Positions 1 through 64,000 of a stretch of 64,000 nt of DNA are shown here, piece by piece. The notes below the pieces were generated by a model. The model ran no database searches. It saw nothing but the letters and a program-made list of their open reading frames with translations, and was not told where the DNA came from. A program made the translations under genes and the position numbers. The DNA is from Limimaricola cinnabarinus (lineage in GTDB: Bacteria; Pseudomonadota; Alphaproteobacteria; Rhodobacterales; Rhodobacteraceae). Positions within the stretch are counted from its first letter, which is position 1. The number at the start of each line of letters is the position of its first letter. The stretch is from NCBI RefSeq assembly GCF_002723615.1, contig NZ_KZ304951.1, forward strand, positions 579,344-643,343, in the 5' to 3' direction.

Positions 1-614
1 TCGTAATCATACCAGCCATCGGTGACGATGTCGGTCACGGTGAGCGCCCGCTCGCCCAGCACCGTGACGGTCAGCTCGCGCCCCGGAAGGAAGGCCTCGA
101 CCATCACCGTCTCGGGCATGTCGTCCGAGAGCTGCGGCGGGGCCGCGGCGTCCTCGGCCACGATGTAGACGCCGACGCTGGAGCCTTCGTTATAGGGCTT
201 CACCACGTAAGGCGGCGGCAGGACGTGGCCCGCCATGACCTCGGCCTTGCCGGCGAGCCGGCTTTCGGCCACGGGCAGCCCCTCGGCCCGGAAGACGGCC
301 TTGGTCGCTTCCTTGTCCATCGCCAGGGCCGAGGCCATCACGCCCGAATGGGTATAGGGGATGCGCTGCCATTCCAGCAGGCCCTGGACGCAGCCATCCT
401 CGCCCCAGCGGCCATGCAAGGCGTTGAAGACGACATCGGGGGCGTGCTTGCGCAGTTGGTCGATCAGGTCGAGGCCCGCATCGACCTCGATCACCTCGTA
501 ACCTGCCTGCCGCAAGGCCGCCGCGCATTCGCGCCCCGTGGAAAGAGAGACCTCGCGCTCGGCCGAGGGTCCGCCCATCACCACGGCAACCTTGGGATGT
601 GTCCCGCTCGACAT
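1..614 (-). CDS. ddl: D-alanine--D-alanine ligase, N-terminal 204 codons (runs off left edge)
   Basis: ATP-dependent ligase joining two D-alanines for the peptidoglycan pentapeptide (cytoplasm). Reading leftward from ATG at 612-614, the frame stays open to the window edge, so the C-terminal part is missing. It opens with KVAVVMGGPSAEREVSLSTG, the Ddl N-terminal signature with the Glu that contacts the first D-Ala, followed by VVFNALHGRWGEDG and, near residue 165, the ATP-grasp segment PYNEGSSVGV. It follows murB in the dcw order of alphaproteobacteria, with a 97-nt GC-rich gap between them. In relatives ftsQ, ftsA and ftsZ come next, presumably beyond the edge. Family assignment is firm; full length cannot be judged. 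Confidence 0.95.
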   Translation of the reverse strand, partial: MSSGTHPKVAVVMGGPSAEREVSLSTGRECAAALRQAGYEVIEVDAGLDLIDQLRKHAPDVVFNALHGRWGEDGCVQGLLEWQRIPYTHSGVMASALAMDKEATKAVFRAEGLPVAESRLAGKAEVMAGHVLPPPYVVKPYNEGSSVGVYIVAEDAAAPPQLSDDMPETVMVEAFLPGRELTVTVLGERALTVTDIVTDGWYDY

Positions 615-711
615 TCCCGCACTGCCCCATTCGCGCACCGCTGAACGGCGCGTCATTGTTGTGGCCCGCCCCGGGCCCGCCCCGCTTTGCGGGGTTCGAA
701 TTATGCGCTTG

Positions 712-1647
712 TCACGCGCCCGGCTCCCCGACCCGCATGATTTCCCATTCTAGCGTCAGGCCCGAATGTTCGTAAACCCTTTTCCGGACCTTCTCGCCAA
801 GGGCTTCGAGCTCGGCCGCCGTGGCTTCGCCCGCATTGGTGAGAAAGTTCGGGTGCTTTTCGTTCATCACCGCGCCGCCGAGCCGCGCGCCGCGCAGCCC
901 CGCCGCCTCGATCACCTTCCAGGCCTTCAACTCGTGGCTGTCATCGGCCCGTCCGGTGGAGGAGAACCCGGCGGGGTTGCGGAAGGTGGAGCCCGCGGTG
1001 CGGTCCTTGGTGGGCTGGCTGGCGTCGCGCTTCTCGATCTGCTCGGCCATGCGCGCCTCGAGCGTCTCGGGGTCGCCTTCGGGCGCGTCGAACACCGCCT
1101 CGACGATCACCGCGCCCTCGGGCAGGCGGCTGGAGCGATAGGCCAAGTCGAGCTCGGGGGCGGGCAGCACCTCGATCGCGCCGTCGCGGCGGATCACCGT
1201 CACCTCGCGCAGCGCGTCGGCGACATAAGCGCCGTAGCAGCCCGCATTCATCCGCACCGCGCCGCCGATGGCGCCGGGGATGGTGCGCAGGAAGGTCAGG
1301 TCGCGCCCCGCCTGCGCCGCCTTGCGCGCCACATGCGCATCGAGCGCCGCCGCCCCCGCCCGCACCGTGCCGTCATCGCCGATCTCGATACCATTGAAGC
1401 CGCGGCCGAGCCGGATCACCACGCCGCGCACGCCGCCGTCGCGCACGATCAGGTTCGAGCCGACCCCCATCGGGAAGACCGGGACCGAAGCGTCGAGGCT
1501 TCGCAGGAAATCCGAAAGATCCTCGCGGTCGGCGGGCTGGAACAGCCACTGCGCCGGGCCACCGACGCGCAGCCATGTCAGATCCGACAGCGGGCGATCC
1601 GGCGTCAGCCGCCCCCGCACGGCGGGAAGATCGGCCGCCGCGCTCAT
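712..1647 (-). CDS. murB: UDP-N-acetylmuramate dehydrogenase MurB
   Basis: FAD enzyme (311 aa) that reduces UDP-GlcNAc-enolpyruvate to UDP-MurNAc in the cytoplasm. Seen are the FAD-binding [31 protein letters not shown], the substrate YRSSRL segment, and GSTFRNP containing the catalytic Ser, with a C-terminal [14 protein letters not shown] marks a type I MurB. The ATG at 1645-1647 overlaps the TGA of the upstream DUF2484 gene (ATGA), so translation is probably coupled. The gene sits in the murC-DUF2484-murB-ddl order normal for Rhodobacterales. Confidence 0.96.
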
Positions 1648-1901
1648 TGCGCCAACCGGCGCAGCCGCCCCAGCGCCGCCTTCAGCGGCCAGCGCAGCAT
1701 GGAGGCGCCCGCCGCCATCAGCACCACCCCCGCATTCGGCCCCAGCGCATAGGTCGCCCAGCCCAGAAGCGGCACGCCGACCAGCACGAGCGCCGCGGCA
1801 CAGCTGCGGTGATCGTCGCGCGAGGGCAGCATCGCGGCGAGATTCGCCGCGATCAGCCACAGGCAGGCGGCCAGGAGCGGCAGGGCCTGCGCCCCGCTCA
1901 C
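1644..1901 (-). CDS. DUF2484 small membrane protein
   Basis: An 85-aa protein with about three hydrophobic stretches (roughly residues 7-24, 34-50 and 53-68) and a basic C-terminus, so an inner-membrane location is likely. I match it to DUF2484, a family known mainly from Rhodobacterales and found between murC and murB; its function is not established. The start is a GTG at 1899-1901 overlapping the murC TGA (GTGA), and its own TGA overlaps the murB ATG, so the gene is locked into the operon by overlaps at both ends. This suggests a role tied to cell-wall precursor synthesis, but nothing in the sequence points to an activity. Confidence 0.85.
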
Positions 1902-3301
1902 CTGCCCTGCTCCAGCCGCGCGGGCAGCGCCGCGGCCCAGCTGCTGATCGTGCCCGCGCCGAGACAGACCACGATATCGCCGGGCTTGGCCTCCTTGCGC
2001 ACCAGTTCGGCCAGCGCCTCTTCGGACTCCACCGCATGGGCGTGGCGGTGGCCGTGGCGGATCAGCCCCGCGACCAGATCGTCGCGCCCGGCCCCCTCGA
2101 TCGGCTCTTCGCCGGCGGCGTAGACATCCGAGATGCCGACCACATCCGCGTCGTTGAAGCAGGTGCAGAAATCCTCGAACAGGGAGGCGAGCCGGGTGAA
2201 GCGATGCGGCTGGTGCACGGCGATCACCCGGCCTTCGCTCGCCTGCCGCGCGGCGCGCAGCACGGCGGCGATCTCCACGGGGTGATGGCCGTAATCGTCG
2301 ATCACCGCGACGTCGTTCCATTCGCCGACCTTGGTGAAGCGCCGGTTGACGCCGCCGAAGGCGGCGAGCGCGGCGCGGATCTCCTCGCGCTTCATGCCCA
2401 GATGCCGGGCCACGGCGACGGCGGCCAGCGCGTTCGAGACGTTGTGATCGCCCGGCATCGGCAGGGTGCAGCCCTCGATCACCTCACCCTCGGCCCGAAG
2501 CGCGATGTCGAAATACGCGACACCGCCCTTGTAGGTCAGATTCTGCGCGCGCACATCGGCCTGCGCGTTGAAGCCGAAGGTCACGACCCGCCGGTCGGTG
2601 ATCCGGCCCACCAGCGCCTGCACCTCGGGGTGGTCGGTGCAGCACACGGCGAGACCGTAGAAGGGGATGTTCGACACGAAATCGAGAAAGCCCTTTCTCA
2701 GCCCCTCGATCGAGCCCCAGTGATCCATGTGCTCGGGGTCGATATTGGTGACGATGGCGATGGTGGCGGGCAGCCGGTTGAAGGTGCCGTCGCTCTCGTC
2801 GGCCTCGACCACCATCCACTCGCCCTGCCCCATCCGGGCGTTCGAGCCATAGGCATGGATGATGCCGCCATTGATCACGGTGGGATCGAAGCGCCCCGCA
2901 TCGAGCAGCGTCGCCACCATCGTCGTGGTCGTCGTCTTGCCATGCGTGCCGCCCACCGCGACGTTGGACCTGAGCCGCATCAGCTCGGCCAGCATCTCCG
3001 CGCGGCGCACCACCGGCAGGCCGCGCCTGCGCGCCTCGTCGAGCTCGGGATTGCCCGGCTTGATCGCCGAGGAGATGACCACCACCTCGGCGCCGTCGAG
3101 ATTCTCGCCCGACTGGCCGATGAAGACCCGCGCGCCCAGCGATTCGAGACGCTCGGTGATCCTGGAGCCCTTCAGGTCCGAGCCCTGCACGCTGTAGCCC
3201 TGGTTCAGCAGCACCTCGGCGATGCCGGACATGCCGATCCCGCCGATCCCGACGAAATGGATCGGGCCGATATCGAGCGGCAGTTTCGTGGCGGCGTTCA
3301 T
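1898..3301 (-). CDS. murC: UDP-N-acetylmuramate--L-alanine ligase MurC
   Basis: Cytoplasmic Mur ligase (467 aa from the chosen start) that adds L-Ala to UDP-MurNAc. Visible are the N-terminal nucleotide fold GIGGIGMSG (residues 18-26), the P-loop [11 protein letters not shown] (117-127), [20 protein letters not shown], the FGGVNRRF arginine motif and DDYGHHP. I chose ATG at 3299-3301 (MNAATKLP), with GGGACA about 8 nt upstream, over an ATG at 3319 that overlaps the murG stop. The choice changes only a few residues. It is followed immediately by DUF2484 and murB. Confidence 0.96.
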
Positions 3302-3318
3302 GCTGTTTGTCCCGTCCA

Positions 3319-4425
3319 TCAAGAATCGGTGCCCTTCTGTCCATCCGCGAGGCGTTCGACAACCCCCGCAAGCCGCTCCGCTGCGTCGGGAACGCCCGCA
3401 TCGCGCGCCGCATGCGCCATGCGCATCGCGCCTTCGCTGTTGCCCAGCACCAGCGCGATCTGCTCACTGAGCGCCTCGACGTGGAATTTCTTCTCCGGAA
3501 ACAGGATCGCGGCCCCGACCTGCGTCAGCCCGCGGGCATTGGCGGTCTGGTGATCGGCGGCGGCGGCGGCGAAGGGGACGAGCACGGCGGGGCGGCCGAT
3601 GACGCTCAGATCCGCGATGGTCGAGGCGCCGGAGCGGCAGATCACCAGCTGCGCCTCGCTCATCCGGGTCGGCACATCGGCAAAGAAGGTCTGCACGTCG
3701 GCGTCGATCCCCTCATCCGCGTAATAGGTCGAGACCCGCTGCACATCCTCTTCGCGCGCCTGGTGGCTGACCCGCACCCGGCGGCGCAGCTCGGCCGGCA
3801 GCCCCGCGATGGCGGGCGGCACCACGTCCGACAGGATGCGCGCGCCCTGGCTGCCGCCGATCACCAGCACCGACATCGGGTAGTCGCCCGGCGGAATATA
3901 GGCGGCCCCCGCCCGGTCGAGCACGGCGCGGCGCACCGGGTTGCCGGTATGGACCGCCTCGACGCCCTCGGGCAGCGCGGTCGGCCATGTGCCGCAGGCC
4001 ACCGCATGGACGCGGCGCGCGAAGAGCGCGTTGACCCGGCCCAGCACGCCGTTCTGCTCGTGGATCATGCGCGGCAGCTTGAGGATCGTCGCCGCCGCCA
4101 GCGCCGGGATCGAGGGGTAGCCGCCAAAGCCCACCACCACCGAAGGCCGGTCACGCATCATCCGGCTCACAGCCGCCGCGACGCCGCCGCCGATGCGGAA
4201 GGGCGCGATCGCCTTGGCCGAAAGCCCGCCGCGCGCGAAGGTGGCGGCGCCGACCTGCTCGATCTCGACCTCGCGGGGGAAGTTCTGCGTGTAGCGCGCG
4301 CCGCGCGCATCGGTGGAGAGCTTCACCCGCCAGCCGCGGGTGAGCATCAGCTCGGCCAGCGCCTGCGCGGGGAACATGTGCCCGCCGGTGCCACCGGCGG
4401 CGATGACGAGAAGCGGTGCCGACAT
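3319..4425 (-). CDS. murG: UDP-GlcNAc:lipid I N-acetylglucosaminyltransferase MurG
   Basis: GT28-family glycosyltransferase (368 aa), peripheral on the inner face of the cytoplasmic membrane, that converts lipid I to lipid II. It begins with [15 protein letters not shown] (residues 7-21), the first G loop, and has the C-terminal donor-site segments GGSQGA and [10 protein letters not shown], followed by [11 protein letters not shown] and the conserved NA motif. The ATG shares one base with the ftsW TGA (TGATG), giving tight coupling of flippase/polymerase and MurG production. Length is normal. Confidence 0.96.
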
Positions 4426-5591
4426 CAGCGCCCCCGCCGCAGCAGGATGTCACCGATGCCGCCCTGCGGCCGGGTGCGGGTGAAGGCCAGAAGCATGCCC
4501 AAGGCGATGCCGCTCGCGATCACCGAGGAGCCGCCGTAGCTGACGAAGGGCAGCGTCATGCCCTTGGCCGGCAGGAGCCGCACCGCCACGCCCATGTTGA
4601 TCATCGCCTGCACGCCGAAGGCGCAGGCGAGGCCGGTGCCGGCAAGCCGGATGAAGGTGTCGCGCTCCTTCATCAACCGCAGCAGCGAGCGCACGACGAT
4701 GGTGCCGTAGAGCGCGATGATGACCATGACGCAGATCAGCCCGTATTCCTCGGCCGCCACGGCGATGATGAAATCGGTATGCGCGTCGGGCAGAGACCAT
4801 TTCACCTGCCCCTCGCCCACGCCGACCCCGAAGAAGCCGCCCTCGCGGATCGCGTTGGTGGCATAGCCCAGCTGGGTGTTGGGGGCGACCTCGGCGGAGA
4901 GGAAGCCGTCGATCCGCCGGGCGAAATGCTCGGAGTTGTTGTAGGCGAAGGTGCCGCCCAGAACGACCGCGCCGGCGAGCCCCGCCAGAAGCAGCATCGG
5001 CGCGCCGCCGACGAAATACATCACGCCCCAGGAAAACAGCACCAGCGCCGCCTGGCCGAAATCGGGCTGCAGCGCGAGGAACATCACGATGGTGATGGCG
5101 AGCGCGAAGGACCACATCCGCCCCGGAGGGCCGGAGGGCTCCATCCCCGCGGCCATGAACCACGCCGCCACCACGACGAAGCCGGGCTTGAGGAACTCCG
5201 AGGGCTGCACGGAGGCGAAGCCGAAGGAATACCAGCGCACCGCACCCTTGCCGAAATCGGTGCCGAAGATCGGCAGCAGCGCCAGCGCCAGAAAGGCCCC
5301 CGCAAAGCCCAGCACCGCGAGGCGGCGCACCAGCTGCGGCGTCATCATCGAGATGCCGAGCATCACCGCCAGCGAGACCACGCCGAAGAACGCCTGCCGG
5401 CTGACATAATAGAACGGGTCGAGCCCGTTGCGCGAGGCCAGCGGCGGCGAGGCCGCGAGACCCAGCAGGATGCCGATCGCAAAGAGCAGCAGGATGCAGG
5501 ACATGGTCCAGACATCGATGGTGCGCCACCAGCGCGGGAGAATTGGATCGACGGTCCGAACCGGAACCGCCCCATGCACCATTTCGGTCAT
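4425..5591 (-). CDS. ftsW: Lipid II polymerase FtsW
   Basis: SEDS-family septal glycosyltransferase (388 aa), polytopic in the inner membrane, working with FtsI at the divisome. The protein is hydrophobic throughout with about ten membrane segments. It carries [12 protein letters not shown] near residue 130 and the C-terminal [19 protein letters not shown] typical of FtsW/RodA/SpoVE. It is first in the ftsW-murG-murC-DUF2484-murB-ddl block. The 152 nt upstream separate it from the divergent flavoprotein gene and could hold its own promoter, since the dcw run is interrupted here. Confidence 0.95.
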
Positions 5592-5743
5592 GAACCTGCT
5601 GCCTGATTGCCTCTGCCCTGCCCGCTTTGTGCGGGTCTGCAGGATATACTAGCGCGAAAACGCCGGATTGACCATGAAAATAACGTCCAGTCTCGGCGTC
5701 ACCAAGGCTTGAGCCCGTGGCAGAAAAGCGGCAGGTCGCATCC

Positions 5744-6934
5744 ATGAACAAGACCCGGCATATCAACACACTGGTTCTCGGCGCAGGCGCGGCGGGGCTT
5801 TTCGCGGCCATGCATGCGGGGGGCGATGCGCTGGTGATCGACCACGCGCGCAACCCCGGCGAGAAGATCCGCATCTCCGGCGGCGGGCGCTGCAACTTCA
5901 CCAACACCCGCACCGGGCCCGAATGCTTCCTCGGCGCGAATCCCCATTTCCACAAATCGGCCCTGGCACGCTACACCCCGTGGGACTTCCTCGACCTCGT
6001 GCAAAAGCACGGCATCGCCTGGCATGAAAAGACGCTGGGCCAGCTCTTTTGCGACGGCAAGGCGACGCAGATCGTCGCCATGCTGATGGGGGAGGCGCAG
6101 GCCGCCGGGGCCGAGGTGTCGCTGCAGACAACGCTCGTGGAGATCGCCCGCGAGGAGAGCGGCTTTCGCGCCGTGATCGAGCGGCTGGGGAAGCGCGAGA
6201 CGATCCACGCCGCCCGCCTCGTCGTCGCCACGGGCGGCAAGTCGATCCCCAAGATGGGGGCCACGGGGCTGGCCTACCGCATTGCCGAGCAGTTCGGCCT
6301 TTCCGTCACGGAAACGCGGCCCGGCCTCGTGCCGCTGACCTTCCCCGACCGCTTCTCGGGGCTGTCGGGCGTCGCCCTTCCCGTTCGGGCGCAGCCCGAT
6401 GGCCCCGCCTTCGAGGAGGCGCTCCTGTTCACCCATCGCGGGCTGTCGGGGCCGGCGATCCTGCAAGCCTCGTCCTATTGGCGCGAAGGCGCGGAGATCC
6501 GCATCGACCTCGCCCCCGACGGGCGGCTGGCCGAGGCGCTGCGCGCGGCGCGGCGGACCGATGGAAGGAAGGCGCTGAAGACGGTGCTGGCGCAGCATTT
6601 GCCCGCGCGGCTGGTCGAGGCCTGGGCCGAGGATCATCCCATGCCGGGCAACATGGCCGACCAGTCCGACCGCGCCATCGACGCGCTCTGCGGGGCCTTG
6701 CGCGACTGGCGGCTGGTGCCCGCAGGGACCGAGGGCTACCGCACGGCGGAGGTGACGCTGGGCGGCGTCTCCACCGATGCGCTGTCGTCGAAGACGATGG
6801 AGGCCAAATCGGTGCCGGGGCTGCATTTCATCGGCGAATGCGTCGACGTGACGGGCTGGCTCGGCGGCTACAACTTCCAATGGGCCTGGGCCTCGGGCTT
6901 TGCCGCCGGGACGGCGATCGCGCAGGGCGGCTGA
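5744..6934 (+). CDS. HI0933/BaiN-like FAD-dependent oxidoreductase (YhiN family)
   Basis: Flavoprotein of 396 aa. The Rossmann motif LVLGAGAAGLFAAMHAG lies at the N-terminus, followed by NPGEKIRISGGGRCNFTN, the family hallmark, and near the C-terminus FIGECVDVTGWLGGYNFQWAWASG, the closing FAD-binding part. The family includes BaiN of gut bacteria, but the general substrate is unknown. An in-frame GTG at 5717 would add nine residues; ATG at 5744 fits the alignment of the Rossmann fold better. It is the only plus-strand gene inside the dcw cluster, between ftsW and murD, and converges on murD. No link to wall synthesis is visible. Confidence 0.88.
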   Translation: MNKTRHINTLVLGAGAAGLFAAMHAGGDALVIDHARNPGEKIRISGGGRCNFTNTRTGPECFLGANPHFHKSALARYTPWDFLDLVQKHGIAWHEKTLGQLFCDGKATQIVAMLMGEAQAAGAEVSLQTTLVEIAREESGFRAVIERLGKRETIHAARLVVATGGKSIPKMGATGLAYRIAEQFGLSVTETRPGLVPLTFPDRFSGLSGVALPVRAQPDGPAFEEALLFTHRGLSGPAILQASSYWREGAEIRIDLAPDGRLAEALRAARRTDGRKALKTVLAQHLPARLVEAWAEDHPMPGNMADQSDRAIDALCGALRDWRLVPAGTEGYRTAEVTLGGVSTDALSSKTMEAKSVPGLHFIGECVDVTGWLGGYNFQWAWASGFAAGTAIAQGG

Positions 6935-6943
6935 CCGCCCTGC
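6922..6943. terminator. Hairpin between convergent flavoprotein and murD genes
   Basis: A 9-bp perfect stem (GCAGGGCGG / CCGCCCTGC) with a CTGA loop that contains the flavoprotein stop codon. There is no U-tract on either strand, so intrinsic termination is uncertain. Confidence 0.35.
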
Positions 6944-6950
6944 CCGCCCG

Positions 6951-8348
6951 TCAGAGCCGCTCGCGGAGCTGGGCCACGAAATCCTCGCCGCGCTTCTCGA
7001 AGCTGTCATATTGATCGAAGCTCGCCGCCGCGGGCGCCAGCAGCACCGTGTCGCCCGGCTCGGCCTCGGCCATCGCCCGCTCCACCGCGCGGGCCATGGT
7101 GCCGCAGACCTCGGCCTCGACGCCCGAGAGCTTCATGGCGAAAGCCTCGGCCTCGCGCCCGATGACATAGGCCTTGGCGACATGGCCCAGCCCCTCGCCC
7201 AGGCCCGCGAGCCCGCCTTCCTTTTCCAGCCCGCCGCAGATCCAGCGGATGCGCGGGAAGGCGGCGAGCGCCTTGGCGGCGGCGTCGACATTGGTGGCCT
7301 TGCTGTCGTTGACGAAGGCCACGCCGTCCTTCTCGGCCACGCGTTGCGAGCGGTGCGGCAGCCCGCCATAGGAGCGCAGCGCCGCCTCGATGCCGCGCGG
7401 GCCAAGGCCCAGGGCGCGCGCCACCGCCCATGCGGCGCAGGCGTTCTGGTGGTTGTGCGCGCCCGGCAGGCCGGGGATGTCGCGCAGATCGACCGAGGCG
7501 ACCTGCCGCCCCTTGCGATATTCGCTCAGGAATCCCTTGCGCGCGAAGACGTTCCAGCCCGGCCCGGTGAGCTTGCGGCCCGAGGAGATCGCGATCACGC
7601 GGTCGTCGGCGGCGGCGGTGGCGAGCTGGTTGGCAAGATAGCGCCCCTCGTTCTCGTCGACGCCGATCACCGCGCGATCCGGCCCGCCCTCGGAAAAAAG
7701 CCGCCGCTTGGCCGCGAAATAGCCGCCCGGCCCGGCGTGGCGGTCGAGATGGTCGGGCGAGAGGTTGGTCAGAACCGCGATGTCGGGCGTGAGCCCGCGC
7801 GCCAGCTCGGTCTGGTAGCTCGACAGCTCAAGCACCACGACCTCGCCGTCATGCGGCGGCTCAAGATCGAGCACGCCGCGGCCGATATTGCCGGCGAGCT
7901 GCGCAGGCCGGCCATTCTCGGTCAGGATATGGTGGATCAGCGCCGAGGTGGTCGACTTGCCGTTCGAGCCGGTCACCGCGACGATGCGCGGCAGCGTGTC
8001 GAAGGCCTCGAAGCCCTCGGCGGCGAAGCTGCGGAAAAAGAGGCCGATATCGTTGTCGACCGGCACCCCCGCCTCCCATGCGGCGGCGATGGCGGCATGC
8101 GGCGCGGGGTAGAGATGCGGGATGCCCGGCGAGGTGACCAGCAGCGACACGCCCTCATAGCTGCTGGCGCGGGTCAGGTCGCGCAGCGCGATCCCCTCGG
8201 CCTCGGCCGCCTCGCGCCCCGAGGGGCCGTCATCCCATGCGACGACATCCGCGCCGCCCGCCTTGAGCGCCGCCGCCGTGGCCCGGCCCGATCGGCCAAG
8301 CCCCAGAACGGCAACGGTCTGGCCTTCATGTCCGCGAACGGGAATCAT
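6951..8348 (-). CDS. murD: UDP-N-acetylmuramoyl-L-alanine--D-glutamate ligase MurD
   Basis: Cytoplasmic Mur ligase (465 aa) adding D-Glu to UDP-MurNAc-L-Ala. The N-terminal [12 protein letters not shown] binds the uridine nucleotide; the P-loop TGSNGKST lies at about residues 126-133; [10 protein letters not shown], the Arg-containing GLPHRSQRV and [11 protein letters not shown] follow. It lies 18 nt downstream of mraY. Its end faces the flavoprotein gene, so the murF-mraY-murD transcript probably stops here. Confidence 0.96.
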
Positions 8349-8366
8349 GGCGTCTCTCCGTGAAGC

Positions 8367-9449
8367 TCAGCGCAGCTTGAGCGTGGCCAGCCCGATCATC
8401 GCGAGGATCAGCGAGATGATCCAGAAGCGGATGACGATCTGCGGCTCGGACCAGCCCTTCTTCTCGTAATGATGGTGGATCGGCGCCATCAGGAAGACCC
8501 GGCGTCCGGTGCGCTTGAAGTAGAGCACCTGCACGATCACCGAGAGCGCCTCGACCACGAAAAGCCCGCCGACGACCGACAGCACGATCTCGTGCTTGGT
8601 GGCGACCGCGATGGCGCCCAGGCCACCGCCCAGCGCGAGGGAGCCGGTGTCGCCCATGAAGACGGCCGCCGGCGGGGCGTTGTACCACAGGAACCCGAGG
8701 CCGCCGCCGATCAGCCCCATGGTGAAGATCAGGATCTCGCCGGTATCGGGCACGTAATGCACGCCCAGATATTCGGTGAAGTCGGTCCGCCCCACCGCAT
8801 AGGCGATCACGCCGAAGGCCCCTGCGGCGATCATCACCGGCATGATGGCGAGCCCGTCGAGACCGTCGGTCAGGTTCACCGCGTTGGCCGCGCCGACGAT
8901 GACGATCATCGCGAAGGGCACGAAGAGGATGCCCAGATTGAGCAGCATCTCGTTATAGACCGGAAAGGCGAGCTGATGGGTGAGGTTCTCGGGGTGGTAC
9001 ATCGCCGCCCACCAGCCCGCGAGCGCCGCGATGGCGAAGCCGAGCAACAGACGCAGCTTGCCCGAGACGCCCTCGGTGTTCTGCTTGCGGACCTTGGCGT
9101 AATCATCGGCAAAGCCGATCAGCGCGAAGCCCAGCGTCACGAAGAGCACCATCAGCACGTAAGGATTGTCGAGCCGCGCCCAGAGCAGGGTCGAGGTCAT
9201 CACCGCGCCGACGATCAGGAGCCCGCCCATGGTCGGCGTGCCCGCCTTGACGAAATGCCCCTCCGGCCCGTCGGTGCGGATGGGCTGGCCCTTGCCCTGG
9301 GTGCGGCGCAGCACGTTGATCAGCGGCGGGCCGAACAGGAAGCCGAACAGCAGCGAGGTGAGAAAGGCCCCGCCCGCGCGGAAGGTGATGTAGCGAAACA
9401 GGTTGAAGAAATCACCGCCATCCGAGAGCAGCGTCAGCAGGTAGAGCAT
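8367..9449 (-). CDS. mraY: Phospho-MurNAc-pentapeptide transferase MraY
   Basis: Integral membrane transferase (360 aa, about ten membrane segments) that moves phospho-MurNAc-pentapeptide onto undecaprenyl phosphate to make lipid I. Diagnostic motifs are GTPTMGG, the Asp pair in [28 protein letters not shown] and the His cluster PIHHHYE near the C-terminus. It lies 5 nt downstream of murF in the standard dcw order. Assignment is secure. Confidence 0.97.
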
Positions 9450-9454
9450 GGGCC

Positions 9455-10882
9455 TCAGGCCTCCTTGTCGGCGGAGGGGATGCGTTGCCCCAGTTTGCGG
9501 ATGGCGTCAACGAGGCGGCTGACCCGGCTGGCCTTTGAGCCCTTGATCAGCACGACATCGCCTATGCGGGCCAGCTGCGTCACCTCTTCGAGCAGATCCT
9601 CGACCCGCTCGGCCCACAGGCCGCGCCGCGCGACCGGCAGCGCCTCGTGCAGGGCGCGCATGCGCGGGCCGACGCAATGCACCGCGTCGAGCGCCGCCAT
9701 CGCGGGATCATCGGCCATGGCCGCATGCATCTCGCGCTCGTTCGGGCCAAGCTCCAGCATGTCGCCCAGCACGGCGACGCGGCGACCGGGGGGCGGCCCT
9801 TCGCCGGGACGGGCCGCCGCGAGCACCGCCAGCGCCGCCGAAAGCGAGGTCGGGTTGGCGTTGAAGGCGTCGTCGATGAGTTCGAGCGTGCCGCCATCGG
9901 GGCTGACCGTCACCGTCTCGCGCGTGCCGCGCCCGGCGGGCGGGGCCCATGCGGCGAGACCGGCGATGCTGCGCACGCGGTCGGCCCCCATGGCCTGCGC
10001 CACGGCGATCACGCCCAAAGCGTTGCGCATGAAATGCCGCCCCTCGCTCGCGATCCCGAGCGTGACCTCTTCGCCGTCGAGCAGCGCCCGGCCCCGGGTG
10101 AAGCCATCCTCGATCCGCGTCTCGCGCAAGCGGCAGGCATTGCCCTCGGCATCGCCGAAATCGACGATTCGCGCCTTTGCCGCCCGTGCCGCGGCGCGCA
10201 GGATCGGGCTGATCGGCAGGTCGCCATGGATCACCGCGCAGCCATGGGGCTCCAGCCCCTCGAAGATCGCGGCCTTCTCATGCGCGATGCCCTCGACATT
10301 CTCGAAGGCTTCGAGATGCACGGCGGCGACGGTGGTGATCATCGCCACATGCGGCCGGGCCATGCGCGCCAGCGGCGCGATTTCGCCGGGATGGTTCATG
10401 CCGATCTCGATCACCGCGTAATCGGCATCGGCAGGCATCCGCGCCAATGTGAGCGGCACGCCCCAATGGTTGTTGTAGCTCGCCTCGGCGGCATGGACCC
10501 GGCCCTGCCCTTCGAGCGCCGCGCGCAGCATCTCCTTGGTCGAGGTCTTGCCGACCGAGCCGGTGATCGCGGCGACGCGCGCGCTCGTGCGCGCCCGCCC
10601 GGCCCGGCCCAGCCGTTCCAGCGCGGGCAGCACCTCGTCCACGATCAGGAGCGGCGCATCCGGGGCCACGCCTTCGGGGATGCGGCTCACCAGCGCCGCG
10701 GCGGCGCCCTTTTCCAGCGCCTGCGCCACGAAATCATGCCCGTCGCGCGCGGCTTGCAGTGCCACGAAGAGATCGCCCCGCCGAAGCGTGCGGGTGTCGA
10801 TCGACACGCCGGTCGCGTGCCAGTCACGCGTCGCGCGCCCGCCGGTGGCGGCGGCGGCGTCATCTGCGGTCCAGAGCGTCAT
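9455..10882 (-). CDS. murF: UDP-MurNAc-tripeptide--D-alanyl-D-alanine ligase MurF
   Basis: Cytoplasmic ligase (475 aa) adding D-Ala-D-Ala, the product of Ddl at the other end of the cluster. The P-loop [13 protein letters not shown] is at residues 107-119, followed by [22 protein letters not shown], and the C-terminal VLGDMLELG and KGSKASR. The ATG at 10880-10882 overlaps the murE stop (ATGA), implying coupled translation. Confidence 0.96.
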
Positions 10883-12381
10883 GCCTGCCCCTCCAGCGCC
10901 GAAACCGCGACCGAGGCCTGCTCGGCATCGTCGAAGGGCAGCACGTCATCGCCGACGATCTGCCCGGTCTCGTGGCCCTTGCCGCAAATGAGCAGCGCGT
11001 CGCCCGGCCCCAGCGCATCGACGCCGCGCAGGATCGCCTCGGCGCGGTCGCCGGTCTCGGTGACGGTCTCGGCGCCGCCGACCACGCCGCGCGCGCCCTC
11101 CATCACGGCGGCGCGGATTGCGGCGGGGTCCTCGCTGCGCGGGTTGTCGTCGGTGACGATCACCGCATCGGCGTGATGCGCCGCCGCCGCGCCCATCAGC
11201 GGGCGCTTGGTGCGGTCGCGGTCGCCGCCCGCGCCGATGATGGCGATGATGCGGCCCATCACATGCGGGCGCAGCGCCTTGAGCGCGGTCTCTATCGCGT
11301 CGGGCGTATGGGCGTAATCGACGAAGACCGTCGCGCCATTGCCGCGCTGCGCGGCAAGCTGCATCCGCCCGCGCACGGTGGTAAGCTCGGGCAGCGCGCG
11401 GAACACCTCCTCGGGGTCCTCGCCCGCGCCGATCACGAGTGCTGCGGCCAGTGCCACGTTCTCGGCCTGAAACCCGCCGACGAGGCCGAGCCGGCACATC
11501 CGCGCCGTGCCCTGCCAGGCGAATCGCAGCTCCTGCCCGGTCGCGTCGAAGCGCTGTGCGAGGAGCCGCAGACGCGCCCCCTCGGCCCGGCCGACGCCGA
11601 TCACCTCCTGCCCGCGCGCGGCGCAGCGCCGCGCGATCTCCGCGCCCTTGGGATCGTCGAGATTGGCGGCGACCACGCCCTCCTCGGGCAGCACCCGGTC
11701 GAACAGCGCCAGCTTCGCCTCGAAATAGGCTTCGAAGCTCTCGTGGTAGTCGAGATGGTCCTGGCTGAAATTGGTGAAGCCCGCCGCCGCCGGGATCACC
11801 CCGTCGAGCCGGTGCTGGTCGAGCCCGTGGGAGGAAGCCTCCATCGCCACATGGGTCACGCCCTCGCGCGCGGCCTGCGCCAGAGCGCGGTGCAGGGTGA
11901 CCGGATCGGGCGTGGTGTGCTTCAGGGGGTAGGTCCAGGCCCCCTCGACCCCGGTGGTGCCGAGATTGACGGCGCGGCGGCCCATCGCGGTCCAGATCAT
12001 GCGCGCGAAGGTCGCCACCGAGGTCTTGCCATTGGTGCCGGTGACGGCGATCACCGTCTCGGGCGCAGGGCCGAACCACAGCGCCGCGGCGCGCGCCAGC
12101 GCCTGTCGCGGCTCTTCGGCGATGACCAGCGCGGCAAAAGAGCCGGCCAGAGCGGGGGCGGCGATGCGCGCGCCCTCCGCATCGGTGAGAATCGCCGCGG
12201 CCCCCCGCTCCAGCGCCGCCTCGACGAAGCCCGCGCCATGCGCGACGCTGCCTGGCAGCGCCGCGAAGAGATGACCCTCGCGCACCTCGCGGCTGTCGAG
12301 CGACAGCCCCGTCAGCCGCGCCTCGCGGCCGCCCTGCGCCGTCAGCCCCAGTTCGGCCAGCGTGGCCTGTTTGCCGTCCAT
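10879..12381 (-). CDS. murE: UDP-MurNAc-L-Ala-D-Glu--2,6-diaminopimelate ligase MurE
   Basis: Cytoplasmic ligase (500 aa) adding the third stem residue. The P-loop GTNGKTS is at residues 115-121; TTPDPVTLH, MEASSHGL and FTNFSQDHLDYH follow. The DNPR sequence in DDNPRSEDP marks meso-diaminopimelate as substrate rather than lysine, as expected for a Gram-negative. It is 15 nt downstream of ftsI and overlaps murF by 4 nt. Confidence 0.96.
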   Translation of the reverse strand: MDGKQATLAELGLTAQGGREARLTGLSLDSREVREGHLFAALPGSVAHGAGFVEAALERGAAAILTDAEGARIAAPALAGSFAALVIAEEPRQALARAAALWFGPAPETVIAVTGTNGKTSVATFARMIWTAMGRRAVNLGTTGVEGAWTYPLKHTTPDPVTLHRALAQAAREGVTHVAMEASSHGLDQHRLDGVIPAAAGFTNFSQDHLDYHESFEAYFEAKLALFDRVLPEEGVVAANLDDPKGAEIARRCAARGQEVIGVGRAEGARLRLLAQRFDATGQELRFAWQGTARMCRLGLVGGFQAENVALAAALVIGAGEDPEEVFRALPELTTVRGRMQLAAQRGNGATVFVDYAHTPDAIETALKALRPHVMGRIIAIIGAGGDRDRTKRPLMGAAAAHHADAVIVTDDNPRSEDPAAIRAAVMEGARGVVGGAETVTETGDRAEAILRGVDALGPGDALLICGKGHETGQIVGDDVLPFDDAEQASVAVSALEGQA

Positions 12382-12396
12382 GTCAGCCCCTCGCCG

Positions 12397-14181
12397 CTAG
12401 TTCGCGGCCAGCGATATACCCTCAATGGGCGCGCCTTCAACCTGCGGCCTGAGGCCGAGCAGCGGCGCGGTGCGCCGGATCATCTCGGCCGCGACCGGAA
12501 CGGCGGTCCAGCCGGCGGTGCGGCGCGGGATCGAACCGGTGGTCTCGACCGGCTCGTCGAAGGTGACGACGAAGACATATTCGGGGTCCGTGGCCGGGAA
12601 CATGCCCGCGAAGGTCGAGATCACCTTGTCCTTGTAATAGCCGCCGCCGTTTTCCTTGGGCTTGTCGGCGGTGCCGGTCTTGCCGCCGACCTCGTAGCCC
12701 TCGACCTCGCCCAGGCTGGCGGTGCCGCGGCTGACCACGGCGCGCAGCATGGCGCGGCTGGCCGCGGCGGTGCGCTCGCTCACCACCCGCTCGCCGGGGC
12801 CGCGGCGCGCGCCGTGCAGCAGCGTCGGCGTCACCTTGAGCCCGCCATTGGCCAGCGTCGCGTAGCCCGCCGCCAAGTGCAGCGGCGTGACCGAGAGGCC
12901 GTGGCCATAGGAGATCGTCATGGTCGAGATCTCGGACCATTGCGCGGGCAGGAGCGGCTTGCCGGTGGGCGCCTCGATCATCTCGACCTCGGTGGGCTCC
13001 AGCATGCCGAGCTGGCCGAGGAACTCGCGCTGCTTCTCGGCGCCATACATCAGCGCGATGCGCGAGGTGCCGATGTTGGAGCTCTCCACGATCACATCCG
13101 TCGCGGTGAGCTGCGGGCCGTAATCGTGGAAGTCGCGGATGCGGAAGCGGCCCCAGGTCATCGGGCCCTTGGTGTCGATCATGGTCGAGGGCTCGATCAG
13201 CCCCATCTCGAGGCCCTGCGCCACGGCGAAGATCTTGAACACCGAGCCCAGCTCGTAGACGCCCTGCACCATGCGGTTGAACAGCGGGCTGTCGGCGGCC
13301 GAGCCCTGGGTCAGCGGGCGGGGGCGGTTGTTGGGGTCGAAATCCGGCAGGCTCGCCATGGCGACGATCTCGCCGGTCTTGGCCTCCATCAGCACCGCCG
13401 CCGCGCCGCGCGCGTTGAGCAGGTTCATGCCGCCCGCCAGCACCTCCTCGACCGCCGATTGCACGGTGAGATCGAGCGAAAGCTGCAAGGGCGCGCCCTC
13501 ATTGGCCGGGTCGCGCAGATAGGCATCGAAGCGCCGCTCGACACCCGCCACGCCGATCACCTCGGCCGAGGAGACGCCCTCGCGCCCGTAGCTCGCCCCG
13601 CCGAGGATATGCGCGGCGATCGGGCCATTGGGGTAGATCCGCATCTCGCGCGGACCGAACAGCAGCCCCGGATCGCCGATGTCATGCACCGCCTGGCGCT
13701 GCTCGGGGCTGATCTGCTTGCGGATCCACAGGAACTTGCGCGAGCCGGTGAAATCCTCGAGCAGCTCCTGCTCGTCGAGCTCGGGGAAGATCCGCACCAG
13801 CTCGGCCGCAGCGCGCGCGGGGTCGATCATCTCCGGCGGCTGGGCATAGAGCGCATAGGTGTCGAGATTGGTGGCGAGGATGCGGCCCTCGCGGTCGGTG
13901 ATGTCGGCGCGCTGGGCGATGATCGGGTTGCCCGAGGCGGAGGCGCGCGGCTCCTCGGCCGGGGCGCCCGCCATGGAGCCCATCTTGAGCGCGATCGTCC
14001 CGAAGGCGAGGGCGAAGAAGCCGCCCATCACCAGCAGCCGCCCCTCGGCCCGGCTGCGGGCGCGGTCGCGGGTTTCCTCGTGACGCAGGCGCAGGTTCTC
14101 GCGCTCGATCGCGTCGGGGTTCTCGCCGCGCTCGCGCGCCTTGAGGATGCGCGCCAGAGGGCGCAGCGGGCGTCGGGTCAC
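12397..14181 (-). CDS. ftsI: Septal peptidoglycan transpeptidase FtsI (PBP3)
   Basis: Class B penicillin-binding protein (594 aa), anchored in the inner membrane with its catalytic domain in the periplasm. A charged cytoplasmic N-terminus is followed by one membrane segment (about residues 48-68), then the pedestal domain with RADITDREGRILA. The transpeptidase domain has SVFK (catalytic Ser313, Lys316), the SSN triad in VESSNIG and KTGTAD in GGKTGTAD. The start is a GTG at 14179-14181 overlapping the ftsL TGA (GTGA); an upstream extension would read through ftsL in another frame. Confidence 0.95.
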   Translation of the reverse strand: MTRRPLRPLARILKARERGENPDAIERENLRLRHEETRDRARSRAEGRLLVMGGFFALAFGTIALKMGSMAGAPAEEPRASASGNPIIAQRADITDREGRILATNLDTYALYAQPPEMIDPARAAAELVRIFPELDEQELLEDFTGSRKFLWIRKQISPEQRQAVHDIGDPGLLFGPREMRIYPNGPIAAHILGGASYGREGVSSAEVIGVAGVERRFDAYLRDPANEGAPLQLSLDLTVQSAVEEVLAGGMNLLNARGAAAVLMEAKTGEIVAMASLPDFDPNNRPRPLTQGSAADSPLFNRMVQGVYELGSVFKIFAVAQGLEMGLIEPSTMIDTKGPMTWGRFRIRDFHDYGPQLTATDVIVESSNIGTSRIALMYGAEKQREFLGQLGMLEPTEVEMIEAPTGKPLLPAQWSEISTMTISYGHGLSVTPLHLAAGYATLANGGLKVTPTLLHGARRGPGERVVSERTAAASRAMLRAVVSRGTASLGEVEGYEVGGKTGTADKPKENGGGYYKDKVISTFAGMFPATDPEYVFVVTFDEPVETTGSIPRRTAGWTAVPVAAEMIRRTAPLLGLRPQVEGAPIEGISLAAN

Positions 14182-14537
14182 AACGGCTCCTCGTCGGTGT
14201 TCATGAAGGCGGAGGACACCTCGACCGGGTTCATGATCGGCGGCAGCATCTCGGGCGGAAAGCCGACCTGCTCGACCCGGCCGAAGGCCTCGGGGCGCAG
14301 CGGCAGAAGGCCGAGCCGGTCGAAGTTCAGATCGGCGAGGTCGCGCAGCCGGTCGGGGCGATTGAGATAGGCCCATTCGGCGTTGAGCATGCCCAGCCGC
14401 GCATGGGCGGCACCGATGCGCGCATAAAGCTGGCGCACGTCGCGCAGGGATTGCTGCGTGGCATAGTTTTCCTGATAGGCCCAGAAGCCCAGCCCCACGA
14501 CGGCCAGCGCCGACAGCACGTAGATCACGCCCCTCAT
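14178..14537 (-). CDS. ftsL: Cell division protein FtsL
   Basis: Small bitopic division protein (119 aa). The N-terminal membrane segment (residues about 4-20) is followed by a heptad-like coiled-coil region (about 25-60) and a proline-rich tail. FtsL sequences diverge strongly; the call rests on size, topology, the [15 protein letters not shown]-like segment (here [14 protein letters not shown]) and position between rsmH and ftsI. FtsL would form the FtsQLB complex that activates FtsWI. It overlaps rsmH by 4 nt and ftsI by 4 nt. Confidence 0.88.
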
Positions 14538-15508
14538 CGAGACTTCTCTCCCTTGTTCAGAACAGGCATTCCCAGCGCGGCCGGATCGGCCCGGCCCGCC
14601 GGGGCATCGGTGCGCCGCGCGATCCTGAGCCGCGCCGAGCGGGCGCGCGGATTGGCGGCGAGCTCTTCGTCGTCGGGCGCCACGGCCTTGCGCTTGACGA
14701 GCTCGAAGGCCGGCGGCGGCCCTTCGACCTCGGGCGCGAAGCGGTTGGCATTGCCGGTAGCGCCCGCGCGCAGCTGCATGAAGCGCTTGACCATGCGGTC
14801 CTCGACCGAGTGGAAGGTCACCACGCCCAAGAGCCCGCCGGGCTTCAGCGCCCGTTCGGCGGCGGCAAGCCCCTCGTAGAGCTCGTCATATTCCTCGTTC
14901 ACCGCGATGCGCAGCGCCTGGAAGCTGCGGGTGGCGGGGTTCGACTGGCCGGGCTTGGGGCGCGGCAGGCAGCGCGAGACGATCTCCGCGAGCTGCAGCG
15001 TCGTGGTCACGGGCCGCGCGGCGACGATGGCGCGGGCGATGCGGCGGCTTTGGCGCTCCTCGCCATAAAGAAACAGGATCCGCGCGAGATGCGCCTCCTC
15101 GGCCTCGTTGACGATGTCGGCCGCCGAGGGGCCGGTAGTGCCCATGCGCATGTCGAGCGGGCCGTCCTTCTGGAAGGAAAAGCCGCGCTCGGCCTGGTCG
15201 ATCTGCATCGAGGAGACGCCCAGATCGAGCACCACCCCGTCGAGCGGCTCGCCCGCGAGCGTGTCGAGCTGCGAAAACCGCCCCTCGCGCATCTGCAGCC
15301 GGTCGCCATATTGCCCGGCCCAGGCCTTGGCCATCTCATGGGTCGAGGGGTCGCGGTCCACCGCGAAGACCTTCTGCGCGCCGGCATCGAGCAGCGCCCG
15401 CGTGTAGCCTCCTGCCCCGAAGGTGCCATCGAGCCAGACGCCCTCGATCGGGGCCATCTGCGCGATCAGCGGGCGCAGCAGGACAGGAATGTGCGGCGTG
15501 TTAGTCAT
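14534..15508 (-). CDS. rsmH: 16S rRNA (cytosine1402-N4)-methyltransferase RsmH (MraW)
   Basis: S-adenosylmethionine-dependent methyltransferase (324 aa) that modifies C1402 in the ribosomal P site. The N-terminal HIPVLL and [13 protein letters not shown] form the AdoMet site, followed by [41 protein letters not shown] and [13 protein letters not shown], all RsmH signatures. It lies 3 nt after mraZ and overlaps ftsL by 4 nt. Confidence 0.97.
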
Positions 15509-15511
15509 GGA

Positions 15512-16006
15512 TCAGAGCCCTTCCACGAGGCTGAGCGGATCGAAGCCCTCGGGCTGCTCCTCGAGCCAGTCGGTGACCTCCTGGCCCACGGTGGTCTCGA
15601 AGGTGTCGGCCTTCCAGATCTCGAAATAATCGCCGACGCCCATGAACAGCACCTCGCCCTGCTCCAGCCCCAGCTTGCGACGCTGGCGGATCGGCATGAC
15701 GATGCGGCCGTCGCGGTCGATCTCGAGCTTCATCGACTGGCCGAGATAGAGGCGGCTCACCATCTGCTTTTGCTTGGAGCCCGCCGGCATGGCGCGGATC
15801 TGGGCGGCGATGCGGTCGAATTCCTCGACCGAGTAGACCCGCAGATTGTCTTTAAGATGGTCGCCGAACTGCAGGTAAAGCCTCGGGTTTAGCCCTTCGG
15901 TCCAGTCCGGGTCACCGGCTTCGAGCACCCGGCGGAAATCGGCCGGGATGGACATGCGCCCTTTCCCGTCGATCTTTTGCGGATACTCTCCGGTGAACCC
16001 CAGCAC
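15512..16006 (-). CDS. mraZ: Transcriptional regulator MraZ
   Basis: First gene of the dcw cluster; a DNA-binding protein of the AbrB-like fold, known to repress its own operon in E. coli. The 164-aa product has the two expected swapped-hairpin repeats, IDGKGRMSIPADFR near residue 11 and IDRDGRIVMPIRQR near residue 90. I chose a GTG start at 16004-16006 because the homologous part begins at LGFTGEY and there is no good ATG close by; the frame remains open 44 codons further upstream, so the start is uncertain. TGGG repeats lie 17-31 nt upstream. Confidence 0.9.
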   Translation of the reverse strand: MLGFTGEYPQKIDGKGRMSIPADFRRVLEAGDPDWTEGLNPRLYLQFGDHLKDNLRVYSVEEFDRIAAQIRAMPAGSKQKQMVSRLYLGQSMKLEIDRDGRIVMPIRQRRKLGLEQGEVLFMGVGDYFEIWKADTFETTVGQEVTDWLEEQPEGFDPLSLVEGL

Positions 16007-16022
16007 GCCTGTCGAGACCCTT

Positions 16023-16037
16023 GCCCATGCCCACCCA
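16023..16037 (-). promoter_or_regulatory. Candidate MraZ operator (TGGG repeats)
   Basis: On the minus strand this reads TGGGTGGGCATGGGC. It has TGGGT and TGGGC separated by a 5-nt spacer, with a further overlapping TGGGC. MraZ of E. coli binds direct TGGGN repeats with 5-nt spacers upstream of mraZ. Here only two in-phase repeats are seen, 17-31 nt before the chosen GTG. Confidence 0.4.
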
Positions 16038-16374
16038 GGTCGCCAGACCTCGTGATACGAAAACGGCGGACCGAGCTGCTGCCACTGCTCGATCCGCCGC
16101 ATCGTCCCGTTCCCGGGATGTCCGATCGCGCGCGCCACCTGGGGGGATGTCTGCTCGCTCGCGCGCCGGATCTCTTGTTAGAAAACAGCGGGTTGCCTGT
16201 ATGAACCTGCCAATTTTGCCGATGGGGTCTTTGGTGCCCCTAGTCCGTCTGTCCACCGTTTCCTTGGCCACAGGGATGCCATGGGAATTCATGGGAGGCA
16301 ACAAATTTCAGGCATGAAACGCCTCATCCCGGAGGCCAATTTGGGACACCATCGAGCCTGAATAAGGAAAACTG

Positions 16375-16388
16375 TGCGTATTTACGCA
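16375..16388. promoter_or_regulatory. Perfect 14-nt palindrome (possible operator)
   Basis: TGCGTATTTACGCA: two 6-bp arms around TT. It lies in the A+T-rich part of the mrp-mraZ spacer and is the size and symmetry of a dimeric regulator site. No regulator is assigned. Confidence 0.4.
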
Positions 16389-16390
16389 TC

Positions 16391-16423
16391 ATGTTGAGGT
16401 TGGTTTTCTTTCAACCCCAACAT
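16391..16423. other. Hairpin-forming inverted repeat
   Basis: ATGTTGAGGTTG and CAACCCCAACAT pair over 12 positions with one mismatch (a G-U pair when read on the minus strand) around a 9-nt loop. It directly follows the 14-nt palindrome. It could be part of a 5' leader of the dcw transcript or an unannotated small RNA. Confidence 0.35.
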
Positions 16424-16577
16424 ATAGGGAGAATTGTCGATAAGCGGAAAAGCCCGGTTGTGCGGCATTGCTGCCACGTCACCCATTGCCGCGCCGCACG
16501 GCCACGCTCGCGGAACGCGCGATTCTTCAAAAAGCTCCACAAGTCATGGGGAATGCTGGGGATAAGTCACGAGAGCC

Positions 16578-16604
16578 GGTCGAATCGCCCAGCACGATTC
16601 GACC
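16578..16604. other. 10-bp perfect-stem hairpin with two GANTC sites
   Basis: GGTCGAATCG and CGATTCGACC pair perfectly around a 7-nt loop. Each arm carries one GANTC site, the target of the CcrM-type methyltransferase of alphaproteobacteria. No U-tract follows on either strand. Confidence 0.4.
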
Positions 16605-16661
16605 CTGAACCGGGGCGTTCCACGAATTCCCGGCGTCAGGTTCCAGAAGATCCCGGGCGGG

Positions 16662-16693
16662 CTTGAAGCGGCCCCGGCAAGGGCCGCTTCAAG
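16662..16693 (-). terminator. Terminator-like hairpin after mrp
   Basis: A 13-bp perfect stem (CTTGAAGCGGCCC / GGGCCGCTTCAAG) with a 6-nt loop, one base from the mrp stop codon. No U-run follows, so it may act with Rho or protect the 3' end. Confidence 0.55.
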
Positions 16694-16694
16694 C

Positions 16695-17801
16695 TCAGGC
16701 CATGCCGCCGGCGACAAGCCCGCGGGCGATCTTGAGATAGGCCTCGGCCATCGGCCCCTCGCCCGCGGCCACGGGCGTGCCGGCATCGCCGGCAAGCCGC
16801 GTTTCAAGGTCGATGGGAAGGCTGCCCAGAAGCGGCGCATCGAGGCGCGCGGCCTCGTCGCGCACGCCGCCATGGCCGAAGATATGCGCCTCGTGGCCGC
16901 ATTCGGGGCATATGTATAGAGACATGTTCTCGATCAGCCCGAGCACCGGCGTCTTCAGCGTGTGGAACATGTCGATCGCCTTGCGCGCGTCGAGCAGCGC
17001 CACGTCCTGCGGGGTCGAGACCACGATGGCGCCGGTCAGATGCGTCCTCTGGCACAGGGTCAGCTGGATATCGCCCGTGCCCGGCGGCAGATCGACGATC
17101 AGCACGTCGAGCTCGCCCCAAGCGACCTGGCCGATCAGCTGCTGCAGCGCGCCCATCAGCATCGGCCCGCGCCAGACCACCGCCTTGTCGGGGTCCATCA
17201 TCAGCCCGATCGACATCATGGTGACGCCATGCGCGCGCAAAGGCTCGATGGTCTTGCCGTCGGGCGAGCCGGGGCGCTTGGTCACGCCCATCATGCGCGG
17301 CTGGGAGGGGCCGTAGATATCGGCATCGAGCAGCCCGACCCGCCTCCCCTCGCGCGCCAGCGCCACGGCGAGGTTCGAGGCGACGGTGGATTTGCCGACG
17401 CCGCCCTTGCCCGAGCCCACGGCGAGGATCCGGTCGACCCCCGCGACCCGCTGCGGCCCGGTCTGCCCGGCCGGCTGCGGCGTCGGGTGACGGCCGATCT
17501 TCAGCGAGGGCGCCTCTGCCGGCTTTTGCCCGGCAGCGGGGCGCGCGGGCGCGGGGCCATGCGCCGTCAGGATCGCGCTGACCGCCTCCACCCCCGGCAG
17601 CGCCCCGACCGCCGCCTCGGCCGCCCGGCGCACCGGCTCCAGCGCGCCCGCCGTCTCCGCATCGGGGGCCTCGATCACGAATCTCACCCGGCCCGCATCG
17701 ACCCCGAGCGCGCGCACCATGTCGCGCGAGACGAGGTCACCCCCGTCGGGAAGCCCGATCCGCCGCAGTTCACCGAGGATTTGGTCGCGCGTCAGGGTCA
17801 T
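16695..17801 (-). CDS. apbC: Fe-S cluster carrier ATPase Mrp/ApbC
   Basis: Cytosolic P-loop NTPase (368 aa) that carries and transfers [4Fe-4S] clusters. An N-terminal MIP18-like (DUF59) domain (residues about 1-85) and a variable Pro/Ala linker precede the ParA/MinD-type domain with the deviant Walker A GSGKGGVGKST, DADIYGPS, DLPPGTGD, and the cluster-binding CPEC motif in YICPECGHEAHIFG. I chose ATG at 17799-17801 (MTLTRDQIL); frames further upstream lack family similarity. It is divergent from the DUF1127 gene. Confidence 0.93.
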   Translation of the reverse strand: MTLTRDQILGELRRIGLPDGGDLVSRDMVRALGVDAGRVRFVIEAPDAETAGALEPVRRAAEAAVGALPGVEAVSAILTAHGPAPARPAAGQKPAEAPSLKIGRHPTPQPAGQTGPQRVAGVDRILAVGSGKGGVGKSTVASNLAVALAREGRRVGLLDADIYGPSQPRMMGVTKRPGSPDGKTIEPLRAHGVTMMSIGLMMDPDKAVVWRGPMLMGALQQLIGQVAWGELDVLIVDLPPGTGDIQLTLCQRTHLTGAIVVSTPQDVALLDARKAIDMFHTLKTPVLGLIENMSLYICPECGHEAHIFGHGGVRDEAARLDAPLLGSLPIDLETRLAGDAGTPVAAGEGPMAEAYLKIARGLVAGGMA

Positions 17802-18118
17802 CTCTGGTCCGTTTCCATCTTTGTCGTCAGGCAGCTGCCCGATCATCGGGCAAGACTCGCGCTTTGCGGCCCAAAGCGCAAGCAGCCACGAAATTGCCAC
17901 GTTTCCCTTGGGGAAGATTATGATTTCATGAAATTTTTACCATGCGTTTGCTGCATAGCAGCATTGCCCTTGCAAGGGATTGTGCATTCGCAGCACGAGC
18001 CTATTTTGATCCTCGAAGACGCAATACGGCGGCTTCGACGACCGGTCCCGCGATCTGGGATCGACCAGAGAGCAGAGACGGCCCAAGCACCGGGCCCCGA
18101 ACCAAAGAGGTATGCGAC
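17802..18118. other. Divergent promoter region between apbC and the DUF1127 gene
   Basis: 317 nt without a gene but dense in symmetric sites: ATTTCATGAAAT (17923-17934), TGCTGC-ATA-GCAGCA (17949-17963) and CCCTTGCAAGGG (17967-17978). A possible sigma-70-like promoter for the plus strand is TTGTGC (17980-17985), 16 nt, TATTTT (18002-18007). The homologous operon of Rhodobacter sphaeroides is driven by the heat-shock sigma factors RpoHI/RpoHII; I cannot point to a clear RpoH-type promoter here. Confidence 0.55.
17949..17963. promoter_or_regulatory. PhaR-like operator upstream of the DUF1127/sRNA operon
   Basis: TGCTGC-ATA-GCAGCA has the same 6-3-6 architecture and arms as the site in the phaP promoter of this window (30307-30321). 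PhaR of R. sphaeroides is reported to bind CTGC-N3/4-GCAG. The site lies 156 nt upstream of the DUF1127 start and just upstream of the candidate promoter. Confidence 0.45.
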
Positions 18119-18328
18119 ATGGCATACACGACCGACACCCGCAGCGCCGGCCTCGGCCAGCGCATCGCCAATCTCCGCGTCACCTTGGCTGACCGGGTCG
18201 CGAAGAACAAGATCTATCGCTCGACCTATAACGAGCTGCAGGCGTTGACCGACCGCGACCTCGCCGATCTCGGCATCAGCCGCTCGATGATCAAGCGCAT
18301 CGCGATCGAGGTCAGCCAGGCCCGATAA
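18119..18328 (+). CDS. ccaF1: DUF1127 small protein, CcaF1-like
   Basis: A 69-aa basic protein. The C-terminal half (about residues 38-66, including ELQALTDRDLADLGISR) is the DUF1127 motif. In R. sphaeroides the DUF1127 protein CcaF1 is encoded directly upstream of, and cotranscribed with, the CcsR small RNAs, and has been described as an RNA-binding protein acting in sRNA maturation and RNA turnover. The same arrangement is seen here: the first CCTCCTCCC hairpin begins 13 nt after the stop. An AGAGGT Shine-Dalgarno precedes the ATG at 18119. The symbol is given by synteny; DUF1127 proteins are numerous in alphaproteobacteria. Confidence 0.85.
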   Translation: MAYTTDTRSAGLGQRIANLRVTLADRVAKNKIYRSTYNELQALTDRDLADLGISRSMIKRIAIEVSQAR

Positions 18329-18341
18329 GTTTCCCAGTTCC

Positions 18342-18373
18342 CGACCGGTTTCTCCTCCTCCCTGAACCGGTCG
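18342..18373 (+). ncRNA. CcsR-like hairpin 1
   Basis: Nine-bp perfect stem CGACCGGTT / AACCGGTCG; the 14-nt loop contains CTCCTCCTCCCT. It begins 13 nt after the DUF1127 stop. Confidence 0.82.
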
Positions 18374-18379
18374 CGAGCC

Positions 18380-18414
18380 GCGGTTCCGCCCCTCCTCCTC
18401 CCTGGGCGGCCCGC
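18380..18414 (+). ncRNA. CcsR-like hairpin 2
   Basis: Inner stem CCGCCC / GGGCGG (18386-18391 with 18404-18409), extended by GCGG / CCGC across a small internal loop. The loop is exactly CTCCTCCTCCCT. Confidence 0.78.
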
Positions 18415-18418
18415 ATCG

Positions 18419-18456
18419 AGGCGACGGCATCCTCCTCCTCCCTGATGCCGTCGCCT
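18419..18456 (+). ncRNA. CcsR-like hairpin 3
   Basis: Twelve-bp perfect stem AGGCGACGGCAT / ATGCCGTCGCCT around a 14-nt loop with CTCCTCCTCCCT. The last of the three hairpins before the dimeric units begin. Confidence 0.85.
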
Positions 18457-18473
18457 TGACAGTTTACCGAGAT

Positions 18474-18510
18474 ACGGGCCGCCCTCTCCTCCTCCCTGGG
18501 GCGCGCACGT
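18474..18510 (+). ncRNA. CcsR-like hairpin 4 (first of unit A)
   Basis: Imperfect stem: inner CGCCC / GGGCG with outer ACG / CGT pairing. The loop contains CTCCTCCTCCCT. The 5' flank ATACGGGCC recurs before hairpin 8 and in part before hairpin 10. Confidence 0.72.
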
Positions 18511-18516
18511 AGATCA

Positions 18517-18554
18517 GACCGGCAGGATCCTCCTCCTCCCTGACCTTGCCGGTC
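18517..18554 (+). ncRNA. CcsR-like hairpin 5 (second of unit A)
   Basis: Stem GACCGGCAGG / CCTTGCCGGTC pairs over ten positions including one G-U. The loop contains CTCCTCCTCCCT. The GACCGGC 5' arm recurs in hairpin 9 and, varied, in 7 and 11. Confidence 0.82.
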
Positions 18555-18561
18555 GCACACC

Positions 18562-18595
18562 ACGGGCGCTTCTCCTCCTCCCCTGGAGCGCACGC
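18562..18595 (+). ncRNA. CcsR-like hairpin 6 (first of unit B, degenerate)
   Basis: Short stem GCGCT / AGCGC (18566-18570 with 18587-18591). The loop motif is altered to CTCCTCCTCCCCTGG with one extra C, but CCTCCTCCC is kept. Confidence 0.65.
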
Positions 18596-18603
18596 GGACC
18601 ATA

Positions 18604-18639
18604 GAGCGGCGGGGCCTCCTCCTCCCTGCCCCGTCGCTC
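18604..18639 (+). ncRNA. CcsR-like hairpin 7 (second of unit B)
   Basis: Twelve-bp stem GAGCGGCGGGGC / GCCCCGTCGCTC with one G-U pair. The loop is exactly CTCCTCCTCCCT. Confidence 0.85.
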
Positions 18640-18657
18640 GCAGGAATTCGAATACGG

Positions 18658-18685
18658 GCCGTTCCCTCCTCCTCCCTGGAACGGC
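18658..18685 (+). ncRNA. CcsR-like hairpin 8 (first of unit C)
   Basis: Eight-bp perfect stem GCCGTTCC / GGAACGGC; the loop is exactly CTCCTCCTCCCT. The flank AATACGG resembles that before hairpin 4. Confidence 0.83.
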
Positions 18686-18693
18686 GCGCATCA

Positions 18694-18729
18694 GACCGGC
18701 GGGGCCTCCTCCTCCCTGCCCCGCCGGTC
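18694..18729 (+). ncRNA. CcsR-like hairpin 9 (second of unit C)
   Basis: Twelve-bp perfect stem GACCGGCGGGGC / GCCCCGCCGGTC; the loop is exactly CTCCTCCTCCCT. Its sequence is very close to hairpin 7, supporting duplication. Confidence 0.86.
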
Positions 18730-18739
18730 GCACAGGATA

Positions 18740-18769
18740 CGGATGTCCCTCCTCCCAGACAGGCATCCG
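18740..18769 (+). ncRNA. CcsR-like hairpin 10 (first of unit D, degenerate)
   Basis: Six-bp stem CGGATG / CATCCG. The loop has one CCT fewer (CCCTCCTCCCA) but retains CCTCCTCCC. The most divergent copy. Confidence 0.62.
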
Positions 18770-18776
18770 TTGCATA

Positions 18777-18814
18777 GACCGGTCGGGCCCTCCTCCTCCC
18801 TGGCCAGATCGGTC
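18777..18814 (+). ncRNA. CcsR-like hairpin 11 (second of unit D)
   Basis: Outer stem GACCGGTC / GATCGGTC (one G-U), a G-A mismatch, then GGCC / GGCC. The loop is exactly CTCCTCCTCCCT. Confidence 0.8.
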
Positions 18815-18828
18815 GACCGAGACGGTCA

Positions 18829-18858
18829 CGGGTTCTCCTCCTCCTCCCTGAGGGCCCG
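18829..18858 (+). ncRNA. CcsR-like hairpin 12 (first of unit E)
   Basis: Stem CGGGTTCT / AGGGCCCG pairs over eight positions with two G-U pairs. The motif is lengthened by one CCT (CTCCTCCTCCTCCCT), part of which lies in the stem. Confidence 0.75.
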
Positions 18859-18872
18859 CGCACCGCAAAAAG

Positions 18873-18919
18873 AACGGCGGCGCCCCTCCTCCTCCCTGGG
18901 CGTCGCCGTTTCTCGTTTT
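18873..18919 (+). ncRNA. CcsR-like hairpin 13 with terminator tail
   Basis: Thirteen-bp stem (18873-18885 with 18898-18910, one G-U), the longest of the set; the loop is exactly CTCCTCCTCCCT. It is followed by GTTTCTCGTTTTC, a U-rich stretch, so this hairpin probably also ends the transcript. Confidence 0.83.
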
Positions 18920-18975
18920 CGGGGCTGTCCATTTCCGCTCTTCCCATTTCCGCCCAAGGGTGCAGATTGGCGCGC

Positions 18976-19581
18976 ATGACCGCGCTTTCGCTCCTCCCCG
19001 CCCTGATGGGCTTTGCCCTCGTCACCCTGTTCACGCCGGGGCCCAACAACCTGATGCTGATGGCGTCGGGTGCCAATTTCGGCCTGCGCCGCTCGGTGCC
19101 GCACATGGCGGGCGTGGCGCTGGGATTCGCCGGCATGGCCGGGCTGGTCGGGCTGGGGCTGGCACGGGTGTTCGAGATCTGGCCCGCGCTGACCGCGGTG
19201 CTGCGGGTGGTTTCGATCCTGTTTTTGCTTTGGCTGGCCTGGAAGATCGCCACCGCGGCGCCCAAGGCCGCCGATGCGCCGGACACCAAGGGCACGCCGC
19301 TGACCTTTTTGCAGGCGGCCGCGTTCCAATGGGTGAACCCCAAGGCCTGGGCCATGTCGGTGACGGCGACCAGCGCCTATGTCGGCGATGGCGGGCTGTG
19401 GGGCGTGGCGCTGGTGGTGTCGGTCTTCGCCGCCATGGGCACGGTCTCGGCCGGGCTGTGGACGGTGCTGGGCCAGAGCCTGCGGCGGCTCCTGGCCAAG
19501 CCGAAGCGGCTCAGGGCGTTCAACATCGCCATGGCGCTGCTGCTCGTCGCGACGCTCTGGCCGATTCTCGCGGCGCTGTGA
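18976..19581 (+). CDS. LysE/RhtB family amino-acid exporter
   Basis: Inner-membrane protein of 201 aa with about six hydrophobic segments. The conserved TPGPNNLMLMASGANFGLRRS near residues 20-40 is the LysE family signature (the substrate-path motif GPNN), and AFQWVNPKAWAM near residue 120 is the second conserved region. The family exports amino acids or derivatives; the substrate cannot be told. ATG at 18976 is chosen. A TTG at 18967 has better spacing from an AAGGG sequence (18957-18961) and would add three residues. It is 57 nt downstream of the sRNA array. Confidence 0.85.
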   Translation: MTALSLLPALMGFALVTLFTPGPNNLMLMASGANFGLRRSVPHMAGVALGFAGMAGLVGLGLARVFEIWPALTAVLRVVSILFLLWLAWKIATAAPKAADAPDTKGTPLTFLQAAAFQWVNPKAWAMSVTATSAYVGDGGLWGVALVVSVFAAMGTVSAGLWTVLGQSLRRLLAKPKRLRAFNIAMALLLVATLWPILAAL

Positions 19582-19588
19582 CGCGAAA

Positions 19589-19616
19589 CGCCGGAAACCT
19601 GCGAGGGCTTCCGGCG
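19589..19616 (+). terminator. Hairpin after the LysE-type gene
   Basis: Eight-bp stem CGCCGGAA / TTCCGGCG starting 8 nt after the stop. No U-run. It is joined at its 3' side to a repeated element (19611-19645). Confidence 0.4.
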
Positions 19617-19645
19617 TCGGATCTGCGTATCTGGAGAAAGATGAA
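19611..19645. repeat. Dispersed 3'-flank element, copy 1
   Basis: CCGGCGTCGG, then TGCGTATCTG, then GAAAGATGAA. A second copy with the same layout and few changes is at 52856-52890. Both lie directly after a plus-strand gene and before the end of a minus-strand gene. Confidence 0.6.
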
Positions 19646-19650
19646 GCGGA

Positions 19651-20400
19651 TCAGCTCTCCGAATAGGCCTGCATCACCTCGTCGGAGGCCTCGAAATTGG
19701 TGGTGACGTTCTGCACGTCGTCGTCATCCTCGAGCGTCTCCACCAGCTTCATCAGCTTCTGCACGCCCTCGAGATCGAGCGGGGTGCGGGTCTGCGGCTT
19801 CCAGATCAGCTTGGTGGTCTCGCTCTCGCCAAGCTCGGCCTCCAGCGCCGTCGCCACCTCGTTGAGATCGGTGTCGGCGCAGGTGATCCAGTGGCCCTCC
19901 TCGTCGCTCTCGACATCCTCGGCGCCCGCCTCGATCGCGGCCATCATCACCGTGTCGGCATCGCCCACCGAAGCCGGGTAATAGATCTCGCCCTTGCGGT
20001 CGAACATGAAGGAGACCGAGCCTGTCTCGCCGAGATTGCCGCCGCTCTTGCCGAAGGTGGAGCGCACGTTCGACGCGGTGCGGTTGCGGTTGTCGGTCAT
20101 CGCCTCGACGATGACGGCGACGCCGCCGGGGCCATAGCCCTCGTAGCGGATCTCGTCATAGCTCTCGGCGTCGCCGCCCTGGGATTTCTTGATGGCCCGG
20201 TCGATCACGTCCTTGGGGACGGAGACGGCCTTGGCCTCCTTGACGGCCATGCGCAGGCGCGGGTTCTTGTCGGGATCGGGATCGCCCATCTTGGCGGCGA
20301 CGGTGATCTCCTTGGACAGCTTCGAGAACAGCTTGGAGCGCGCGGCGTCCTGCCGCCCCTTGCGATGCTGGATGTTGGCCCATTTGGAATGGCCTGCCAT
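19651..20400 (-). CDS. YebC/PmpR family regulatory protein
   Basis: A 249-aa YebC-type protein, a family long annotated as transcriptional regulators and more recently connected with translation of proline-rich stretches. The start [21 protein letters not shown] is nearly invariant in the family; [45 protein letters not shown] and [10 protein letters not shown] follow. Full length, with an acidic C-terminus. It faces the LysE-type gene. Confidence 0.93.
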
Positions 20401-20473
20401 GGCGGGGCTCCTGTGGTGATGTGCGAAAGTCCGGGTCTCTATAAGCCAGCCACCGCAAAGGGGGCAAGCGGGC

Positions 20474-22252
20474 TCACAACGGGAAGAACAAGGGGATCAC
20501 CACCGCCGCGGTCAGCGCGGTCAGCAGGTTGAGCGGCACGCCGATCCTCAGGAAGTCCGAGAATTTGTAGCCGCCCGGCCCGTAGACCAGCGTGTTGGTC
20601 TGGTAGCCGATCGGCGTGGCGAAAGCGGCCGAGGCGCCGAACATCACCGCCACGACCAAGGGCCGCGGATCGACGCCCAGCGCCTGTCCGAGCCCGATCG
20701 CCACCGGCGTCAGGATCACCGCGACGGCGTTGTTCGAGACGATCTCGGTCAGCACCGAGGCCAGAAGATAGACCACCAGCACCAGCGCCCAGTTCGGCAG
20801 ATGCATGAGCGTGGGCGTGAGCCAGTCGACCAGCACCGATACCGCGCCCGAATGGTCGAGCCCCGCCCCGACCGCGAGCATGCCGAAGATCAGCGCCAGA
20901 AGCCGCCCGTCGATGAAGCCGAAAGCCTCGTCGGCATCGATGCAGCGCGTGAGCAGCACCACCGCCACGCCGAGAAAGCTCATCACCGCGATATTGGCCA
21001 CGCCGATCGCCGAAAACCCGACGATGGCGAACAGCACCGCGATCACGATCGGCGCATGGCTGCGGCGATAGGCGCGCTCGGTCGGCTGGGCGACATTGAC
21101 GAGGTTCATGTCGGTGGCGAGGCGCTGGATGTCGGCCGTCGCCCCTTCGAGCAGCAGCGTATCGCCGATCCGCACCACGAGATCGTCGATCTGGCGGCCG
21201 ATGTTCTTGTCGCGGCGATGCACCGCGAGGGTATAGACGCCGTAGCGGCGGCGCAGGCGCAGATCGCCGAGCTTGCGGCCGACCATGCGGCAATCGGGCG
21301 AGATCAGCACCTCGACCGTGGTGGTCTCGACCGCCGAGACCTGATCGACGCGGCGCAGGCTCTTGTTGGCCTGCAACGACAGAAGCTCGGTCATCGCGGT
21401 CCTGAGCACCACCCGGTCGCCCACCTCGAGCGTGACGCCCGCGAGGTTGCGCCTGAGCGAGGCGTCGCCGCGCACCACGTCAATGAGCCGCACGCCCTCG
21501 CGCTTGAAGAGCTGCACATCCGTGACCTCGCGGCCGATCAGGTTGCTGTCGGGCGGGATCACGGCCTCGGTGAAAAAGCGCATCTTCGACTTGCCCGACA
21601 GCAGCCCGGCCATGGAATCGCGGTCGGGCAGCAGCTTGCGCCCGATCAGTCCCAGATAGGCGACCGCGACGCCCGCCAGCAGCAGCCCCGCGCCGCTGAT
21701 CTCGAAGATGCCGAAGGGCTCCATCCCCGCCGCCTGCACCACGCCGTCGACCAGAAGGTTGGTCGAGGTGCCGATCAGCGTCAGCATGCCGCCGAAGATC
21801 GCGAAGTAGCTCAGCGGGATCAGCAGCTTCGAGGGCTGGTGTCCCATCTGCGCCGACAACCGCACGAAGATCGGGATCATCACGACGACAATGGGCGTGT
21901 TGTTGATGAAGGCCGACATCGTCAGCACCGTGAAGGTGAGCGTGATCAGCGTCGTCTTGGGCCGCCGCTCCACATGCCGCGCAGCCTGCGCCGAGATCCA
22001 GTCGAGCGCGCCGGTGCGCACCAGCGCCCCGACCACCACGAACAGCGCCGCGATGGTCCATGGCGCGGGGTTGGCAAAGATGCCGATGGCGGTGTCCTCG
22101 GGCAGGATGCCCAAGACCAGCATCGCCATCGCGCCGGTGATCGCCACCACCTCGACCGGGTAGGCCTCGCGCAGGAAGGCGAGGAACATCGCCAGCACGA
22201 TCACCATGGCGGTGATCGCCTGGACATCGGGCGACAGGGTGATGCCGAACAT
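20474..22252 (-). CDS. SLC13/DASS-type transporter with two central TrkA-C domains
   Basis: Integral membrane protein (592 aa). Membrane segments occupy about residues 5-215 and 400-592. Between them are two TrkA-C-like soluble domains (about 220-390), each with a VEVGDRVVL or [10 protein letters not shown] ending. Family motifs include [14 protein letters not shown] and [11 protein letters not shown] in the first half and [16 protein letters not shown] with [16 protein letters not shown] in the second, the paired hairpin and substrate loops of sodium/anion symporters. The substrate (sulfate, dicarboxylate or other anion) is not resolved. ATG at 22250-22252 has a GGAGAG Shine-Dalgarno. Confidence 0.88.
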
Positions 22253-22295
22253 CGTCAGATCTCTCCGGAACGGCCGGGGGGCCCGGCCCGCCTCC

Positions 22296-23111
22296 TCACG
22301 CGGGGCCGCATTGCGACAGCCGCCCGCCCTGGCGCACCATCTCGACCCGCGTGGCAAGACCGGTGCGGTCGTCGGTCTCGACATAGAGGCCCGAGAGCGT
22401 CACCTCCTCCATCGCCGGGGTGAAGCGCCCGCCCGGCATGCCGGTGATGAAGCGCCGGAGCGGCTCGTCCTTCTGCATGCCGATGACGCTGTCGTAATCG
22501 CCGCACATGCCCGCATCCGACTGGAACGCCGTGCCGCGCGGCAGGATGGTCGCGTCCGCCGTCGGCACATGGGTGTGGGTGCCCACCACGATCGAGGCCC
22601 GCCCGTCGCAGAAATGCCCGACGCCCATCTTCTCGCTCGTCGCCTCGCAGTGGATGTCGATCAGGCTCGCGGCGACCGTGCCGCCCGGCGGATGCGCCTT
22701 GAGCACCGGCTCCAGCGCCGAGAAGGGATCGTCATAGGGGCGGCTCATGAAGACCTGCCCCAGCACCTGCGCCACCAGGACCTTGCGGCCGCGGGTCGCC
22801 TCGAACACCCGCGCGCCGATGCCGGGGGCGGATTTGGAGTAGTTGAGCGGGCGGATGATGCGCGGCTCGGTCTCGCAAAAGCGCATCATGTCCTTCTGGT
22901 CGAAGGCATGATCGCCCAGCGTGATGACATCGGCGCCCGCCTCCAGGATGCCCTTTGCGTGCTCGGTCGAAAGCCCGCGCCCGCCGGTGGCGTTCTCGCC
23001 ATTGACCACCACGAAATCGAGCCGCCAGTCGCGGCGCAGGCCGGGAAGCCGCTCCGCCACGGCCTGCCGGCCACCGCGACCCATCACGTCGCCAAGGAAC
23101 AATATTCTCAT
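22296..23111 (-). CDS. YmdB-like metallophosphoesterase (TIGR00282 family)
   Basis: A 271-aa calcineurin-like phosphoesterase. Metal-binding motifs are LFLGDVMGRGGR at the N-terminus, VVVNGENATGG, TLGDHAFDQ, DIHCEATSEK and VVGTHTHVPTADA. The Bacillus homologue YmdB hydrolyses cyclic nucleotides; the role here is not shown. It lies between the 5-formyl-THF cyclo-ligase and the DASS transporter, all on the minus strand. The Shine-Dalgarno is weak. Confidence 0.9.
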   Translation of the reverse strand: MRILFLGDVMGRGGRQAVAERLPGLRRDWRLDFVVVNGENATGGRGLSTEHAKGILEAGADVITLGDHAFDQKDMMRFCETEPRIIRPLNYSKSAPGIGARVFEATRGRKVLVAQVLGQVFMSRPYDDPFSALEPVLKAHPPGGTVAASLIDIHCEATSEKMGVGHFCDGRASIVVGTHTHVPTADATILPRGTAFQSDAGMCGDYDSVIGMQKDEPLRRFITGMPGGRFTPAMEEVTLSGLYVETDDRTGLATRVEMVRQGGRLSQCGPA

Positions 23112-23246
23112 TTCATCGGTGTTAGGACGGCGGTTTGCAAAGGGCAAGCGAAGCCTCGCATGGCGTTGCACTCACGTGACGGCGCGAGGCGGAATGCCCG
23201 GCCCGCCGGCGCGGCAGGCGCCGGGGCGCCCGTTTCGCCGGCCTTC

Positions 23247-23813
23247 TCAGGATGGCACCACGATCCCGGATTCGGTGATGATCAGGTCCAGCGGCTGGTC
23301 CGTCTCCTCGATGGGAATCTCCTCGGCCTCCTGCGCGGCAAAGGCGAATCCGACCGCCGCGACGGGGCCGGCCTTGCGCAAGAGCTCCAGCGTCCGGTCG
23401 TAGAAGCCGCCGCCATAGCCCAGACGGTGGCCATGCCGGTCGAAGGCGACCAGCGGCACGATGACGATGCGCGGCACGACCCAAACGCCCGCCACCGGGA
23501 CATCGGCGCCGAAATGCCCCTTTTCGAGCGCGCAGCCCGGGGTCCATTCGCGAAAGCGCAAGGGCCGCCCCGCCGCTTCGATCACCGGCACGCCGACGCG
23601 CCCGGTCTTGGCGGCGGCGGCCATGGCGGGCAGCGGGTCGATCTCGCTGCGCATCGGCATGTAGCCCGCCACCGTCTCACCGGGGCGTTCCGACAACCAG
23701 CGGATCAGGTGTTCGGCCTGCGCCCCCGCCGAGCGATGCGCCAGCTCGCGGCGCAAGAACGCCGCCTCTCGCGCGGCCTTCTTGCGGGCGGCAAGTCCGG
23801 TATGCGCGCTCAC
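23247..23813 (-). CDS. 5-formyltetrahydrofolate cyclo-ligase
   Basis: Cytosolic ATP-dependent enzyme (188 aa) converting 5-formyl-THF to 5,10-methenyl-THF. Signatures are a basic N-terminal ARKKAAREAAFLRRE, GYMPMRSEIDPLP and, near residue 125, VPLVAFDRHGHRLGYGGGFYDR, the ATP/folate-binding motif. The start is GTG at 23811-23813 overlapping the mgtE TGA (GTGA), so it is probably cotranslated with mgtE. Confidence 0.92.
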   Translation of the reverse strand: MSAHTGLAARKKAAREAAFLRRELAHRSAGAQAEHLIRWLSERPGETVAGYMPMRSEIDPLPAMAAAAKTGRVGVPVIEAAGRPLRFREWTPGCALEKGHFGADVPVAGVWVVPRIVIVPLVAFDRHGHRLGYGGGFYDRTLELLRKAGPVAAVGFAFAAQEAEEIPIEETDQPLDLIITESGIVVPS

Positions 23814-25198
23814 AGCAGGATCACCGAGGCGAGGCCGAGAAAGGCGAAGAAGCCGACCACATCCGTCACCGTCGTCACGAAGGTGCCCGAGGCCAGCGCC
23901 GGGTCGACGCCGAAGCGGTCGAGCACCACCGGCACCACCACGCCCGACAGCCCGGCGACCACGAGGTTGATGACCATCGCCACCGCGATCACCACGCCCA
24001 GCATCGGCGAGCCGAACCAGACGAGGCCGACAAGGCCCATCACCACCGCGAAGGCGAGCCCGTTGATCAGACCCACCGCCACCTCGCGCCGGATCACCCG
24101 CCAGACGTTCGATGTCGTCAGGTCGCGCGTGGCGATGGCCCGCACCGCGACGGTGAGCGACTGGGTCCCCGCATTGCCGCCCATAGAGGCGACGATCGGC
24201 ATCAGCACGGCCAGCGCCACCAGCCCGGCGATGGTCTCCTCGAAAAGCGAGATGACGAGCGAGGCGATGATCGCCGTGCCGAGATTGACGGCGAGCCATG
24301 GCAGGCGCTGCTTGGTCGTCTCGCGCACCGAATCCGACAGCTCGCTCTCCCCGCCGACACCGGCGAGGCGCAGAATGTCCTCCTCGTGCTCCTCGTCGAG
24401 CACGTTCATCGCGTCGTCGATAGTGATCACGCCGACCAGCCGGTCGTCGTCATCGACCACCGGGGCCGAGATCAGGTGATACTGGTTGAAGGCATAGGCC
24501 ACGGCGCCTTCGTCGTCTTCCACGTGAAACGTGCGAAAGCTCTCCTCGGTGATGTCGCGCAGCAGCGTGGCGCGCGACTTGGACAAGAGCCGCCCGATCT
24601 GCACGTAGCCCACCGGCTTCATCCGCGGATCGACCAGCATCACGTGGTAGAACTGGTCGGGCAGCCGCTCGGCGCGGCGCAGGAAGTCGATCGCCTCGCC
24701 GACGCTCCAATGCTCGGGCGCGCGCACCACCTCGACCTGCATCAGGCGCCCGGCCGATTCCTCGGGGTAGGCCAGCGCCTTCTCGACCGCGATCCGGTCG
24801 GTCGCGGCGAGCGCGTCGAGCACGGCGGATTGCTGGTCCTCGTCGAGATATTCGACGAGATCGACCACGTCGTCGGATTCCAGCTCGCGCACCGCCGAGG
24901 CCAGCTCGGTCGGGGCGAGGCTTTGGATGATCTCCTCGCGCAGATTGTCGTCGAGCTCGGACAGGATCTCGCCATCCATGCCGCCCTTCCACAGCGCGAG
25001 CAGCGCGCGGCGGTCGCGCGCGTCGATCTGTTCGAGCAGGTCGGCGATGTCGGCGGGGTGCAGCGGCTCGAAGATCGCGTCGAGCCGGGCGGCGTCGCCG
25101 GCCTCGACCGCGTCGAGCACCTCGTCGAACAACCGCGCCGGCAGGCCGAAATCGCCCTCGTCCTCCTGCGGCTCCTGGCTGTCGATCTGGTCGGTCAT
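23810..25198 (-). CDS. mgtE: Magnesium transporter MgtE
   Basis: Inner-membrane Mg2+ channel (462 aa). An N-terminal superhelical domain (about residues 15-140, with LHPADIADLLEQ) is followed by two CBS domains (about 145-265) that sense Mg2+, and five membrane helices (about 290-462) with PIVASMGGNAGTQSLTVAVRA, the pore motif. ATG at 25196-25198 follows GGGAG. It is divergent from guaD. Confidence 0.94.
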   Translation of the reverse strand: MTDQIDSQEPQEDEGDFGLPARLFDEVLDAVEAGDAARLDAIFEPLHPADIADLLEQIDARDRRALLALWKGGMDGEILSELDDNLREEIIQSLAPTELASAVRELESDDVVDLVEYLDEDQQSAVLDALAATDRIAVEKALAYPEESAGRLMQVEVVRAPEHWSVGEAIDFLRRAERLPDQFYHVMLVDPRMKPVGYVQIGRLLSKSRATLLRDITEESFRTFHVEDDEGAVAYAFNQYHLISAPVVDDDDRLVGVITIDDAMNVLDEEHEEDILRLAGVGGESELSDSVRETTKQRLPWLAVNLGTAIIASLVISLFEETIAGLVALAVLMPIVASMGGNAGTQSLTVAVRAIATRDLTTSNVWRVIRREVAVGLINGLAFAVVMGLVGLVWFGSPMLGVVIAVAMVINLVVAGLSGVVVPVVLDRFGVDPALASGTFVTTVTDVVGFFAFLGLASVILL

Positions 25199-25308
25199 GG
25201 CGGCTCCCGATGTTTGCGCGGACCATAGTGGTTGTTGGCGCAGCGGCAAGCTGGGCGCGGGACGATTGGCAGATTTACCTTGCCGCGCCCCGCTCCTATC
25301 GTCGGCCC

Positions 25309-26598
25309 ATGACAAAGACATTGCATCTGGGCCAGACCCTGACCTTCACCGGCGATCCCTTCACCCAAGGCCCCGCCGCCGCCACCCATTCGAGCCGCGG
25401 CGCGGTGCTGGTCGAGGCGGGCCGCGTCGTCGCCGCGGGCGAGGCCGACGCCCTGCGCGCGCAGCACGGCGAGGCGGAGGTGATCGACCACGGCGCAGGG
25501 CTGATCCTGCCCGGCTTCGTCGATGCGCATATGCATTACCCGCAGACCGCAATGATCGCGAGCTGGGGCAAGCGGCTGATCGACTGGCTCAACAGCTACA
25601 CCTTCCCCGAGGAAGGCAAGTTCGCCGATCGCGCCTATGCCGACGAGATCGCGAAGCGCACGCTCGACCTTGCCATTTCCAACGGCACCACGACGCTGAC
25701 GAGCTTCTGCACGATCCACCCGGGCAGCGTCGACGCCTTCTTCGAGGCGGCGGAGGCGCGCGGCATGGCGGCTTTCGCGGGCAAGACCTGCATGGACCGC
25801 AACGCGCCCGATTATCTCAGCGACACGGCGCAGAGCGCGCATGACGACAGCAAGGCGCTGATCGAACGCTGGCACGGCAAGGGCCGCGCGACCTATGTCA
25901 TCACGCCGCGCTTCTCGCCCACATCGACGCCGGAACAGCTCGAGGCGCTGGGCGCGCTCTGGGCCGCGAACCCCTCCTGCCTGATGCAGACGCATCTCTC
26001 CGAGCAGGTCGACGAGATCGAATGGGTCAGCGGGCTCTACCCTGAGGCGCGCGACTATCTCGACACCTACGAGCAGCACGGCCTTCTGGGCGCGCGCGGG
26101 CTTTATGGCCATGCGATCCATCTCGAACCGCGCGAAACCGACCGGCTGCGCGAGGTCGGCGCGGGGCTGGTACATTGCCCGACCTCGAACACCTTCATCG
26201 GCTCGGGGCTCTTCGACATGGCGGCGCGCATGGCCGAGGGGCAGCGGATCGGGCTGGCCTCGGATACGGGGGGCGGCTCGTCCTTCTCGATGCTGCGGGT
26301 GATGGGCGCGGCCTACGAGATCGGCCAGCTCAAGCGCAACCCGATCCACCCCGCGCAGCTTTTGTGGCTCGCCACCGAGGGCTCGGCCAAGGTGCTGCAT
26401 GCCGAAGGCGAGATCGGACGGCTGGCACCGGGGTCCATGGCCGACATGATCGTGCTCGACCTCGCCTCGACGCCCGGCATCGCGCAGCGCTCGGCGCTGG
26501 CCTCGGATATCTGGGAGGCGCTGTTCCCGACCATCATGATGGGCGACGACCGCGCCATTGCGAAAACCTATGTCGCGGGCCGGCAGGTGAAGGGCTAG
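25309..26598 (+). CDS. guaD: Guanine deaminase
   Basis: Amidohydrolase (429 aa) turning guanine into xanthine in purine salvage or catabolism. Metal ligands are visible as DAHMH (His74, His76), the His in MQTHLSEQ, HAIHL and the Asp in SDTGGGSS; GLILPGFVD precedes the first. The sequence fits GuaD of the bacterial type rather than other amidohydrolases (PHYPQ-like loop, here HMHYPQTAM). Its end overlaps by 4 nt the end of the convergent phosphatase gene. No other purine gene is close. Confidence 0.9.
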   Translation: MTKTLHLGQTLTFTGDPFTQGPAAATHSSRGAVLVEAGRVVAAGEADALRAQHGEAEVIDHGAGLILPGFVDAHMHYPQTAMIASWGKRLIDWLNSYTFPEEGKFADRAYADEIAKRTLDLAISNGTTTLTSFCTIHPGSVDAFFEAAEARGMAAFAGKTCMDRNAPDYLSDTAQSAHDDSKALIERWHGKGRATYVITPRFSPTSTPEQLEALGALWAANPSCLMQTHLSEQVDEIEWVSGLYPEARDYLDTYEQHGLLGARGLYGHAIHLEPRETDRLREVGAGLVHCPTSNTFIGSGLFDMAARMAEGQRIGLASDTGGGSSFSMLRVMGAAYEIGQLKRNPIHPAQLLWLATEGSAKVLHAEGEIGRLAPGSMADMIVLDLASTPGIAQRSALASDIWEALFPTIMMGDDRAIAKTYVAGRQVKG

Positions 26599-27404
26599 CG
26601 CCCCTTGAGCAGCGCCAGCGCCTCGGCGTGGATCCGGGGGTTGGCCGCGGCGAGCACGCGGCCGCCCTCATGCGCGGGGCGGCCCTCCCAATCGGTGACG
26701 ATGCCGCCCGCCGCCTCGATCACCGCGATGGGGCCGCAGACGTCGTAGCTGTTGAGCCCCGCCTCGACCACCAGATCGACCTGGCCCATCGCCACCAGCG
26801 CATAGGCATAGCAATCCATGCCGTAGCGGGTGAGCCGCGCGGCTCGGCTTACCGCTTCGAAGCCCGCGCGCTCGGCGGGCGTGCCGACCTCGGGAAAGGT
26901 CGTCATCACCGTCGCCTCGGCCAGAGGGCGCGCGGCGCGGCCGCGCAGCGGCATCTCGCCACGCGGCCCCATGAGGCGCGCGGTGCCGAAGCCGCCCTCG
27001 AACCGCTCACCGATATAGGGCTGGTCGATCAGGCCGAAGAGAGGCCCCGTCGCGTCGCAGACCGAGACGAGCACGCCCCATGTCGGCATGCCGGAGATAT
27101 AGGCGCGCGTGCCGTCGATCGGGTCGAGCACCCAGGTCAGCCCGCTGCTGCCCGGCGTCGCGCCGTATTCCTCGCCCAGGATCGCGTCGTCGGGGCGGCG
27201 CGCGGCCAGCACCTCGCGCATCGCGCGCTCGGAGGCGCGGTCGGCCTCGGTCACGGGGTCGAAGCCCGCCCCTGCCCCGGTCTTGTCGTCCGTGGCGATG
27301 GTCTGGCGGAAATGCCGCAGCGTCTCGGGGCGCGCGGCATCGGCCAGCGCATGGGCGGTGGCGGCGAGGTCGCGCATGAGATCGTCTGAAAGAGTGCCGG
27401 TCAT
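26595..27404 (-). CDS. hisN: Inositol monophosphatase-family phosphatase, histidinol-phosphatase (HisN) type
   Basis: Mg2+-dependent phosphatase (269 aa). The family motifs are visible: GEEYG (metal-binding Glu), WVLDPIDGTRAYISG (metal Asp residues), and GLNSYDVCGPIAVIEAAGG at the C-terminal metal site. Dedicated histidinol phosphatases of this superfamily (TIGR02067) have DPIDGTRAFI-like sequences, as here, which distinguishes them from SuhB. It would make histidinol in histidine biosynthesis; no other his gene is nearby. Its end overlaps guaD. Confidence 0.85.
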   Translation of the reverse strand: MTGTLSDDLMRDLAATAHALADAARPETLRHFRQTIATDDKTGAGAGFDPVTEADRASERAMREVLAARRPDDAILGEEYGATPGSSGLTWVLDPIDGTRAYISGMPTWGVLVSVCDATGPLFGLIDQPYIGERFEGGFGTARLMGPRGEMPLRGRAARPLAEATVMTTFPEVGTPAERAGFEAVSRAARLTRYGMDCYAYALVAMGQVDLVVEAGLNSYDVCGPIAVIEAAGGIVTDWEGRPAHEGGRVLAAANPRIHAEALALLKGR

Positions 27405-27506
27405 GTGGAGCCCATCCTGATCGGACGGACAGCCCCGCCCCGGCGGGGGCGGTAGCGCGCGAAGGGCGCTCCGGTCAAGCCCGGCGGCCCTTCGCGGCGC
27501 AAAGCC

Positions 27507-27875
27507 TCAGGCGGCGTCGCTCAGAACGCGGGCAAGGTCGAACAGGCGCCGCCGCTGCTGCTCGGGAATCGCGTAGTAGGAGCGCAAGAGTTCGAGCGCC
27601 TCGCGGTCGGCCATCACGTCGCCGGGCAGGTCGCCGGGGCGCGGCTCGGGCTTGGCGGCTTCCATGCCTTCGAAGAAGAAGGAGACCGGAACGCCCAGCG
27701 CATGCGCGATGTCCCAAAGACGCGAGGCCGAAACCCGGTTCATCCCGGTTTCGTATTTCTGGATCTGCTGGAACTTGATGCCGACCTTTTCGGCCAGCTG
27801 CTGCTGGGTCGTTCCGTTCATCCACCGCCGATGGCGGATGCGCTTTCCGACATGAACGTCAACGGGGTGCTTCAT
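27507..27875 (-). CDS. XRE-family regulator, PraR/PhrR-like
   Basis: A 122-aa DNA-binding protein. A Cro/CI-type helix-turn-helix covers about residues 6-65; HPVDVHVGKRIRHRRWM then QQLAEKVGIKFQQIQKYETG and NRVSASRLWDIAHALGVPVSFFFE are the hallmarks of the rhizobial PhrR/PraR group, regulators of stress, adhesion or quorum sensing. ATG at 27873-27875 is chosen over longer frames because it starts the conserved block. The 374-nt upstream region carries two large inverted repeats that could be its operators. Confidence 0.85.
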   Translation of the reverse strand: MKHPVDVHVGKRIRHRRWMNGTTQQQLAEKVGIKFQQIQKYETGMNRVSASRLWDIAHALGVPVSFFFEGMEAAKPEPRPGDLPGDVMADREALELLRSYYAIPEQQRRRLFDLARVLSDAA

Positions 27876-27964
27876 GTCCTGTCCTCTCAATGTTGCGCAT
27901 CGGATCTGAGGTCGAAACAATCGCCTGGATGCGCCTTAAAATATGTCTGGAGCGCGATGGCCCC

Positions 27965-27982
27965 TCTATATACTCATATAGA
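27965..27982. promoter_or_regulatory. Inverted repeat, possible operator
   Basis: TCTATAT-ACTC-ATATAGA, perfect 7-bp arms, 90 nt upstream of the PraR-like start. It could be an autoregulatory site or overlap a -10 region. Confidence 0.4.
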
Positions 27983-28003
27983 CACGCTTTGGTTGCATGG
28001 GTC

Positions 28004-28025
28004 ATCATGACTTTAAGATCATGAT
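28004..28025. promoter_or_regulatory. Inverted repeat, possible operator
   Basis: ATCATGA-N8-TCATGAT, perfect 7-bp arms with about two helical turns overall, typical of a dimeric regulator. It lies between the two divergent genes. Confidence 0.4.
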
Positions 28026-28186
28026 CCGGCGCATTGGATCACACGAACCTGTCCCGATGGACAGGCTGCGGCCCGCCGGTCGCGCCGCTTGCAGGTAACA
28101 TCGCGCGCGACACGTGCAAGGCGGGGCCGGCATCGAGGCGGACCGTCGCCTTTTGCGCACCCGGTGTCGCAGGCTGTCGCAGGCTT

Positions 28187-28215
28187 CTTGAATCTCTGCC
28201 GCCGATCGCCAATAT
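28187..28215 (+). promoter_or_regulatory. RpoH-like promoter for the BI-1 gene
   Basis: CTTGAA, 16 nt, CCAATAT, ending 34 nt upstream of the ATG. It resembles heat-shock sigma-32 promoters (CTTGAA / CCCCATNT). BI-1/YccA proteins are membrane-stress factors, so such control is plausible. Inferred by eye only. Confidence 0.4.
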
Positions 28216-28249
28216 CGGGACCAAGACGTATATTCCAACGGAGGTCTCT

Positions 28250-29026
28250 ATGGCTGAATTCAACACGATCCGCGCGACGGCCGGGGCCAGTTCCGCGCGG
28301 ATCGACGAAGGGCTTCGCGCCCACATGAACAAGGTCTACGGCACGATGTCCGTAGGCATGATCATCACCGCCGCCGCCGCCTGGGCGATCTCGGGGCTGG
28401 CCGTCACCACCGATCCGGCCCTCGCCATGGCGCAGATCGGCCCCGACAAGTATCTCAACAGCTTCGGCGCGGCGATCTACACCTCGCCGCTGAAGTGGCT
28501 GATCATGTTCGCCCCGCTCATCTTCGTGTTCGGCTTCTCGGCCGGCATGAACCGCATGTCCGCTGCCACGGCGCAGATTGTGTTCTACGCCTTCGCCGCG
28601 GTGATGGGCCTGTCGCTCAGCTCGATCTTCCTCGTCTTCACCGGCGTCTCGATCGTGCAGGTCTTCCTGATCACCGCCATCGCCTTCGCGGGTCTGTCGC
28701 TTTACGGCTACACCACCAAGAAGGACCTGTCGGGCTTCGGCACCTTCCTGATCATGGGCGTGATCGGCCTGATCGTCGCCTCGATCGTGAACATCTTCCT
28801 CGCCTCCTCGGCGGTGGCCTTCGCGATCTCGGTGCTGGGCGTGCTGATCTTCGCGGGTCTGACGGCCTACGACACGCAGAACATCAAGAACGTGTATCTC
28901 AGCCATGCCAGCCATGGTGACAGCGAGTGGCTGGGCAAGGCCGCCATCATGGGCGCGCTGCAGCTCTATCTCGACTTCATCAACATGTTCATGTTCCTGC
29001 TCCAGCTGTTCGGCAACCGCGAATAA
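28250..29026 (+). CDS. Bax inhibitor-1/YccA family membrane protein
   Basis: A 258-aa integral membrane protein with seven hydrophobic segments. The N-terminal cytoplasmic part is followed by LRAHMNKVYGTMSVGMIITA, and the C-terminal half by GLTAYDTQNIKNVY and ALQLYLDFINMFMFLLQLFG, the BI-1 signature with the Asp pair linked to pH-dependent Ca2+ leak. Bacterial members interact with FtsH-type proteolysis. A strong GGAGGT Shine-Dalgarno precedes ATG at 28250, with a heat-shock-like promoter before it and a clear terminator after it, so it is monocistronic. Confidence 0.92.
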   Translation: MAEFNTIRATAGASSARIDEGLRAHMNKVYGTMSVGMIITAAAAWAISGLAVTTDPALAMAQIGPDKYLNSFGAAIYTSPLKWLIMFAPLIFVFGFSAGMNRMSAATAQIVFYAFAAVMGLSLSSIFLVFTGVSIVQVFLITAIAFAGLSLYGYTTKKDLSGFGTFLIMGVIGLIVASIVNIFLASSAVAFAISVLGVLIFAGLTAYDTQNIKNVYLSHASHGDSEWLGKAAIMGALQLYLDFINMFMFLLQLFGNRE

Positions 29027-29055
29027 GCGCAAGCGGAACGGAGACCCTCCTTTCG

Positions 29056-29084
29056 GGGGCCGGCGGAAACGCCGGCCCCTTTTT
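29056..29084 (+). terminator. Rho-independent terminator after the BI-1 gene
   Basis: Nine-bp GC stem GGGGCCGGC / GCCGGCCCC, 6-nt loop, followed by TTTTT. Confidence 0.9.
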
Positions 29085-29113
29085 CGCATCCGGCGACAGG
29101 ACGGCGCGCCGGT

Positions 29114-29653
29114 TTACTTGCTCATCCGCGCCAGCTTGGATTGCAGCTCCGCGAGCTGCTTCTTGATGTCGTCGAGATTGTCGTCGCCGGTCTTGGCCTC
29201 CGGCCCGGACGCGCCCATCATGCCGCCGGTCATCGCCTTGAAGAAGGCCTCCTGCTGCGCGCGCATCGCGTCGAAGCCCGGCATCTGCGCCATGGGCGAG
29301 ACCTTGGTCATGTTCTCCATCATCTTCGACTGACCGTCGCGCAGCATCTCGAAGGAGGCGGCGAGAAACTGCGGCACGACCGAACCGGCCTGGCTGGTAT
29401 AGCTGCGCACGAGATCGGTCAGCACATCCACCGGCAGCACGCTTTCGCCGCGGCTTTCATGTTCGGCGATGATCTGGAGAAGATACTGCCGCGTCAGGTC
29501 GTCACCCGATTTCAGATCGACGATCTGCACCTCGCGGCCCGCGCGGATGAAGCCCGCGATATCCTCGAGCGTGACGTAGTCGCTGGTTTCGGTGTTGTAG
29601 AGCCTGCGGCTGGCATAACGCTTGATCAGAAGCGGTTTCGCGGTCTCGGCCAT
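29114..29653 (-). CDS. phaR: Polyhydroxyalkanoate synthesis repressor PhaR
   Basis: DNA- and PHB-binding repressor (179 aa) that represses phasin genes until granules form and titrate it. The N-terminal PHB/PHA accumulation DNA-binding domain has IKRYASRRLYNTETSDYVTLEDIA, and the second domain runs to about residue 110 with PQFLAASFEMLRDGQ; the C-terminus is Met/Gln-rich with a short coiled coil (DDIKKQLAELQSKLARMSK). ATG at 29651-29653 starts the conserved part. A PhaR-type box lies 19-33 nt upstream of the start, consistent with autoregulation. Confidence 0.95.
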   Translation of the reverse strand: MAETAKPLLIKRYASRRLYNTETSDYVTLEDIAGFIRAGREVQIVDLKSGDDLTRQYLLQIIAEHESRGESVLPVDVLTDLVRSYTSQAGSVVPQFLAASFEMLRDGQSKMMENMTKVSPMAQMPGFDAMRAQQEAFFKAMTGGMMGASGPEAKTGDDNLDDIKKQLAELQSKLARMSK

Positions 29654-29671
29654 CTTCGGTCCCCCAAGGCA

Positions 29672-29686
29672 TGATGCGCTGCAGCA
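29672..29686. promoter_or_regulatory. PhaR-type operator before phaR
   Basis: TGATGC-GCT-GCAGCA, differing from TGCTGC-N3-GCAGCA at one arm position. It lies directly upstream of phaR. Confidence 0.55.
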
Positions 29687-29708
29687 AAAGCCTAGGCCCG
29701 TGTTTCGC

Positions 29709-29745
29709 AAAAAGAAAGGGCGGGCTGCCCGGAGGCAGCCCGCCC
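29709..29745 (-). terminator. Rho-independent terminator after phaP
   Basis: Twelve-bp perfect stem GGGCGGGCTGCC / GGCAGCCCGCCC with a 4-nt loop. On the minus strand it is followed by TTTCTTTTT. It separates phaP from phaR, so phaR needs its own promoter. Confidence 0.9.
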
Positions 29746-29777
29746 GGTCGCGGCGGGGAGGATCGCCGCTGTCTCGC

Positions 29778-30233
29778 TTACTTCGCGCCAGCGGTCGCGG
29801 TGGCCTTGCGGGTCGCGGCCTGCGCGTCGGTGCCGGCCTTCTTGGCGGCGGCGGTCATGTCGTCGCTCATGTCCTTGCCGGCCGAGAGCATCAGCTCGAG
29901 CGTCTCGGTCTGCAGCTTCTTGGCGATCTCGGCAAAGGCGGCCATGTGCCCGGAGGCGGCTTCGGCCGAAGCGGCGGCGAAATCGCTCATCGACTTGGCG
30001 TAATCGGCGGGCTCGGGCTTGGCGCGGGTCACTTCGCCGAACTTGGCAAGCGTGTCCTGGGCCCACTTGGCCGACAGCTCGGTCGATTTCTGCGCGGCCT
30101 CGAGATTGGCGGCCGACAGTTTCTCGGCGAGAGCGGTCTGGTTGCGGAAGGTCTCTTCCATGTTCTTGGTGTCGACGGGGAAGGAGCCCATCATGTCCTT
30201 GAAGATCGCGGTGAAGTCTTGCTGATTGGCCAT
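29778..30233 (-). CDS. phaP: Phasin PhaP (granule-associated protein)
   Basis: Amphipathic, helical, Ala/Lys-rich protein (151 aa) that coats PHB granules. The sequence is the Rhodobacterales phasin type: MANQQDFTAIFKDMM, then long helices such as AEKLSAANLEAAQKSTELSA and an Ala-rich C-terminal tail. An AAGGGA Shine-Dalgarno precedes ATG at 30231-30233. Two PhaR-type boxes lie 75-117 nt upstream. It is between phaC and phaR. Confidence 0.93.
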   Translation of the reverse strand: MANQQDFTAIFKDMMGSFPVDTKNMEETFRNQTALAEKLSAANLEAAQKSTELSAKWAQDTLAKFGEVTRAKPEPADYAKSMSDFAAASAEAASGHMAAFAEIAKKLQTETLELMLSAGKDMSDDMTAAAKKAGTDAQAATRKATATAGAK

Positions 30234-30306
30234 CGGAGGTCCCTTTTCTGGTCGCTGGTGCGGCAGCTCTGAGGCCCCGCTTCGTCTCTGATGACCGGAA
30301 TATGCG

Positions 30307-30321
30307 TGCTGCACCGCAGCA
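30307..30321. promoter_or_regulatory. PhaR-type operator 1 of phaP
   Basis: TGCTGC-ACC-GCAGCA, a perfect 6-3-6 inverted repeat, 74 nt before phaP. It matches the reported CTGC-N3-GCAG core of the PhaR site. Confidence 0.7.
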
Positions 30322-30334
30322 ATTCAAGATGTTT

Positions 30335-30349
30335 TTCTGCGGTGCAGCA
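30335..30349. promoter_or_regulatory. PhaR-type operator 2 of phaP
   Basis: TTCTGC-GGT-GCAGCA, one arm position off the perfect repeat. Its centre is 28 nt from that of operator 1, so two dimers could sit side by side. Confidence 0.65.
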
Positions 30350-30377
30350 AAAAACTTTCCCCCACGGCAGATGCCCC

Positions 30378-32204
30378 CTATTCCGCCGCGAGCCGACCGC
30401 CGGTGACATAGCGCCCCGGCGCCGGTCCGAGCGCGGGATGCGCCTTGGAGCCCGGCTCCCGCGCGGGCACCATCTCGCCCGCCCGGGGCTTCAGCCATGC
30501 CATCCAGGCCGGCCACCAGGAGCCTTCGTGCTTCTGCGCGCCCGCGCGCCACTCCTCGGGGCTGTCGGCGGCGGCATCATTTGACCAGTAGCCGTATTTC
30601 TTCTTGGCGGGCGGGTTGACGATGCCCGCGATATGGCCCGAGCCCGACAGCACGAAGGTCTTGTCCTTCGATCCCATCTTTCGCACGCCGCGCCAGCTCG
30701 AATCCCACGCCGCGATGTGATCGCTCTCGCAGCCCACGGCAAAGACCGGCACCGTCACCTCGGCGATCTTCGCCTCGTGGCCTGCCACGGTGAAGCCGGT
30801 GGTGGCGAAGCGGTCCTCTTGGCACAATCCGCGCAGGTATTCGATCGCCATGCGCGCGGGCAGGTTGGTGCCGTCGCCGTTCCAGTAGAGCAGGTCGAAG
30901 GCGGGCGGCGCCTCGCCCATCATGTAGCTGCGGATCGCGGGCTGGTAGATCAGGTCGCGCGCGCGCAGGAAGGAGAAGGTGCGCGACATGTAGAACTTGT
31001 CGAGCACCCCCGCCGCCCGCGCCTCGGCCTCGATCCCGTCGACGAAATCATCGTCGAGGAACACGCCGACCTCGCCCTGATCCGAGAAATCGGTAAGCGT
31101 GGTGAAGAAGGTCGCGGATTTGACCGACTTGTCCTTGCGCGCCTTGAGCACCGACAGCGTCAGCGCCAGCGTCGTGCCGGCGATGCAGTAGCCCACGGCG
31201 TTGACCTGCCTGACCTTGCAGATCTCCTTCACCGTCTCGATCGCCTGGATGTAGCCGTCCTCGACATAATCGGTCATGCCGATCTCGGCATAGCTCGGAT
31301 CGGGGTTGATCCAGCTGACCACGAAAAGCGTGTGGCCCTGTTCGACGACATGGCGGATCAGGCTGTTCTGCGGCTTGAGATCGAGGATGTAGAACTTGTT
31401 GATCCAGGGCGGAAACAGCACCACGGGCGTCTCGTGCACGTCCTCGGTGGCGGGCGCGTACTGGATCAGCTCGAACAGGTGGTTGCGGAACACCACCTCG
31501 CCCGGCGTGGTGGCGAGGTTCTCGCCCACGCGGAAGGCATCGGCATCGGCCAGCGTCACCACGAGGTCGCCCTCATTGGCCTCCAGATCGCGCACGAGGT
31601 TCTCCATCCCGTCGATCAGGCTCTGGCCCTCGGTCTCCAGCGCCTTTTGCAGCGCATCGGGGTTGGTGGCGAAAAAATTCGTGGGGCTGAACATGTCGAC
31701 GATCTGGCCCGCGAAATAATCGAGCCGCTTCTTCTCGCGCGGCTCCAGCCCCTCGATCGAGGAGACCGCCCTGCGCACCGCCTCGGCATTGGTGAGGTAT
31801 TGCTGCTTGATATAGGCAAACCACGGATGCGTGTCCCACATCGGGTTGGCAAAGCGGCGGTCTTTCGGCCCATCCGAGGCCGGGGCCTGCGCGCCTTGCA
31901 TCATCTTCTGCTGGGTCTCGACGTAATGCTTGAGCGTCTCGCCCCAATAGCCGAGCTGGTGCTCCATCAGCTTGGCCGGGTCGCGCATCATCTCCGACCA
32001 GTAGCTGCCCGCCGCCTTGAGGTAGAGGTCATGGCTCGGCCCCTGCAGCGCCGACGGCACCTGGCGCCCCTGCCCCATCGCCGAGACGAGCCGCTGCGTC
32101 AGCTCCTCGATCCGGGCGAGATTGGCCTCGAGCCGCGCCTTGGCCGCCATGGCCTCGCCGCCCGCCTCCGCTTCCGCGTTCCTGTCCTGATCGTCAGTTG
32201 TCAT
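30378..32204 (-). CDS. phaC: Class I poly(3-hydroxyalkanoate) synthase PhaC
   Basis: PHB polymerase (608 aa) acting at the granule surface on (R)-3-hydroxybutyryl-CoA. The N-terminal PhaC_N domain includes WDTHPWFAYIKQQYL; the alpha/beta-hydrolase domain has the lipase-like box GYCIAGT with catalytic Cys340, the Asp495 of GCESDHIAAW and His524 of SGSGHIAGIVNPP. The length is that of class I enzymes. ATG at 32202-32204 follows GGGAGG. It is divergent from phaZ; the shared 124-nt spacer has a GCAGCA half-site (32233-32238). Confidence 0.96.
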   Translation of the reverse strand: MTTDDQDRNAEAEAGGEAMAAKARLEANLARIEELTQRLVSAMGQGRQVPSALQGPSHDLYLKAAGSYWSEMMRDPAKLMEHQLGYWGETLKHYVETQQKMMQGAQAPASDGPKDRRFANPMWDTHPWFAYIKQQYLTNAEAVRRAVSSIEGLEPREKKRLDYFAGQIVDMFSPTNFFATNPDALQKALETEGQSLIDGMENLVRDLEANEGDLVVTLADADAFRVGENLATTPGEVVFRNHLFELIQYAPATEDVHETPVVLFPPWINKFYILDLKPQNSLIRHVVEQGHTLFVVSWINPDPSYAEIGMTDYVEDGYIQAIETVKEICKVRQVNAVGYCIAGTTLALTLSVLKARKDKSVKSATFFTTLTDFSDQGEVGVFLDDDFVDGIEAEARAAGVLDKFYMSRTFSFLRARDLIYQPAIRSYMMGEAPPAFDLLYWNGDGTNLPARMAIEYLRGLCQEDRFATTGFTVAGHEAKIAEVTVPVFAVGCESDHIAAWDSSWRGVRKMGSKDKTFVLSGSGHIAGIVNPPAKKKYGYWSNDAAADSPEEWRAGAQKHEGSWWPAWMAWLKPRAGEMVPAREPGSKAHPALGPAPGRYVTGGRLAAE

Positions 32205-32328
32205 ACGCCCTCCCACGCCCTAGTTTGCAGGTGCAGCATGCGGCCTGCCGGGACGGGTTTGCGCCCCGTCTGCCGTCAAGGCGGGGAAAGGCCCGGCGGA
32301 CCCCCGACCCCCTGCCTGGAGCAGTCAG

Positions 32329-33723
32329 ATGAAGTATATGCCGACCTACGACCTGATGGAAAGCGTACGCAATACCAACCAGTGGTTGGGTGCGACCGCG
32401 CGTGCCATGGGCGACTATCCGGCGATGGCGATGACCGCCAACCCGGCGATGCAGATGCTCCGGGCCTGGGGCGAGGTGACCGAGCGCAGCTTCGAGCGCA
32501 TGGTGGCCAAGCCCGACTGGGGCATCCCCTCGATCACCGGCCCCGACGGCAAGGACCATGTCGTCCGGGTGGAGACGCTGCTGGAAAAGCCCTTCGGCGA
32601 CCTGATCCGCTTTACCACGCCGGGGCGCAAATCGCCGAAGCGGCGGGTGCTGCTGGTGGCGCCGATGTCGGGCCACTACGCCACGCTGCTGCGCAAGACG
32701 GTGATCAGCCTGCTGCCCGATTGCGACGTGCACATCACCGACTGGCACAACGCCCGCGACATCCCCGTCAGCGCCGGCAAGTTCGACGTCGAGGATTACA
32801 CCAGATACGTGGCCGAGTTCATGCGCCATCTCGGGCCCGACCTGCACGTGATCGCGGTGTGCCAGCCGGTGCCGCTGACGCTGGCGGCGACCGCGATGCT
32901 GGCCGAGGACGACGCGGCGGCGCAGCCGCGCTCGCTGACGCTCATCGGCGGGCCGGTGGACCCCGATGCCGCCGCCACCGACGTGACCGATTTCGGCAGC
33001 CGGGTGACGATGGGCCAGCTCGAACATTCGATGATCCAGCGCGTCGGCTTCAAGTACAAGGGTGTGGGCCGCGAGGTCTATCCCGGCCTGCTGCAGCTGG
33101 CCTCCTTCATCACGATGAACGCCTCGACCCATGCGCAGGCCTTCACCGACCAGATCTTCCGCGCCGCCCATGGCAAGGCGTCCGAGCACGACAAGCACAA
33201 CCAGTTCTACGACGAATACCTTGCCGTGATGGACATGACGGCCGAGTTCTACCTCTCGACCGTCGAGCGGGTGTTCAAGAGCCGCGACATCGCGCGCAAC
33301 GTCTTCACCGTCGATGGCCGGCAGCTCGATCTTGGCAAGATCAGCTCCGTCGCGGTGAAGATCGTCGAGGGCGAGAAGGACGACATCTCCGCGCCGGGCC
33401 AATGCCTCGCCGCGCTCGACCTGCTGACCGGCCTGCCCGAGGACAAGAAGGCCGCGCATCTGGAGCCCGGCGCCGGGCATTACGGCATCTTTGCGGGCTC
33501 CAGCTGGCGCAACAACATCCGGCCGCTGGTGCTGGAGTTCATCGACGCCAATTCGGACGCGCCGGGCGCGCCCGCGGCCAAGCCCGGCGGCGGATCGGCC
33601 ACCGCGCCTGCCCAAAAGGCCGCGGCACCGGCGGCGAAGCCCGGCCCGGCACCTAGCCCCGCGAAAGCGAAGGACAACAAGTCGAAGCCGGCGGCCAAGG
33701 CCGCGGCCCAGCCCGGAAGCTGA
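32329..33723 (+). CDS. phaZ: Intracellular PHB depolymerase PhaZ
   Basis: Depolymerase (464 aa) that mobilises PHB granules. It has the catalytic-Cys box VIAVCQPVPL (Cys178), replacing the usual Ser, as in Ralstonia/Paracoccus PhaZ, plus LIGGPVDPD and the C-terminal EPGAGHYGIFAGSSWRNN with the catalytic His. It carries about 60 extra C-terminal residues of low complexity (Ala, Pro, Lys), beyond the usual end near residue 405. It is divergent from phaC and convergent with the aminotransferase gene, 4 nt apart. Confidence 0.93.
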   Translation: MKYMPTYDLMESVRNTNQWLGATARAMGDYPAMAMTANPAMQMLRAWGEVTERSFERMVAKPDWGIPSITGPDGKDHVVRVETLLEKPFGDLIRFTTPGRKSPKRRVLLVAPMSGHYATLLRKTVISLLPDCDVHITDWHNARDIPVSAGKFDVEDYTRYVAEFMRHLGPDLHVIAVCQPVPLTLAATAMLAEDDAAAQPRSLTLIGGPVDPDAAATDVTDFGSRVTMGQLEHSMIQRVGFKYKGVGREVYPGLLQLASFITMNASTHAQAFTDQIFRAAHGKASEHDKHNQFYDEYLAVMDMTAEFYLSTVERVFKSRDIARNVFTVDGRQLDLGKISSVAVKIVEGEKDDISAPGQCLAALDLLTGLPEDKKAAHLEPGAGHYGIFAGSSWRNNIRPLVLEFIDANSDAPGAPAAKPGGGSATAPAQKAAAPAAKPGPAPSPAKAKDNKSKPAAKAAAQPGS

Positions 33724-33727
33724 GCGA

Positions 33728-34909
33728 TCAGGCGGCGGCCAGCGCCCTGGCCGCCGCCGCCACGCCGCCCCCGCCATGCGGGATCGACAGCGCCGAAAGC
33801 CCGGCCTCGATCGCACCCAGCGCCCCCAGCACCATATGCGCGTTGACATGGCCCATATGGCCGATGCGGAACCAGCCCTCGGGCGGCGTCCGCCCGAGGC
33901 CGATGCCCAGCGTCACGCCCATCTCCGTCTCGCACCACGCGCGCAGCCGGTCGGCATCGGGCGCGCCGAGGCCGACCGAGGTCACCGCGTGGCTGCGGTC
34001 CTGCGCCGCGCGCACCCCGAGCCGCATCTCCCCTTCGCGCCCCCAGGCCTCCACCGCCGCCCAGATCGCGGCGGCGAGGCGCGCGTGGCGGGTCCAGATG
34101 GCCTCCATCCCCTCCTCGCCGACGAGACCGAGCGCGGCGCGCAGCGCATAGAGAAGATGCGTGGGCGCGGTGCCCGCGAAATACTGGTAGTAAAGCTCCG
34201 GCGCCGCGCGCGGGCGCCAGTCCCAATAGGGCGTCACCATGTCGGCCCGGCCCCGCGCCTCCGCCGCACGGTCGTTGAAGAACGCAAAGCCCAGCCCCGG
34301 CGGCGTCATCAGCCCCTTCTGGCTCGCGGTGATCGCGACATCGACGCCTAACGCGTCCATCTCGAAGCGGTCGCAGCCCATCGAGGCGATGCAGTCGGCC
34401 ATCAGGAGCCCTGGATGCCCCGCCGCGTCGAGCGCGGCGCGGTAGGCGGCCATGTCGGCGCGCACCCCGGTGGCGGTATCGACATGGCAGGCGATCACGG
34501 CGCGGATCTCGTGGCCCCTGTCGGCCCTGAGCCGCGCCTCCAGCCGCTCGGGCGCGACCGGGCTCGCGCCGTCGCTCTCGATCACCTCGACCTTGGCGCC
34601 CAAGGCACGCGCCGTGGCGACCCAGCCCTGCCCGAAATGCCCCGAGACCAGCGCCAGCACCCGGTCGCCGCGCGCCAGCACGTTGAGGAGCGCCGCCTCC
34701 CACATGCCGTGGCCATTGGCGATGTAGATCGCGGCGTGATGCGCGGTGCCCGCCACCCGCTTGAGATCGGGAATGAGCGTCGCGGTCATCTCGTGCAGCG
34801 CGCCGGTATAGATGTTGGGCGCGGGCCGCTGCATCGCCGCGAGCACCCGGTCGGGCATGACCGAGGGGCCGGGAATGGCGAGATAGGGGCGACCATGGGA
34901 GAGCGTCAT
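33728..34909 (-). CDS. Class V PLP aminotransferase (alanine/serine--glyoxylate type)
   Basis: A 393-aa fold-type I aminotransferase. The N-terminal IPGPSVMPDRVLAAM, CHVDTATGVRAD, ADCIASMGCD and TASQKGLMTPPGLGF with the PLP Lys (Lys198) are those of the AGT/SGA group; FRIGHMGH is the C-terminal carboxylate motif. It probably transfers an amino group to glyoxylate. No serine-cycle genes are near, so the exact donor is undetermined. Confidence 0.85.
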   Translation of the reverse strand: MTLSHGRPYLAIPGPSVMPDRVLAAMQRPAPNIYTGALHEMTATLIPDLKRVAGTAHHAAIYIANGHGMWEAALLNVLARGDRVLALVSGHFGQGWVATARALGAKVEVIESDGASPVAPERLEARLRADRGHEIRAVIACHVDTATGVRADMAAYRAALDAAGHPGLLMADCIASMGCDRFEMDALGVDVAITASQKGLMTPPGLGFAFFNDRAAEARGRADMVTPYWDWRPRAAPELYYQYFAGTAPTHLLYALRAALGLVGEEGMEAIWTRHARLAAAIWAAVEAWGREGEMRLGVRAAQDRSHAVTSVGLGAPDADRLRAWCETEMGVTLGIGLGRTPPEGWFRIGHMGHVNAHMVLGALGAIEAGLSALSIPHGGGGVAAAARALAAA

Positions 34910-34982
34910 GCGAAGGGCCTCGCGCGAGGGGGGATGTCAGGGCCGCAGCCTCGCCCCGCCCGCGCGCCGCGTCAACGCCCCA

Positions 34983-35597
34983 TCACTGCCCGAGCGCCCG
35001 TGCCAGCGCCGCCTCGACCGCCGCCACCTCGGCCTCGCCCTCCTCGGGCATCGCGCCGCGCAGGTTGTTGAGATCGCTGACATAGCCGCGGATCTGCTCG
35101 CGCAGCGAAGCGCGGCTGTAATCGGGGATGATGCCCGCGGCGCGCAGCTCATCCTCGGTGGTCGGGGCCTTTTCGGGATACTTCGTCAGATCCGCGAGCC
35201 GCAGACCGGCGGTGATGCCGCGCCCGCGCGAGAAGAAACTGCGATAATCGCGGATCGCCACCAGCCCCTTCGGCTCCGGCCCGATCCCCGCGGCGTGCAG
35301 CCGGCTGAACATCACCCAGTTCTCGGCCACGCGCCGCAGCACCGGCGTGGTGAAGGCGCGCGCCCAGTCCTGCGCGCCCTCGCGCCGGTCGAACCCGCCC
35401 AGCACCTCCTCGCGCCTGGGCGCCTTGTGGTAGATGCAATGCTGCCGTCCGGCCACGGCATGCATGATCTTGAGCTGCGGCCCGGGCAGATAGACCGCCC
35501 ATGCGCCCCACTTCACCCGGCAGATCCGCCCGGCCAGCGCCGCGTGGCTCGGCCAGAGCCGCATCCTGTCGATCACTTCGATGCGTTCCACGTCCAT
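34983..35597 (-). CDS. Conserved protein of unknown function
   Basis: A 204-aa soluble protein that I do not recognise. It begins MDVERIEVIDRMRLWPSH and has a central block (VAIRDYRSFFSRGRGIT near residue 116) and a C-terminal acidic/alanine helix. No signal peptide, membrane helix or known motif is visible. Codon use and GC match the neighbours, and a GGGAGG Shine-Dalgarno supports the start. It is 73 nt upstream... on the same strand as, but spaced from, the aminotransferase gene start, so they are not tightly coupled. Confidence 0.7.
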   Translation of the reverse strand: MDVERIEVIDRMRLWPSHAALAGRICRVKWGAWAVYLPGPQLKIMHAVAGRQHCIYHKAPRREEVLGGFDRREGAQDWARAFTTPVLRRVAENWVMFSRLHAAGIGPEPKGLVAIRDYRSFFSRGRGITAGLRLADLTKYPEKAPTTEDELRAAGIIPDYSRASLREQIRGYVSDLNNLRGAMPEEGEAEVAAVEAALARALGQ

Positions 35598-35696
35598 CCG
35601 CGCCTCCCCGTCATCGCCCTGCCCTAGGCCGCGATCCCGCCCCCGTCAAACCCCGCCTGCTTGCGAGGGGGCACGGGGAGGCTTATGCACGGCTCG

Positions 35697-35770
35697 GATG
35701 ACGCGATGGCCAGATGACGCATGGCCAGATGACGCATGGCCAGATGACGCATGGCCAGATGACGCATGGG
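35697..35770. repeat. Tandem 15-bp repeat, about five copies
   Basis: Unit GATGACGCATGGCCA: the first copy has one inserted G, three are identical, and the last is partial. The array ends 8 nt before the phosphatase start codon, so its length changes the distance between promoter and gene. The unit is a multiple of three and reads open in several frames. Confidence 0.9.
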
Positions 35771-35777
35771 ATGGGCG

Positions 35778-36452
35778 ATGAAACTTCTCGACGGGCTGAG
35801 AGCGTGGGAACGGCGCGCGCGCATGCGCCATCACGACATCGCCGATGCCGGGTCGCGGCGGCGGGCGCTGGCCAGCTACCTGATCCTCGATCATGCGATC
35901 CTGCGCTACTGGTGGACCAATTTCCACCTCGTCAGCCCGGGCGTGTTCCGCTCCAACCAGCCTACCCATGGGCGGTTCGGAAAGATGGCCAAGATCGGCA
36001 TCCGCACCGTCATCAACCTGCGCGGCGAAGGCCCGCATCCGCGCTATCTCTTCGAGGCGGAAAGCTGCCGCGCGCTGGGCCTGCGGCTGGTCTCGACCCA
36101 GCTTTCCGCCCGCCGCGCCGCTCCGCCCGAGCAGATCCTGCGGCTCTTCGCGCTGTTGCGCGAGGCCGAGCGCCCGGTGGTGATGCATTGCAAGTCGGGC
36201 GCGGATCGCGCGGGCTTCGCCTCGGCCCTGCATTTGCTGGCCGAGGGGCATCCGATCGAGGAGGCCCGCCGCCAGCTGCACCCCCGCTTCCTGCATTTCC
36301 GCCGCTCGCGCACCGGCGTGCTCGATCACATCCTCGATCTCTATGAGGCGCGGCAGGCGCAGGGTCCGATCGGCATCGAGGAGTGGATCGCCACGGAATA
36401 CGACGCCGAGGCTGCGCAGCAGGGCTTCGAGGCCGGGCGGACCAAGGCATGA
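35778..36452 (+). CDS. Tyrosine/dual-specificity-type phosphatase
   Basis: A 224-aa cytosolic protein with the cysteine-phosphatase P-loop HCKSGADR (Cys138, Arg144) and VFRSNQPTHGRFGKMAKIGI with VINLRGEGPHPRY before it, the layout of DSP-like phosphatases common in alphaproteobacteria. The substrate is unknown. ATG at 35778 is chosen; an in-frame ATG at 35766 lies inside the tandem repeat. Its TGA overlaps the ATG of the ABC exporter (ATGA), suggesting the two work together, perhaps on a lipid or glycolipid. Confidence 0.85.
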   Translation: MKLLDGLRAWERRARMRHHDIADAGSRRRALASYLILDHAILRYWWTNFHLVSPGVFRSNQPTHGRFGKMAKIGIRTVINLRGEGPHPRYLFEAESCRALGLRLVSTQLSARRAAPPEQILRLFALLREAERPVVMHCKSGADRAGFASALHLLAEGHPIEEARRQLHPRFLHFRRSRTGVLDHILDLYEARQAQGPIGIEEWIATEYDAEAAQQGFEAGRTKA

Positions 36453-38242
36453 CCGCCGCATTGCGCCCGCCCGCCGACGCCAATCCCGCGCCGGTGCAGA
36501 CCGACGGGCGGGGCCTGTTCCTGTGGCTGTGGCGGGGCTATCTCTCGAAGCACTGGCGCTGGCTCATCGTCGCCATGGTGCTGATGGCGATCGAGGGCGG
36601 CTCGCTGGGCCTCTTCGCCTCGATGATGAAGCCGATGTTCGACGAGGTCTTCGTCGCGGGCCGCACCGATGCGCTGTGGATCGTCGGCGTGGTGGTGCTG
36701 GGCATCTTCATCATGCGCGCCATCACCTCGATGAGCCAGCGGGTGATCATGACGATGATCCGCGAACGCAGCGCCGCGGCGCTGCGCTCGGACCTGCTGT
36801 CGCATCTGATGCGGCTCGATGGCGGCTGGCACCAGTCCCACCCGCCGGGCTATCTCATCGAGAGGGTGCAGGGCGACGTCACGGCGATCAACCAGGTCTG
36901 GGCCACGCTCGTCACCGGCGCGGGGCGCGATCTCATCTCGGTGGTGTCGCTGTTCGCGGTGGCGCTTTCGGTCGACTGGCGCTGGACGCTGGTGGCGCTG
37001 GTCGGCGTTCCGGTGCTGGTGCTGCCCTCGCTGATCGCGCAGAAATACGTCCGCCGCCGCTCGCGCAGCTCGCGCGAGATCGCGGCGCACATGTCGACCC
37101 GGCTCGACGAGGTGTTCCACGGCATCGCCCCGATCAAGCTCAACGCGCTCGAATCCTACCAGTCCGAGCGCTATGGCCGGCTGATCGACGCGCGGGTGCG
37201 CGCCGAGATCCGCGCCGCCTCGGGGCAGGCCGCCATCCCGGCGATGATCGACATCATGACCGGGCTGGGATTTCTCGGCGTGCTGTTCTACGGCGGCGCC
37301 GAGATCATCGCGGGCGACAAGTCGGTGGGCCAGTTCATGGCTTTCTTCACCGCCATGAGCCTCGCCTTCGAACCGCTGCGCCGGCTGGGTAACATCTCGG
37401 GGCAATGGCAGACGGCGGCGGCCAGCCTCGAGCGGCTGCGCGCGATCTTCGAAGCCAGGCCTTCGCTCACCTCGCCCGCCCGCCCGCAAAGCGCGCCCGA
37501 GGGCGCGCCGGAAATCCGGCTCGACGGGGTGCATCTGTCCTATGGCGAGCTGCCGGTGCTGCGCGGCGCGAGCTTCACCGCCGCCGCCGGGCGGACGACG
37601 GCGCTGGTCGGGGCCTCGGGCGCGGGCAAGAGCACCGTGTTCAACCTGCTCGCCCGGCTGGTCGATCCGCAATCGGGCGAGATCACCATCGGCGGCGTGC
37701 CGACGCGCGCGCTCAGGCTCGAAGAGCTGCGCGGGCTGATCTCGGTCGTCTCGCAGGACGCGCTCCTTTTCGACGAGACGGTACGCGACAACATCCTTCT
37801 GGGCCGCACCGATGTCAGCGAGGCGCGGCTCCGCGAGGTGCTCGACGCCGCCCATGTCTCGGACTTCCTGCCGCGCCTGCCCAACGGGCTCGACAGCCCC
37901 GCCGGCCCGCGCGGCTCGGCGCTTTCGGGCGGGCAGCGCCAGCGCGTGGCGATCGCCCGCGCGCTTTTGCGCGACACGCCGGTGCTGCTTCTGGACGAGG
38001 CGACGAGCGCGCTCGACACGAAATCCGAAGCCGTGGTGCAGCAGGCGCTGGAGCGGCTCTCGAAGGGGCGCACGACGCTGGTGATCGCGCACAGGCTCTC
38101 GACCGTGCAGGGCGCCGACAGCATCGTGGTGATGGATCAGGGCGAGGTGGTGGATCAGGGCAGCCATGCCGAGCTTCTGGCGCGCGGCGGCATCTATGCC
38201 GATCTGCACGCGCTGCAGTTCCGCGACGCCGAGACGGGCTGA
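36449..38242 (+). CDS. MsbA-like ABC exporter (fused membrane and ATPase domains)
   Basis: Half-transporter of 597 aa working as a homodimer in the inner membrane. Six membrane segments fall in about residues 30-320, followed by the ATPase domain with Walker A GASGAGKST, the signature LSGGQRQR, Walker B VLLLDEATSALD and the switch His in IAHRLS. It is like MsbA and other lipid or peptide exporters; the substrate cannot be inferred. Translationally coupled to the phosphatase gene. Confidence 0.9.
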   Translation: MTAALRPPADANPAPVQTDGRGLFLWLWRGYLSKHWRWLIVAMVLMAIEGGSLGLFASMMKPMFDEVFVAGRTDALWIVGVVVLGIFIMRAITSMSQRVIMTMIRERSAAALRSDLLSHLMRLDGGWHQSHPPGYLIERVQGDVTAINQVWATLVTGAGRDLISVVSLFAVALSVDWRWTLVALVGVPVLVLPSLIAQKYVRRRSRSSREIAAHMSTRLDEVFHGIAPIKLNALESYQSERYGRLIDARVRAEIRAASGQAAIPAMIDIMTGLGFLGVLFYGGAEIIAGDKSVGQFMAFFTAMSLAFEPLRRLGNISGQWQTAAASLERLRAIFEARPSLTSPARPQSAPEGAPEIRLDGVHLSYGELPVLRGASFTAAAGRTTALVGASGAGKSTVFNLLARLVDPQSGEITIGGVPTRALRLEELRGLISVVSQDALLFDETVRDNILLGRTDVSEARLREVLDAAHVSDFLPRLPNGLDSPAGPRGSALSGGQRQRVAIARALLRDTPVLLLDEATSALDTKSEAVVQQALERLSKGRTTLVIAHRLSTVQGADSIVVMDQGEVVDQGSHAELLARGGIYADLHALQFRDAETG

Positions 38243-38273
38243 CGCGGACGGCTGCCACGCCTATGTAGGGGGC

Positions 38274-39023
38274 ATGACACAAGATCGCAGCATCATCGCC
38301 GTCACCGGCGCCGACCGAGACGAGTTCCTCCAAGGGCTCGTCACCAACGACATCGCGCGGGCGAAGGACGGCCTCGCCTATGCCGCGCTGCTGACGCCGC
38401 AGGGCAAGCTGATCGCGGATTTCTTCCTCAAGGGAGAGGCGGAGCGCATCCTGATCGACGTGGCCGCCGATGTCGCGCCGCAGCTGTTCCAGCGGCTGTC
38501 GATGTACAAGCTGCGCGCCGATGTGGCGCTGGCCGAGGCCGATGTGAAGGTGTCGCGCGGCACCGGCCCCGCCCCCGAGGGCGCCCTGCCCGATCCGCGC
38601 CATCCCGATCTCGGCTGGCGGCTCTATGGCGAGGCTTCGGGCGATGATGGCTCGGACTGGACCGCGATCCGGGTCGAGCATCTGATCCCCGAATGGGGCA
38701 GCGAGCTGGGCCCCGACACCTATATCCTCGAAGCGGGTTTCGAGCGGATGGGCGGCGTCGACTTCAGGAAGGGCTGCTATGTCGGTCAAGAGGTCACCGC
38801 GCGGATGAAGCACAAGACCGAGCTGCGCAAGGGCTTCGGGCGCGTCGCCATCGAGGGCGACGCCGCGCCGGGCACGCCGATCACCGCCGGAGAGAAATCC
38901 GTGGGCACGCTGCACAGCCGCGCGGGCGACCGCGCCATCGCATGGCTGCGCTTCGACCGGGCGCAGGGCGAGATGCGGGCCGGGGATGCCGCCTTGCGGC
39001 TGTGCGATCACAGCAGCAGATAG
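38274..39023 (+). CDS. ygfZ: Folate-binding YgfZ protein (Fe-S cluster repair/assembly)
   Basis: A 249-aa member of the YgfZ/GcvT family. The signature KGCYVGQEV with the reactive Cys168 is intact, and the N-terminus has the folate-binding LQGLVTNDI. YgfZ proteins help maintain certain [4Fe-4S] enzymes with tetrahydrofolate. AGGGGG precedes the ATG. Its end overlaps by 16 nt the end of the convergent RTX pseudogene. Confidence 0.92.
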   Translation: MTQDRSIIAVTGADRDEFLQGLVTNDIARAKDGLAYAALLTPQGKLIADFFLKGEAERILIDVAADVAPQLFQRLSMYKLRADVALAEADVKVSRGTGPAPEGALPDPRHPDLGWRLYGEASGDDGSDWTAIRVEHLIPEWGSELGPDTYILEAGFERMGGVDFRKGCYVGQEVTARMKHKTELRKGFGRVAIEGDAAPGTPITAGEKSVGTLHSRAGDRAIAWLRFDRAQGEMRAGDAALRLCDHSSR

Positions 39024-40216
39024 GGCTCCACCTCGCCGAAATAGCCTTCGAGAAACACGTCGTTGTCGGCGTCGAGCGCGATGCCCGTGCCGTTCTCATC
39101 GGTGAAGACGTTCTGATCATCCATCGAGGCGGCGACGCGGATGTCGATCCGGTCGCCCTCATCGGGATCGAAATCGCCGATCTTGTCATGGCCGAACTTG
39201 CGGCTGAGAAAGATGAAGGTGTCGGCCCCGCTGTCGCCGCGCGCCCAATCATCGCCCACCTTCATGAAGATGCGGTCATCGCCGTCATCGCCGTCATCGC
39301 CGTCGAAGTAATTGTCGCGCATCACGTCGTCGCCCTTGGACCCTAATACCCCCTTGATGGATTTGAACCGGTCCGTGGTGCCGAAGCCGTCGCGCATCGT
39401 GCCGCGGGCGAGGTTGGCGATGATGCCGTCGCCGCCGTCATCGGCCTCCTCGCGCTGGTAGCTCGCGATGTCGAACCCGCCCCGGTCGACCAGCCGGGCA
39501 TCCCCCGTAACCCGTGAAAGATGTTGTCCTGCCCGTCGCCGCGGAACACGTCGTCGAGGAGCGTGCCGCGCAGCTGCTCGATCGAGATCAGGCGGTCGGT
39601 CTCGCCATCCGGCCCATCGACGCGGCCGCGCTTGAGATTGGCGTCGATCCCGCTCGACGGAATGCGCGGCCCCTGCCCCCAGAAGTTGTAGCTCACGGTG
39701 TCATGGGCATCGGCATTGCCGCGATAGGTATCGGCGCCGCCCCGGTCCTTGATGTAGGAGCCGCCCCGCGCCACGCGGACCAGATCCTCGCCCGGACCGG
39801 TCGTGATGTCCGAGCCCTCCTCGGCATCCGACCTGCTGACGAAAAGCGTCCTGCGCGGTCAACAGGGCATAGGTCTGGTAGGGGCTGTATCTCAGGCTGT
39901 GCAGGAACACCCCGGGATCGAGATCGATCCTGTCGAGCACCATCTGGCGGGCGCCGTCCTCGTTCTTTCAGACGATCTTGTCGATACGGTCACCGCGCAG
40001 CAGGTCCTGCCCAGCATCGAAGCCCTGCGACGGCGTGTGGAGCTGGGCGTTGGACAGGGTTCTCACCGCCTTTGCCGGGCTTTCCTAGGGATTGCAGTCC
40101 TCGCCGGTATAGTCGAGCACGATCTTCCTCCTGCCGATCGAAGCGATCTCGGCCCTGTCGAAATCGGCATAGCGATAGATCCAGGATCCGGGGGAAAAGA
40201 ACTTCATGCGGGCCAT
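39008..40216 (-). pseudogene. Decayed RTX-type calcium-binding repeat protein
   Basis: A good AGGAGG Shine-Dalgarno and ATG (40214-40216) start MARMKFFSPGSWIYRYADFD, but the frame meets TAG after about 43 codons. RTX-like protein sequence continues across all three frames: QMVLDRIDLDPGVFLHSLRY (about 39,945-39,885), then SYIKDRGGADTYRGNADAHD to about 39,505, then a frame change into MRDGFGTTDRFKSIKGVLGS and a C-terminus with GDSGADTFIF, DKIGDFDPDEGDRIDI. At least two frameshifts (near 39,850 and 39,505) and two stops (near 40,087 and 39,968) are needed. A GACGGCGAT microsatellite (about 39,270-39,305) encodes a GDD run. Such proteins are usually secreted by type I systems; tolC is about 5 kb away. 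Confidence 0.8.
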
Positions 40217-40354
40217 AACGGTGCCTCCTGACCAGTAATGCATCAGCAGACGGGCCATCTGTGGCAGCGATGACGCGACGTCACCCCGACAGGGAGGCAC
40301 TGTCGGGTGCAACAACCCTGCCCTGATCCGGCAGGGCGCGGATCGGGCCGCCTT

Positions 40355-40389
40355 GAACGAAACGAGGCGGCCCCGCCGGAGCCGCCTCG
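40355..40389 (-). terminator. Candidate terminator after efp
   Basis: Nine-bp stem CGAGGCGGC / GCCGCCTCG with a 9-nt loop; on the minus strand it is followed by TTTCGTT. It lies about 60 nt after the efp stop. Confidence 0.6.
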
Positions 40390-40449
40390 CCTGATCTGAT
40401 TGCGCATTCCGGCACAGCGCGCATCCGCGCCCGGACCGCTTGCGCCGGG

Positions 40450-41013
40450 TCAGGCGCGCTCGGCGTATTCCATGGTCTCGGTGTTGACGACGATGTCCTC
40501 GTCCTGGCCGATGAAGGGCGGCACCATCACCCGCACGCCGTTGTCGAGCAGCGCCGGCTTGAAGCTGTTGGCCGCCGTCTGGCCCTTCACCACCGGCTCG
40601 GTCTCGACGATCTTGCAGGTGACCTTCTGCGGCAGCGAGACGTTGAGCGCCTCATCGCCGTAATACTCGATATGCACCGTCATGCCGTCCTGCAGGAACG
40701 GGCGGCGATCGCCCAGAAGCTCGGCGGGCAGCGCGATCTGGTCGTAGGTCTCGCTGTCCATGAAGGTCAGCATGCCGTCGGTCTCGAACAGGAACTGCTG
40801 GTCGCGCTGCTCGAGGCGCACGCGCTCGACCTTGTCGGCGGAGCGGAAACGCTCGTTGAGCTTCGAGCCGTTGCGCAGGTTCTTCATCTCGACCTGCGCG
40901 AAGGCGCCGCCCTTGCCGGGTTTGACATGATCGACCTTCACGGCGGCCCACAGGCCACCATTGTGCTCGAGGATGTTGCCGGGGCGAATTTCGTTACCGT
41001 TGATCTTGGGCAT
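40450..41013 (-). CDS. efp: Translation elongation factor P
   Basis: EF-P (187 aa), which rescues ribosomes stalled at polyproline. The KOW-like N-terminal domain, two OB domains, the conserved loop [10 protein letters not shown] with the modifiable Lys34, and the C-terminal family motif around [11 protein letters not shown]-like sequence (here [11 protein letters not shown]) are present. A Lys at this position is of the type acted on by EpmA; no epmA is seen here. ATG at 41011-41013 is the usual MPKINGNEI start. Confidence 0.96.
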
Positions 41014-41255
41014 GTCGGTCCATGTGGCGGAAAAGGGGCAATGGGTTGATCGGAATTGGCCCCCGCCTATATCTCGCGGGTCGATCATAAGCAAGTTGAG
41101 CCAAGCCCGCCACCGCTCCACCACGTTGCCTGACCCGAAGCCATGCGCATAGCGCATAACTGCCATTCCAACTGCGACGCATCGAATCACGCGCAAATTC
41201 GGTAAGTCACCGGGACGCATTGGCGACAAGAGCAAAAAGAACGTAAGGAAGCATG

Positions 41256-41579
41256 ATGAAGGATTTCGTTGACGGCACCGCCTACAACAACGAGCAGGGC
41301 AACCGCGCCCGCAAGCTCTTCGCGGCCGTCGTCCTTGCCGCTCTGGATGACGCCATCGCCGACGACAAGAAATACGGCAACGGGCCCGAGCAGATCGCCC
41401 GCTGGGCGCGGTCGCGCGATGGGCGCGAGGTGCTGTCCTGCGCCGGGATCGACCCCAATGAGCGGGTCGTCGCGGGTCTGATGGAATTCGTGGGCAAGGG
41501 CGTGCGCACCTCGGTCGCGCTGTCGCGCGAGGAGAGCGAGCGTCGTCACGCCGCAGAGCTCGAGTCCCGCGCCGCCTGA
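41256..41579 (+). CDS. DUF6280-like small conserved protein
   Basis: A 107-aa soluble protein, strongly conserved in Rhodobacteraceae as I recall (DUF6280), of unknown function. It begins [20 protein letters not shown] and has [32 protein letters not shown]. No known motif. ATG at 41256 has the best spacing from AAGGA (41245-41249); an ATG at 41253 adds one Met. A strong terminator follows, so it is monocistronic. Confidence 0.8.
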
Positions 41580-41600
41580 TCGCGGCCCGAGGACTTGTGA

Positions 41601-41635
41601 AAAACGCGCGGCTCCCCCCGGGGGCCGCGTTTTTC
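41601..41635. terminator. Bidirectional terminator
   Basis: AAAACGCGCGGC and GCCGCG with C/G runs form a GC-rich stem flanked by A-tract and TTTTT on either side. It serves the DUF6280 gene and probably the convergent membrane-protein gene. Confidence 0.85.
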
Positions 41636-41638
41636 GTT

Positions 41639-42208
41639 TCAGAAGACGAAGCGCCAGATCCCCGAAGAGCCGAGCTCGGCGACGAGCAGCAGCGCAAGCG
41701 CCGCGCGCATGGCGAGGCTCCTGAACCGCCACAGCATCCAGCCGGTGAGCGCGATCGACAGCCCCGCCTCCAGCGGGCCGACGATCCCGGCATGGTGATG
41801 GCGATCCCAGTAGCTGAACGGAGATTCGAAGCGCCAATCGCTCAGTGGCCAGAGCATGGGCCGCGCATCGGCCCCGTGCAGCGGCAGATCGAGCGCGAGA
41901 TGCAACAATCCCGCCCCGGCAAAGGCCAGCAGCACCGGCCAACGCCGCCACAGCGCAAACGCCAGAAGCGCGGTCCAGATCGGGATCGAGTTGTCGATGG
42001 CGAAGACCGCCATCCAGGCGTCGGAAAAGTAATACTCCGAGAAGATGACCCGCGCGGGCACCTCCGACACGAAGCGCGCCCAGGCCACCATCAGGTAGAG
42101 CGACAGGTCCGGCGCCAGCCCGCCCAAAAGCGCCGCCGCCGTCACACGGGGCCGCCCCGGCTGGCCGAAGGCCGCCGCGCCGAAGATCAGATGCGCCGGC
42201 GTGTTCAT
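41639..42208 (-). CDS. DUF457/YdjM-like membrane protein
   Basis: A 189-aa protein with about four hydrophobic segments. It starts [16 protein letters not shown] with [11 protein letters not shown], and later [10 protein letters not shown] and DRHHHAG, giving the His/Asp pattern of the 'inner membrane metal-dependent hydrolase' (DUF457-like) group. Homologues next to cobQ are sometimes labelled cobalamin-related by position only; nothing here shows this. It is divergent from cobQ. Confidence 0.65.
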
Positions 42209-42279
42209 CGCTTTTCCCTTGCTGGCCCCGCCCCCGGACAGCTACCGCAGGGCGACGGCGAGCGGCAACGGGGATGCGC

Positions 42280-43728
42280 ATGGCACGGGCGATCATGATC
42301 CAGGGCGCGGGCTCGAATGTCGGCAAGTCGATGATCGTGGCGGGGCTGGCGCGCGCGCTGCGCAGGCGCGGCCTTTCGGTGGCGCCCTTCAAGCCGCAGA
42401 ACATGTCGAACAACGCCGCCGTGACGATGGATGGCGGCGAGATCGGCCGCGCGCAGGCGCTGCAGGCCCGCGCCGCCGGAATCGCGCCGCAGACCGACAT
42501 GAATCCGGTGCTTCTGAAGCCCGAAAGCGAAACCGGCGCGCAGGTCGTGGTGCAGGGCCGAAGGCTCACCACCGCGCGGGCGCGCGATTACGCGGCGCTG
42601 AAGCCGACCCTGCTGCCGCGCGTGCTCGACAGCTTTCACCGCCTCGCCGCGGCGCATGATCTGGTCATCGTCGAGGGGGCGGGCAGCCCGGCGGAGGTGA
42701 ACCTGCGGGCGGGCGACATCGCCAATATGGGCTTTGCGCAGGCCGCAGGGGTGCCGGTCGTTCTGCTGGGCGACATAGACCGGGGCGGCGTCATCGCGCA
42801 GCTCGTGGGCAGCCACGCGGTGCTCGATGCGGCGGATGCCGCGCTGATCCGCGGCTTCGCGGTCAACAAGTTTCGCGGCGATGCCGGCCTTTTCACCGAT
42901 GGCATGGCCTTCATCGCCCAACGCACCGGCTGGGCGCCCTTGGGCATCGTGCCGCATTTCGCCCAAGCCTGGCGGCTGCCGGCGGAAGACAGCGCCGAGA
43001 TCGTCTCGCGCCCCGGCGGGCCGGTGAAGATCGCCGTGCCGCGGCTGAACCGGATCGCCAATTTCGACGATCTCGATCCGCTCTCGGCCGAGCCGGATGT
43101 GAGCGTGGTCATGATCGAACCGGGCCGCCCCCTGCCCGGCGATGCCGATCTGGTGCTCATTCCCGGTTCGAAATCGACCATCGCCGATCTCGCCGCCTTT
43201 CGCGCCGAGGGCTGGGACATCGACCTTGCCGCGCATCTGCGGCGCGGCGGGCAAGTGATGGGGATCTGCGGCGGCTATCAGATGCTGGGGCGCAGCATTG
43301 CCGACCCCGAGGGCATCGAAGGCGCGCCCGGCACCGTCGAGGGCCTGGGCCTTCTCGATGTGCACACCGTGATGCATCCCGAAAAGCGTCTCGGGCTGGT
43401 CGAGGGGCGGCTGCGAAGCGGCGGTGCGATCAGCGGCTACGAGATCCATATCGGCCGCACCGAGGGCCCCGATCACGCGGCGCGCCACTGGATCGAGATC
43501 GAGGGCCGGCCCGAAGGCGCGGCCAGCCCCGATGGCCGGGTGCGCGGCTGCTACCTGCACGGGCTGTTCTCGGATGATGGCTTTCGGGCGCAGGTGCTGG
43601 CGGAGCTGGGCGGTGCCTCGCGCGGCAGCTACGAGGCGGAGGTGGAGACGACGCTCGACGCGCTGGCCGCGCATCTGGAGCGGCATCTCGACATCGACCG
43701 CCTGCTCGACCTCGCCGCCCCGGTCTGA
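42280..43728 (+). CDS. cobQ: Cobyric acid synthase CobQ
   Basis: Glutamine-dependent amidotransferase (482 aa) that amidates four side chains of adenosylcobyrinic a,c-diamide in cobalamin biosynthesis. The N-terminal P-loop-like [33 protein letters not shown] and [11 protein letters not shown] are typical. The C-terminal class I glutaminase domain has the nucleophile Cys in [10 protein letters not shown] and GCYLHGLF with the catalytic His. ATG at 42280 follows GGGG; ATG at 42274 is also in frame. No other cob gene and no cobalamin riboswitch is seen in the window. Confidence 0.95.
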
Positions 43729-43732
43729 GCGA

Positions 43733-44623
43733 TCAGTCGACCTCGCCGCTGGCCAGCGCGCGGAAGATTTCGCGGCGCACCAGCTTGCGCAGGTTGCTTG
43801 TGATCCGGTCGCCGAGCGGGCCGCGCAGCTCTTCGCGCAGGACCTCGGTGACGATCCGGCGCAGCATTTCCTCGTCGACGATCGGCGCCTGCTCCGCCTC
43901 GGGACGGGCGCTTGGCGCGGCGCTTTCGGTAACGGGGGCCTTGACGCGCGCGGCCGGGATCGGCGCCTCTGTCGCCGCGGCCCGTGCCTCGGGGGCGGGA
44001 TCGGCCTGCGGAGCCGTTTCCTCTGCCAGTCCGTCGTGGAACCGGGCCTCCGGCGCGGGGGCCTCGGTCGGCGCGGCCTGCACGCGCTGCGCGGCGCTCT
44101 CCTGCGCATGGGCGTGACGGCGGCTCAGGAAGGGCGCGTCCTCGGCCCGGGCGCTGGCCCAGTCCATCACCGGCGCCGGTTCGCTGCCATCGGGCTCCCA
44201 TTCCTCGACCTGATGGGTGATCGCCGATTCGAGCTCGGCGATCGTCGCTTCGAGCCGCGATCTGAGCCCCGGCTCCTGCGAGGGCGCGGCCTGGGGCAGA
44301 TCGGGCGCTTCGAAATCATCATCGGGCGCCTCCGCCGCGCCGCGCCCTGTGGCGGGCGGAAACGGCGCGGGCGACGGGGCAGATGACGGGGCTTCGGCGG
44401 CGGGCGGTTCGGCCCGGCCGGCAACCCGCAGCGCCGGGGTCAGCACCAGCGGCGCATCGGCACGGCGCTCGGGGCGCGCGCGGGCCGGAGCGGCCGCCGC
44501 CTGCTCCGACCGGTCGACGGGGCGCGGCCCCGGCGCCGGGGCCTGCTGCTCGCCATCGGCAAGCAACCTGCGGATGGAGGACAGGACATCCTCGATTTCG
44601 ACGCTCTTGACCGGATCGGACAT
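43733..44623 (-). CDS. DUF2497 (PopZ-like) protein
   Basis: A 296-aa protein with short conserved ends and a long disordered middle. The N-terminus VEIEDVLSSIRRLLADG (about residues 7-23) and C-terminus with EEMLRRIVTEVLREELRGPL, ITSNLRKLVRREIFRAL match DUF2497, the family of the Caulobacter polar organiser PopZ. The middle 200 residues are rich in Pro, Ala and Glu. PopZ of Caulobacter is 177 aa, so the linker here is long. It follows tolC on the minus strand and converges on cobQ with a 4-nt gap. Confidence 0.82.
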   Translation of the reverse strand: MSDPVKSVEIEDVLSSIRRLLADGEQQAPAPGPRPVDRSEQAAAAPARARPERRADAPLVLTPALRVAGRAEPPAAEAPSSAPSPAPFPPATGRGAAEAPDDDFEAPDLPQAAPSQEPGLRSRLEATIAELESAITHQVEEWEPDGSEPAPVMDWASARAEDAPFLSRRHAHAQESAAQRVQAAPTEAPAPEARFHDGLAEETAPQADPAPEARAAATEAPIPAARVKAPVTESAAPSARPEAEQAPIVDEEMLRRIVTEVLREELRGPLGDRITSNLRKLVRREIFRALASGEVD

Positions 44624-44695
44624 GTTCCACCCTGCTTGCCTCGGATGAAGTCTAGCGAAGGCCGCAGGTTCGGGCAAGAATCCTGCCAGCCGCGG

Positions 44696-46099
44696 TTAAC
44701 GACCGATGGCCTCGAGCACCCGGTCGAGCGCGCGGCCCTGCTCCGAGCTTCCCGAGGGCGCGTTGCGCACGAGGTTGTAATAGGCGGTCGGGTCGTAGAC
44801 CTGCACCGGAAGGCCCAGCTGCTCCGCCGTCAGCCGGCCGATCGCCGACAGCACGACATAGGTCGCCAGCGTCTCGTCGATCTGCGCCGAGACGAGCGTG
44901 GCGCGCGCATCGAGCAGGTCCTGCTCGGCATTGAGCACGTCGAGCGTGGTCCGCGCGCCGAGCTGCGCCTCTTCGCGCAGCCCGTCGAAGGCGACCTGTG
45001 CCGCGCGCACCTCGCGGCCCGAGGCCTCGATGCTGGCGCGGGCGACCTGCAACAGCGCATAGGCATTGGCGACATTGCGGTCGATGGTGCGGCTGGAGTT
45101 CAGAAGCGCGGCGCGCGCGGCGTCGCGGCGGGCCTTGGCCTCGCGCACCCGGCTCTCGACCCGACCGCCGGAATAGAGCGTCTGGTCGAGCGACAGGCCG
45201 ATCGATTCGGAGTCCTCGAATTCATTGTCGATCGAGATGCTGCTGCCGAGCGACAGGGTCGGGCGTTTCGCGGCCTCGGCGGCGGCGATGTTGAGCTCCG
45301 CCACGCTGATCGAATGCTGGGCCTGGAGAATGGCCGGATGTTCGCGCCGCGCGATGGCCTGCGCCTCTTCGAGGCTGCCGGGAATCCGCGCATCGGGAAC
45401 CGTGGCGAGCGAGCCGGGCGCGCGGCCCACCGCGGCGCGGAACTCGGCCTGCGCCTGGACGAGATCGCCCTCATTGGCGGCAAGCGCACTGCGCGCCGAA
45501 GCAAGCTGCGCCTCGGCGAGCGAGACGTCCGTCCGCGTGATCTCGCCCACTTCGAAGCGGTCGCGCGCGGCCTGAAGCTCCTGCGTGATGAGCCGCAGGT
45601 TGTTGCGGCGCAGCTCGACGAAGGCCGCGGCCCGCTGCACGCCGAGATAGGCATCGACGATCCGTTGCAGCACCTGCAGCTCGACCTGGCGCAGCTGCTC
45701 GCGGGTCGACAGCACCAGCGCCTTTTGCGAATCCAGACTGTAGCGGGTCTGGCCACCATCATAGAGCAGCAGCGAGGCCGAAAGCGTGGCCTGCGCGCTC
45801 AGGTTGATGTTGTCGAACTCGATATCGTTTGCGCGGCGCTCCGCGGCATTGAGCCCGCGGATGCTGGAGCTCGATGCGGCGCTCGTGTTCGCCGACCAGC
45901 TGATGATCGGCCGCAGCGTGGCCAGCAGCTGCGCCGAGCCCTCGTCGGCAGCGCGCAGCAGCGCCCGGTTCTGTTCCAGCAGGCCGCTGTTCTCATAGCC
46001 ATAGGCCAGGGCATCCGCGAGCGTCTCGGCCCGCGTCGCCCCGGCCAGCGCGGCGGCAAGACCGGCGCCCAAAATCAAGCTTCCCCAAAATCGCCGCAT
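44696..46099 (-). CDS. tolC: TolC-family outer-membrane efflux channel
   Basis: Outer-membrane and periplasmic-tunnel protein (467 aa). The signal peptide MRRFWGSLILGAGLAAALAG ends at ATRA, before ETLADAL. The mature part has two repeats of the OEP domain with long coiled coils and motifs such as EQNRALLRAADEGSAQLLA and VRNAPSGSSEQG near the end. It serves type I secretion or drug efflux. It lies 34 nt after the methyltransferase gene, probably one operon ending with the PopZ-like gene. No inner-membrane partner is adjacent. Confidence 0.9.
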   Translation of the reverse strand: MRRFWGSLILGAGLAAALAGATRAETLADALAYGYENSGLLEQNRALLRAADEGSAQLLATLRPIISWSANTSAASSSSIRGLNAAERRANDIEFDNINLSAQATLSASLLLYDGGQTRYSLDSQKALVLSTREQLRQVELQVLQRIVDAYLGVQRAAAFVELRRNNLRLITQELQAARDRFEVGEITRTDVSLAEAQLASARSALAANEGDLVQAQAEFRAAVGRAPGSLATVPDARIPGSLEEAQAIARREHPAILQAQHSISVAELNIAAAEAAKRPTLSLGSSISIDNEFEDSESIGLSLDQTLYSGGRVESRVREAKARRDAARAALLNSSRTIDRNVANAYALLQVARASIEASGREVRAAQVAFDGLREEAQLGARTTLDVLNAEQDLLDARATLVSAQIDETLATYVVLSAIGRLTAEQLGLPVQVYDPTAYYNLVRNAPSGSSEQGRALDRVLEAIGR

Positions 46100-46133
46100 A
46101 GCGCCCCACTCTGTTTTCTTGTCGTTGTTCGAC

Positions 46134-46817
46134 TTACAGCACGAAGTCCCGTGTCGCTTCGAAGCCCTTCAAAAGCGGGGCCCCGGCATTGAAGGCAAAG
46201 CGCCAGGAGATGCGGCCGTCGATCTTGTAGCCGATTCGGACGACGCCGAGCGCGCCTTCGGCAAAGATCGCGGCGACCCGTCCGCCTTCGCGCAGCTGCT
46301 CGGCCAGCGCATCGGGGAAACGCTCGATGGCGCCTTGCAGGATGATCACGTCGTAGGGCGCGCTCTTGGGCGCGCCTTCGTTGAGCGGCCCGCAGATCAC
46401 GGCGGCGTTGTCGACGCCGTTCTCGGAGAGCAGCGATTGCGCCTCGGCGGCGCGCGCCTCGTCATCCTCGACCGCGGCGACGAAGCCCGCCATCCGCGCC
46501 AGAAGCGCGGTGGAATAGCCCAGCCCGCAGCCCAGATCGAGCACCGCGTCCTGCGGATCGATCTCGAGCCCGTCGAGCATCTTGGCCAGCGTGCGCGGCT
46601 CCAGCACCACCCGGTCGTCGCTCAGCACGAGGTTCTCGCCCACATAGGCGGCCTCGCGCATCGCGGCGGGGACATAGGCTTCGCGGGGAACATCGAGCAT
46701 CGCGTCGATGATCGGGAATTTCGTCACGTCGGAGGGCCGCACCTGGGTGTCGACCATGAAGACGCGGCGGGTCGCATAATCAACCACGGACCGGACTCTT
46801 TCGTTCAGTTTCGCCAT
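46134..46817 (-). CDS. Protein-L-isoaspartate methyltransferase-like protein
   Basis: A 227-aa AdoMet-dependent methyltransferase fold. MVDTQVRPSDVTKFPIIDAM and VPREAYVPAAMREAAYVGE precede the AdoMet motif VLDLGCGLGYSTALLARM. It belongs to the PCMT family, but the canonical substrate loop with the ETIS-like Ser is replaced by ENLVLSDDRVVLEPRTLAKM, so repair activity is doubtful. It is first in an apparent operon with tolC, an arrangement I recall from other Rhodobacterales. ATG at 46815-46817. Confidence 0.8.
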   Translation of the reverse strand: MAKLNERVRSVVDYATRRVFMVDTQVRPSDVTKFPIIDAMLDVPREAYVPAAMREAAYVGENLVLSDDRVVLEPRTLAKMLDGLEIDPQDAVLDLGCGLGYSTALLARMAGFVAAVEDDEARAAEAQSLLSENGVDNAAVICGPLNEGAPKSAPYDVIILQGAIERFPDALAEQLREGGRVAAIFAEGALGVVRIGYKIDGRISWRFAFNAGAPLLKGFEATRDFVL

Positions 46818-46985
46818 GGCCCTGATGCCACAATGCCGGCGAAGCGGCAACTGCGCAGCGCCCCCTGCCCGCCCCGCGCCGCGGCACGGGGCCTGCGGGT
46901 CACACTCGGCCGCCCCTTCGCGGCGGACCCCGCGCGATAACCGCTTGACGCCCCCTTCGGCAGACCCTAGTGACACCGGCACCGA

Positions 46986-47059
46986 GGCGGGTTGGCGGAG
47001 TGGTTACGCAGCGGATTGCAAATCCGTGCACACCGGTTCGATTCCGGTACCCGCCTCCA
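46986..47059 (+). tRNA. tRNA-Cys (GCA)
   Basis: Cloverleaf with acceptor GGCGGGT / ACCCGCC (46986-46992 with 47049-47055), anticodon GCA at 47018-47020 in a TTGCAAA loop, T-arm with GGTTCGATTCC, and an encoded CCA at 47057-47059. Confidence 0.95.
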
Positions 47060-47076
47060 TTTCCCCCTGTTCTGGA

Positions 47077-48330
47077 TCAGCCGCGCGGCGTTTCGCTCGA
47101 CCGCTCCATCGCCCAGCCGACGCTGAAGCCATGCAGCAAGGTCGAGGCGAGGATCACCAGCGCCACCAGCGACCACAGGGCATCCTCGTTCAGGAACTCC
47201 ATGTGGCTGCCCGCGTAGCACAGGTAGTAGATCGAACCGATGCCGCGCACGCCGTAGACCGCGACGATGCCGCGATCGCGCGGGTCCATGCCCATGCCTG
47301 CCATCGCGACCCACCCCGCCACCGGCCGGATCACCAGCAGGAACACCAGTGCGAGTGCGACCTGCATCCATGTCAGATCGGCGATGAGCAGCGGCAGCAT
47401 CGTGCCCAGCGCCACCAAGAGCGCCGCCGTCAGGGCGTTTTCTATCGATTCGGAGAAATCATGCAGGCGGCGGTGGAACTGGTGGTCCTTCTCGATCCGG
47501 CGCAGCGTCAGCCCCAGCACCGCCACGGCCATGAAGCCATAGCCCTCGATCAGCTCGGTCGAGCCGTAGCACAGCAGGATGCCTGCCAGCGCGACGACGC
47601 CCGAGCCGGTCTGCGCCAGCGCCGCGTCGGGCGGCAGGCGGAACAGCACGTAGCCCAGCGCCTTGGCCCCGAGCCAGCCCACAACCGTGCCGACCGCGAT
47701 CCGGTAGAGCACGTCGCGCCACAGCCAGTCGAAGGCCCATGCGCCGGGGTTGAGCCCTTCGGCCGCGACGATCAGCCCAAGATAGACGAAGGGAAAGGCC
47801 AGCCCGTCATTGAGCGCGGCCTCCGTGGTCAAGGTGAAGCGCACCGGGTGCTCCTTGCCCTCCTGCGGCGGGCCGACCTGCACGTCGGCGGCCAGCACCG
47901 GGTCGGTCGGGGCCAGCACCGCGCCCAGAAGGATCGCGCCCGCGACGGTCATCCCTTCGAGCCCCACCCCAAGCAAGGCGACCGCGAAGATCGTCAGCGG
48001 CATGGCGATGCCCAGCATCCGGAAGGTCGCCCCCCAGCGCTTCCAGGGGCGCAGCTCGTCGAGCCGCATGCCGGAGCCGAACAGCGCGACGATGACGGTC
48101 AGCTCGCTCACCAGCTCCCATGGCAGCGGCGTCTCGCGCGGATCGGGCAGCGTCAGGATATCGGGGAGCAAAAGCGCCACGCCCGCGCCGAACAGGATCA
48201 TCAAGGGCGCCGCCGCCGGCTCGCGCTTGGAGATCAGCCGCGGCAGCCAGCGCGCGAGGATGACGACGATGCCCAGCACCGCCAGCGCCACGTGGTAGGG
48301 GTTCAGCCCGAAAAACGGCTCGCCTTGCAT
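47077..48330 (-). CDS. CPA1-family Na+/H+ antiporter (NhaP type)
   Basis: Inner-membrane cation/proton exchanger (417 aa) with about 12 hydrophobic segments. LGAVLAPTDPVLAADVQ, the substrate-site motif, and TTEAALNDGLAFPFVYL with the conserved N-D are those of NhaP/CPA1 proteins, as is VYGVRGIGSIYYLCY near the end. Na+ against K+ specificity is not evident. ATG at 48328-48330 is chosen; an in-frame ATG is at 48354. It ends 18 nt after the tRNA-Cys gene on the opposite strand. Confidence 0.9.
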   Translation of the reverse strand: MQGEPFFGLNPYHVALAVLGIVVILARWLPRLISKREPAAAPLMILFGAGVALLLPDILTLPDPRETPLPWELVSELTVIVALFGSGMRLDELRPWKRWGATFRMLGIAMPLTIFAVALLGVGLEGMTVAGAILLGAVLAPTDPVLAADVQVGPPQEGKEHPVRFTLTTEAALNDGLAFPFVYLGLIVAAEGLNPGAWAFDWLWRDVLYRIAVGTVVGWLGAKALGYVLFRLPPDAALAQTGSGVVALAGILLCYGSTELIEGYGFMAVAVLGLTLRRIEKDHQFHRRLHDFSESIENALTAALLVALGTMLPLLIADLTWMQVALALVFLLVIRPVAGWVAMAGMGMDPRDRGIVAVYGVRGIGSIYYLCYAGSHMEFLNEDALWSLVALVILASTLLHGFSVGWAMERSSETPRG

Positions 48331-48528
48331 CTTGTCCCGGCTCCCTGCGCCCATGCTCGCGTCACCGGCTAAACTGCGGCGCGGCGGGGGCACGGCAAGT
48401 GCGGGCGTCGCGGCAATGGCGGGGCCGCCCGGCGGCGGGATCGCGCCGCCCGAGGGCCGCGTGGCGTGACAGGTCCCTCCGCGCTCCCTAGTCTCGCGCG
48501 CGCACCCCCCAGCCGAACGGAGCCCGAC

Positions 48529-49764
48529 ATGCTGCGCCTATTGCTGCTTCTCGCCACGCTCGCCCTGCCCGGCCCGCTCGCCGCGCAGGATCGCCCCGCG
48601 GTCGAGCGGCAGTTCCGGGGCTGGCTCGAACAGCGGATCTGGCCGCGCGCCCGCGAAGACGGCGTCTCGCGCGGCGTGTTCGAAGCGGCCTTCTCGGGCG
48701 TCACCCTCGACTGGGACCTGCCCGACCTCGTGCCGCCCGGCACGAGCGGCACCGCGCCGCGCCGACAGCGGCAGGCCGAGTTTGCCAGCCCCGGCGCCTA
48801 TTTCCGGCGCGGCGCGGTCGAGGGCGCGGCTTCGGTCGGCCGGCAGATGGCCGCGCGCCACGCGGGCGCCCTGTCGCGCGTGGAACGGGCGACAGGCGTG
48901 CCCGGTCACATCATCCTCGCGATCTGGGGCCGCGAAAGCGCCTATGGCCGCGCCGCGATCCCGCATGACGCCTTTCGCGTGCTGGGCACCAAGGGCTTCA
49001 TGGACCGCCGGGCCGACTACTTCACCGCCGAGCTTCTGGCCGCCCTGCGCATCGCACAGGCCGGGCATGTCGCGCCCCGGGCGATGAAATCGAGCTGGGC
49101 GGGCGCGCTGGGCCAGCCGCAATTCATGCCGTCAAGCTTCCTGACCCATGCCGCCGACGGCGATGGCGACGGGCGGGCCGACATCTGGCGCTCCGAGGCC
49201 GATACCATCGCCTCGATCGGCACCTATCTCGCGCGGCATGGCTGGGTCGCGGGGCGCGACTGGGGCTTCGAGGTGCGCGTGCCTGCCTCGGTCTCCTGCG
49301 CGCTCGAGGGCCCCGATCAGGGCCGCGCGATCCGCGACTGGGCCGCGATGGGGATCACCCGCGTCTCCGGCCGCCCCTTCCCCGATCACGAGGCCCGCGC
49401 CGAAGGCTTCCTGCTGATGCCCGCCGGGCGGCATGGCCCGGCCTTCATCGTCACGCCGAACTTCTACGTGCTCAAGGACTACAACATGAGCGATCTCTAC
49501 GCGCTCTTCGTCGGCCATGTCGGCGACCGGATCGCCTATGGCTCGGGCGATTTCGCGGGGCGCTGGGGCGCGGTCGGCGGGCTGATGCGCTCGGACGTGG
49601 CGGCGATGCAGCGCGCGCTGGAGGCGATGGGCCACGATGTCGGCGGCGCGGACGGGCTCGCAGGCTACAAGACCCGCCGCTCCATCGGGCGCTGGCAGCA
49701 GGCCACGGGACAGGCCCCGACCTGCTTTCCCGACGGCGCGATGAAAGCCGCGCTTCTTCGCTGA
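48529..49764 (+). CDS. Lytic murein transglycosylase, MltB family, with peptidoglycan-binding domain
   Basis: Periplasmic enzyme (411 aa). The signal peptide (residues 1-19, ending LAAQ with a probable cut after LAA) has no lipobox Cys. The SLT_2 domain has the catalytic Glu136 in GRESAYGR, AGALGQPQFMPSSFL and DGDGRADIW; the C-terminal 70 residues form a PGB_1 domain (DVAAMQRALEAMGHDVGGADG). It cleaves glycan strands to 1,6-anhydroMurNAc. Monocistronic. Confidence 0.93.
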   Translation: MLRLLLLLATLALPGPLAAQDRPAVERQFRGWLEQRIWPRAREDGVSRGVFEAAFSGVTLDWDLPDLVPPGTSGTAPRRQRQAEFASPGAYFRRGAVEGAASVGRQMAARHAGALSRVERATGVPGHIILAIWGRESAYGRAAIPHDAFRVLGTKGFMDRRADYFTAELLAALRIAQAGHVAPRAMKSSWAGALGQPQFMPSSFLTHAADGDGDGRADIWRSEADTIASIGTYLARHGWVAGRDWGFEVRVPASVSCALEGPDQGRAIRDWAAMGITRVSGRPFPDHEARAEGFLLMPAGRHGPAFIVTPNFYVLKDYNMSDLYALFVGHVGDRIAYGSGDFAGRWGAVGGLMRSDVAAMQRALEAMGHDVGGADGLAGYKTRRSIGRWQQATGQAPTCFPDGAMKAALLR

Positions 49765-49773
49765 GAGCCCATG

Positions 49774-49803
49774 AAAAGGGCCGGTGCCCCGAGGCACCGG
49801 CCC
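49774..49803 (-). terminator. Terminator after the GST gene
   Basis: Eleven-bp perfect stem GGGCCGGTGCC / GGCACCGGCCC with a 4-nt loop, then TTTT on the minus strand. It lies between the convergent transglycosylase and GST genes. Confidence 0.8.
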
Positions 49804-49825
49804 GGCGTTGGGCAAGAGGGCGGCC

Positions 49826-50692
49826 TCAGCCGCCGATCTTGTCTTGCGTCCTGGTCTCGAAATCCTCGGCCGAATGACGCTCGTGCAACTGCAGCGCCGG
49901 ATCGCCGAAGGCGCGGTTGACCATCCGGCCCCGCTGCACCGCCGGGCGCGCGTCGATCGCCTTGGCCCAGCGCATCACATGGCTGTAGCTCTCGACATCG
50001 AGAAACTCCGCCGCGTCGTAGAGACGCCCCAGCACCAGCTGGCCGTACCAGGCCCAGATCGCCATGTCGGCGATGGAATATTCATCCGCCATGAACTCAT
50101 GCTCGGCCAAATGCCGGTCCAGCACGTCGAGCTGGCGCTTGGTCTCCATCGTGAAACGATTAATCGGGTATTCGAACTTCTCGGGCGCATAGGCATAGAA
50201 ATGCCCGAAGCCGCCACCGAGATAGGGCGCGCTGCCCATCTGCCAGAACAACCAGCTCAGCGCCTCGGTGCGCCGTCCCGCCTCCTTGGGCAAAAAGGCC
50301 CCGAACTTCTCGGCCAGGTGCAGCAGGATCGCCCCCGATTCGAACACGCGCTGCGGCGCCTCGCCCGAGCGGTCGAGCAGCGCCGGGATCTTGGAGTTCG
50401 GGTTCAACTCGACGAAGCCCGAGCCGAACTGGTCGCCATCGCCGATCCTGATCAGCCAGGCGTCGTATTCCGCGCCCGTGTGCCCCGCTTCGAGCAGCTC
50501 CTCGAACAGCACCGTGACCTTCACCCCGTTGGGCGTGGCCATCGAATAAAGCTGGAACGGATGCTCCCCCTCGGGCAGCGCCTTGTCATGCGTGGCCCCG
50601 GCAACGGGGCGGTTGGTCTTGGCGAACTGGCCGCCATTCTCGGCATCCCAGCTCCACACCTTGGGCGGGGTATAGTCGGCATTGTCCTTCAT
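49826..50692 (-). CDS. yghU: YghU-like glutathione S-transferase (disulfide-bond reductase)
   Basis: A 288-aa nu-class GST. The thioredoxin-fold domain has NPNSKIPALLDRSG and FESGAILLHLAEKFG (the GSH-binding Glu-Ser), and the helical domain includes WQMGSAPYLGGGFGHFYAYAPEKFEYP, which is characteristic of YghU/YfcG. Members bind two glutathiones and reduce disulfides or peroxides. ATG at 50690-50692. Confidence 0.9.
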   Translation of the reverse strand: MKDNADYTPPKVWSWDAENGGQFAKTNRPVAGATHDKALPEGEHPFQLYSMATPNGVKVTVLFEELLEAGHTGAEYDAWLIRIGDGDQFGSGFVELNPNSKIPALLDRSGEAPQRVFESGAILLHLAEKFGAFLPKEAGRRTEALSWLFWQMGSAPYLGGGFGHFYAYAPEKFEYPINRFTMETKRQLDVLDRHLAEHEFMADEYSIADMAIWAWYGQLVLGRLYDAAEFLDVESYSHVMRWAKAIDARPAVQRGRMVNRAFGDPALQLHERHSAEDFETRTQDKIGG

Positions 50693-50918
50693 CGCGGCGG
50701 TCCTGTGATTGTGACGTGCTGCCCCGATAGATGTCCCCAAGGGGGCGCGCTGTCGAGGGACCGGCCGCGCACATCTCCATGCAGCTTCGCGCACCACCGC
50801 CATTTCGCCCGCGATCAGAGGCTTTCGCGGTTCCATAAGCCTTTCATCTGAGGGGTTTTCAGCCGAAAATCCTCTACCCCGGTGGCAATTCTCCGCTATC
50901 TCCCCCATAAGTCGCGCG

Positions 50919-52454
50919 ATGAAACAGTCAGGAGAATGCTCCCACGTGACCGATAGAAACCTGCCTTCCCTCGGACTGGCCCTGTTGCCGGTCGTGCTGA
51001 CACTGGGCCTGCTGGCCTTGCAGCTCTTCTATTTCGGCGACTTCACGCCGCATATCCCGCTGGTGATCGGCCTCGCAATCACCGGCCTTCTGGGCGTGCT
51101 GCGCGGCCAGAAATGGACCGATATCCGCGAAGGCGTGTTCCACGTCATCCACGTCTCGCTGCCCTCGCTGTCCGTGCTGATCGTGGTCGGCATGATCATC
51201 GGCGTCTGGATCGCCTCGGGCACCGTGCCGACGCTGATCTATTACGGGCTGACGCTGCTCAACCCCTCGATCTTCCTTGCCGCGGCGATGATCCTCTGTG
51301 CGGTCGTCTCGCTGTCGCTGGGCACCTCCTGGGGCACCGTCGGCACCATCGGCGTGGCGCTGATGGGCATCGGCGCGGGCTTCGGCATCCCGATGTACTG
51401 GACCGCGGGCGCGATCGTCTCGGGCGCCTTCTTCGGCGACAAGATCTCGCCGTTGTCGGACACCACCAACCTCGCCCCCGCCGTGACCGGCGTGAACATC
51501 TTCGACCACATCCAGAACATGCTGCCGACCACCGTGCCCGCGATGCTGATCGCGCTGGGCATCTACATCGTCGCGGGCTACGGGCTGATCGAACCGGCCG
51601 ATACCTCGCTGCAGGCGATCACCCAGATCACCGAGCGCCTGAGCCAGGATTTCAACCTCGGCCTGATTCCGCTCTTGCCGGCGCTGCTCGTGATCGCCCT
51701 TGCGCTGTTTCGCCAGCCGCCGCTGCCCTCGCTCTTCGCGGGCGTGCTGCTGGGCGGCGTGATCGCGATCTTCCAGCAAGGTGTGGGCCTGCATGACGTC
51801 TTCACCTTCGCGCAGTCGGGCTACGCGATCGACACCGGCATCGCCGATATCGACACGCTGCTGAACAAGGGCGGCATCCAGTCGATGATGTGGACGATCT
51901 CGCTCATGCTGATCGCTCTGGGCTTTGGTGGCGCGCTCGAGCGCACCGGCTGCCTCGAGTCGATCATCCTGTCGATCGTCAACAAGGTGAAGAGCTTCAC
52001 CGCGGTGCAATCCTCGGCCATCTTCACCGCCTTCGCGACCAATGTGGTGGCGGGCGATCCCTACATCTCGATCGCCCTGCCGGGCCGGATGTACGCCCCG
52101 CTCTATCGCGGCATGGGCTACTCGACGCTCAACCTCAGCCGCGCCGTCGAGGAAGGCGGCACGCTGATGAGCCCGCTGATCCCGTGGAACGCCGGCGGCG
52201 CCTTCGTCATCACCGCGCTGGGCCTCGGCATCATGGACGGCAATCTCGAGAACCTGCTCTACATCCCGCTGGCCTTCGCCTGCTGGACCGCCCCCGTGAT
52301 CGGCGTGTTCTACGCCATCACCGGGCTGTTCTCGCCCAAGGCCTCCGAACAGGACCGCACCAACTGGGCCAACGACAACGAGGACATCATGGACCTCACG
52401 GATCACGATCACCTCGGCGATCCCGGCCCCTCCAAGGAAGCCATGCCGATCTGA
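50919..52454 (+). CDS. nhaC: NhaC-family Na+/H+ antiporter
   Basis: Polytopic inner-membrane antiporter (511 aa, about 11 segments). Family motifs are LGTSWGTVGTIGVAL, SGAFFGDKISPLSDTTNLAPA and ATNVVAGDPYISIALPGRMY. The acidic C-terminal tail (EDIMDLTDHDHLGD) is cytoplasmic. ATG at 50919 lacks a good Shine-Dalgarno; GTG at 50946 lies 11 nt after AGGAG and may be the real start. A second sodium antiporter 2.6 kb away suggests sodium stress in the habitat. Confidence 0.9.
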   Translation: MKQSGECSHVTDRNLPSLGLALLPVVLTLGLLALQLFYFGDFTPHIPLVIGLAITGLLGVLRGQKWTDIREGVFHVIHVSLPSLSVLIVVGMIIGVWIASGTVPTLIYYGLTLLNPSIFLAAAMILCAVVSLSLGTSWGTVGTIGVALMGIGAGFGIPMYWTAGAIVSGAFFGDKISPLSDTTNLAPAVTGVNIFDHIQNMLPTTVPAMLIALGIYIVAGYGLIEPADTSLQAITQITERLSQDFNLGLIPLLPALLVIALALFRQPPLPSLFAGVLLGGVIAIFQQGVGLHDVFTFAQSGYAIDTGIADIDTLLNKGGIQSMMWTISLMLIALGFGGALERTGCLESIILSIVNKVKSFTAVQSSAIFTAFATNVVAGDPYISIALPGRMYAPLYRGMGYSTLNLSRAVEEGGTLMSPLIPWNAGGAFVITALGLGIMDGNLENLLYIPLAFACWTAPVIGVFYAITGLFSPKASEQDRTNWANDNEDIMDLTDHDHLGDPGPSKEAMPI

Positions 52455-52477
52455 TCGGATGCGCTTTGCGCCAGACG

Positions 52478-52507
52478 ACGCCCCGCCCTCACCGGCGGGG
52501 CGTTTTG
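52478..52507 (+). terminator. Rho-independent terminator after nhaC
   Basis: Ten-bp stem ACGCCCCGCC / GGCGGGGCGT, 6-nt loop, followed by TTTTGCGTTT. Confidence 0.9.
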
Positions 52508-52578
52508 CGTTTGGCGGGGTTGGTTGGCGCGGGCGCGTCCCTATCTCGAAAGGGAAAGCCGAACGGAAAGGACATCAC

Positions 52579-52848
52579 ATGGCCGGAGGTTGGGCGCGCG
52601 ACGGCGCGGTGGAAGAACAGATCGAAGCCTCGATCAATGACGAGCTGAAACGCATGCAGGCCCGGCGCGGACCCGTGGGAGAAAGCGCCACCCATTGCGC
52701 GGAATGCGACGAGGAGATCCCCGAGAAGCGCCGCGCGGCGATCCCGGGGGTGAAGCTCTGCGTCGAGTGCCAGCAAGGACGCGACGCCCGGCCGCAGATG
52801 CGCGGCGGCTTCAACCGGAGGGGCTCCAAGGACAGCCAGCTGCGCTGA
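52579..52848 (+). CDS. DksA/TraR-family C4 zinc-finger protein
   Basis: An 89-aa protein with two CxxC pairs (Cys40/Cys43 and Cys61/Cys64) separated by 17 residues, HCAECDEEIPEKRRAAIPGVK then LCVECQ, the DksA zinc finger. It lacks the coiled-coil of full DksA and is like YbiI/TraR. TraR-type proteins bind the RNA polymerase secondary channel; this short form may do so. An AAGGA Shine-Dalgarno is present. A dispersed repeat follows the stop. Confidence 0.88.
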   Translation: MAGGWARDGAVEEQIEASINDELKRMQARRGPVGESATHCAECDEEIPEKRRAAIPGVKLCVECQQGRDARPQMRGGFNRRGSKDSQLR

Positions 52849-52855
52849 AGGCCGG

Positions 52856-52890
52856 CGTCGGGATTGCGTATTTGAGGAAAGATGAACCGG
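52856..52890. repeat. Dispersed 3'-flank element, copy 2
   Basis: CCGGCGTCGG, then TTGCGTATTTG, then GAAAGATGAA, aligning along its whole length with 19611-19645. It begins 7 nt after the zinc-finger gene stop, between convergent genes. Confidence 0.6.
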
Positions 52891-52906
52891 GAGGCGCGCG
52901 CCGCCT

Positions 52907-53971
52907 TCAGACGGCGCCGCCCACATCGTCGGGCGCGACCGCGCTGGCCTTGACGATCGCCCAGAGCCGCAGGCCGGGCGCGAGCCTGAGCGCGCGCGCC
53001 GAACGGCGGGTGACGCGGGCGAGCAGCCGGTCCGCGCCGCAGGCCAGACCCACGGCCACGCCCTCCGGGCCTTCGTCGAGCGCCGTCACCTCGGCCGGCA
53101 GGATGTTGAGCGCGCTGAGCCCCTCCGGCTTTTCGCGCGCGAGGATCACGTCCTGCGCCGAGATGCGCAGCCGCAGATGCGTGCCGATGCCGCCCAACCG
53201 CCCGGGCAGCACGATCCGCCCGCCCGACAGCGCAAGCTCGGTCAGCCCGTCGATCCGGTCGAGCCCGGCGATGCGCGCGCGCACCACCGCCCCCGCCTCC
53301 TGCGCGCCGATCATGCCGACCGCCGCCGGGTCCGACAGCACCTCGGCCACCGCGCCCGCGCGCATCACGCGCCCCGCCTCCATCACCACCACCGTCGTGG
53401 CGAGGCGCGCGACCTCCGAGGCGGCGTGGCTGACATAGAGGATCGGCAGACCCGCCTCGTCGCGCAGCCGCTCCAGCCATGGCAGGATCTCGGCCTTGCG
53501 CGCCGCGTCGAGCGCCGAGAGCGGCTCGTCCATCAGCAAGAGCCGCGGATGGCTCATCAGCGCCCGCCCGATCGCCACGCGCTGCTTCTCCCCGCCAGAC
53601 AGCGCGGCGGGGCGGCGGTCGAGCAGATCGCCCAGCCCCAGCATCGCGATCACCCGGTCGCGGTCATGGCTGCCGCCATAGGCGAGGTTCTTGTCCACGC
53701 TCATATGCGGAAACAGCCGCGCATCCTGAAACACGTAGCCGATCCGGCGGCGATGCACCGGAACGTCGATGCGCCGCGCCCGGTCGTAAAGCAGCGTCCC
53801 GTCGATCTCGATCCGGCCCGCTTCGGGGCGCATGAGCCCCGCCACCGCGTTGATCACGCTGGTCTTGCCCGAGCCCGACCTGCCGAACAGCGCGGTGACG
53901 CCGGGCGGTGCGGCGAAATCGGCGTCGAGATCGAAGCCGCCGAGCCGCTTTTTCACCTGCACCTCGATCAT
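52907..53971 (-). CDS. modC: Molybdate ABC transporter ATP-binding protein ModC
   Basis: ATPase (354 aa) of the molybdate importer. Walker A GRSGSGKTS, GYVFQDARLFPHMSV with the Q-loop, signature LSGGEKQR, Walker B LLLMDEPLSALD and the switch His in YVSHAA are followed by a C-terminal TOBE (molybdate-binding) domain from about residue 290. ATG at 53969-53971 overlaps the modB stop by 4 nt. Confidence 0.93.
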   Translation of the reverse strand: MIEVQVKKRLGGFDLDADFAAPPGVTALFGRSGSGKTSVINAVAGLMRPEAGRIEIDGTLLYDRARRIDVPVHRRRIGYVFQDARLFPHMSVDKNLAYGGSHDRDRVIAMLGLGDLLDRRPAALSGGEKQRVAIGRALMSHPRLLLMDEPLSALDAARKAEILPWLERLRDEAGLPILYVSHAASEVARLATTVVVMEAGRVMRAGAVAEVLSDPAAVGMIGAQEAGAVVRARIAGLDRIDGLTELALSGGRIVLPGRLGGIGTHLRLRISAQDVILAREKPEGLSALNILPAEVTALDEGPEGVAVGLACGADRLLARVTRRSARALRLAPGLRLWAIVKASAVAPDDVGGAV

Positions 53972-54660
53972 GCCGCCACCCGCCGCGCGATCCGGCGCGA
54001 CAGCCATTCCGAAACCAGCAGCGCCCCCATCGCCAGCGCCACCGAAACCGCCACGAGCCGCAGCGCCGCCTCCTCGCCGCCCGGCATCTGCAGGAAAGCG
54101 TAGATCGCGGTCGGGACGGTGCGGGTTTCGCCGGGGATGTTGGAGACGAAGGTGATCGTCGCGCCGAACTCGCCCATCGCCTTGGCAAAGGCGAGGATCG
54201 CCCCCGCCACCACGCCGGGCAGCGCCAGCGGCAGCGTCACCGTGACAAAGACCCGCAGCCGCGAGGCCCCGAGCGTCGCCGCCGCCTGCTCCAGCGCGGG
54301 CGGCACCGCCTCGAAGGCCAGCCGCATGGGCCGCACCATCAGCGGAAAGGCCATGATCGCCGCCGCCAGCGCCGCGCCGGTCCAGCGAAAGGCGAAGCTG
54401 ATGCCCAGAGGTTCGAGCAGCGCGCCGAGCGGCCCCTGCCGGGAAAAGGCCACGAGCAGCAGGTAGCCCGTCACGACGGGCGGCAGGATCAGCGGCAGAT
54501 GCACCAGCCCGTTGAGAAGCTGCCGCCCCGGAAACCGCCCCTTGGCCAGCGCCAGCGCGCATAAAAGCCCCAGCGGCAGGCTCGCGGCGACGGCAGTGGC
54601 CGAAACCTTGAGCGACAGCCGCACCGCCTGCCATTCTGCGGGGCCGAGCCAGTCGGTCAT
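53968..54660 (-). CDS. modB: Molybdate ABC transporter permease ModB
   Basis: Inner-membrane permease (230 aa, about five or six segments) with the EAA-type loop EQAAATLGASRLRVFVTVTL that meets ModC, and AKAMGEFGATITFVSN, typical of ModB/CysT. ATG at 54658-54660 overlaps the modA stop by 4 nt, giving a coupled modABC operon. Confidence 0.94.
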   Translation of the reverse strand: MTDWLGPAEWQAVRLSLKVSATAVAASLPLGLLCALALAKGRFPGRQLLNGLVHLPLILPPVVTGYLLLVAFSRQGPLGALLEPLGISFAFRWTGAALAAAIMAFPLMVRPMRLAFEAVPPALEQAAATLGASRLRVFVTVTLPLALPGVVAGAILAFAKAMGEFGATITFVSNIPGETRTVPTAIYAFLQMPGGEEAALRLVAVSVALAMGALLVSEWLSRRIARRVAA

Positions 54661-55442
54661 TCGCAGGGCTCCGCTTCGGAAAGCCCGGCTTCGGGCAAGG
54701 TGAACCCCGCGGCCTCGAAGATCGCCCCCGCCTCCGGGCCGGTCAGGAAATCGAGGAAATCCGCTGCCTTTGGGTCCGCCCCGGTCAGAAGCGCCGCCGG
54801 GTAGCGGATCGGCGGGTGACTGTCGGCGGGAAAGCTGCCCATGACCGTCACCCGCGGCTCCTCGGCCGCATCGGTGGCATAGACAATGCCGTAAGGCGCC
54901 GCGCCGCTCGCCACCAGCGCCAGCGCCGCGCGCACGTTCTCGGCCTGCGCGACGCGCGACGCGACGCCCTCCCACAGCCCGAGGCCCTCCAGCGCCGCGC
55001 GGCCATATTGCCCGGCGGGCACCGCATCAATGAGCGCCATGGCGAGCCGCCCCGAGCCCAGCCGCGCCGCGAGATCGAAGCCCGGCCCGATCTCGACGGC
55101 GGACGCCTCCGCATCGGCGGCGATCAGCACGAGGGCATTGCCGAGGATGTCGCGGCGGCTATCGGTCTCGATCAGCCCGGCCCGTGCGACCTCCTCGATC
55201 CAGTCTTCGTTGGCCGAGATGAAGAGATCGGCCGGCGCGCCCGCCATGATCTGCCGCGCCAGCGCCGAGCTGCCCGCATAGGAGACGGTCACCTCCGCGC
55301 CGCCCCGCGCCTCCCAGACCTCCACCACGCGGTCGAGCGGGCCGCCGAGGCTCGCCGCCGCGAAGGTCAGGATCTCGGCCCACACCGGGCCGGTCGGCGC
55401 GAGCGCCAGCATCAGCGCCGCGGATAAGGATTTCACCAGCAT
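54657..55442 (-). CDS. modA: Molybdate ABC transporter substrate-binding protein ModA
   Basis: Periplasmic molybdate/tungstate-binding protein (261 aa). The signal peptide ends VWA before EILTFAAASL; the oxyanion-site residues lie in FAAASLGGPLD and YAGSSALARQI, and GAPADLFISANEDW is family-typical. Adjacent ATGs at 55443-55445 and 55440-55442 are both possible; the second has the better distance to GAGGTGG. No ModE gene or clear ModE box is seen. Confidence 0.93.
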   Translation of the reverse strand: MLVKSLSAALMLALAPTGPVWAEILTFAAASLGGPLDRVVEVWEARGGAEVTVSYAGSSALARQIMAGAPADLFISANEDWIEEVARAGLIETDSRRDILGNALVLIAADAEASAVEIGPGFDLAARLGSGRLAMALIDAVPAGQYGRAALEGLGLWEGVASRVAQAENVRAALALVASGAAPYGIVYATDAAEEPRVTVMGSFPADSHPPIRYPAALLTGADPKAADFLDFLTGPEAGAIFEAAGFTLPEAGLSEAEPCE

Positions 55443-55505
55443 CATCCACCTCGTGTCATGCCCGCGTCTGTTGCATCCCGTGGCCCCGCACCGCAAGAGC
55501 GCGCC

Positions 55506-56630
55506 TCAGACCCAGGCGACCAGCCGTGCTTCGAGCGCCGCGACGCGCGCGCGCAACATGTCGGGAATCGCGCCCGGGCGGGGCGGATCGACGAGAGAGG
55601 TCAGCCAGGCCTCCGGCGGCATCTTCACCCGCTTCTGCCCGCGCCATTCCAGCCCGCGCAGCACCGCCTGCGCGGGGCCGGGCAGCCGCTCGGGGATCTC
55701 GCGCCCCGAAAGCACGCCCCATGCCGCGGTCCAAAGCCGCCCCACGCCCCACGGGTTGTAGCCGCCGCCGCCCATCAGCACGAAGCGCGGGGCCAGCGGC
55801 AACAGCGCGCGCAGCACGTCCAGATGTGCATGGCCCGACATGGCCAGCCGCGATTGCGGGTCTTCGAGCAGCGCGTCCGCGCCGCATTGCAGCACGATGG
55901 CGTCGGGGCGAAACGCCGCGACGGCGGGAAGGATCACCCGGTCGCGCGCCAGCGCCATCGCGTCGTCGCCCGCGCCGGAAGGGATCGGCAGGTTGAACAC
56001 CTGCCCCGCGCCTTCCTCCTCCACCGCGCCGGTGCGCGGCCAGCGGTTCTCCTCGTGGGTCGAAACCAGCAGCGTCTCGGGATCGCGGGCAAAGCCCGCC
56101 TCGACCCCATCGCAATGATGCGCGTCGATATCGACATAGGCGACGCGCCGCGCGCCATGCGCCTTGAGCGACAGGATCGCGAAGACCGGGTCGTTGAGAT
56201 AGCAAAACCCGTTGGCCCGGTCCGGCAGCCCGTGATGCGTGCCGCCGCCGGGCAGGTGCAGCCGTCCGCCTTGGCGCAGAAGCTCGCCCGCGAGCAGCGC
56301 GCCCCCCACCCCGGTCGCCGGGCGGCGATACATCTCGGCGAAGACCGGGTTGGCGGGCGTGCCGAGGTGATGGCGTTCGCGGATCCGCGGGCTGACGGTT
56401 TGCGCCTCCTCGGCGGCCAGCAGGGCCGAGACATACTCCGGCGTGTGAAAGGCATGCAGCGCGGCGGGCCGCGCGCGCGGGCTGCGGATATAGCTCTCCG
56501 CCGGCAGCCAGCCCAGCGCGCGGGCAAGGTCCATCACCGTCGAGACGCGCGGCACACGCAAGGGGTGCCAGTCGCCATAGCTCGACCCGCGGTAGATCTC
56601 CGATCCGATGAAGCGCGCCGATACGGTCAT
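55506..56630 (-). CDS. Histone deacetylase-family (AcuC-like) deacetylase
   Basis: Zn-dependent deacetylase (374 aa). Catalytic motifs: the His pair in PGGGTHHGLPDRANGFCYLND, DIDAHHCDGVE with zinc ligands, STHEENRWP, the second Asp ligand in QCGADALLEDP, and the Tyr loop in LMGGGGYNPW. It acts on acetyl-lysine, polyamine or acetoin-related substrates; AcuC types control acetyl-CoA synthetase. The target cannot be inferred. It lies next to modA but 63 nt apart, so probably separate. Confidence 0.88.
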   Translation of the reverse strand: MTVSARFIGSEIYRGSSYGDWHPLRVPRVSTVMDLARALGWLPAESYIRSPRARPAALHAFHTPEYVSALLAAEEAQTVSPRIRERHHLGTPANPVFAEMYRRPATGVGGALLAGELLRQGGRLHLPGGGTHHGLPDRANGFCYLNDPVFAILSLKAHGARRVAYVDIDAHHCDGVEAGFARDPETLLVSTHEENRWPRTGAVEEEGAGQVFNLPIPSGAGDDAMALARDRVILPAVAAFRPDAIVLQCGADALLEDPQSRLAMSGHAHLDVLRALLPLAPRFVLMGGGGYNPWGVGRLWTAAWGVLSGREIPERLPGPAQAVLRGLEWRGQKRVKMPPEAWLTSLVDPPRPGAIPDMLRARVAALEARLVAWV

Positions 56631-56753
56631 GCCTCTTTCATTCCCGACGCCCCTTTCACAAGCGCGACCTCCTTGCCACCATGGCGCAGATAGCGCGCGC
56701 CGCGCCCTTGCCAGCCCCGGCGCGGTTGTGCGATTTCGCTCTGGACGCGAACG

Positions 56754-57254
56754 ATGAACGCGAACCATCCCAAGGCCCGCATGATCCAGCTTCCGCTCCG
56801 CATCTCCAAGAGGCACCAGCGTCTCGCGCGCACGCAGTTCGCGGCGCTGCCATGGCGCATGGCCGGGGATGGCTTGGAGATCTGCCTCGTCACCAGCCGC
56901 GGGCGGGGCCGCTGGATCCTGCCCAAGGGCTGGCCGATGGATGGCGTCACGCCCGCGCAGGCCGCAACGATCGAGGCGCGCGAGGAGGCGGGGCTTCTGG
57001 GCCAGCCCGAGGATCGCTGCCTCGGCCTGTGGTCCTATGTGAAATCCGGCGCGCCGCATGTCGCGATGGTCTTTCCGCTGCGGGTCGATCGGGTGCTCGA
57101 CGATTGGCCCGAGCGCGGCCAGAGGCGGCGCAAGTGGTTCTCGCCCGCACGCGCGGCGGCCAAGCTCGACGCGCCGGACCTGCACCGGATGCTGCTCGGC
57201 TTCGAGCCCATGCCGCAGATGCCCGAGCCTGCGGCGCATCCCGCGGCCTCGTGA
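56754..57254 (+). CDS. Nudix hydrolase
   Basis: A 166-aa NUDIX protein. The Nudix box is ILPKGWPMDGVTPAQAATIE followed by AREEAGL, with the catalytic REEAG-type glutamates kept, while the first consensus Glu of GX5E is Val. This form (KGWPMDG) resembles diadenosine polyphosphate/diphosphoinositol phosphohydrolases of alphaproteobacteria. The substrate is unknown. It is divergent from the deacetylase gene and 70 nt before a DUF1178 gene. Confidence 0.87.
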   Translation: MNANHPKARMIQLPLRISKRHQRLARTQFAALPWRMAGDGLEICLVTSRGRGRWILPKGWPMDGVTPAQAATIEAREEAGLLGQPEDRCLGLWSYVKSGAPHVAMVFPLRVDRVLDDWPERGQRRRKWFSPARAAAKLDAPDLHRMLLGFEPMPQMPEPAAHPAAS

Positions 57255-57324
57255 AGCGCAGGGGCTTTGCACCGGCCCGCCCGAGCGCCTATCTCGATTA
57301 CATGTGCCACCGGGACCCGCGCCG

Positions 57325-57747
57325 ATGATCCGCTACGACCTTACCTGCAAGAACGGCCATGCCTTCGACAGCTGGTTCGCCTCCGCCGGCGCCTATGACG
57401 CGCTGGAGCGCGCGGGCCAGCTCTCCTGCGCGGTCTGCGGCGCGGCGGAGGTGCGCAAGGCGCTGATGTCGCCCTCGGTGAGCGAAAACGCCACGCCCCC
57501 GGCGCGCAGGCTCTCCGAGCCCGGCACCCCGCTGGAAAAGGCGATGGCCGAGCTCAGGCGCAAGGTCGAGGCGAATTCGGACTATGTGGGCGACGCTTTC
57601 GCCAAGGAGGCGCGCGCCATGCATGAGGGCAAGGCGCCCGAGCGCGCGATCCATGGCGAGGCCCGCCCCGAGGAGGCGCGCCGCCTGATCGAGGATGGCG
57701 TCCCGGTGACCCCCCTGCCCTTCGGGCCCAAACGCCGCGCCAACTGA
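57325..57747 (+). CDS. DUF1178 protein
   Basis: A 140-aa protein. It begins MIRYDLTCKNGHAFDSWFAS with the Cys-x-x-Gly-His and a later CAVCG pair, which suggest a small metal-binding domain. The rest is helical and charged (EKAMAELRRKVEANSDYVGD). The family is widespread in alphaproteobacteria and without known function. It is probably cotranscribed with the Nudix gene. Confidence 0.88.
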   Translation: MIRYDLTCKNGHAFDSWFASAGAYDALERAGQLSCAVCGAAEVRKALMSPSVSENATPPARRLSEPGTPLEKAMAELRRKVEANSDYVGDAFAKEARAMHEGKAPERAIHGEARPEEARRLIEDGVPVTPLPFGPKRRAN

Positions 57748-57843
57748 GCCGATAGAGGCAGCTTTGCCACGGATGCGCGGTCGCGCATTGCCCTCGCGTC
57801 GCCCCGCCGCTATGGAGACGCCGAAATCTGCGCGGGGAGAGAC

Positions 57844-59082
57844 ATGTCGGTCCTGGTGATGAAATTCGGCGGCACCTCGGTCGCCACGCTCGACCGGATC
57901 CACCGGGCCGCGAAACGCGTGGCCGTCGAGGTGGCCAAGGGTCACGAGGTGATCGTGATCGTGTCGGCCATGGCCGGCAAGACCAACGAGCTGGTGGGCT
58001 GGGTGGGCGAGACCTCGCCCATGTACGACGCGCGCGAATACGACGCCGTCACTTCCTCGGGCGAGAACGTGACCGCGGGGCTGATGGCGCTGCGGCTGCA
58101 GGAGATGGACGTGCCCGCCCGCAGCTGGCAGGGCTGGCAGGTGCCGGTGCAGACCACCTCCGCCCATGGCGCCGCCCGCATCCTCGACATCCCGCCCGAG
58201 AACATCCGCGCGAAATTCGCCGAAGGCATGAAGGTCGCGGTGATCGCGGGCTTTCAGGGCGTCAGCCCCGAGGGGCGGATCACCACGCTGGGGCGCGGCG
58301 GATCGGACACCACGGCCGTGGCCTTCGCCGCGGCCTTCGAGGCCGAGCGCTGCGACATCTACACCGACGTGGACGGGATCTACACCACCGATCCGCGGAT
58401 CTGCGAGAAGGCGCGCAAGCTCGACCGCATCGCCTTCGAGGAGATGCTGGAGCTGGCCTCGCTCGGGGCCAAGGTGCTGCAGACCCGCTCGGTCGAGCTG
58501 GCGATGCGTTACAAGGTGAAGCTGCGCGTGCTGTCGAGCTTCGAGGAACAGTCCGACGAGGCCGGAACGCTCGTCTGCGACGAGGAGGAAATCATGGAAA
58601 GCAACGTGGTCGCCGGTGTCGCCTATTCGCGCGACGAGGCCAAGATGACGCTCATCTCCGTGGCCGACCGGCCCGGCATCGCCTCGGCGATCTTCGGCGC
58701 GCTGGCCGATGCGGGGGTGAACGTGGACATGATCGTCCAGAACATCTCCGAGGAAGGTCGCACCGACATGACCTTCTCCTGCCCCAATGATCAGGTGATG
58801 CGGGCCGAAAAGGCGGTCGAGGCGGCGCGTGAGCGCGGCGACATCCGCTTCAACGATCTCGTCACCGACACCGGTGTCGCCAAGGTGTCGGTCGTGGGCA
58901 TCGGCATGCGCAGCCATACCGGCGTCGCCGCCGACATGTTCAAGGCGCTCTCGGCCGAGGGCATCAACATCAAGGTCATCACCACCTCCGAGATCAAGAT
59001 TTCGGTGCTGATCGACCGGAAATACATGGAACTCGCGGTGCAGGCCCTCCATGATGCCTTCGGGCTGGACAAGGCCGCCTGA
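57844..59082 (+). CDS. lysC: Aspartate kinase LysC
   Basis: First enzyme of the aspartate pathway (412 aa), phosphorylating aspartate for lysine (hence diaminopimelate), threonine and methionine. VMKFGGTSVA is the N-terminal kinase motif and GRGGSDTTAVA the substrate site; two ACT domains lie at about residues 265-400, with ISVADRPGIASAIFGALADA as a typical ACT start and the feedback site. This is the class II layout. It is upstream of ptsP, with a 42-nt gap. Confidence 0.96.
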   Translation: MSVLVMKFGGTSVATLDRIHRAAKRVAVEVAKGHEVIVIVSAMAGKTNELVGWVGETSPMYDAREYDAVTSSGENVTAGLMALRLQEMDVPARSWQGWQVPVQTTSAHGAARILDIPPENIRAKFAEGMKVAVIAGFQGVSPEGRITTLGRGGSDTTAVAFAAAFEAERCDIYTDVDGIYTTDPRICEKARKLDRIAFEEMLELASLGAKVLQTRSVELAMRYKVKLRVLSSFEEQSDEAGTLVCDEEEIMESNVVAGVAYSRDEAKMTLISVADRPGIASAIFGALADAGVNVDMIVQNISEEGRTDMTFSCPNDQVMRAEKAVEAARERGDIRFNDLVTDTGVAKVSVVGIGMRSHTGVAADMFKALSAEGINIKVITTSEIKISVLIDRKYMELAVQALHDAFGLDKAA

Positions 59083-59124
59083 CCGGGAGCACACCCCCCG
59101 GGGCCCGGCGGTGAAAGGGCGGCG

Positions 59125-61380
59125 ATGGCCGATCGATTGGTAGAAACGGAAAGCCGCAAGCTCCTGGGCCGGCTCTCGGCGGTCATGGCCGAGGGCGGCG
59201 CCGGGCAGGCCCGGCTCGACAGCATCGTCAGCCTCATCGCCAGCTCGATGAAGACCGAGGTCTGCTCGATCTACCTGTTCCGAGACGCCGAGACGCTGGA
59301 GCTTTGCGCCACCGAGGGGCTGATGCCCGAGGCCGTGCACCAGACGCGGATGCGGCTCGGCGAGGGTCTCGTGGGGCGCACCGCGCGCACCCGGCAGGTG
59401 GTGAACACCGCCGACGCGCCCTCGGAGGCCGGTTTCCGCTACATGCCCGAAACCGGCGAGGAGCGCTATTCGAGCTTCTGCGGCGTGCCGATCCAGCGGC
59501 TGGGCGAGCCCCTGGGTGTGCTGGTCGTGCAATCGCGCGACGCGCGGCAGTTCACCCCCGACGAGATCTATGCCCTCGAGGTGGTGGCGATGGTACTGGC
59601 CGAGATGACCGAGCTCGGCGCTTTCGTCGATACCGGTGCCGCGCTTTCGGCGCGCCACCAGCAGGCGGTGATGTTCCGCGGAGCCTCGGGCCAGGAGGGC
59701 GCGGCGGAGGGCCGGGTCTGGCTGCACGAGCCGCGGGTCGTCGTCACCAACCCGATCGCCGACGACCCGGTGGCCGAACGCGCCCGGCTGCGCGCCGCGG
59801 TGGACGAGCTGCGCATCACCGTCGACGAGATGCTCTCGGGCGCGACCAGCGTCAATGCCGATCAGGTTCAGGTGCTGGAGACCTACCGCATGTTCGCCAA
59901 TTCGCGCAGCTGGATGCGGCGCATGGAGGAGGACATCGAAAGCGGGCTCTCGGCCGAGGCCGCCGTCGAAAAGGAGCAGTCGCTGGCGCGCAGCCGGATG
60001 AACCGTTCGGGCGATCACTACATGCGCGAACGGCTGTCGGATCTCGACGACCTGTCGAACCGGCTGCTGCGCATCCTCACCGGCCAGGGCCGCGACACCG
60101 GCGCCGACATGCCCGACGACCCGGTGCTCGTGGCGCGCAACATCGGCCCCGGCGAGCTTCTGGAATACGGCAAGAAGCTGCGCGGCATCGTGCTCGAGGA
60201 AGGCTCGGTCGGCTCCCATGCCGCGATCGTGGCGCGCGCCTGGGCGATCCCGCTGGTGATCCATGCCAAGAACATCACGCAAGAGGCGCTCAACGGCGAC
60301 GTGATCCTCGTCGACGGCGATCAGGGCGCGGTGCATCTGCGGCCCGAGGAGACGGTCAAGACTGCCTTTCGCGACAAGATCGCGATGCAGGCGCGCGCGC
60401 TCGAACGCTATGCCTCGATCCGCGACATGAAGGCCACGGCGCTGTGCGGCACCACCGTGTCGCTGCACATGAACGCGGGGCTTATGGCCGACCTGCCCTC
60501 GCTCAAGGGATCGGGCGCGGAGGGCGTGGGGCTGTTTCGCACCGAATTGCAGTTCCTCATCCGCAACAAGATGCCTAAGCGGGCCGAATTGTCGAAGCTC
60601 TATGCGCGGGTGATGGATTCCGCCGACGGGCGGCGCGTCGCCTTTCGCACGCTCGACATCGGCTCGGACAAGGTTCTGAGCTACATGAAGCCCAATGACG
60701 AGCCGAACCCGGCGATGGGCTGGCGCGCGGTGCGGGTCGGGCTCGACAAGCCGGGCGTGCTCAGGATGCAGCTGCAGGCGCTGATCCGCGCCGCCAATGG
60801 CCGGCCGCTGGCGGTGATGTTCCCCTTCATCGCGCTGCCGGCCGAGTTTCATGCCGCGCGCGCGGAGTTCGACAAGGCGATGGAGCGCGAGCGCATCCTC
60901 GGCCACCCGGTGCCCGAAACCGTCGAGGTCGGCGCGATGCTCGAAACCCCGAGCCTCGCCTATGCGCCCGACTCCTTCTTTCAGGCGGTCGATTTCCTCT
61001 CGGTCGGGGGCAATGATCTCAAGCAGTTCTTCTTCGCCGCCGACCGCGAGAACGAGCGCGTGCGCCGGCGCTACGATACGCTCGACGTGAGCTTCCTCGG
61101 CTTTCTCGACCATATCCTCGGCCGCGCCGAGCGGGCGGACACGCCGATCTCGTTTTGCGGCGAGGATGCGGGCCGGCCGATGGAGGCGCTTTGCCTCGCC
61201 GCGCTGGGCTTTCGGATGCTGTCGATGCGCCCTGCCTCGGTCGGGCCGGTCAAGCACCTGATCCGGCATTGCAATCTCAAGGCGCTGCGCGGCGTGATCG
61301 ACGAGGCGCGCGGCAGCGGTGCCGCCTCGGTGCGCCCGGCCGTGACGAAATGGCTGACCTCGCAGGGCTGGCTGATGTGA
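59125..61380 (+). CDS. ptsP: PTS enzyme I-Ntr, PtsP
   Basis: First phosphotransferase of the nitrogen-related PTS (751 aa). The GAF domain (about residues 20-160) senses glutamine in relatives; the linker helices precede the phospho-His domain with His365 in GSVGSHAAIVARAWAIP, and the PEP-binding TIM barrel has EGVGLFRTELQFL, FRTLDIGSDK, SVGGNDLKQFFFAADRENE and FCGEDAGRP with the catalytic Cys. Phosphate is passed to NPr and EIIANtr, which tie K+ and carbon/PHB metabolism to nitrogen status. The stop is inside a hairpin. Confidence 0.95.
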   Translation: MADRLVETESRKLLGRLSAVMAEGGAGQARLDSIVSLIASSMKTEVCSIYLFRDAETLELCATEGLMPEAVHQTRMRLGEGLVGRTARTRQVVNTADAPSEAGFRYMPETGEERYSSFCGVPIQRLGEPLGVLVVQSRDARQFTPDEIYALEVVAMVLAEMTELGAFVDTGAALSARHQQAVMFRGASGQEGAAEGRVWLHEPRVVVTNPIADDPVAERARLRAAVDELRITVDEMLSGATSVNADQVQVLETYRMFANSRSWMRRMEEDIESGLSAEAAVEKEQSLARSRMNRSGDHYMRERLSDLDDLSNRLLRILTGQGRDTGADMPDDPVLVARNIGPGELLEYGKKLRGIVLEEGSVGSHAAIVARAWAIPLVIHAKNITQEALNGDVILVDGDQGAVHLRPEETVKTAFRDKIAMQARALERYASIRDMKATALCGTTVSLHMNAGLMADLPSLKGSGAEGVGLFRTELQFLIRNKMPKRAELSKLYARVMDSADGRRVAFRTLDIGSDKVLSYMKPNDEPNPAMGWRAVRVGLDKPGVLRMQLQALIRAANGRPLAVMFPFIALPAEFHAARAEFDKAMERERILGHPVPETVEVGAMLETPSLAYAPDSFFQAVDFLSVGGNDLKQFFFAADRENERVRRRYDTLDVSFLGFLDHILGRAERADTPISFCGEDAGRPMEALCLAALGFRMLSMRPASVGPVKHLIRHCNLKALRGVIDEARGSGAASVRPAVTKWLTSQGWLM

Positions 61381-61404
61381 CGGCTTGAACCGTCATCAGC
61401 ATTT
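61371..61404 (+). terminator. Hairpin at the ptsP end
   Basis: GCTGAT and GACGG (with a 2-nt bulge) pair with CCGTC and ATCAGC around CTTGAA: 11 bp in all, followed by ATTTCC. The ptsP stop codon is within the hairpin. Confidence 0.55.
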
Positions 61405-61429
61405 CCATATATCCAGATTATTGGAAATG
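61400..61429. promoter_or_regulatory. Inverted repeat upstream of arsH
   Basis: CATTTCCA-N14-TGGAAATG, perfect 8-bp arms in an A+T-rich stretch right before the Shine-Dalgarno of arsH (GGAG, 61430-61433). It could be an operator of an ArsR-type or other regulator. Confidence 0.5.
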
Positions 61430-61440
61430 AGGAGACGGCC

Positions 61441-62148
61441 ATGTCCGACCTGCCGAATCTCGATCTCGACCGCCTGCCGCCGATCGACCCCGCCCTCTAC
61501 GCCGCGCCGGGCGATCCGGGCCACGCCCCGCGCATCCTGATCCTGCATGGCAGCCTGCGCGAACGTTCCTTCTCGCGCTTCGTGGCGCAGGAGGCGGGGC
61601 GGTTGCTCACGCATCTGGGCGCCGAGGTGCGGCATTTCGACCCCGCGGGCCTGCCCCTGCCCGACGGCGCGCCCGCCGATCACCCCAAGGTGGCCGAGCT
61701 GCGCGAGCTGGCGAACTGGTCCGAGGGCATGGTCTGGTCGAGCCCCGAGCGGCACGGCGCGATGACCGGCATCCTCAAGGCGCAGATCGACTGGATTCCG
61801 CTGTCATTGGGCGGCGTGCGCCCGACGCAGGGCAAGACGCTCGCCCTGGCCCAGGTTTGCGGCGGCTCGCAAAGCTTCAATGCCCTGAACCAGATGCGGG
61901 TGCTGGGCCGCTGGATGCGGATGGTGACGATCCCCAACCAATCCTCCGTCCCCAAGGCGTGGGACGAGTTCGACGAGGCGGGCCGGATGAAGCCCTCGCC
62001 CTATTACAACCGCATCGTCGACGTGATGGAGGAGTTGGTGAAGTTCACCCTGATGACGCGCGGCCGCCCCGCGCTTACCGATCGCTACTCCGAACGGGTC
62101 GAAAGCCACGAGGCGCTGTCGAAGCGGGTCAATACGGGCCGGATCTAG
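61441..62148 (+). CDS. arsH: NADPH-dependent FMN reductase ArsH
   Basis: Flavoprotein (235 aa) of arsenic-resistance loci; ArsH proteins oxidise trivalent methylarsenicals or act as NADPH:FMN and quinone reductases. The flavodoxin-like FMN loop [13 protein letters not shown] (about residues 34-46) and [21 protein letters not shown] are ArsH signatures, as is the long N-terminal extension. No arsR, arsB, arsC or acr3 gene is near, so it stands alone. A symmetric site precedes the start. Confidence 0.9.
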
Positions 62149-62951
62149 CCGCGACGCACCGGCATGCGGTGACGGTCGAGCTCGGCATGGAAGGCCTCCA
62201 GCACCCGGTCCTCGCCATGCAGCCGCGCCAGCCGCCGCAGGCCGAAATGCACATGCGCCACCTCGACATAGTAGTCGGTGAAGGCGTAGTTCGTGCCCGC
62301 CCCTGCGGCGGCGCCGAGAATCGGCACCGCCTGCCCGGCGAGCTTCTGGCCCAGCACCGTGGCAAAGCGCGGCGCGATGCGCGAGATGAGCCGGTTCACC
62401 GCGACGCCCGACAGCCCCAGCCGGGCGCCGAGAAAGGCGGTGTCGATGCCGTCATCCCCGCCCCCCGGCCCACCCGCGCCGAAGACGCGCAGGCATTCCG
62501 CCCGCGTCTCCGCGCTGAGCGGGTCTTCCCCGTTGGCCTCGGCCACGCGCTGCACCGCGCGAAAGATCATGGTGGTGGCGACCGGCAGCTCGGCCAGCGC
62601 CGTGGTCAGTCCGCCGACACCGCCCAGCGCGCCCGAGAGCGTCGCCATCACCCGCGCCGCCCTGTCGGTGCCGAAGGCCGCCTCCAGCGCGCCCGCCCCG
62701 TTGCCGGGCGCGCGCGTGCGCGAGGCAATGTCATAGCTGCGCGACAGCGCCCCGCGCGCGGCCGTCTCGATCCGCGCCCGCGCGGGCTTGGGCAGCAACC
62801 GCATCCCGTCCTCGACCCGGTCGCCCGCGAGGTTGACGATCCGCATCAGCCCCCGGCCCGCCCGCGCCTGCCGCGTCGCCAGCGCCGCGATCTCTGTGCG
62901 AATATCCTCGTCGAGCGGCTCGGTCGGGGTGTCGGGGTTGATCTCGCGCAT
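62145..62951 (-). CDS. EcsC-family protein
   Basis: A 268-aa protein with a hydrophobic Gly/Ala-rich middle (about residues 100-135). [21 protein letters not shown]-like sequence and [32 protein letters not shown] near the end are EcsC features. The function of EcsC is unclear; the Bacillus gene is in an ABC transporter operon, which is not the case here. ATG at 62949-62951 with GAGGA is chosen over upstream ATGs. It converges on arsH, overlapping it by 4 nt. Confidence 0.82.
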
Positions 62952-62994
62952 GTTGGTCCTCATGCGCGCATAGTTGGGGGGCAATGCCGGATTT

Positions 62995-63495
62995 TCAATC
63001 CGCTTCCTCCCTCGGGGCGCGCGTGACCTCGCCCCCGATGCCGTCCCATGCCCCCTCGCGCAGCGCGATGCCCAGGACCCGCTCGGGGTTGGTCGGCGGC
63101 GGCATGATCACCCCGTCGAGCCGCACAAAGCCGAAGCGGCCGTAATAGGGCGCATCGCCCACCAGCATCATGCGCGGATGGCCGAGCGCGCGCGCGCGCT
63201 CCAGCACCTCGAAGATCATCAGCCCGCCAAGGCCCTCGCCCTGCCGCGTCGGATGCACGGCGATCGGGCCGAGAAGCAGCGCCGCCGCGCCGCCGATGCG
63301 CACCGGCCATGTCCGGATCGCCCCCGCCGTCTCGCCGCCCCGCCCCCGCGCGACAAGGCACAGATCGGCTTCGGGCGGCACCCCGTCGCGCAGCCGGTAG
63401 GAGGAGAGCGCCTCGCGGCCGGGCGCGAAGCACAGGTCGTAAAGCGCCTCGACCTCATGATGGTCGCCGGGCTGCTCTCGCGCGATTTCGGCCAT
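62995..63495 (-). CDS. GNAT-family N-acetyltransferase
   Basis: A 166-aa GNAT enzyme of the COG3153 (YhbS-like) type. The acetyl-CoA motif A is LLLGPIAVHPTRQGEGLGG, followed by HPRMMLVGDAPYYGRFGF, a common C-terminal feature. The acceptor is unknown. ATG at 63493-63495 is preceded by GAGGG. Same strand as, and upstream of, the EcsC gene with a 43-nt gap, so they are probably an operon. Confidence 0.86.
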   Translation of the reverse strand: MAEIAREQPGDHHEVEALYDLCFAPGREALSSYRLRDGVPPEADLCLVARGRGGETAGAIRTWPVRIGGAAALLLGPIAVHPTRQGEGLGGLMIFEVLERARALGHPRMMLVGDAPYYGRFGFVRLDGVIMPPPTNPERVLGIALREGAWDGIGGEVTRAPREEAD

Positions 63496-63631
63496 GCGTC
63501 GTCCCTCTTCCCGGCGGCGATGCGCGCCGCGCGCGGGGCCTAGCATGGCCGGAGGGCGGTGCAAACTCGCCGCATCGCTGGACCCGTCCGGCTTCGACCG
63601 CTAGGTCTTGGCGCGATCCAGGAGGAAAGTC

Positions 63632-64000
63632 ATGTTCTACCGCCCCGAGGACGGCCACGGCCTGCCGCACAACCCCTTCAACGCCATCGTCTCGCCGCGC
63701 CCCATCGCCTGGGTTTCGACCCGCGGGCCCGATGGCAGCGAAAACCTCGCGCCCTATTCCTTCTTCAACGCCGTGGCCTATGTGCCGCCGCAGGTGATGT
63801 TCGCCTCGACCTCGGCCAAGGAGGACCGGCCCTGGTCGAAGGATTCGATGTTCAACATCCGCGAGACCGGCCAGTTCTGCGTCAACATCGTCGAATACGC
63901 CGCGCGCGACGCGATGAACGCGACCTCGGGCCCCTGGCCCAAGGAGGACGACGAGTTCGCCCGCGCCGGGATCGAGCGGGCCGAGTGCCAGACCATCGCC
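63632..64000 (+). CDS. Flavin reductase-like FMN-binding protein (partial, runs off right edge)
   Basis: The first 123 codons of a flavin reductase-like (DIM6/NTAB) family protein. PFNAIVSPRPIAWVSTRGPDGSEN and NLAPYSFFNAVAYVPPQVMFA form the split-barrel FMN-binding core, and ETGQFCVNIV follows. The perfect AGGAGG Shine-Dalgarno at 63620-63625 supports the start. The product may reduce flavin for a monooxygenase or act alone; no partner is seen inside the window. Confidence 0.9.
   Translation, partial: MFYRPEDGHGLPHNPFNAIVSPRPIAWVSTRGPDGSENLAPYSFFNAVAYVPPQVMFASTSAKEDRPWSKDSMFNIRETGQFCVNIVEYAARDAMNATSGPWPKEDDEFARAGIERAECQTIA

Follow-up and report, generated by a model that had tools for sequence, protein, structure and literature searches.

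The stretch of Limimaricola cinnabarinus DNA analyzed here (the window, 64,000 nt of contig NZ_KZ304951.1) carries, behind a DUF1127 gene, a string of 13 small hairpins that is almost certainly, judging from its sequence, the Limimaricola version of the ccaF1-CcsR locus ("cuckoo", CIN1). Upstream lies what looks like a CTGCNNNGCAG-type operator of the PhaR regulon. The reading that we favor, and that we hold with a probability of about 0.6, is that the locus produces anti-Shine-Dalgarno (anti-SD) RNAs under a double input, from stress and from PhaR. The array itself belongs to a known kind, within which it is long and actively reshuffled, with continuous spacing and with the motif also present in its terminator-like hairpin. 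What a specialist would not expect is the PhaR-type operator.

The hairpin array and its family

Thirteen exact copies of CCTCCTCCC lie on the plus strand between positions 18354 and 18896, in an array that begins a short way past the DUF1127 stop codon (Table 1). The window holds no further copy on either strand, and shuffled sequences contain 1.2 copies on average, none of 100 getting to 13. Folded individually, all 13 copies form a hairpin with CCUCCUCCC in its loop; the loop measures 12 nt in 12 hairpins and 14 nt in hairpin 10. When the array is folded as a whole, the mean unpaired probability of the motif is at least 0.91 in 12 hairpins and 0.78 in hairpin 10, and the fold lies 8.1 standard deviations below dinucleotide shuffles (z -8.1; 0/100 equally low). 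A T-rich stretch, TTTCTCGTTTT, follows the last hairpin, and the gene 3' of the array is LysE-like. A preliminary description of this DNA, which had reported 13 stem-loops with the motif in every loop, a DUF1127 gene in front of them and a U-rich end, was accurate on these points.

Table 1. Features of the window, with strand and supporting evidence
Feature	Position	Strand	Evidence or remark
PhaR-type operator site 1, CTGCATAGCAG	17951..17961	+	PWM window 17946-17966, score 18.0; like CTGCNNNGCAG
Element 2, TTGTGCATTCGCAGCA, possible second PhaR site (TGC-N4-GCA) overlapping putative -35 (TTG)	17980..17995	+	role inferred
Putative -10, CCTATTTTG	18000..18008	+	alignment of 8 Limimaricola promoters; RpoH-like reading inferred
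DUF1127 (CcaF1-type) gene, 69 aa	18119..18328	+	PF06568, E 2.6e-12
CCTCCTCCC starts	18354, 18394, 18434, 18488, 18532, 18574, 18618	+	exact match
CCTCCTCCC starts, continued	18668, 18708, 18748, 18792, 18840, 18888	+	exact match
Cuckoo hairpin 1	18344..18371	+	covariance model match, E 2.8e-6
Cuckoo hairpin 2	18386..18409	+	covariance model match, E 0.00018
Cuckoo hairpin 3	18424..18451	+	covariance model match, E 2e-8
Cuckoo hairpin 4	18478..18506	+	covariance model match, E 0.00019
Cuckoo hairpin 5	18522..18549	+	covariance model match, E 5.9e-6
Cuckoo hairpin 6	18564..18593	+	covariance model match, E 0.0094
Cuckoo hairpin 7	18608..18635	+	covariance model match, E 3.6e-7
Cuckoo hairpin 8	18658..18685	+	covariance model match, E 4.2e-8
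Cuckoo hairpin 9	18698..18725	+	covariance model match, E 9.6e-8
Cuckoo hairpin 10, weak, 14-nt loop	18740..18769	+	E 0.49; hairpin seen in folds
Cuckoo hairpin 11	18782..18809	+	covariance model match, E 6.7e-5
Cuckoo hairpin 12	18830..18857	+	covariance model match, E 8.8e-7
Cuckoo hairpin 13, terminator-like, motif in loop	18878..18905	+	E 7.1e-7; T-rich tail after
phaR, proposed regulator	29114..29653	-	TIGR01848 E 1.2e-45; PF07879 E 1.9e-27
PhaR-type site upstream of phaR	29669..29689	-	matrix score 19.0
Two PhaR-type sites upstream of phaP	30304..30352	-	matrix scores 27.6 and 14.4
phaC-like gene, phaP, phaR	29114-32216	-	~11 kb downstream of array

The assignment to the CcsR/cuckoo family, made in the same description, is borne out by a covariance model (R1) built from 60 hairpins, all of them from other genera. 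The model recovers 12 of the 13 hairpins at E<0.01, hairpin 10 being the exception, and finds nothing below E 0.066 in the rest of the window. Rfam families yield a single gathering-score match in the window, a tRNA, and leave the array unmatched. As far as hairpin order shows, the core of hairpin 10 is decayed in four of its seven counterparts in the genus (L. hongkongensis and genome G299 included), a decay read from the sequences, the list of cores itself carrying no positions.

The stems were said to change by compensatory substitution, and this is supported for comparisons between copies and between genera. In an arm-exchange test on 522 unfiltered clustered copies from 74 named loci, a stem of 8 pairs or longer without interruption is present in 296 copies (57%), versus 5% when the 3' arms are dealt among copies. 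The claim is not supported among orthologous hairpins of the genus, where divergence is low: covariation is not significant, with six cells altered in both arms (shuffles average 3.2 and reach 8 at most), and 40 cells are broken (shuffled mean 46.6, minimum 41). The rows of model R1 had been picked fully paired and their own covariation is therefore no evidence, which is why the unfiltered test was used; the covariation of alignment A2 was dropped as evidence because all 8 pairs had been required in picking its rows.

The order DUF1127 gene, CCTCCTCCC-loop hairpins, terminator is shared with ccaF1 (RSP_6037) and CcsR1-4 (RSs0680a and homologues) of Rhodobacter (Cereibacter) sphaeroides, a gene order that we observed in Cereibacter johrii and C. 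azotoformans. Both Cereibacter genomes have 8 hairpins arranged in four well-separated pairs and followed by a terminator that lacks the motif, whereas the 13 hairpins of the window are continuous and the terminator-like hairpin carries the motif. From matching descriptions, we take RSs0680a to be CcsR1. Its transcript is described as having two stem loops with the motif in each (PMC3927594). Since RSs0680a has two hairpins and the two Cereibacter genomes 8 (4 x 2), the proper ratio is 13 to 8, or 1.6-fold, and not 13 to 4; the "tripled dosage" of the preliminary description, which set 13 hairpins against four RNAs, is thus rejected. The cuckoo RNA family and the CIN1 loci have in common with the array a conserved loop motif, free stems and a linkage to DUF1127, but the cuckoo motif is described with 2-4 hairpins (Reinkensmeier and Giegerich 2015, as described in PMC4504443 and PMC10253847), against 13 in one string here. 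In Sinorhizobium meliloti, NfeR1/alpha-r14 and SmelA075/SmelA099 comprise three or four hairpins with CCUCCUCCC in each, as in our array; NfeR1 is described as being under LsrB and NtrC.

A mobile origin of the array was considered and dropped: there was no phage match, and the only plasmid match was a 51-nt stretch of a Paracoccus jeotgali plasmid (H51) lying at the terminal hairpin and noted with window positions 18360-18366.

Array size in relatives

An alignment scan of named genomes with DUF1127 gave at least 521 relatives, the best-scoring 80 of which constitute the named loci and are thus no random sample; among the matches listed, the closest are L. hongkongensis, L. variabilis and L. 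pyoseonensis. In these best 80 of at least 521 relatives, arrays of the exact motif that follow DUF1127 have a median of 6 hairpins (range 0-26), and four loci reach 13 or more. Tandem pairs occur in 217 of 295 family genomes, and at least 12 of them, as here, in six of the 294 others. The longest array among those examined, with 26 cuckoo hairpins, belongs to Alexandriicola marinus (L085; L018 of G165) and is built on a three-hairpin repeat of ~140 nt. All eight Limimaricola genomes examined have the array (9-17 hairpins). Long arrays thus recur in the genus and in the family, and the notion of an expansion peculiar to "this strain" had to be abandoned.

Counting decayed loops, the Limimaricola arrays comprise 13 (the window's own), 13, 9, 13, 17, 17, 17 and 17 hairpins, the differences always being multiples of four. 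With hairpins assigned by best match and by order, two 17-hairpin arrays read 1-7, 4-7 again, 8-13, and the 9-hairpin array reads 1-5, 10-13. This comparison shows that hairpins enter and leave the array in blocks, which would make hairpin dosage evolvable. With a seed number that evolves blockwise inside a single genus, the array RNA should suit dose-response work on multi-seed sRNAs. Within the window's own array, odd and even hairpins form two classes (64/5000 permutations as high), as expected if the ancestor consisted of two-hairpin CcsR units. There is no lag-4 excess in that array (2862/5000 permutations as high); among all lags, lag 4 scores highest in the relatives with 17 hairpins. 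No AU-rich cut sites were seen between blocks (0.50 vs 0.46), and the longer spacing at block borders proves nothing, the borders having been picked by spacing.

These size changes invite the view that array length is near-neutral: recombination between repeats would add and remove hairpins, a few copies would suffice, and the number 13 would have no meaning of its own. Sizes that range from 0 to 26 in the best 80 of at least 521 relatives, and from 9 to 17 by fours in a single genus, are what this view anticipates. The exact core is kept in 106 of 116 genus hairpins and lost in 10, and the three seeds of S. meliloti NfeR1 are reported to be redundant (PMC10746234). The loop core, however, has changed at only 7 of 716 positions (1.0%), versus 71 of 752 (9.4%) outside hairpins and 117 of 2072 in stems, so that most copies look maintained. 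These counts cover the orthologues of the window hairpins in seven relatives, excluding the extra block hairpins of the 17-hairpin arrays plus 11 of the 17 in L. pyoseonensis; recent duplication or conversion could add to the low loop-core change. We place near-neutrality somewhat below even odds.

Some loci with no or one hairpin behind DUF1127 (L117, L130, L139, L142) have a cuckoo hairpin upstream of the matched DUF1127 gene instead.

A PhaR-type operator in the array promoter

The operator of R. sphaeroides PhaR, a protein that is titrated by PHB according to PMC12542648, is given as CTGCNNNGCAG in the same source (citing Chou and Yang 2010). A matrix was derived from 17 S. meliloti sites that Table 3 of PMC12542648 lists as bound "Efficiently" by PhaR. 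On both strands of the window, its top four hits are those of phaP (27.6, 14.4), phaR (19.0) and the array promoter (18.0), the fifth scoring 10.3. The pattern extends to the best 80 of at least 521 relatives, 79 of which have enough upstream DNA to be counted. Within 300 nt upstream, 63 of the 79 have a score of at least 14, and the remaining 16 promoters stay below it; in the controls, that score is reached by 15 of 981 other windows taken from these loci and by 2 of 79 shuffled sequences. In the same 79 loci, exact CTGCN3GCAG is present within 400 nt upstream in 56 (shuffled, 0/79), and TTGTGCA-N1..5-GCAGCA in 72, with a spacer of three bases every time. An alignment of 13 upstream regions reveals a conserved GCTGCATAGCAGCATTG ... 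ATTGTGCA-NNN-GCAGCA, the first part of which includes CTGCATAGCAG. Thirty further family loci yielded 21 in which a DUF1127 frame is preceded by enough DNA for scoring; 19 of these score at least 14 and 16 have element 2. As a positive control, 18 of 21 scored phasin loci (30 fetched) have a site of at least 8. The genome has seven DUF1127 matches, and cuckoo motifs lie within ~700 nt downstream only at the window's one; among the other six genes, a single one reaches a site score of 14.0, and no site of the remaining five exceeds 6.4. These counts show an operator conserved upstream of the array, a feature absent from the preliminary description.

The R. sphaeroides PhaR operator also has a second spacing, N4, and the core of element 2 could be read in these terms. 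A terminator scan calls element 2 terminator-like (17980-17998). This possibility was set aside: the sequence of the element itself is conserved, beyond its pairing, and on that ground we take it for an operator. The exact sequence TTGTGCATTCGCAGCA occurs nowhere else in the window. MmgR, an sRNA of S. meliloti, belongs to another sRNA family. Its promoter is reported to contain a PhaR site, TTGTGCA-NN-GCAGCA, that is shifted by PhaR in EMSA (PMC12542648); the spacer is 2 in MmgR and 3 in Limimaricola element 2. The putative -10, CCTATTTTG, is kept in six of the eight genus promoters and replaced by GCTATTTTG in two; a sigma-70 scan did not report it.

One could argue that this is an ordinary CcsR locus, read by stress sigma factors only and unconnected with PHB; the conserved upstream element would then be the site of some other regulator or simply part of the promoter. 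The R. sphaeroides locus is indeed reported to have an RpoHI/II promoter (PMC3320616, PMC10253847). The spacer of element 2, 3 nt, differs from the 2 nt of S. meliloti PhaR sites, and site 1 has a central ATA that does not fit the consensus of rhizobial sites. The Cereibacter promoter scores as low as 7.5, with a mismatched site 1 (CCGCATGGCAG) and an intact element 2. Against this stands the fact that a PhaR matrix taken from another organism ranks the array promoter alongside phaP and phaR.

Genomes that have lost PhaR bear on the same question. PhaR is present in 285 of 295 family genomes, which makes its co-occurrence with the array uninformative, and this line of evidence was dropped. Ten family genomes lack PhaR, and four of these have tandem hairpin pairs. 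Two of the four are complete; they have kept the DUF1127 gene together with 8 and 3 hairpins, respectively, and have neither CTGCN3GCAG nor element 2. In both, the GCAGCA parts are lost, which runs counter to a stress-only promoter, and TTGTG, a possible -35, is retained, as a -35 would be. A Phasin_2 match is absent from the one complete PhaR-less genome searched. In two incomplete PhaR-less genomes (84% and 71% complete), element 2 and the first site are kept (20.1, 11.3), and phaR may sit in the missing sequence. Operator decay in two of two complete PhaR-less genomes with arrays is the best hint, with n=2, that PhaR reads the element. Weighing these points, we regard control by stress sigma factors alone as unlikely and control of the array promoter by PhaR as fairly likely. 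Element 2 is also found in all 10 loci with fewer than two hairpins (best 80 of at least 521 relatives), so that DUF1127, and not the array, may be what the site serves.

In the literature covered, we found nothing tying PhaR to CcsR or CcaF1; subscription papers lie outside that coverage, and such a link may have been published. PhaR and DUF1127 are mentioned together in one paper, on Rhodovulum taxonomy, to judge from the text available.

Candidate targets and proposed mechanism

The favored reading, stress and PhaR inputs to anti-SD RNAs, can be developed as follows. The DUF1127 gene and the hairpins would be transcribed together, as in R. sphaeroides, into an mRNA carrying 13 hairpins in its 3' part, the loops of which would expose CCUCCUCCC, an anti-SD seed. 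RNases would be expected to cut this string into shorter RNAs, as is known in R. sphaeroides, and these would occlude ribosome binding sites (RBS) that contain GGGAGGA(GG), including that of an XoxF-like methanol dehydrogenase. Transcription would have two inputs. One is a stress promoter, RpoH-dependent in R. sphaeroides and presumably also in Limimaricola; the other, a new proposal, is PhaR, which would act as a repressor at site 1 and perhaps also at element 2, which overlaps the putative -35. Titration of PhaR by PHB granules, or stress, would thus lead to synthesis of the array RNA and would dampen carbon and C1 oxidation.

CcsR RNAs are known to respond to stress and to affect both C1 metabolism and pyruvate dehydrogenase. 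Control through a PhaR operator would account for this connection, since the locus would then report carbon surplus. Modulation of C1 metabolism by CcsR in R. sphaeroides is described in PMC10253847, and the CCUCCUCCC seeds of NfeR1 are reported to repress mRNAs at the RBS (PMC10746234). We consider anti-SD action on mRNAs likely.

Alternatively, the main role of the array might be that of a sponge, soaking up RNA-binding proteins (CcaF1, Hfq) or other RNAs. CcsR RNAs are reported to bind Hfq, and CcaF1 to bind and mature them (PMC8307010, PMC10253847), and the array multiplies one such site. The motif is nevertheless exactly anti-SD and is the one through which NfeR1 represses mRNAs, by the account cited above; a sponge as the main function strikes us as improbable.

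Targets cannot be named from a 7-nt match to SD sequences, which is too common alone: GGGAGGA-N5-13-ATG occurs 101 times in the genome and the reversed pattern 15 times, an excess that mostly reflects SDs. The full GGGAGGAGG is found at nine places outside the array among the matches listed, five of which lead into frames of at least 300 aa (ATG starts searched). These frames encode a TIGR03075 methanol/ethanol-type PQQ dehydrogenase, PqqB and BenC; the remaining two, named by eye, are an AraC-like regulator and an aconitase-X-like protein. We assume the TIGR03075 dehydrogenase of this genome to be XoxF. Its RBS has the full 9-nt complement of the loop seed. Plasmid homologues of the dehydrogenase, picked one per species from 25 matches listed of 576 records, have GGGAGGA at the RBS in 9 of 9 cases (8 distinct sequences); on two of these plasmids, it precedes 5 of 72 other annotated starts. 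The five pqqB homologues picked all lack the 7-nt match, and pqqB is unsupported as a conserved target. GGGAGGA holds the SD core, so the plain alternative is that the match may be simply a strong SD of an abundant enzyme. We give the XoxF-like methanol dehydrogenase mRNA an even chance of being a direct target.

It is tempting to speculate that, throughout the Rhodobacteraceae, the ccaF1-cuckoo operon is a direct target of repression by the PHB-granule sensor PhaR. Full carbon stores would then set free a multi-hairpin anti-SD RNA that switches off methanol oxidation by XoxF along with other carbon uptake, and the hairpin count, changing by blocks, would set the strength of this brake. We hold this extension tentatively, at clearly less than even odds. 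If true, it would tie PHB storage to the control of translation across a large family of bacteria, in a way open to direct testing.

Elsewhere in the genome, CCTCCTCCC is present in 42 copies outside the array. Only two have clean 8-bp stems among the 40 folded, and the copies were rejected as further cuckoo loci. A weaker model match (G000:C4:17957-17985, plus strand, E 0.018) lacks a clear hairpin context. One clean-stem copy lies inside a long frame. The other (L191:1261; G000:C8:117750-117777, plus strand) is a solitary cuckoo-like hairpin, with a model E of 0.0022, that sits 20 nt after a frame named by eye as aldehyde-dehydrogenase-like and is possibly a single-hairpin 3'-UTR RNA.
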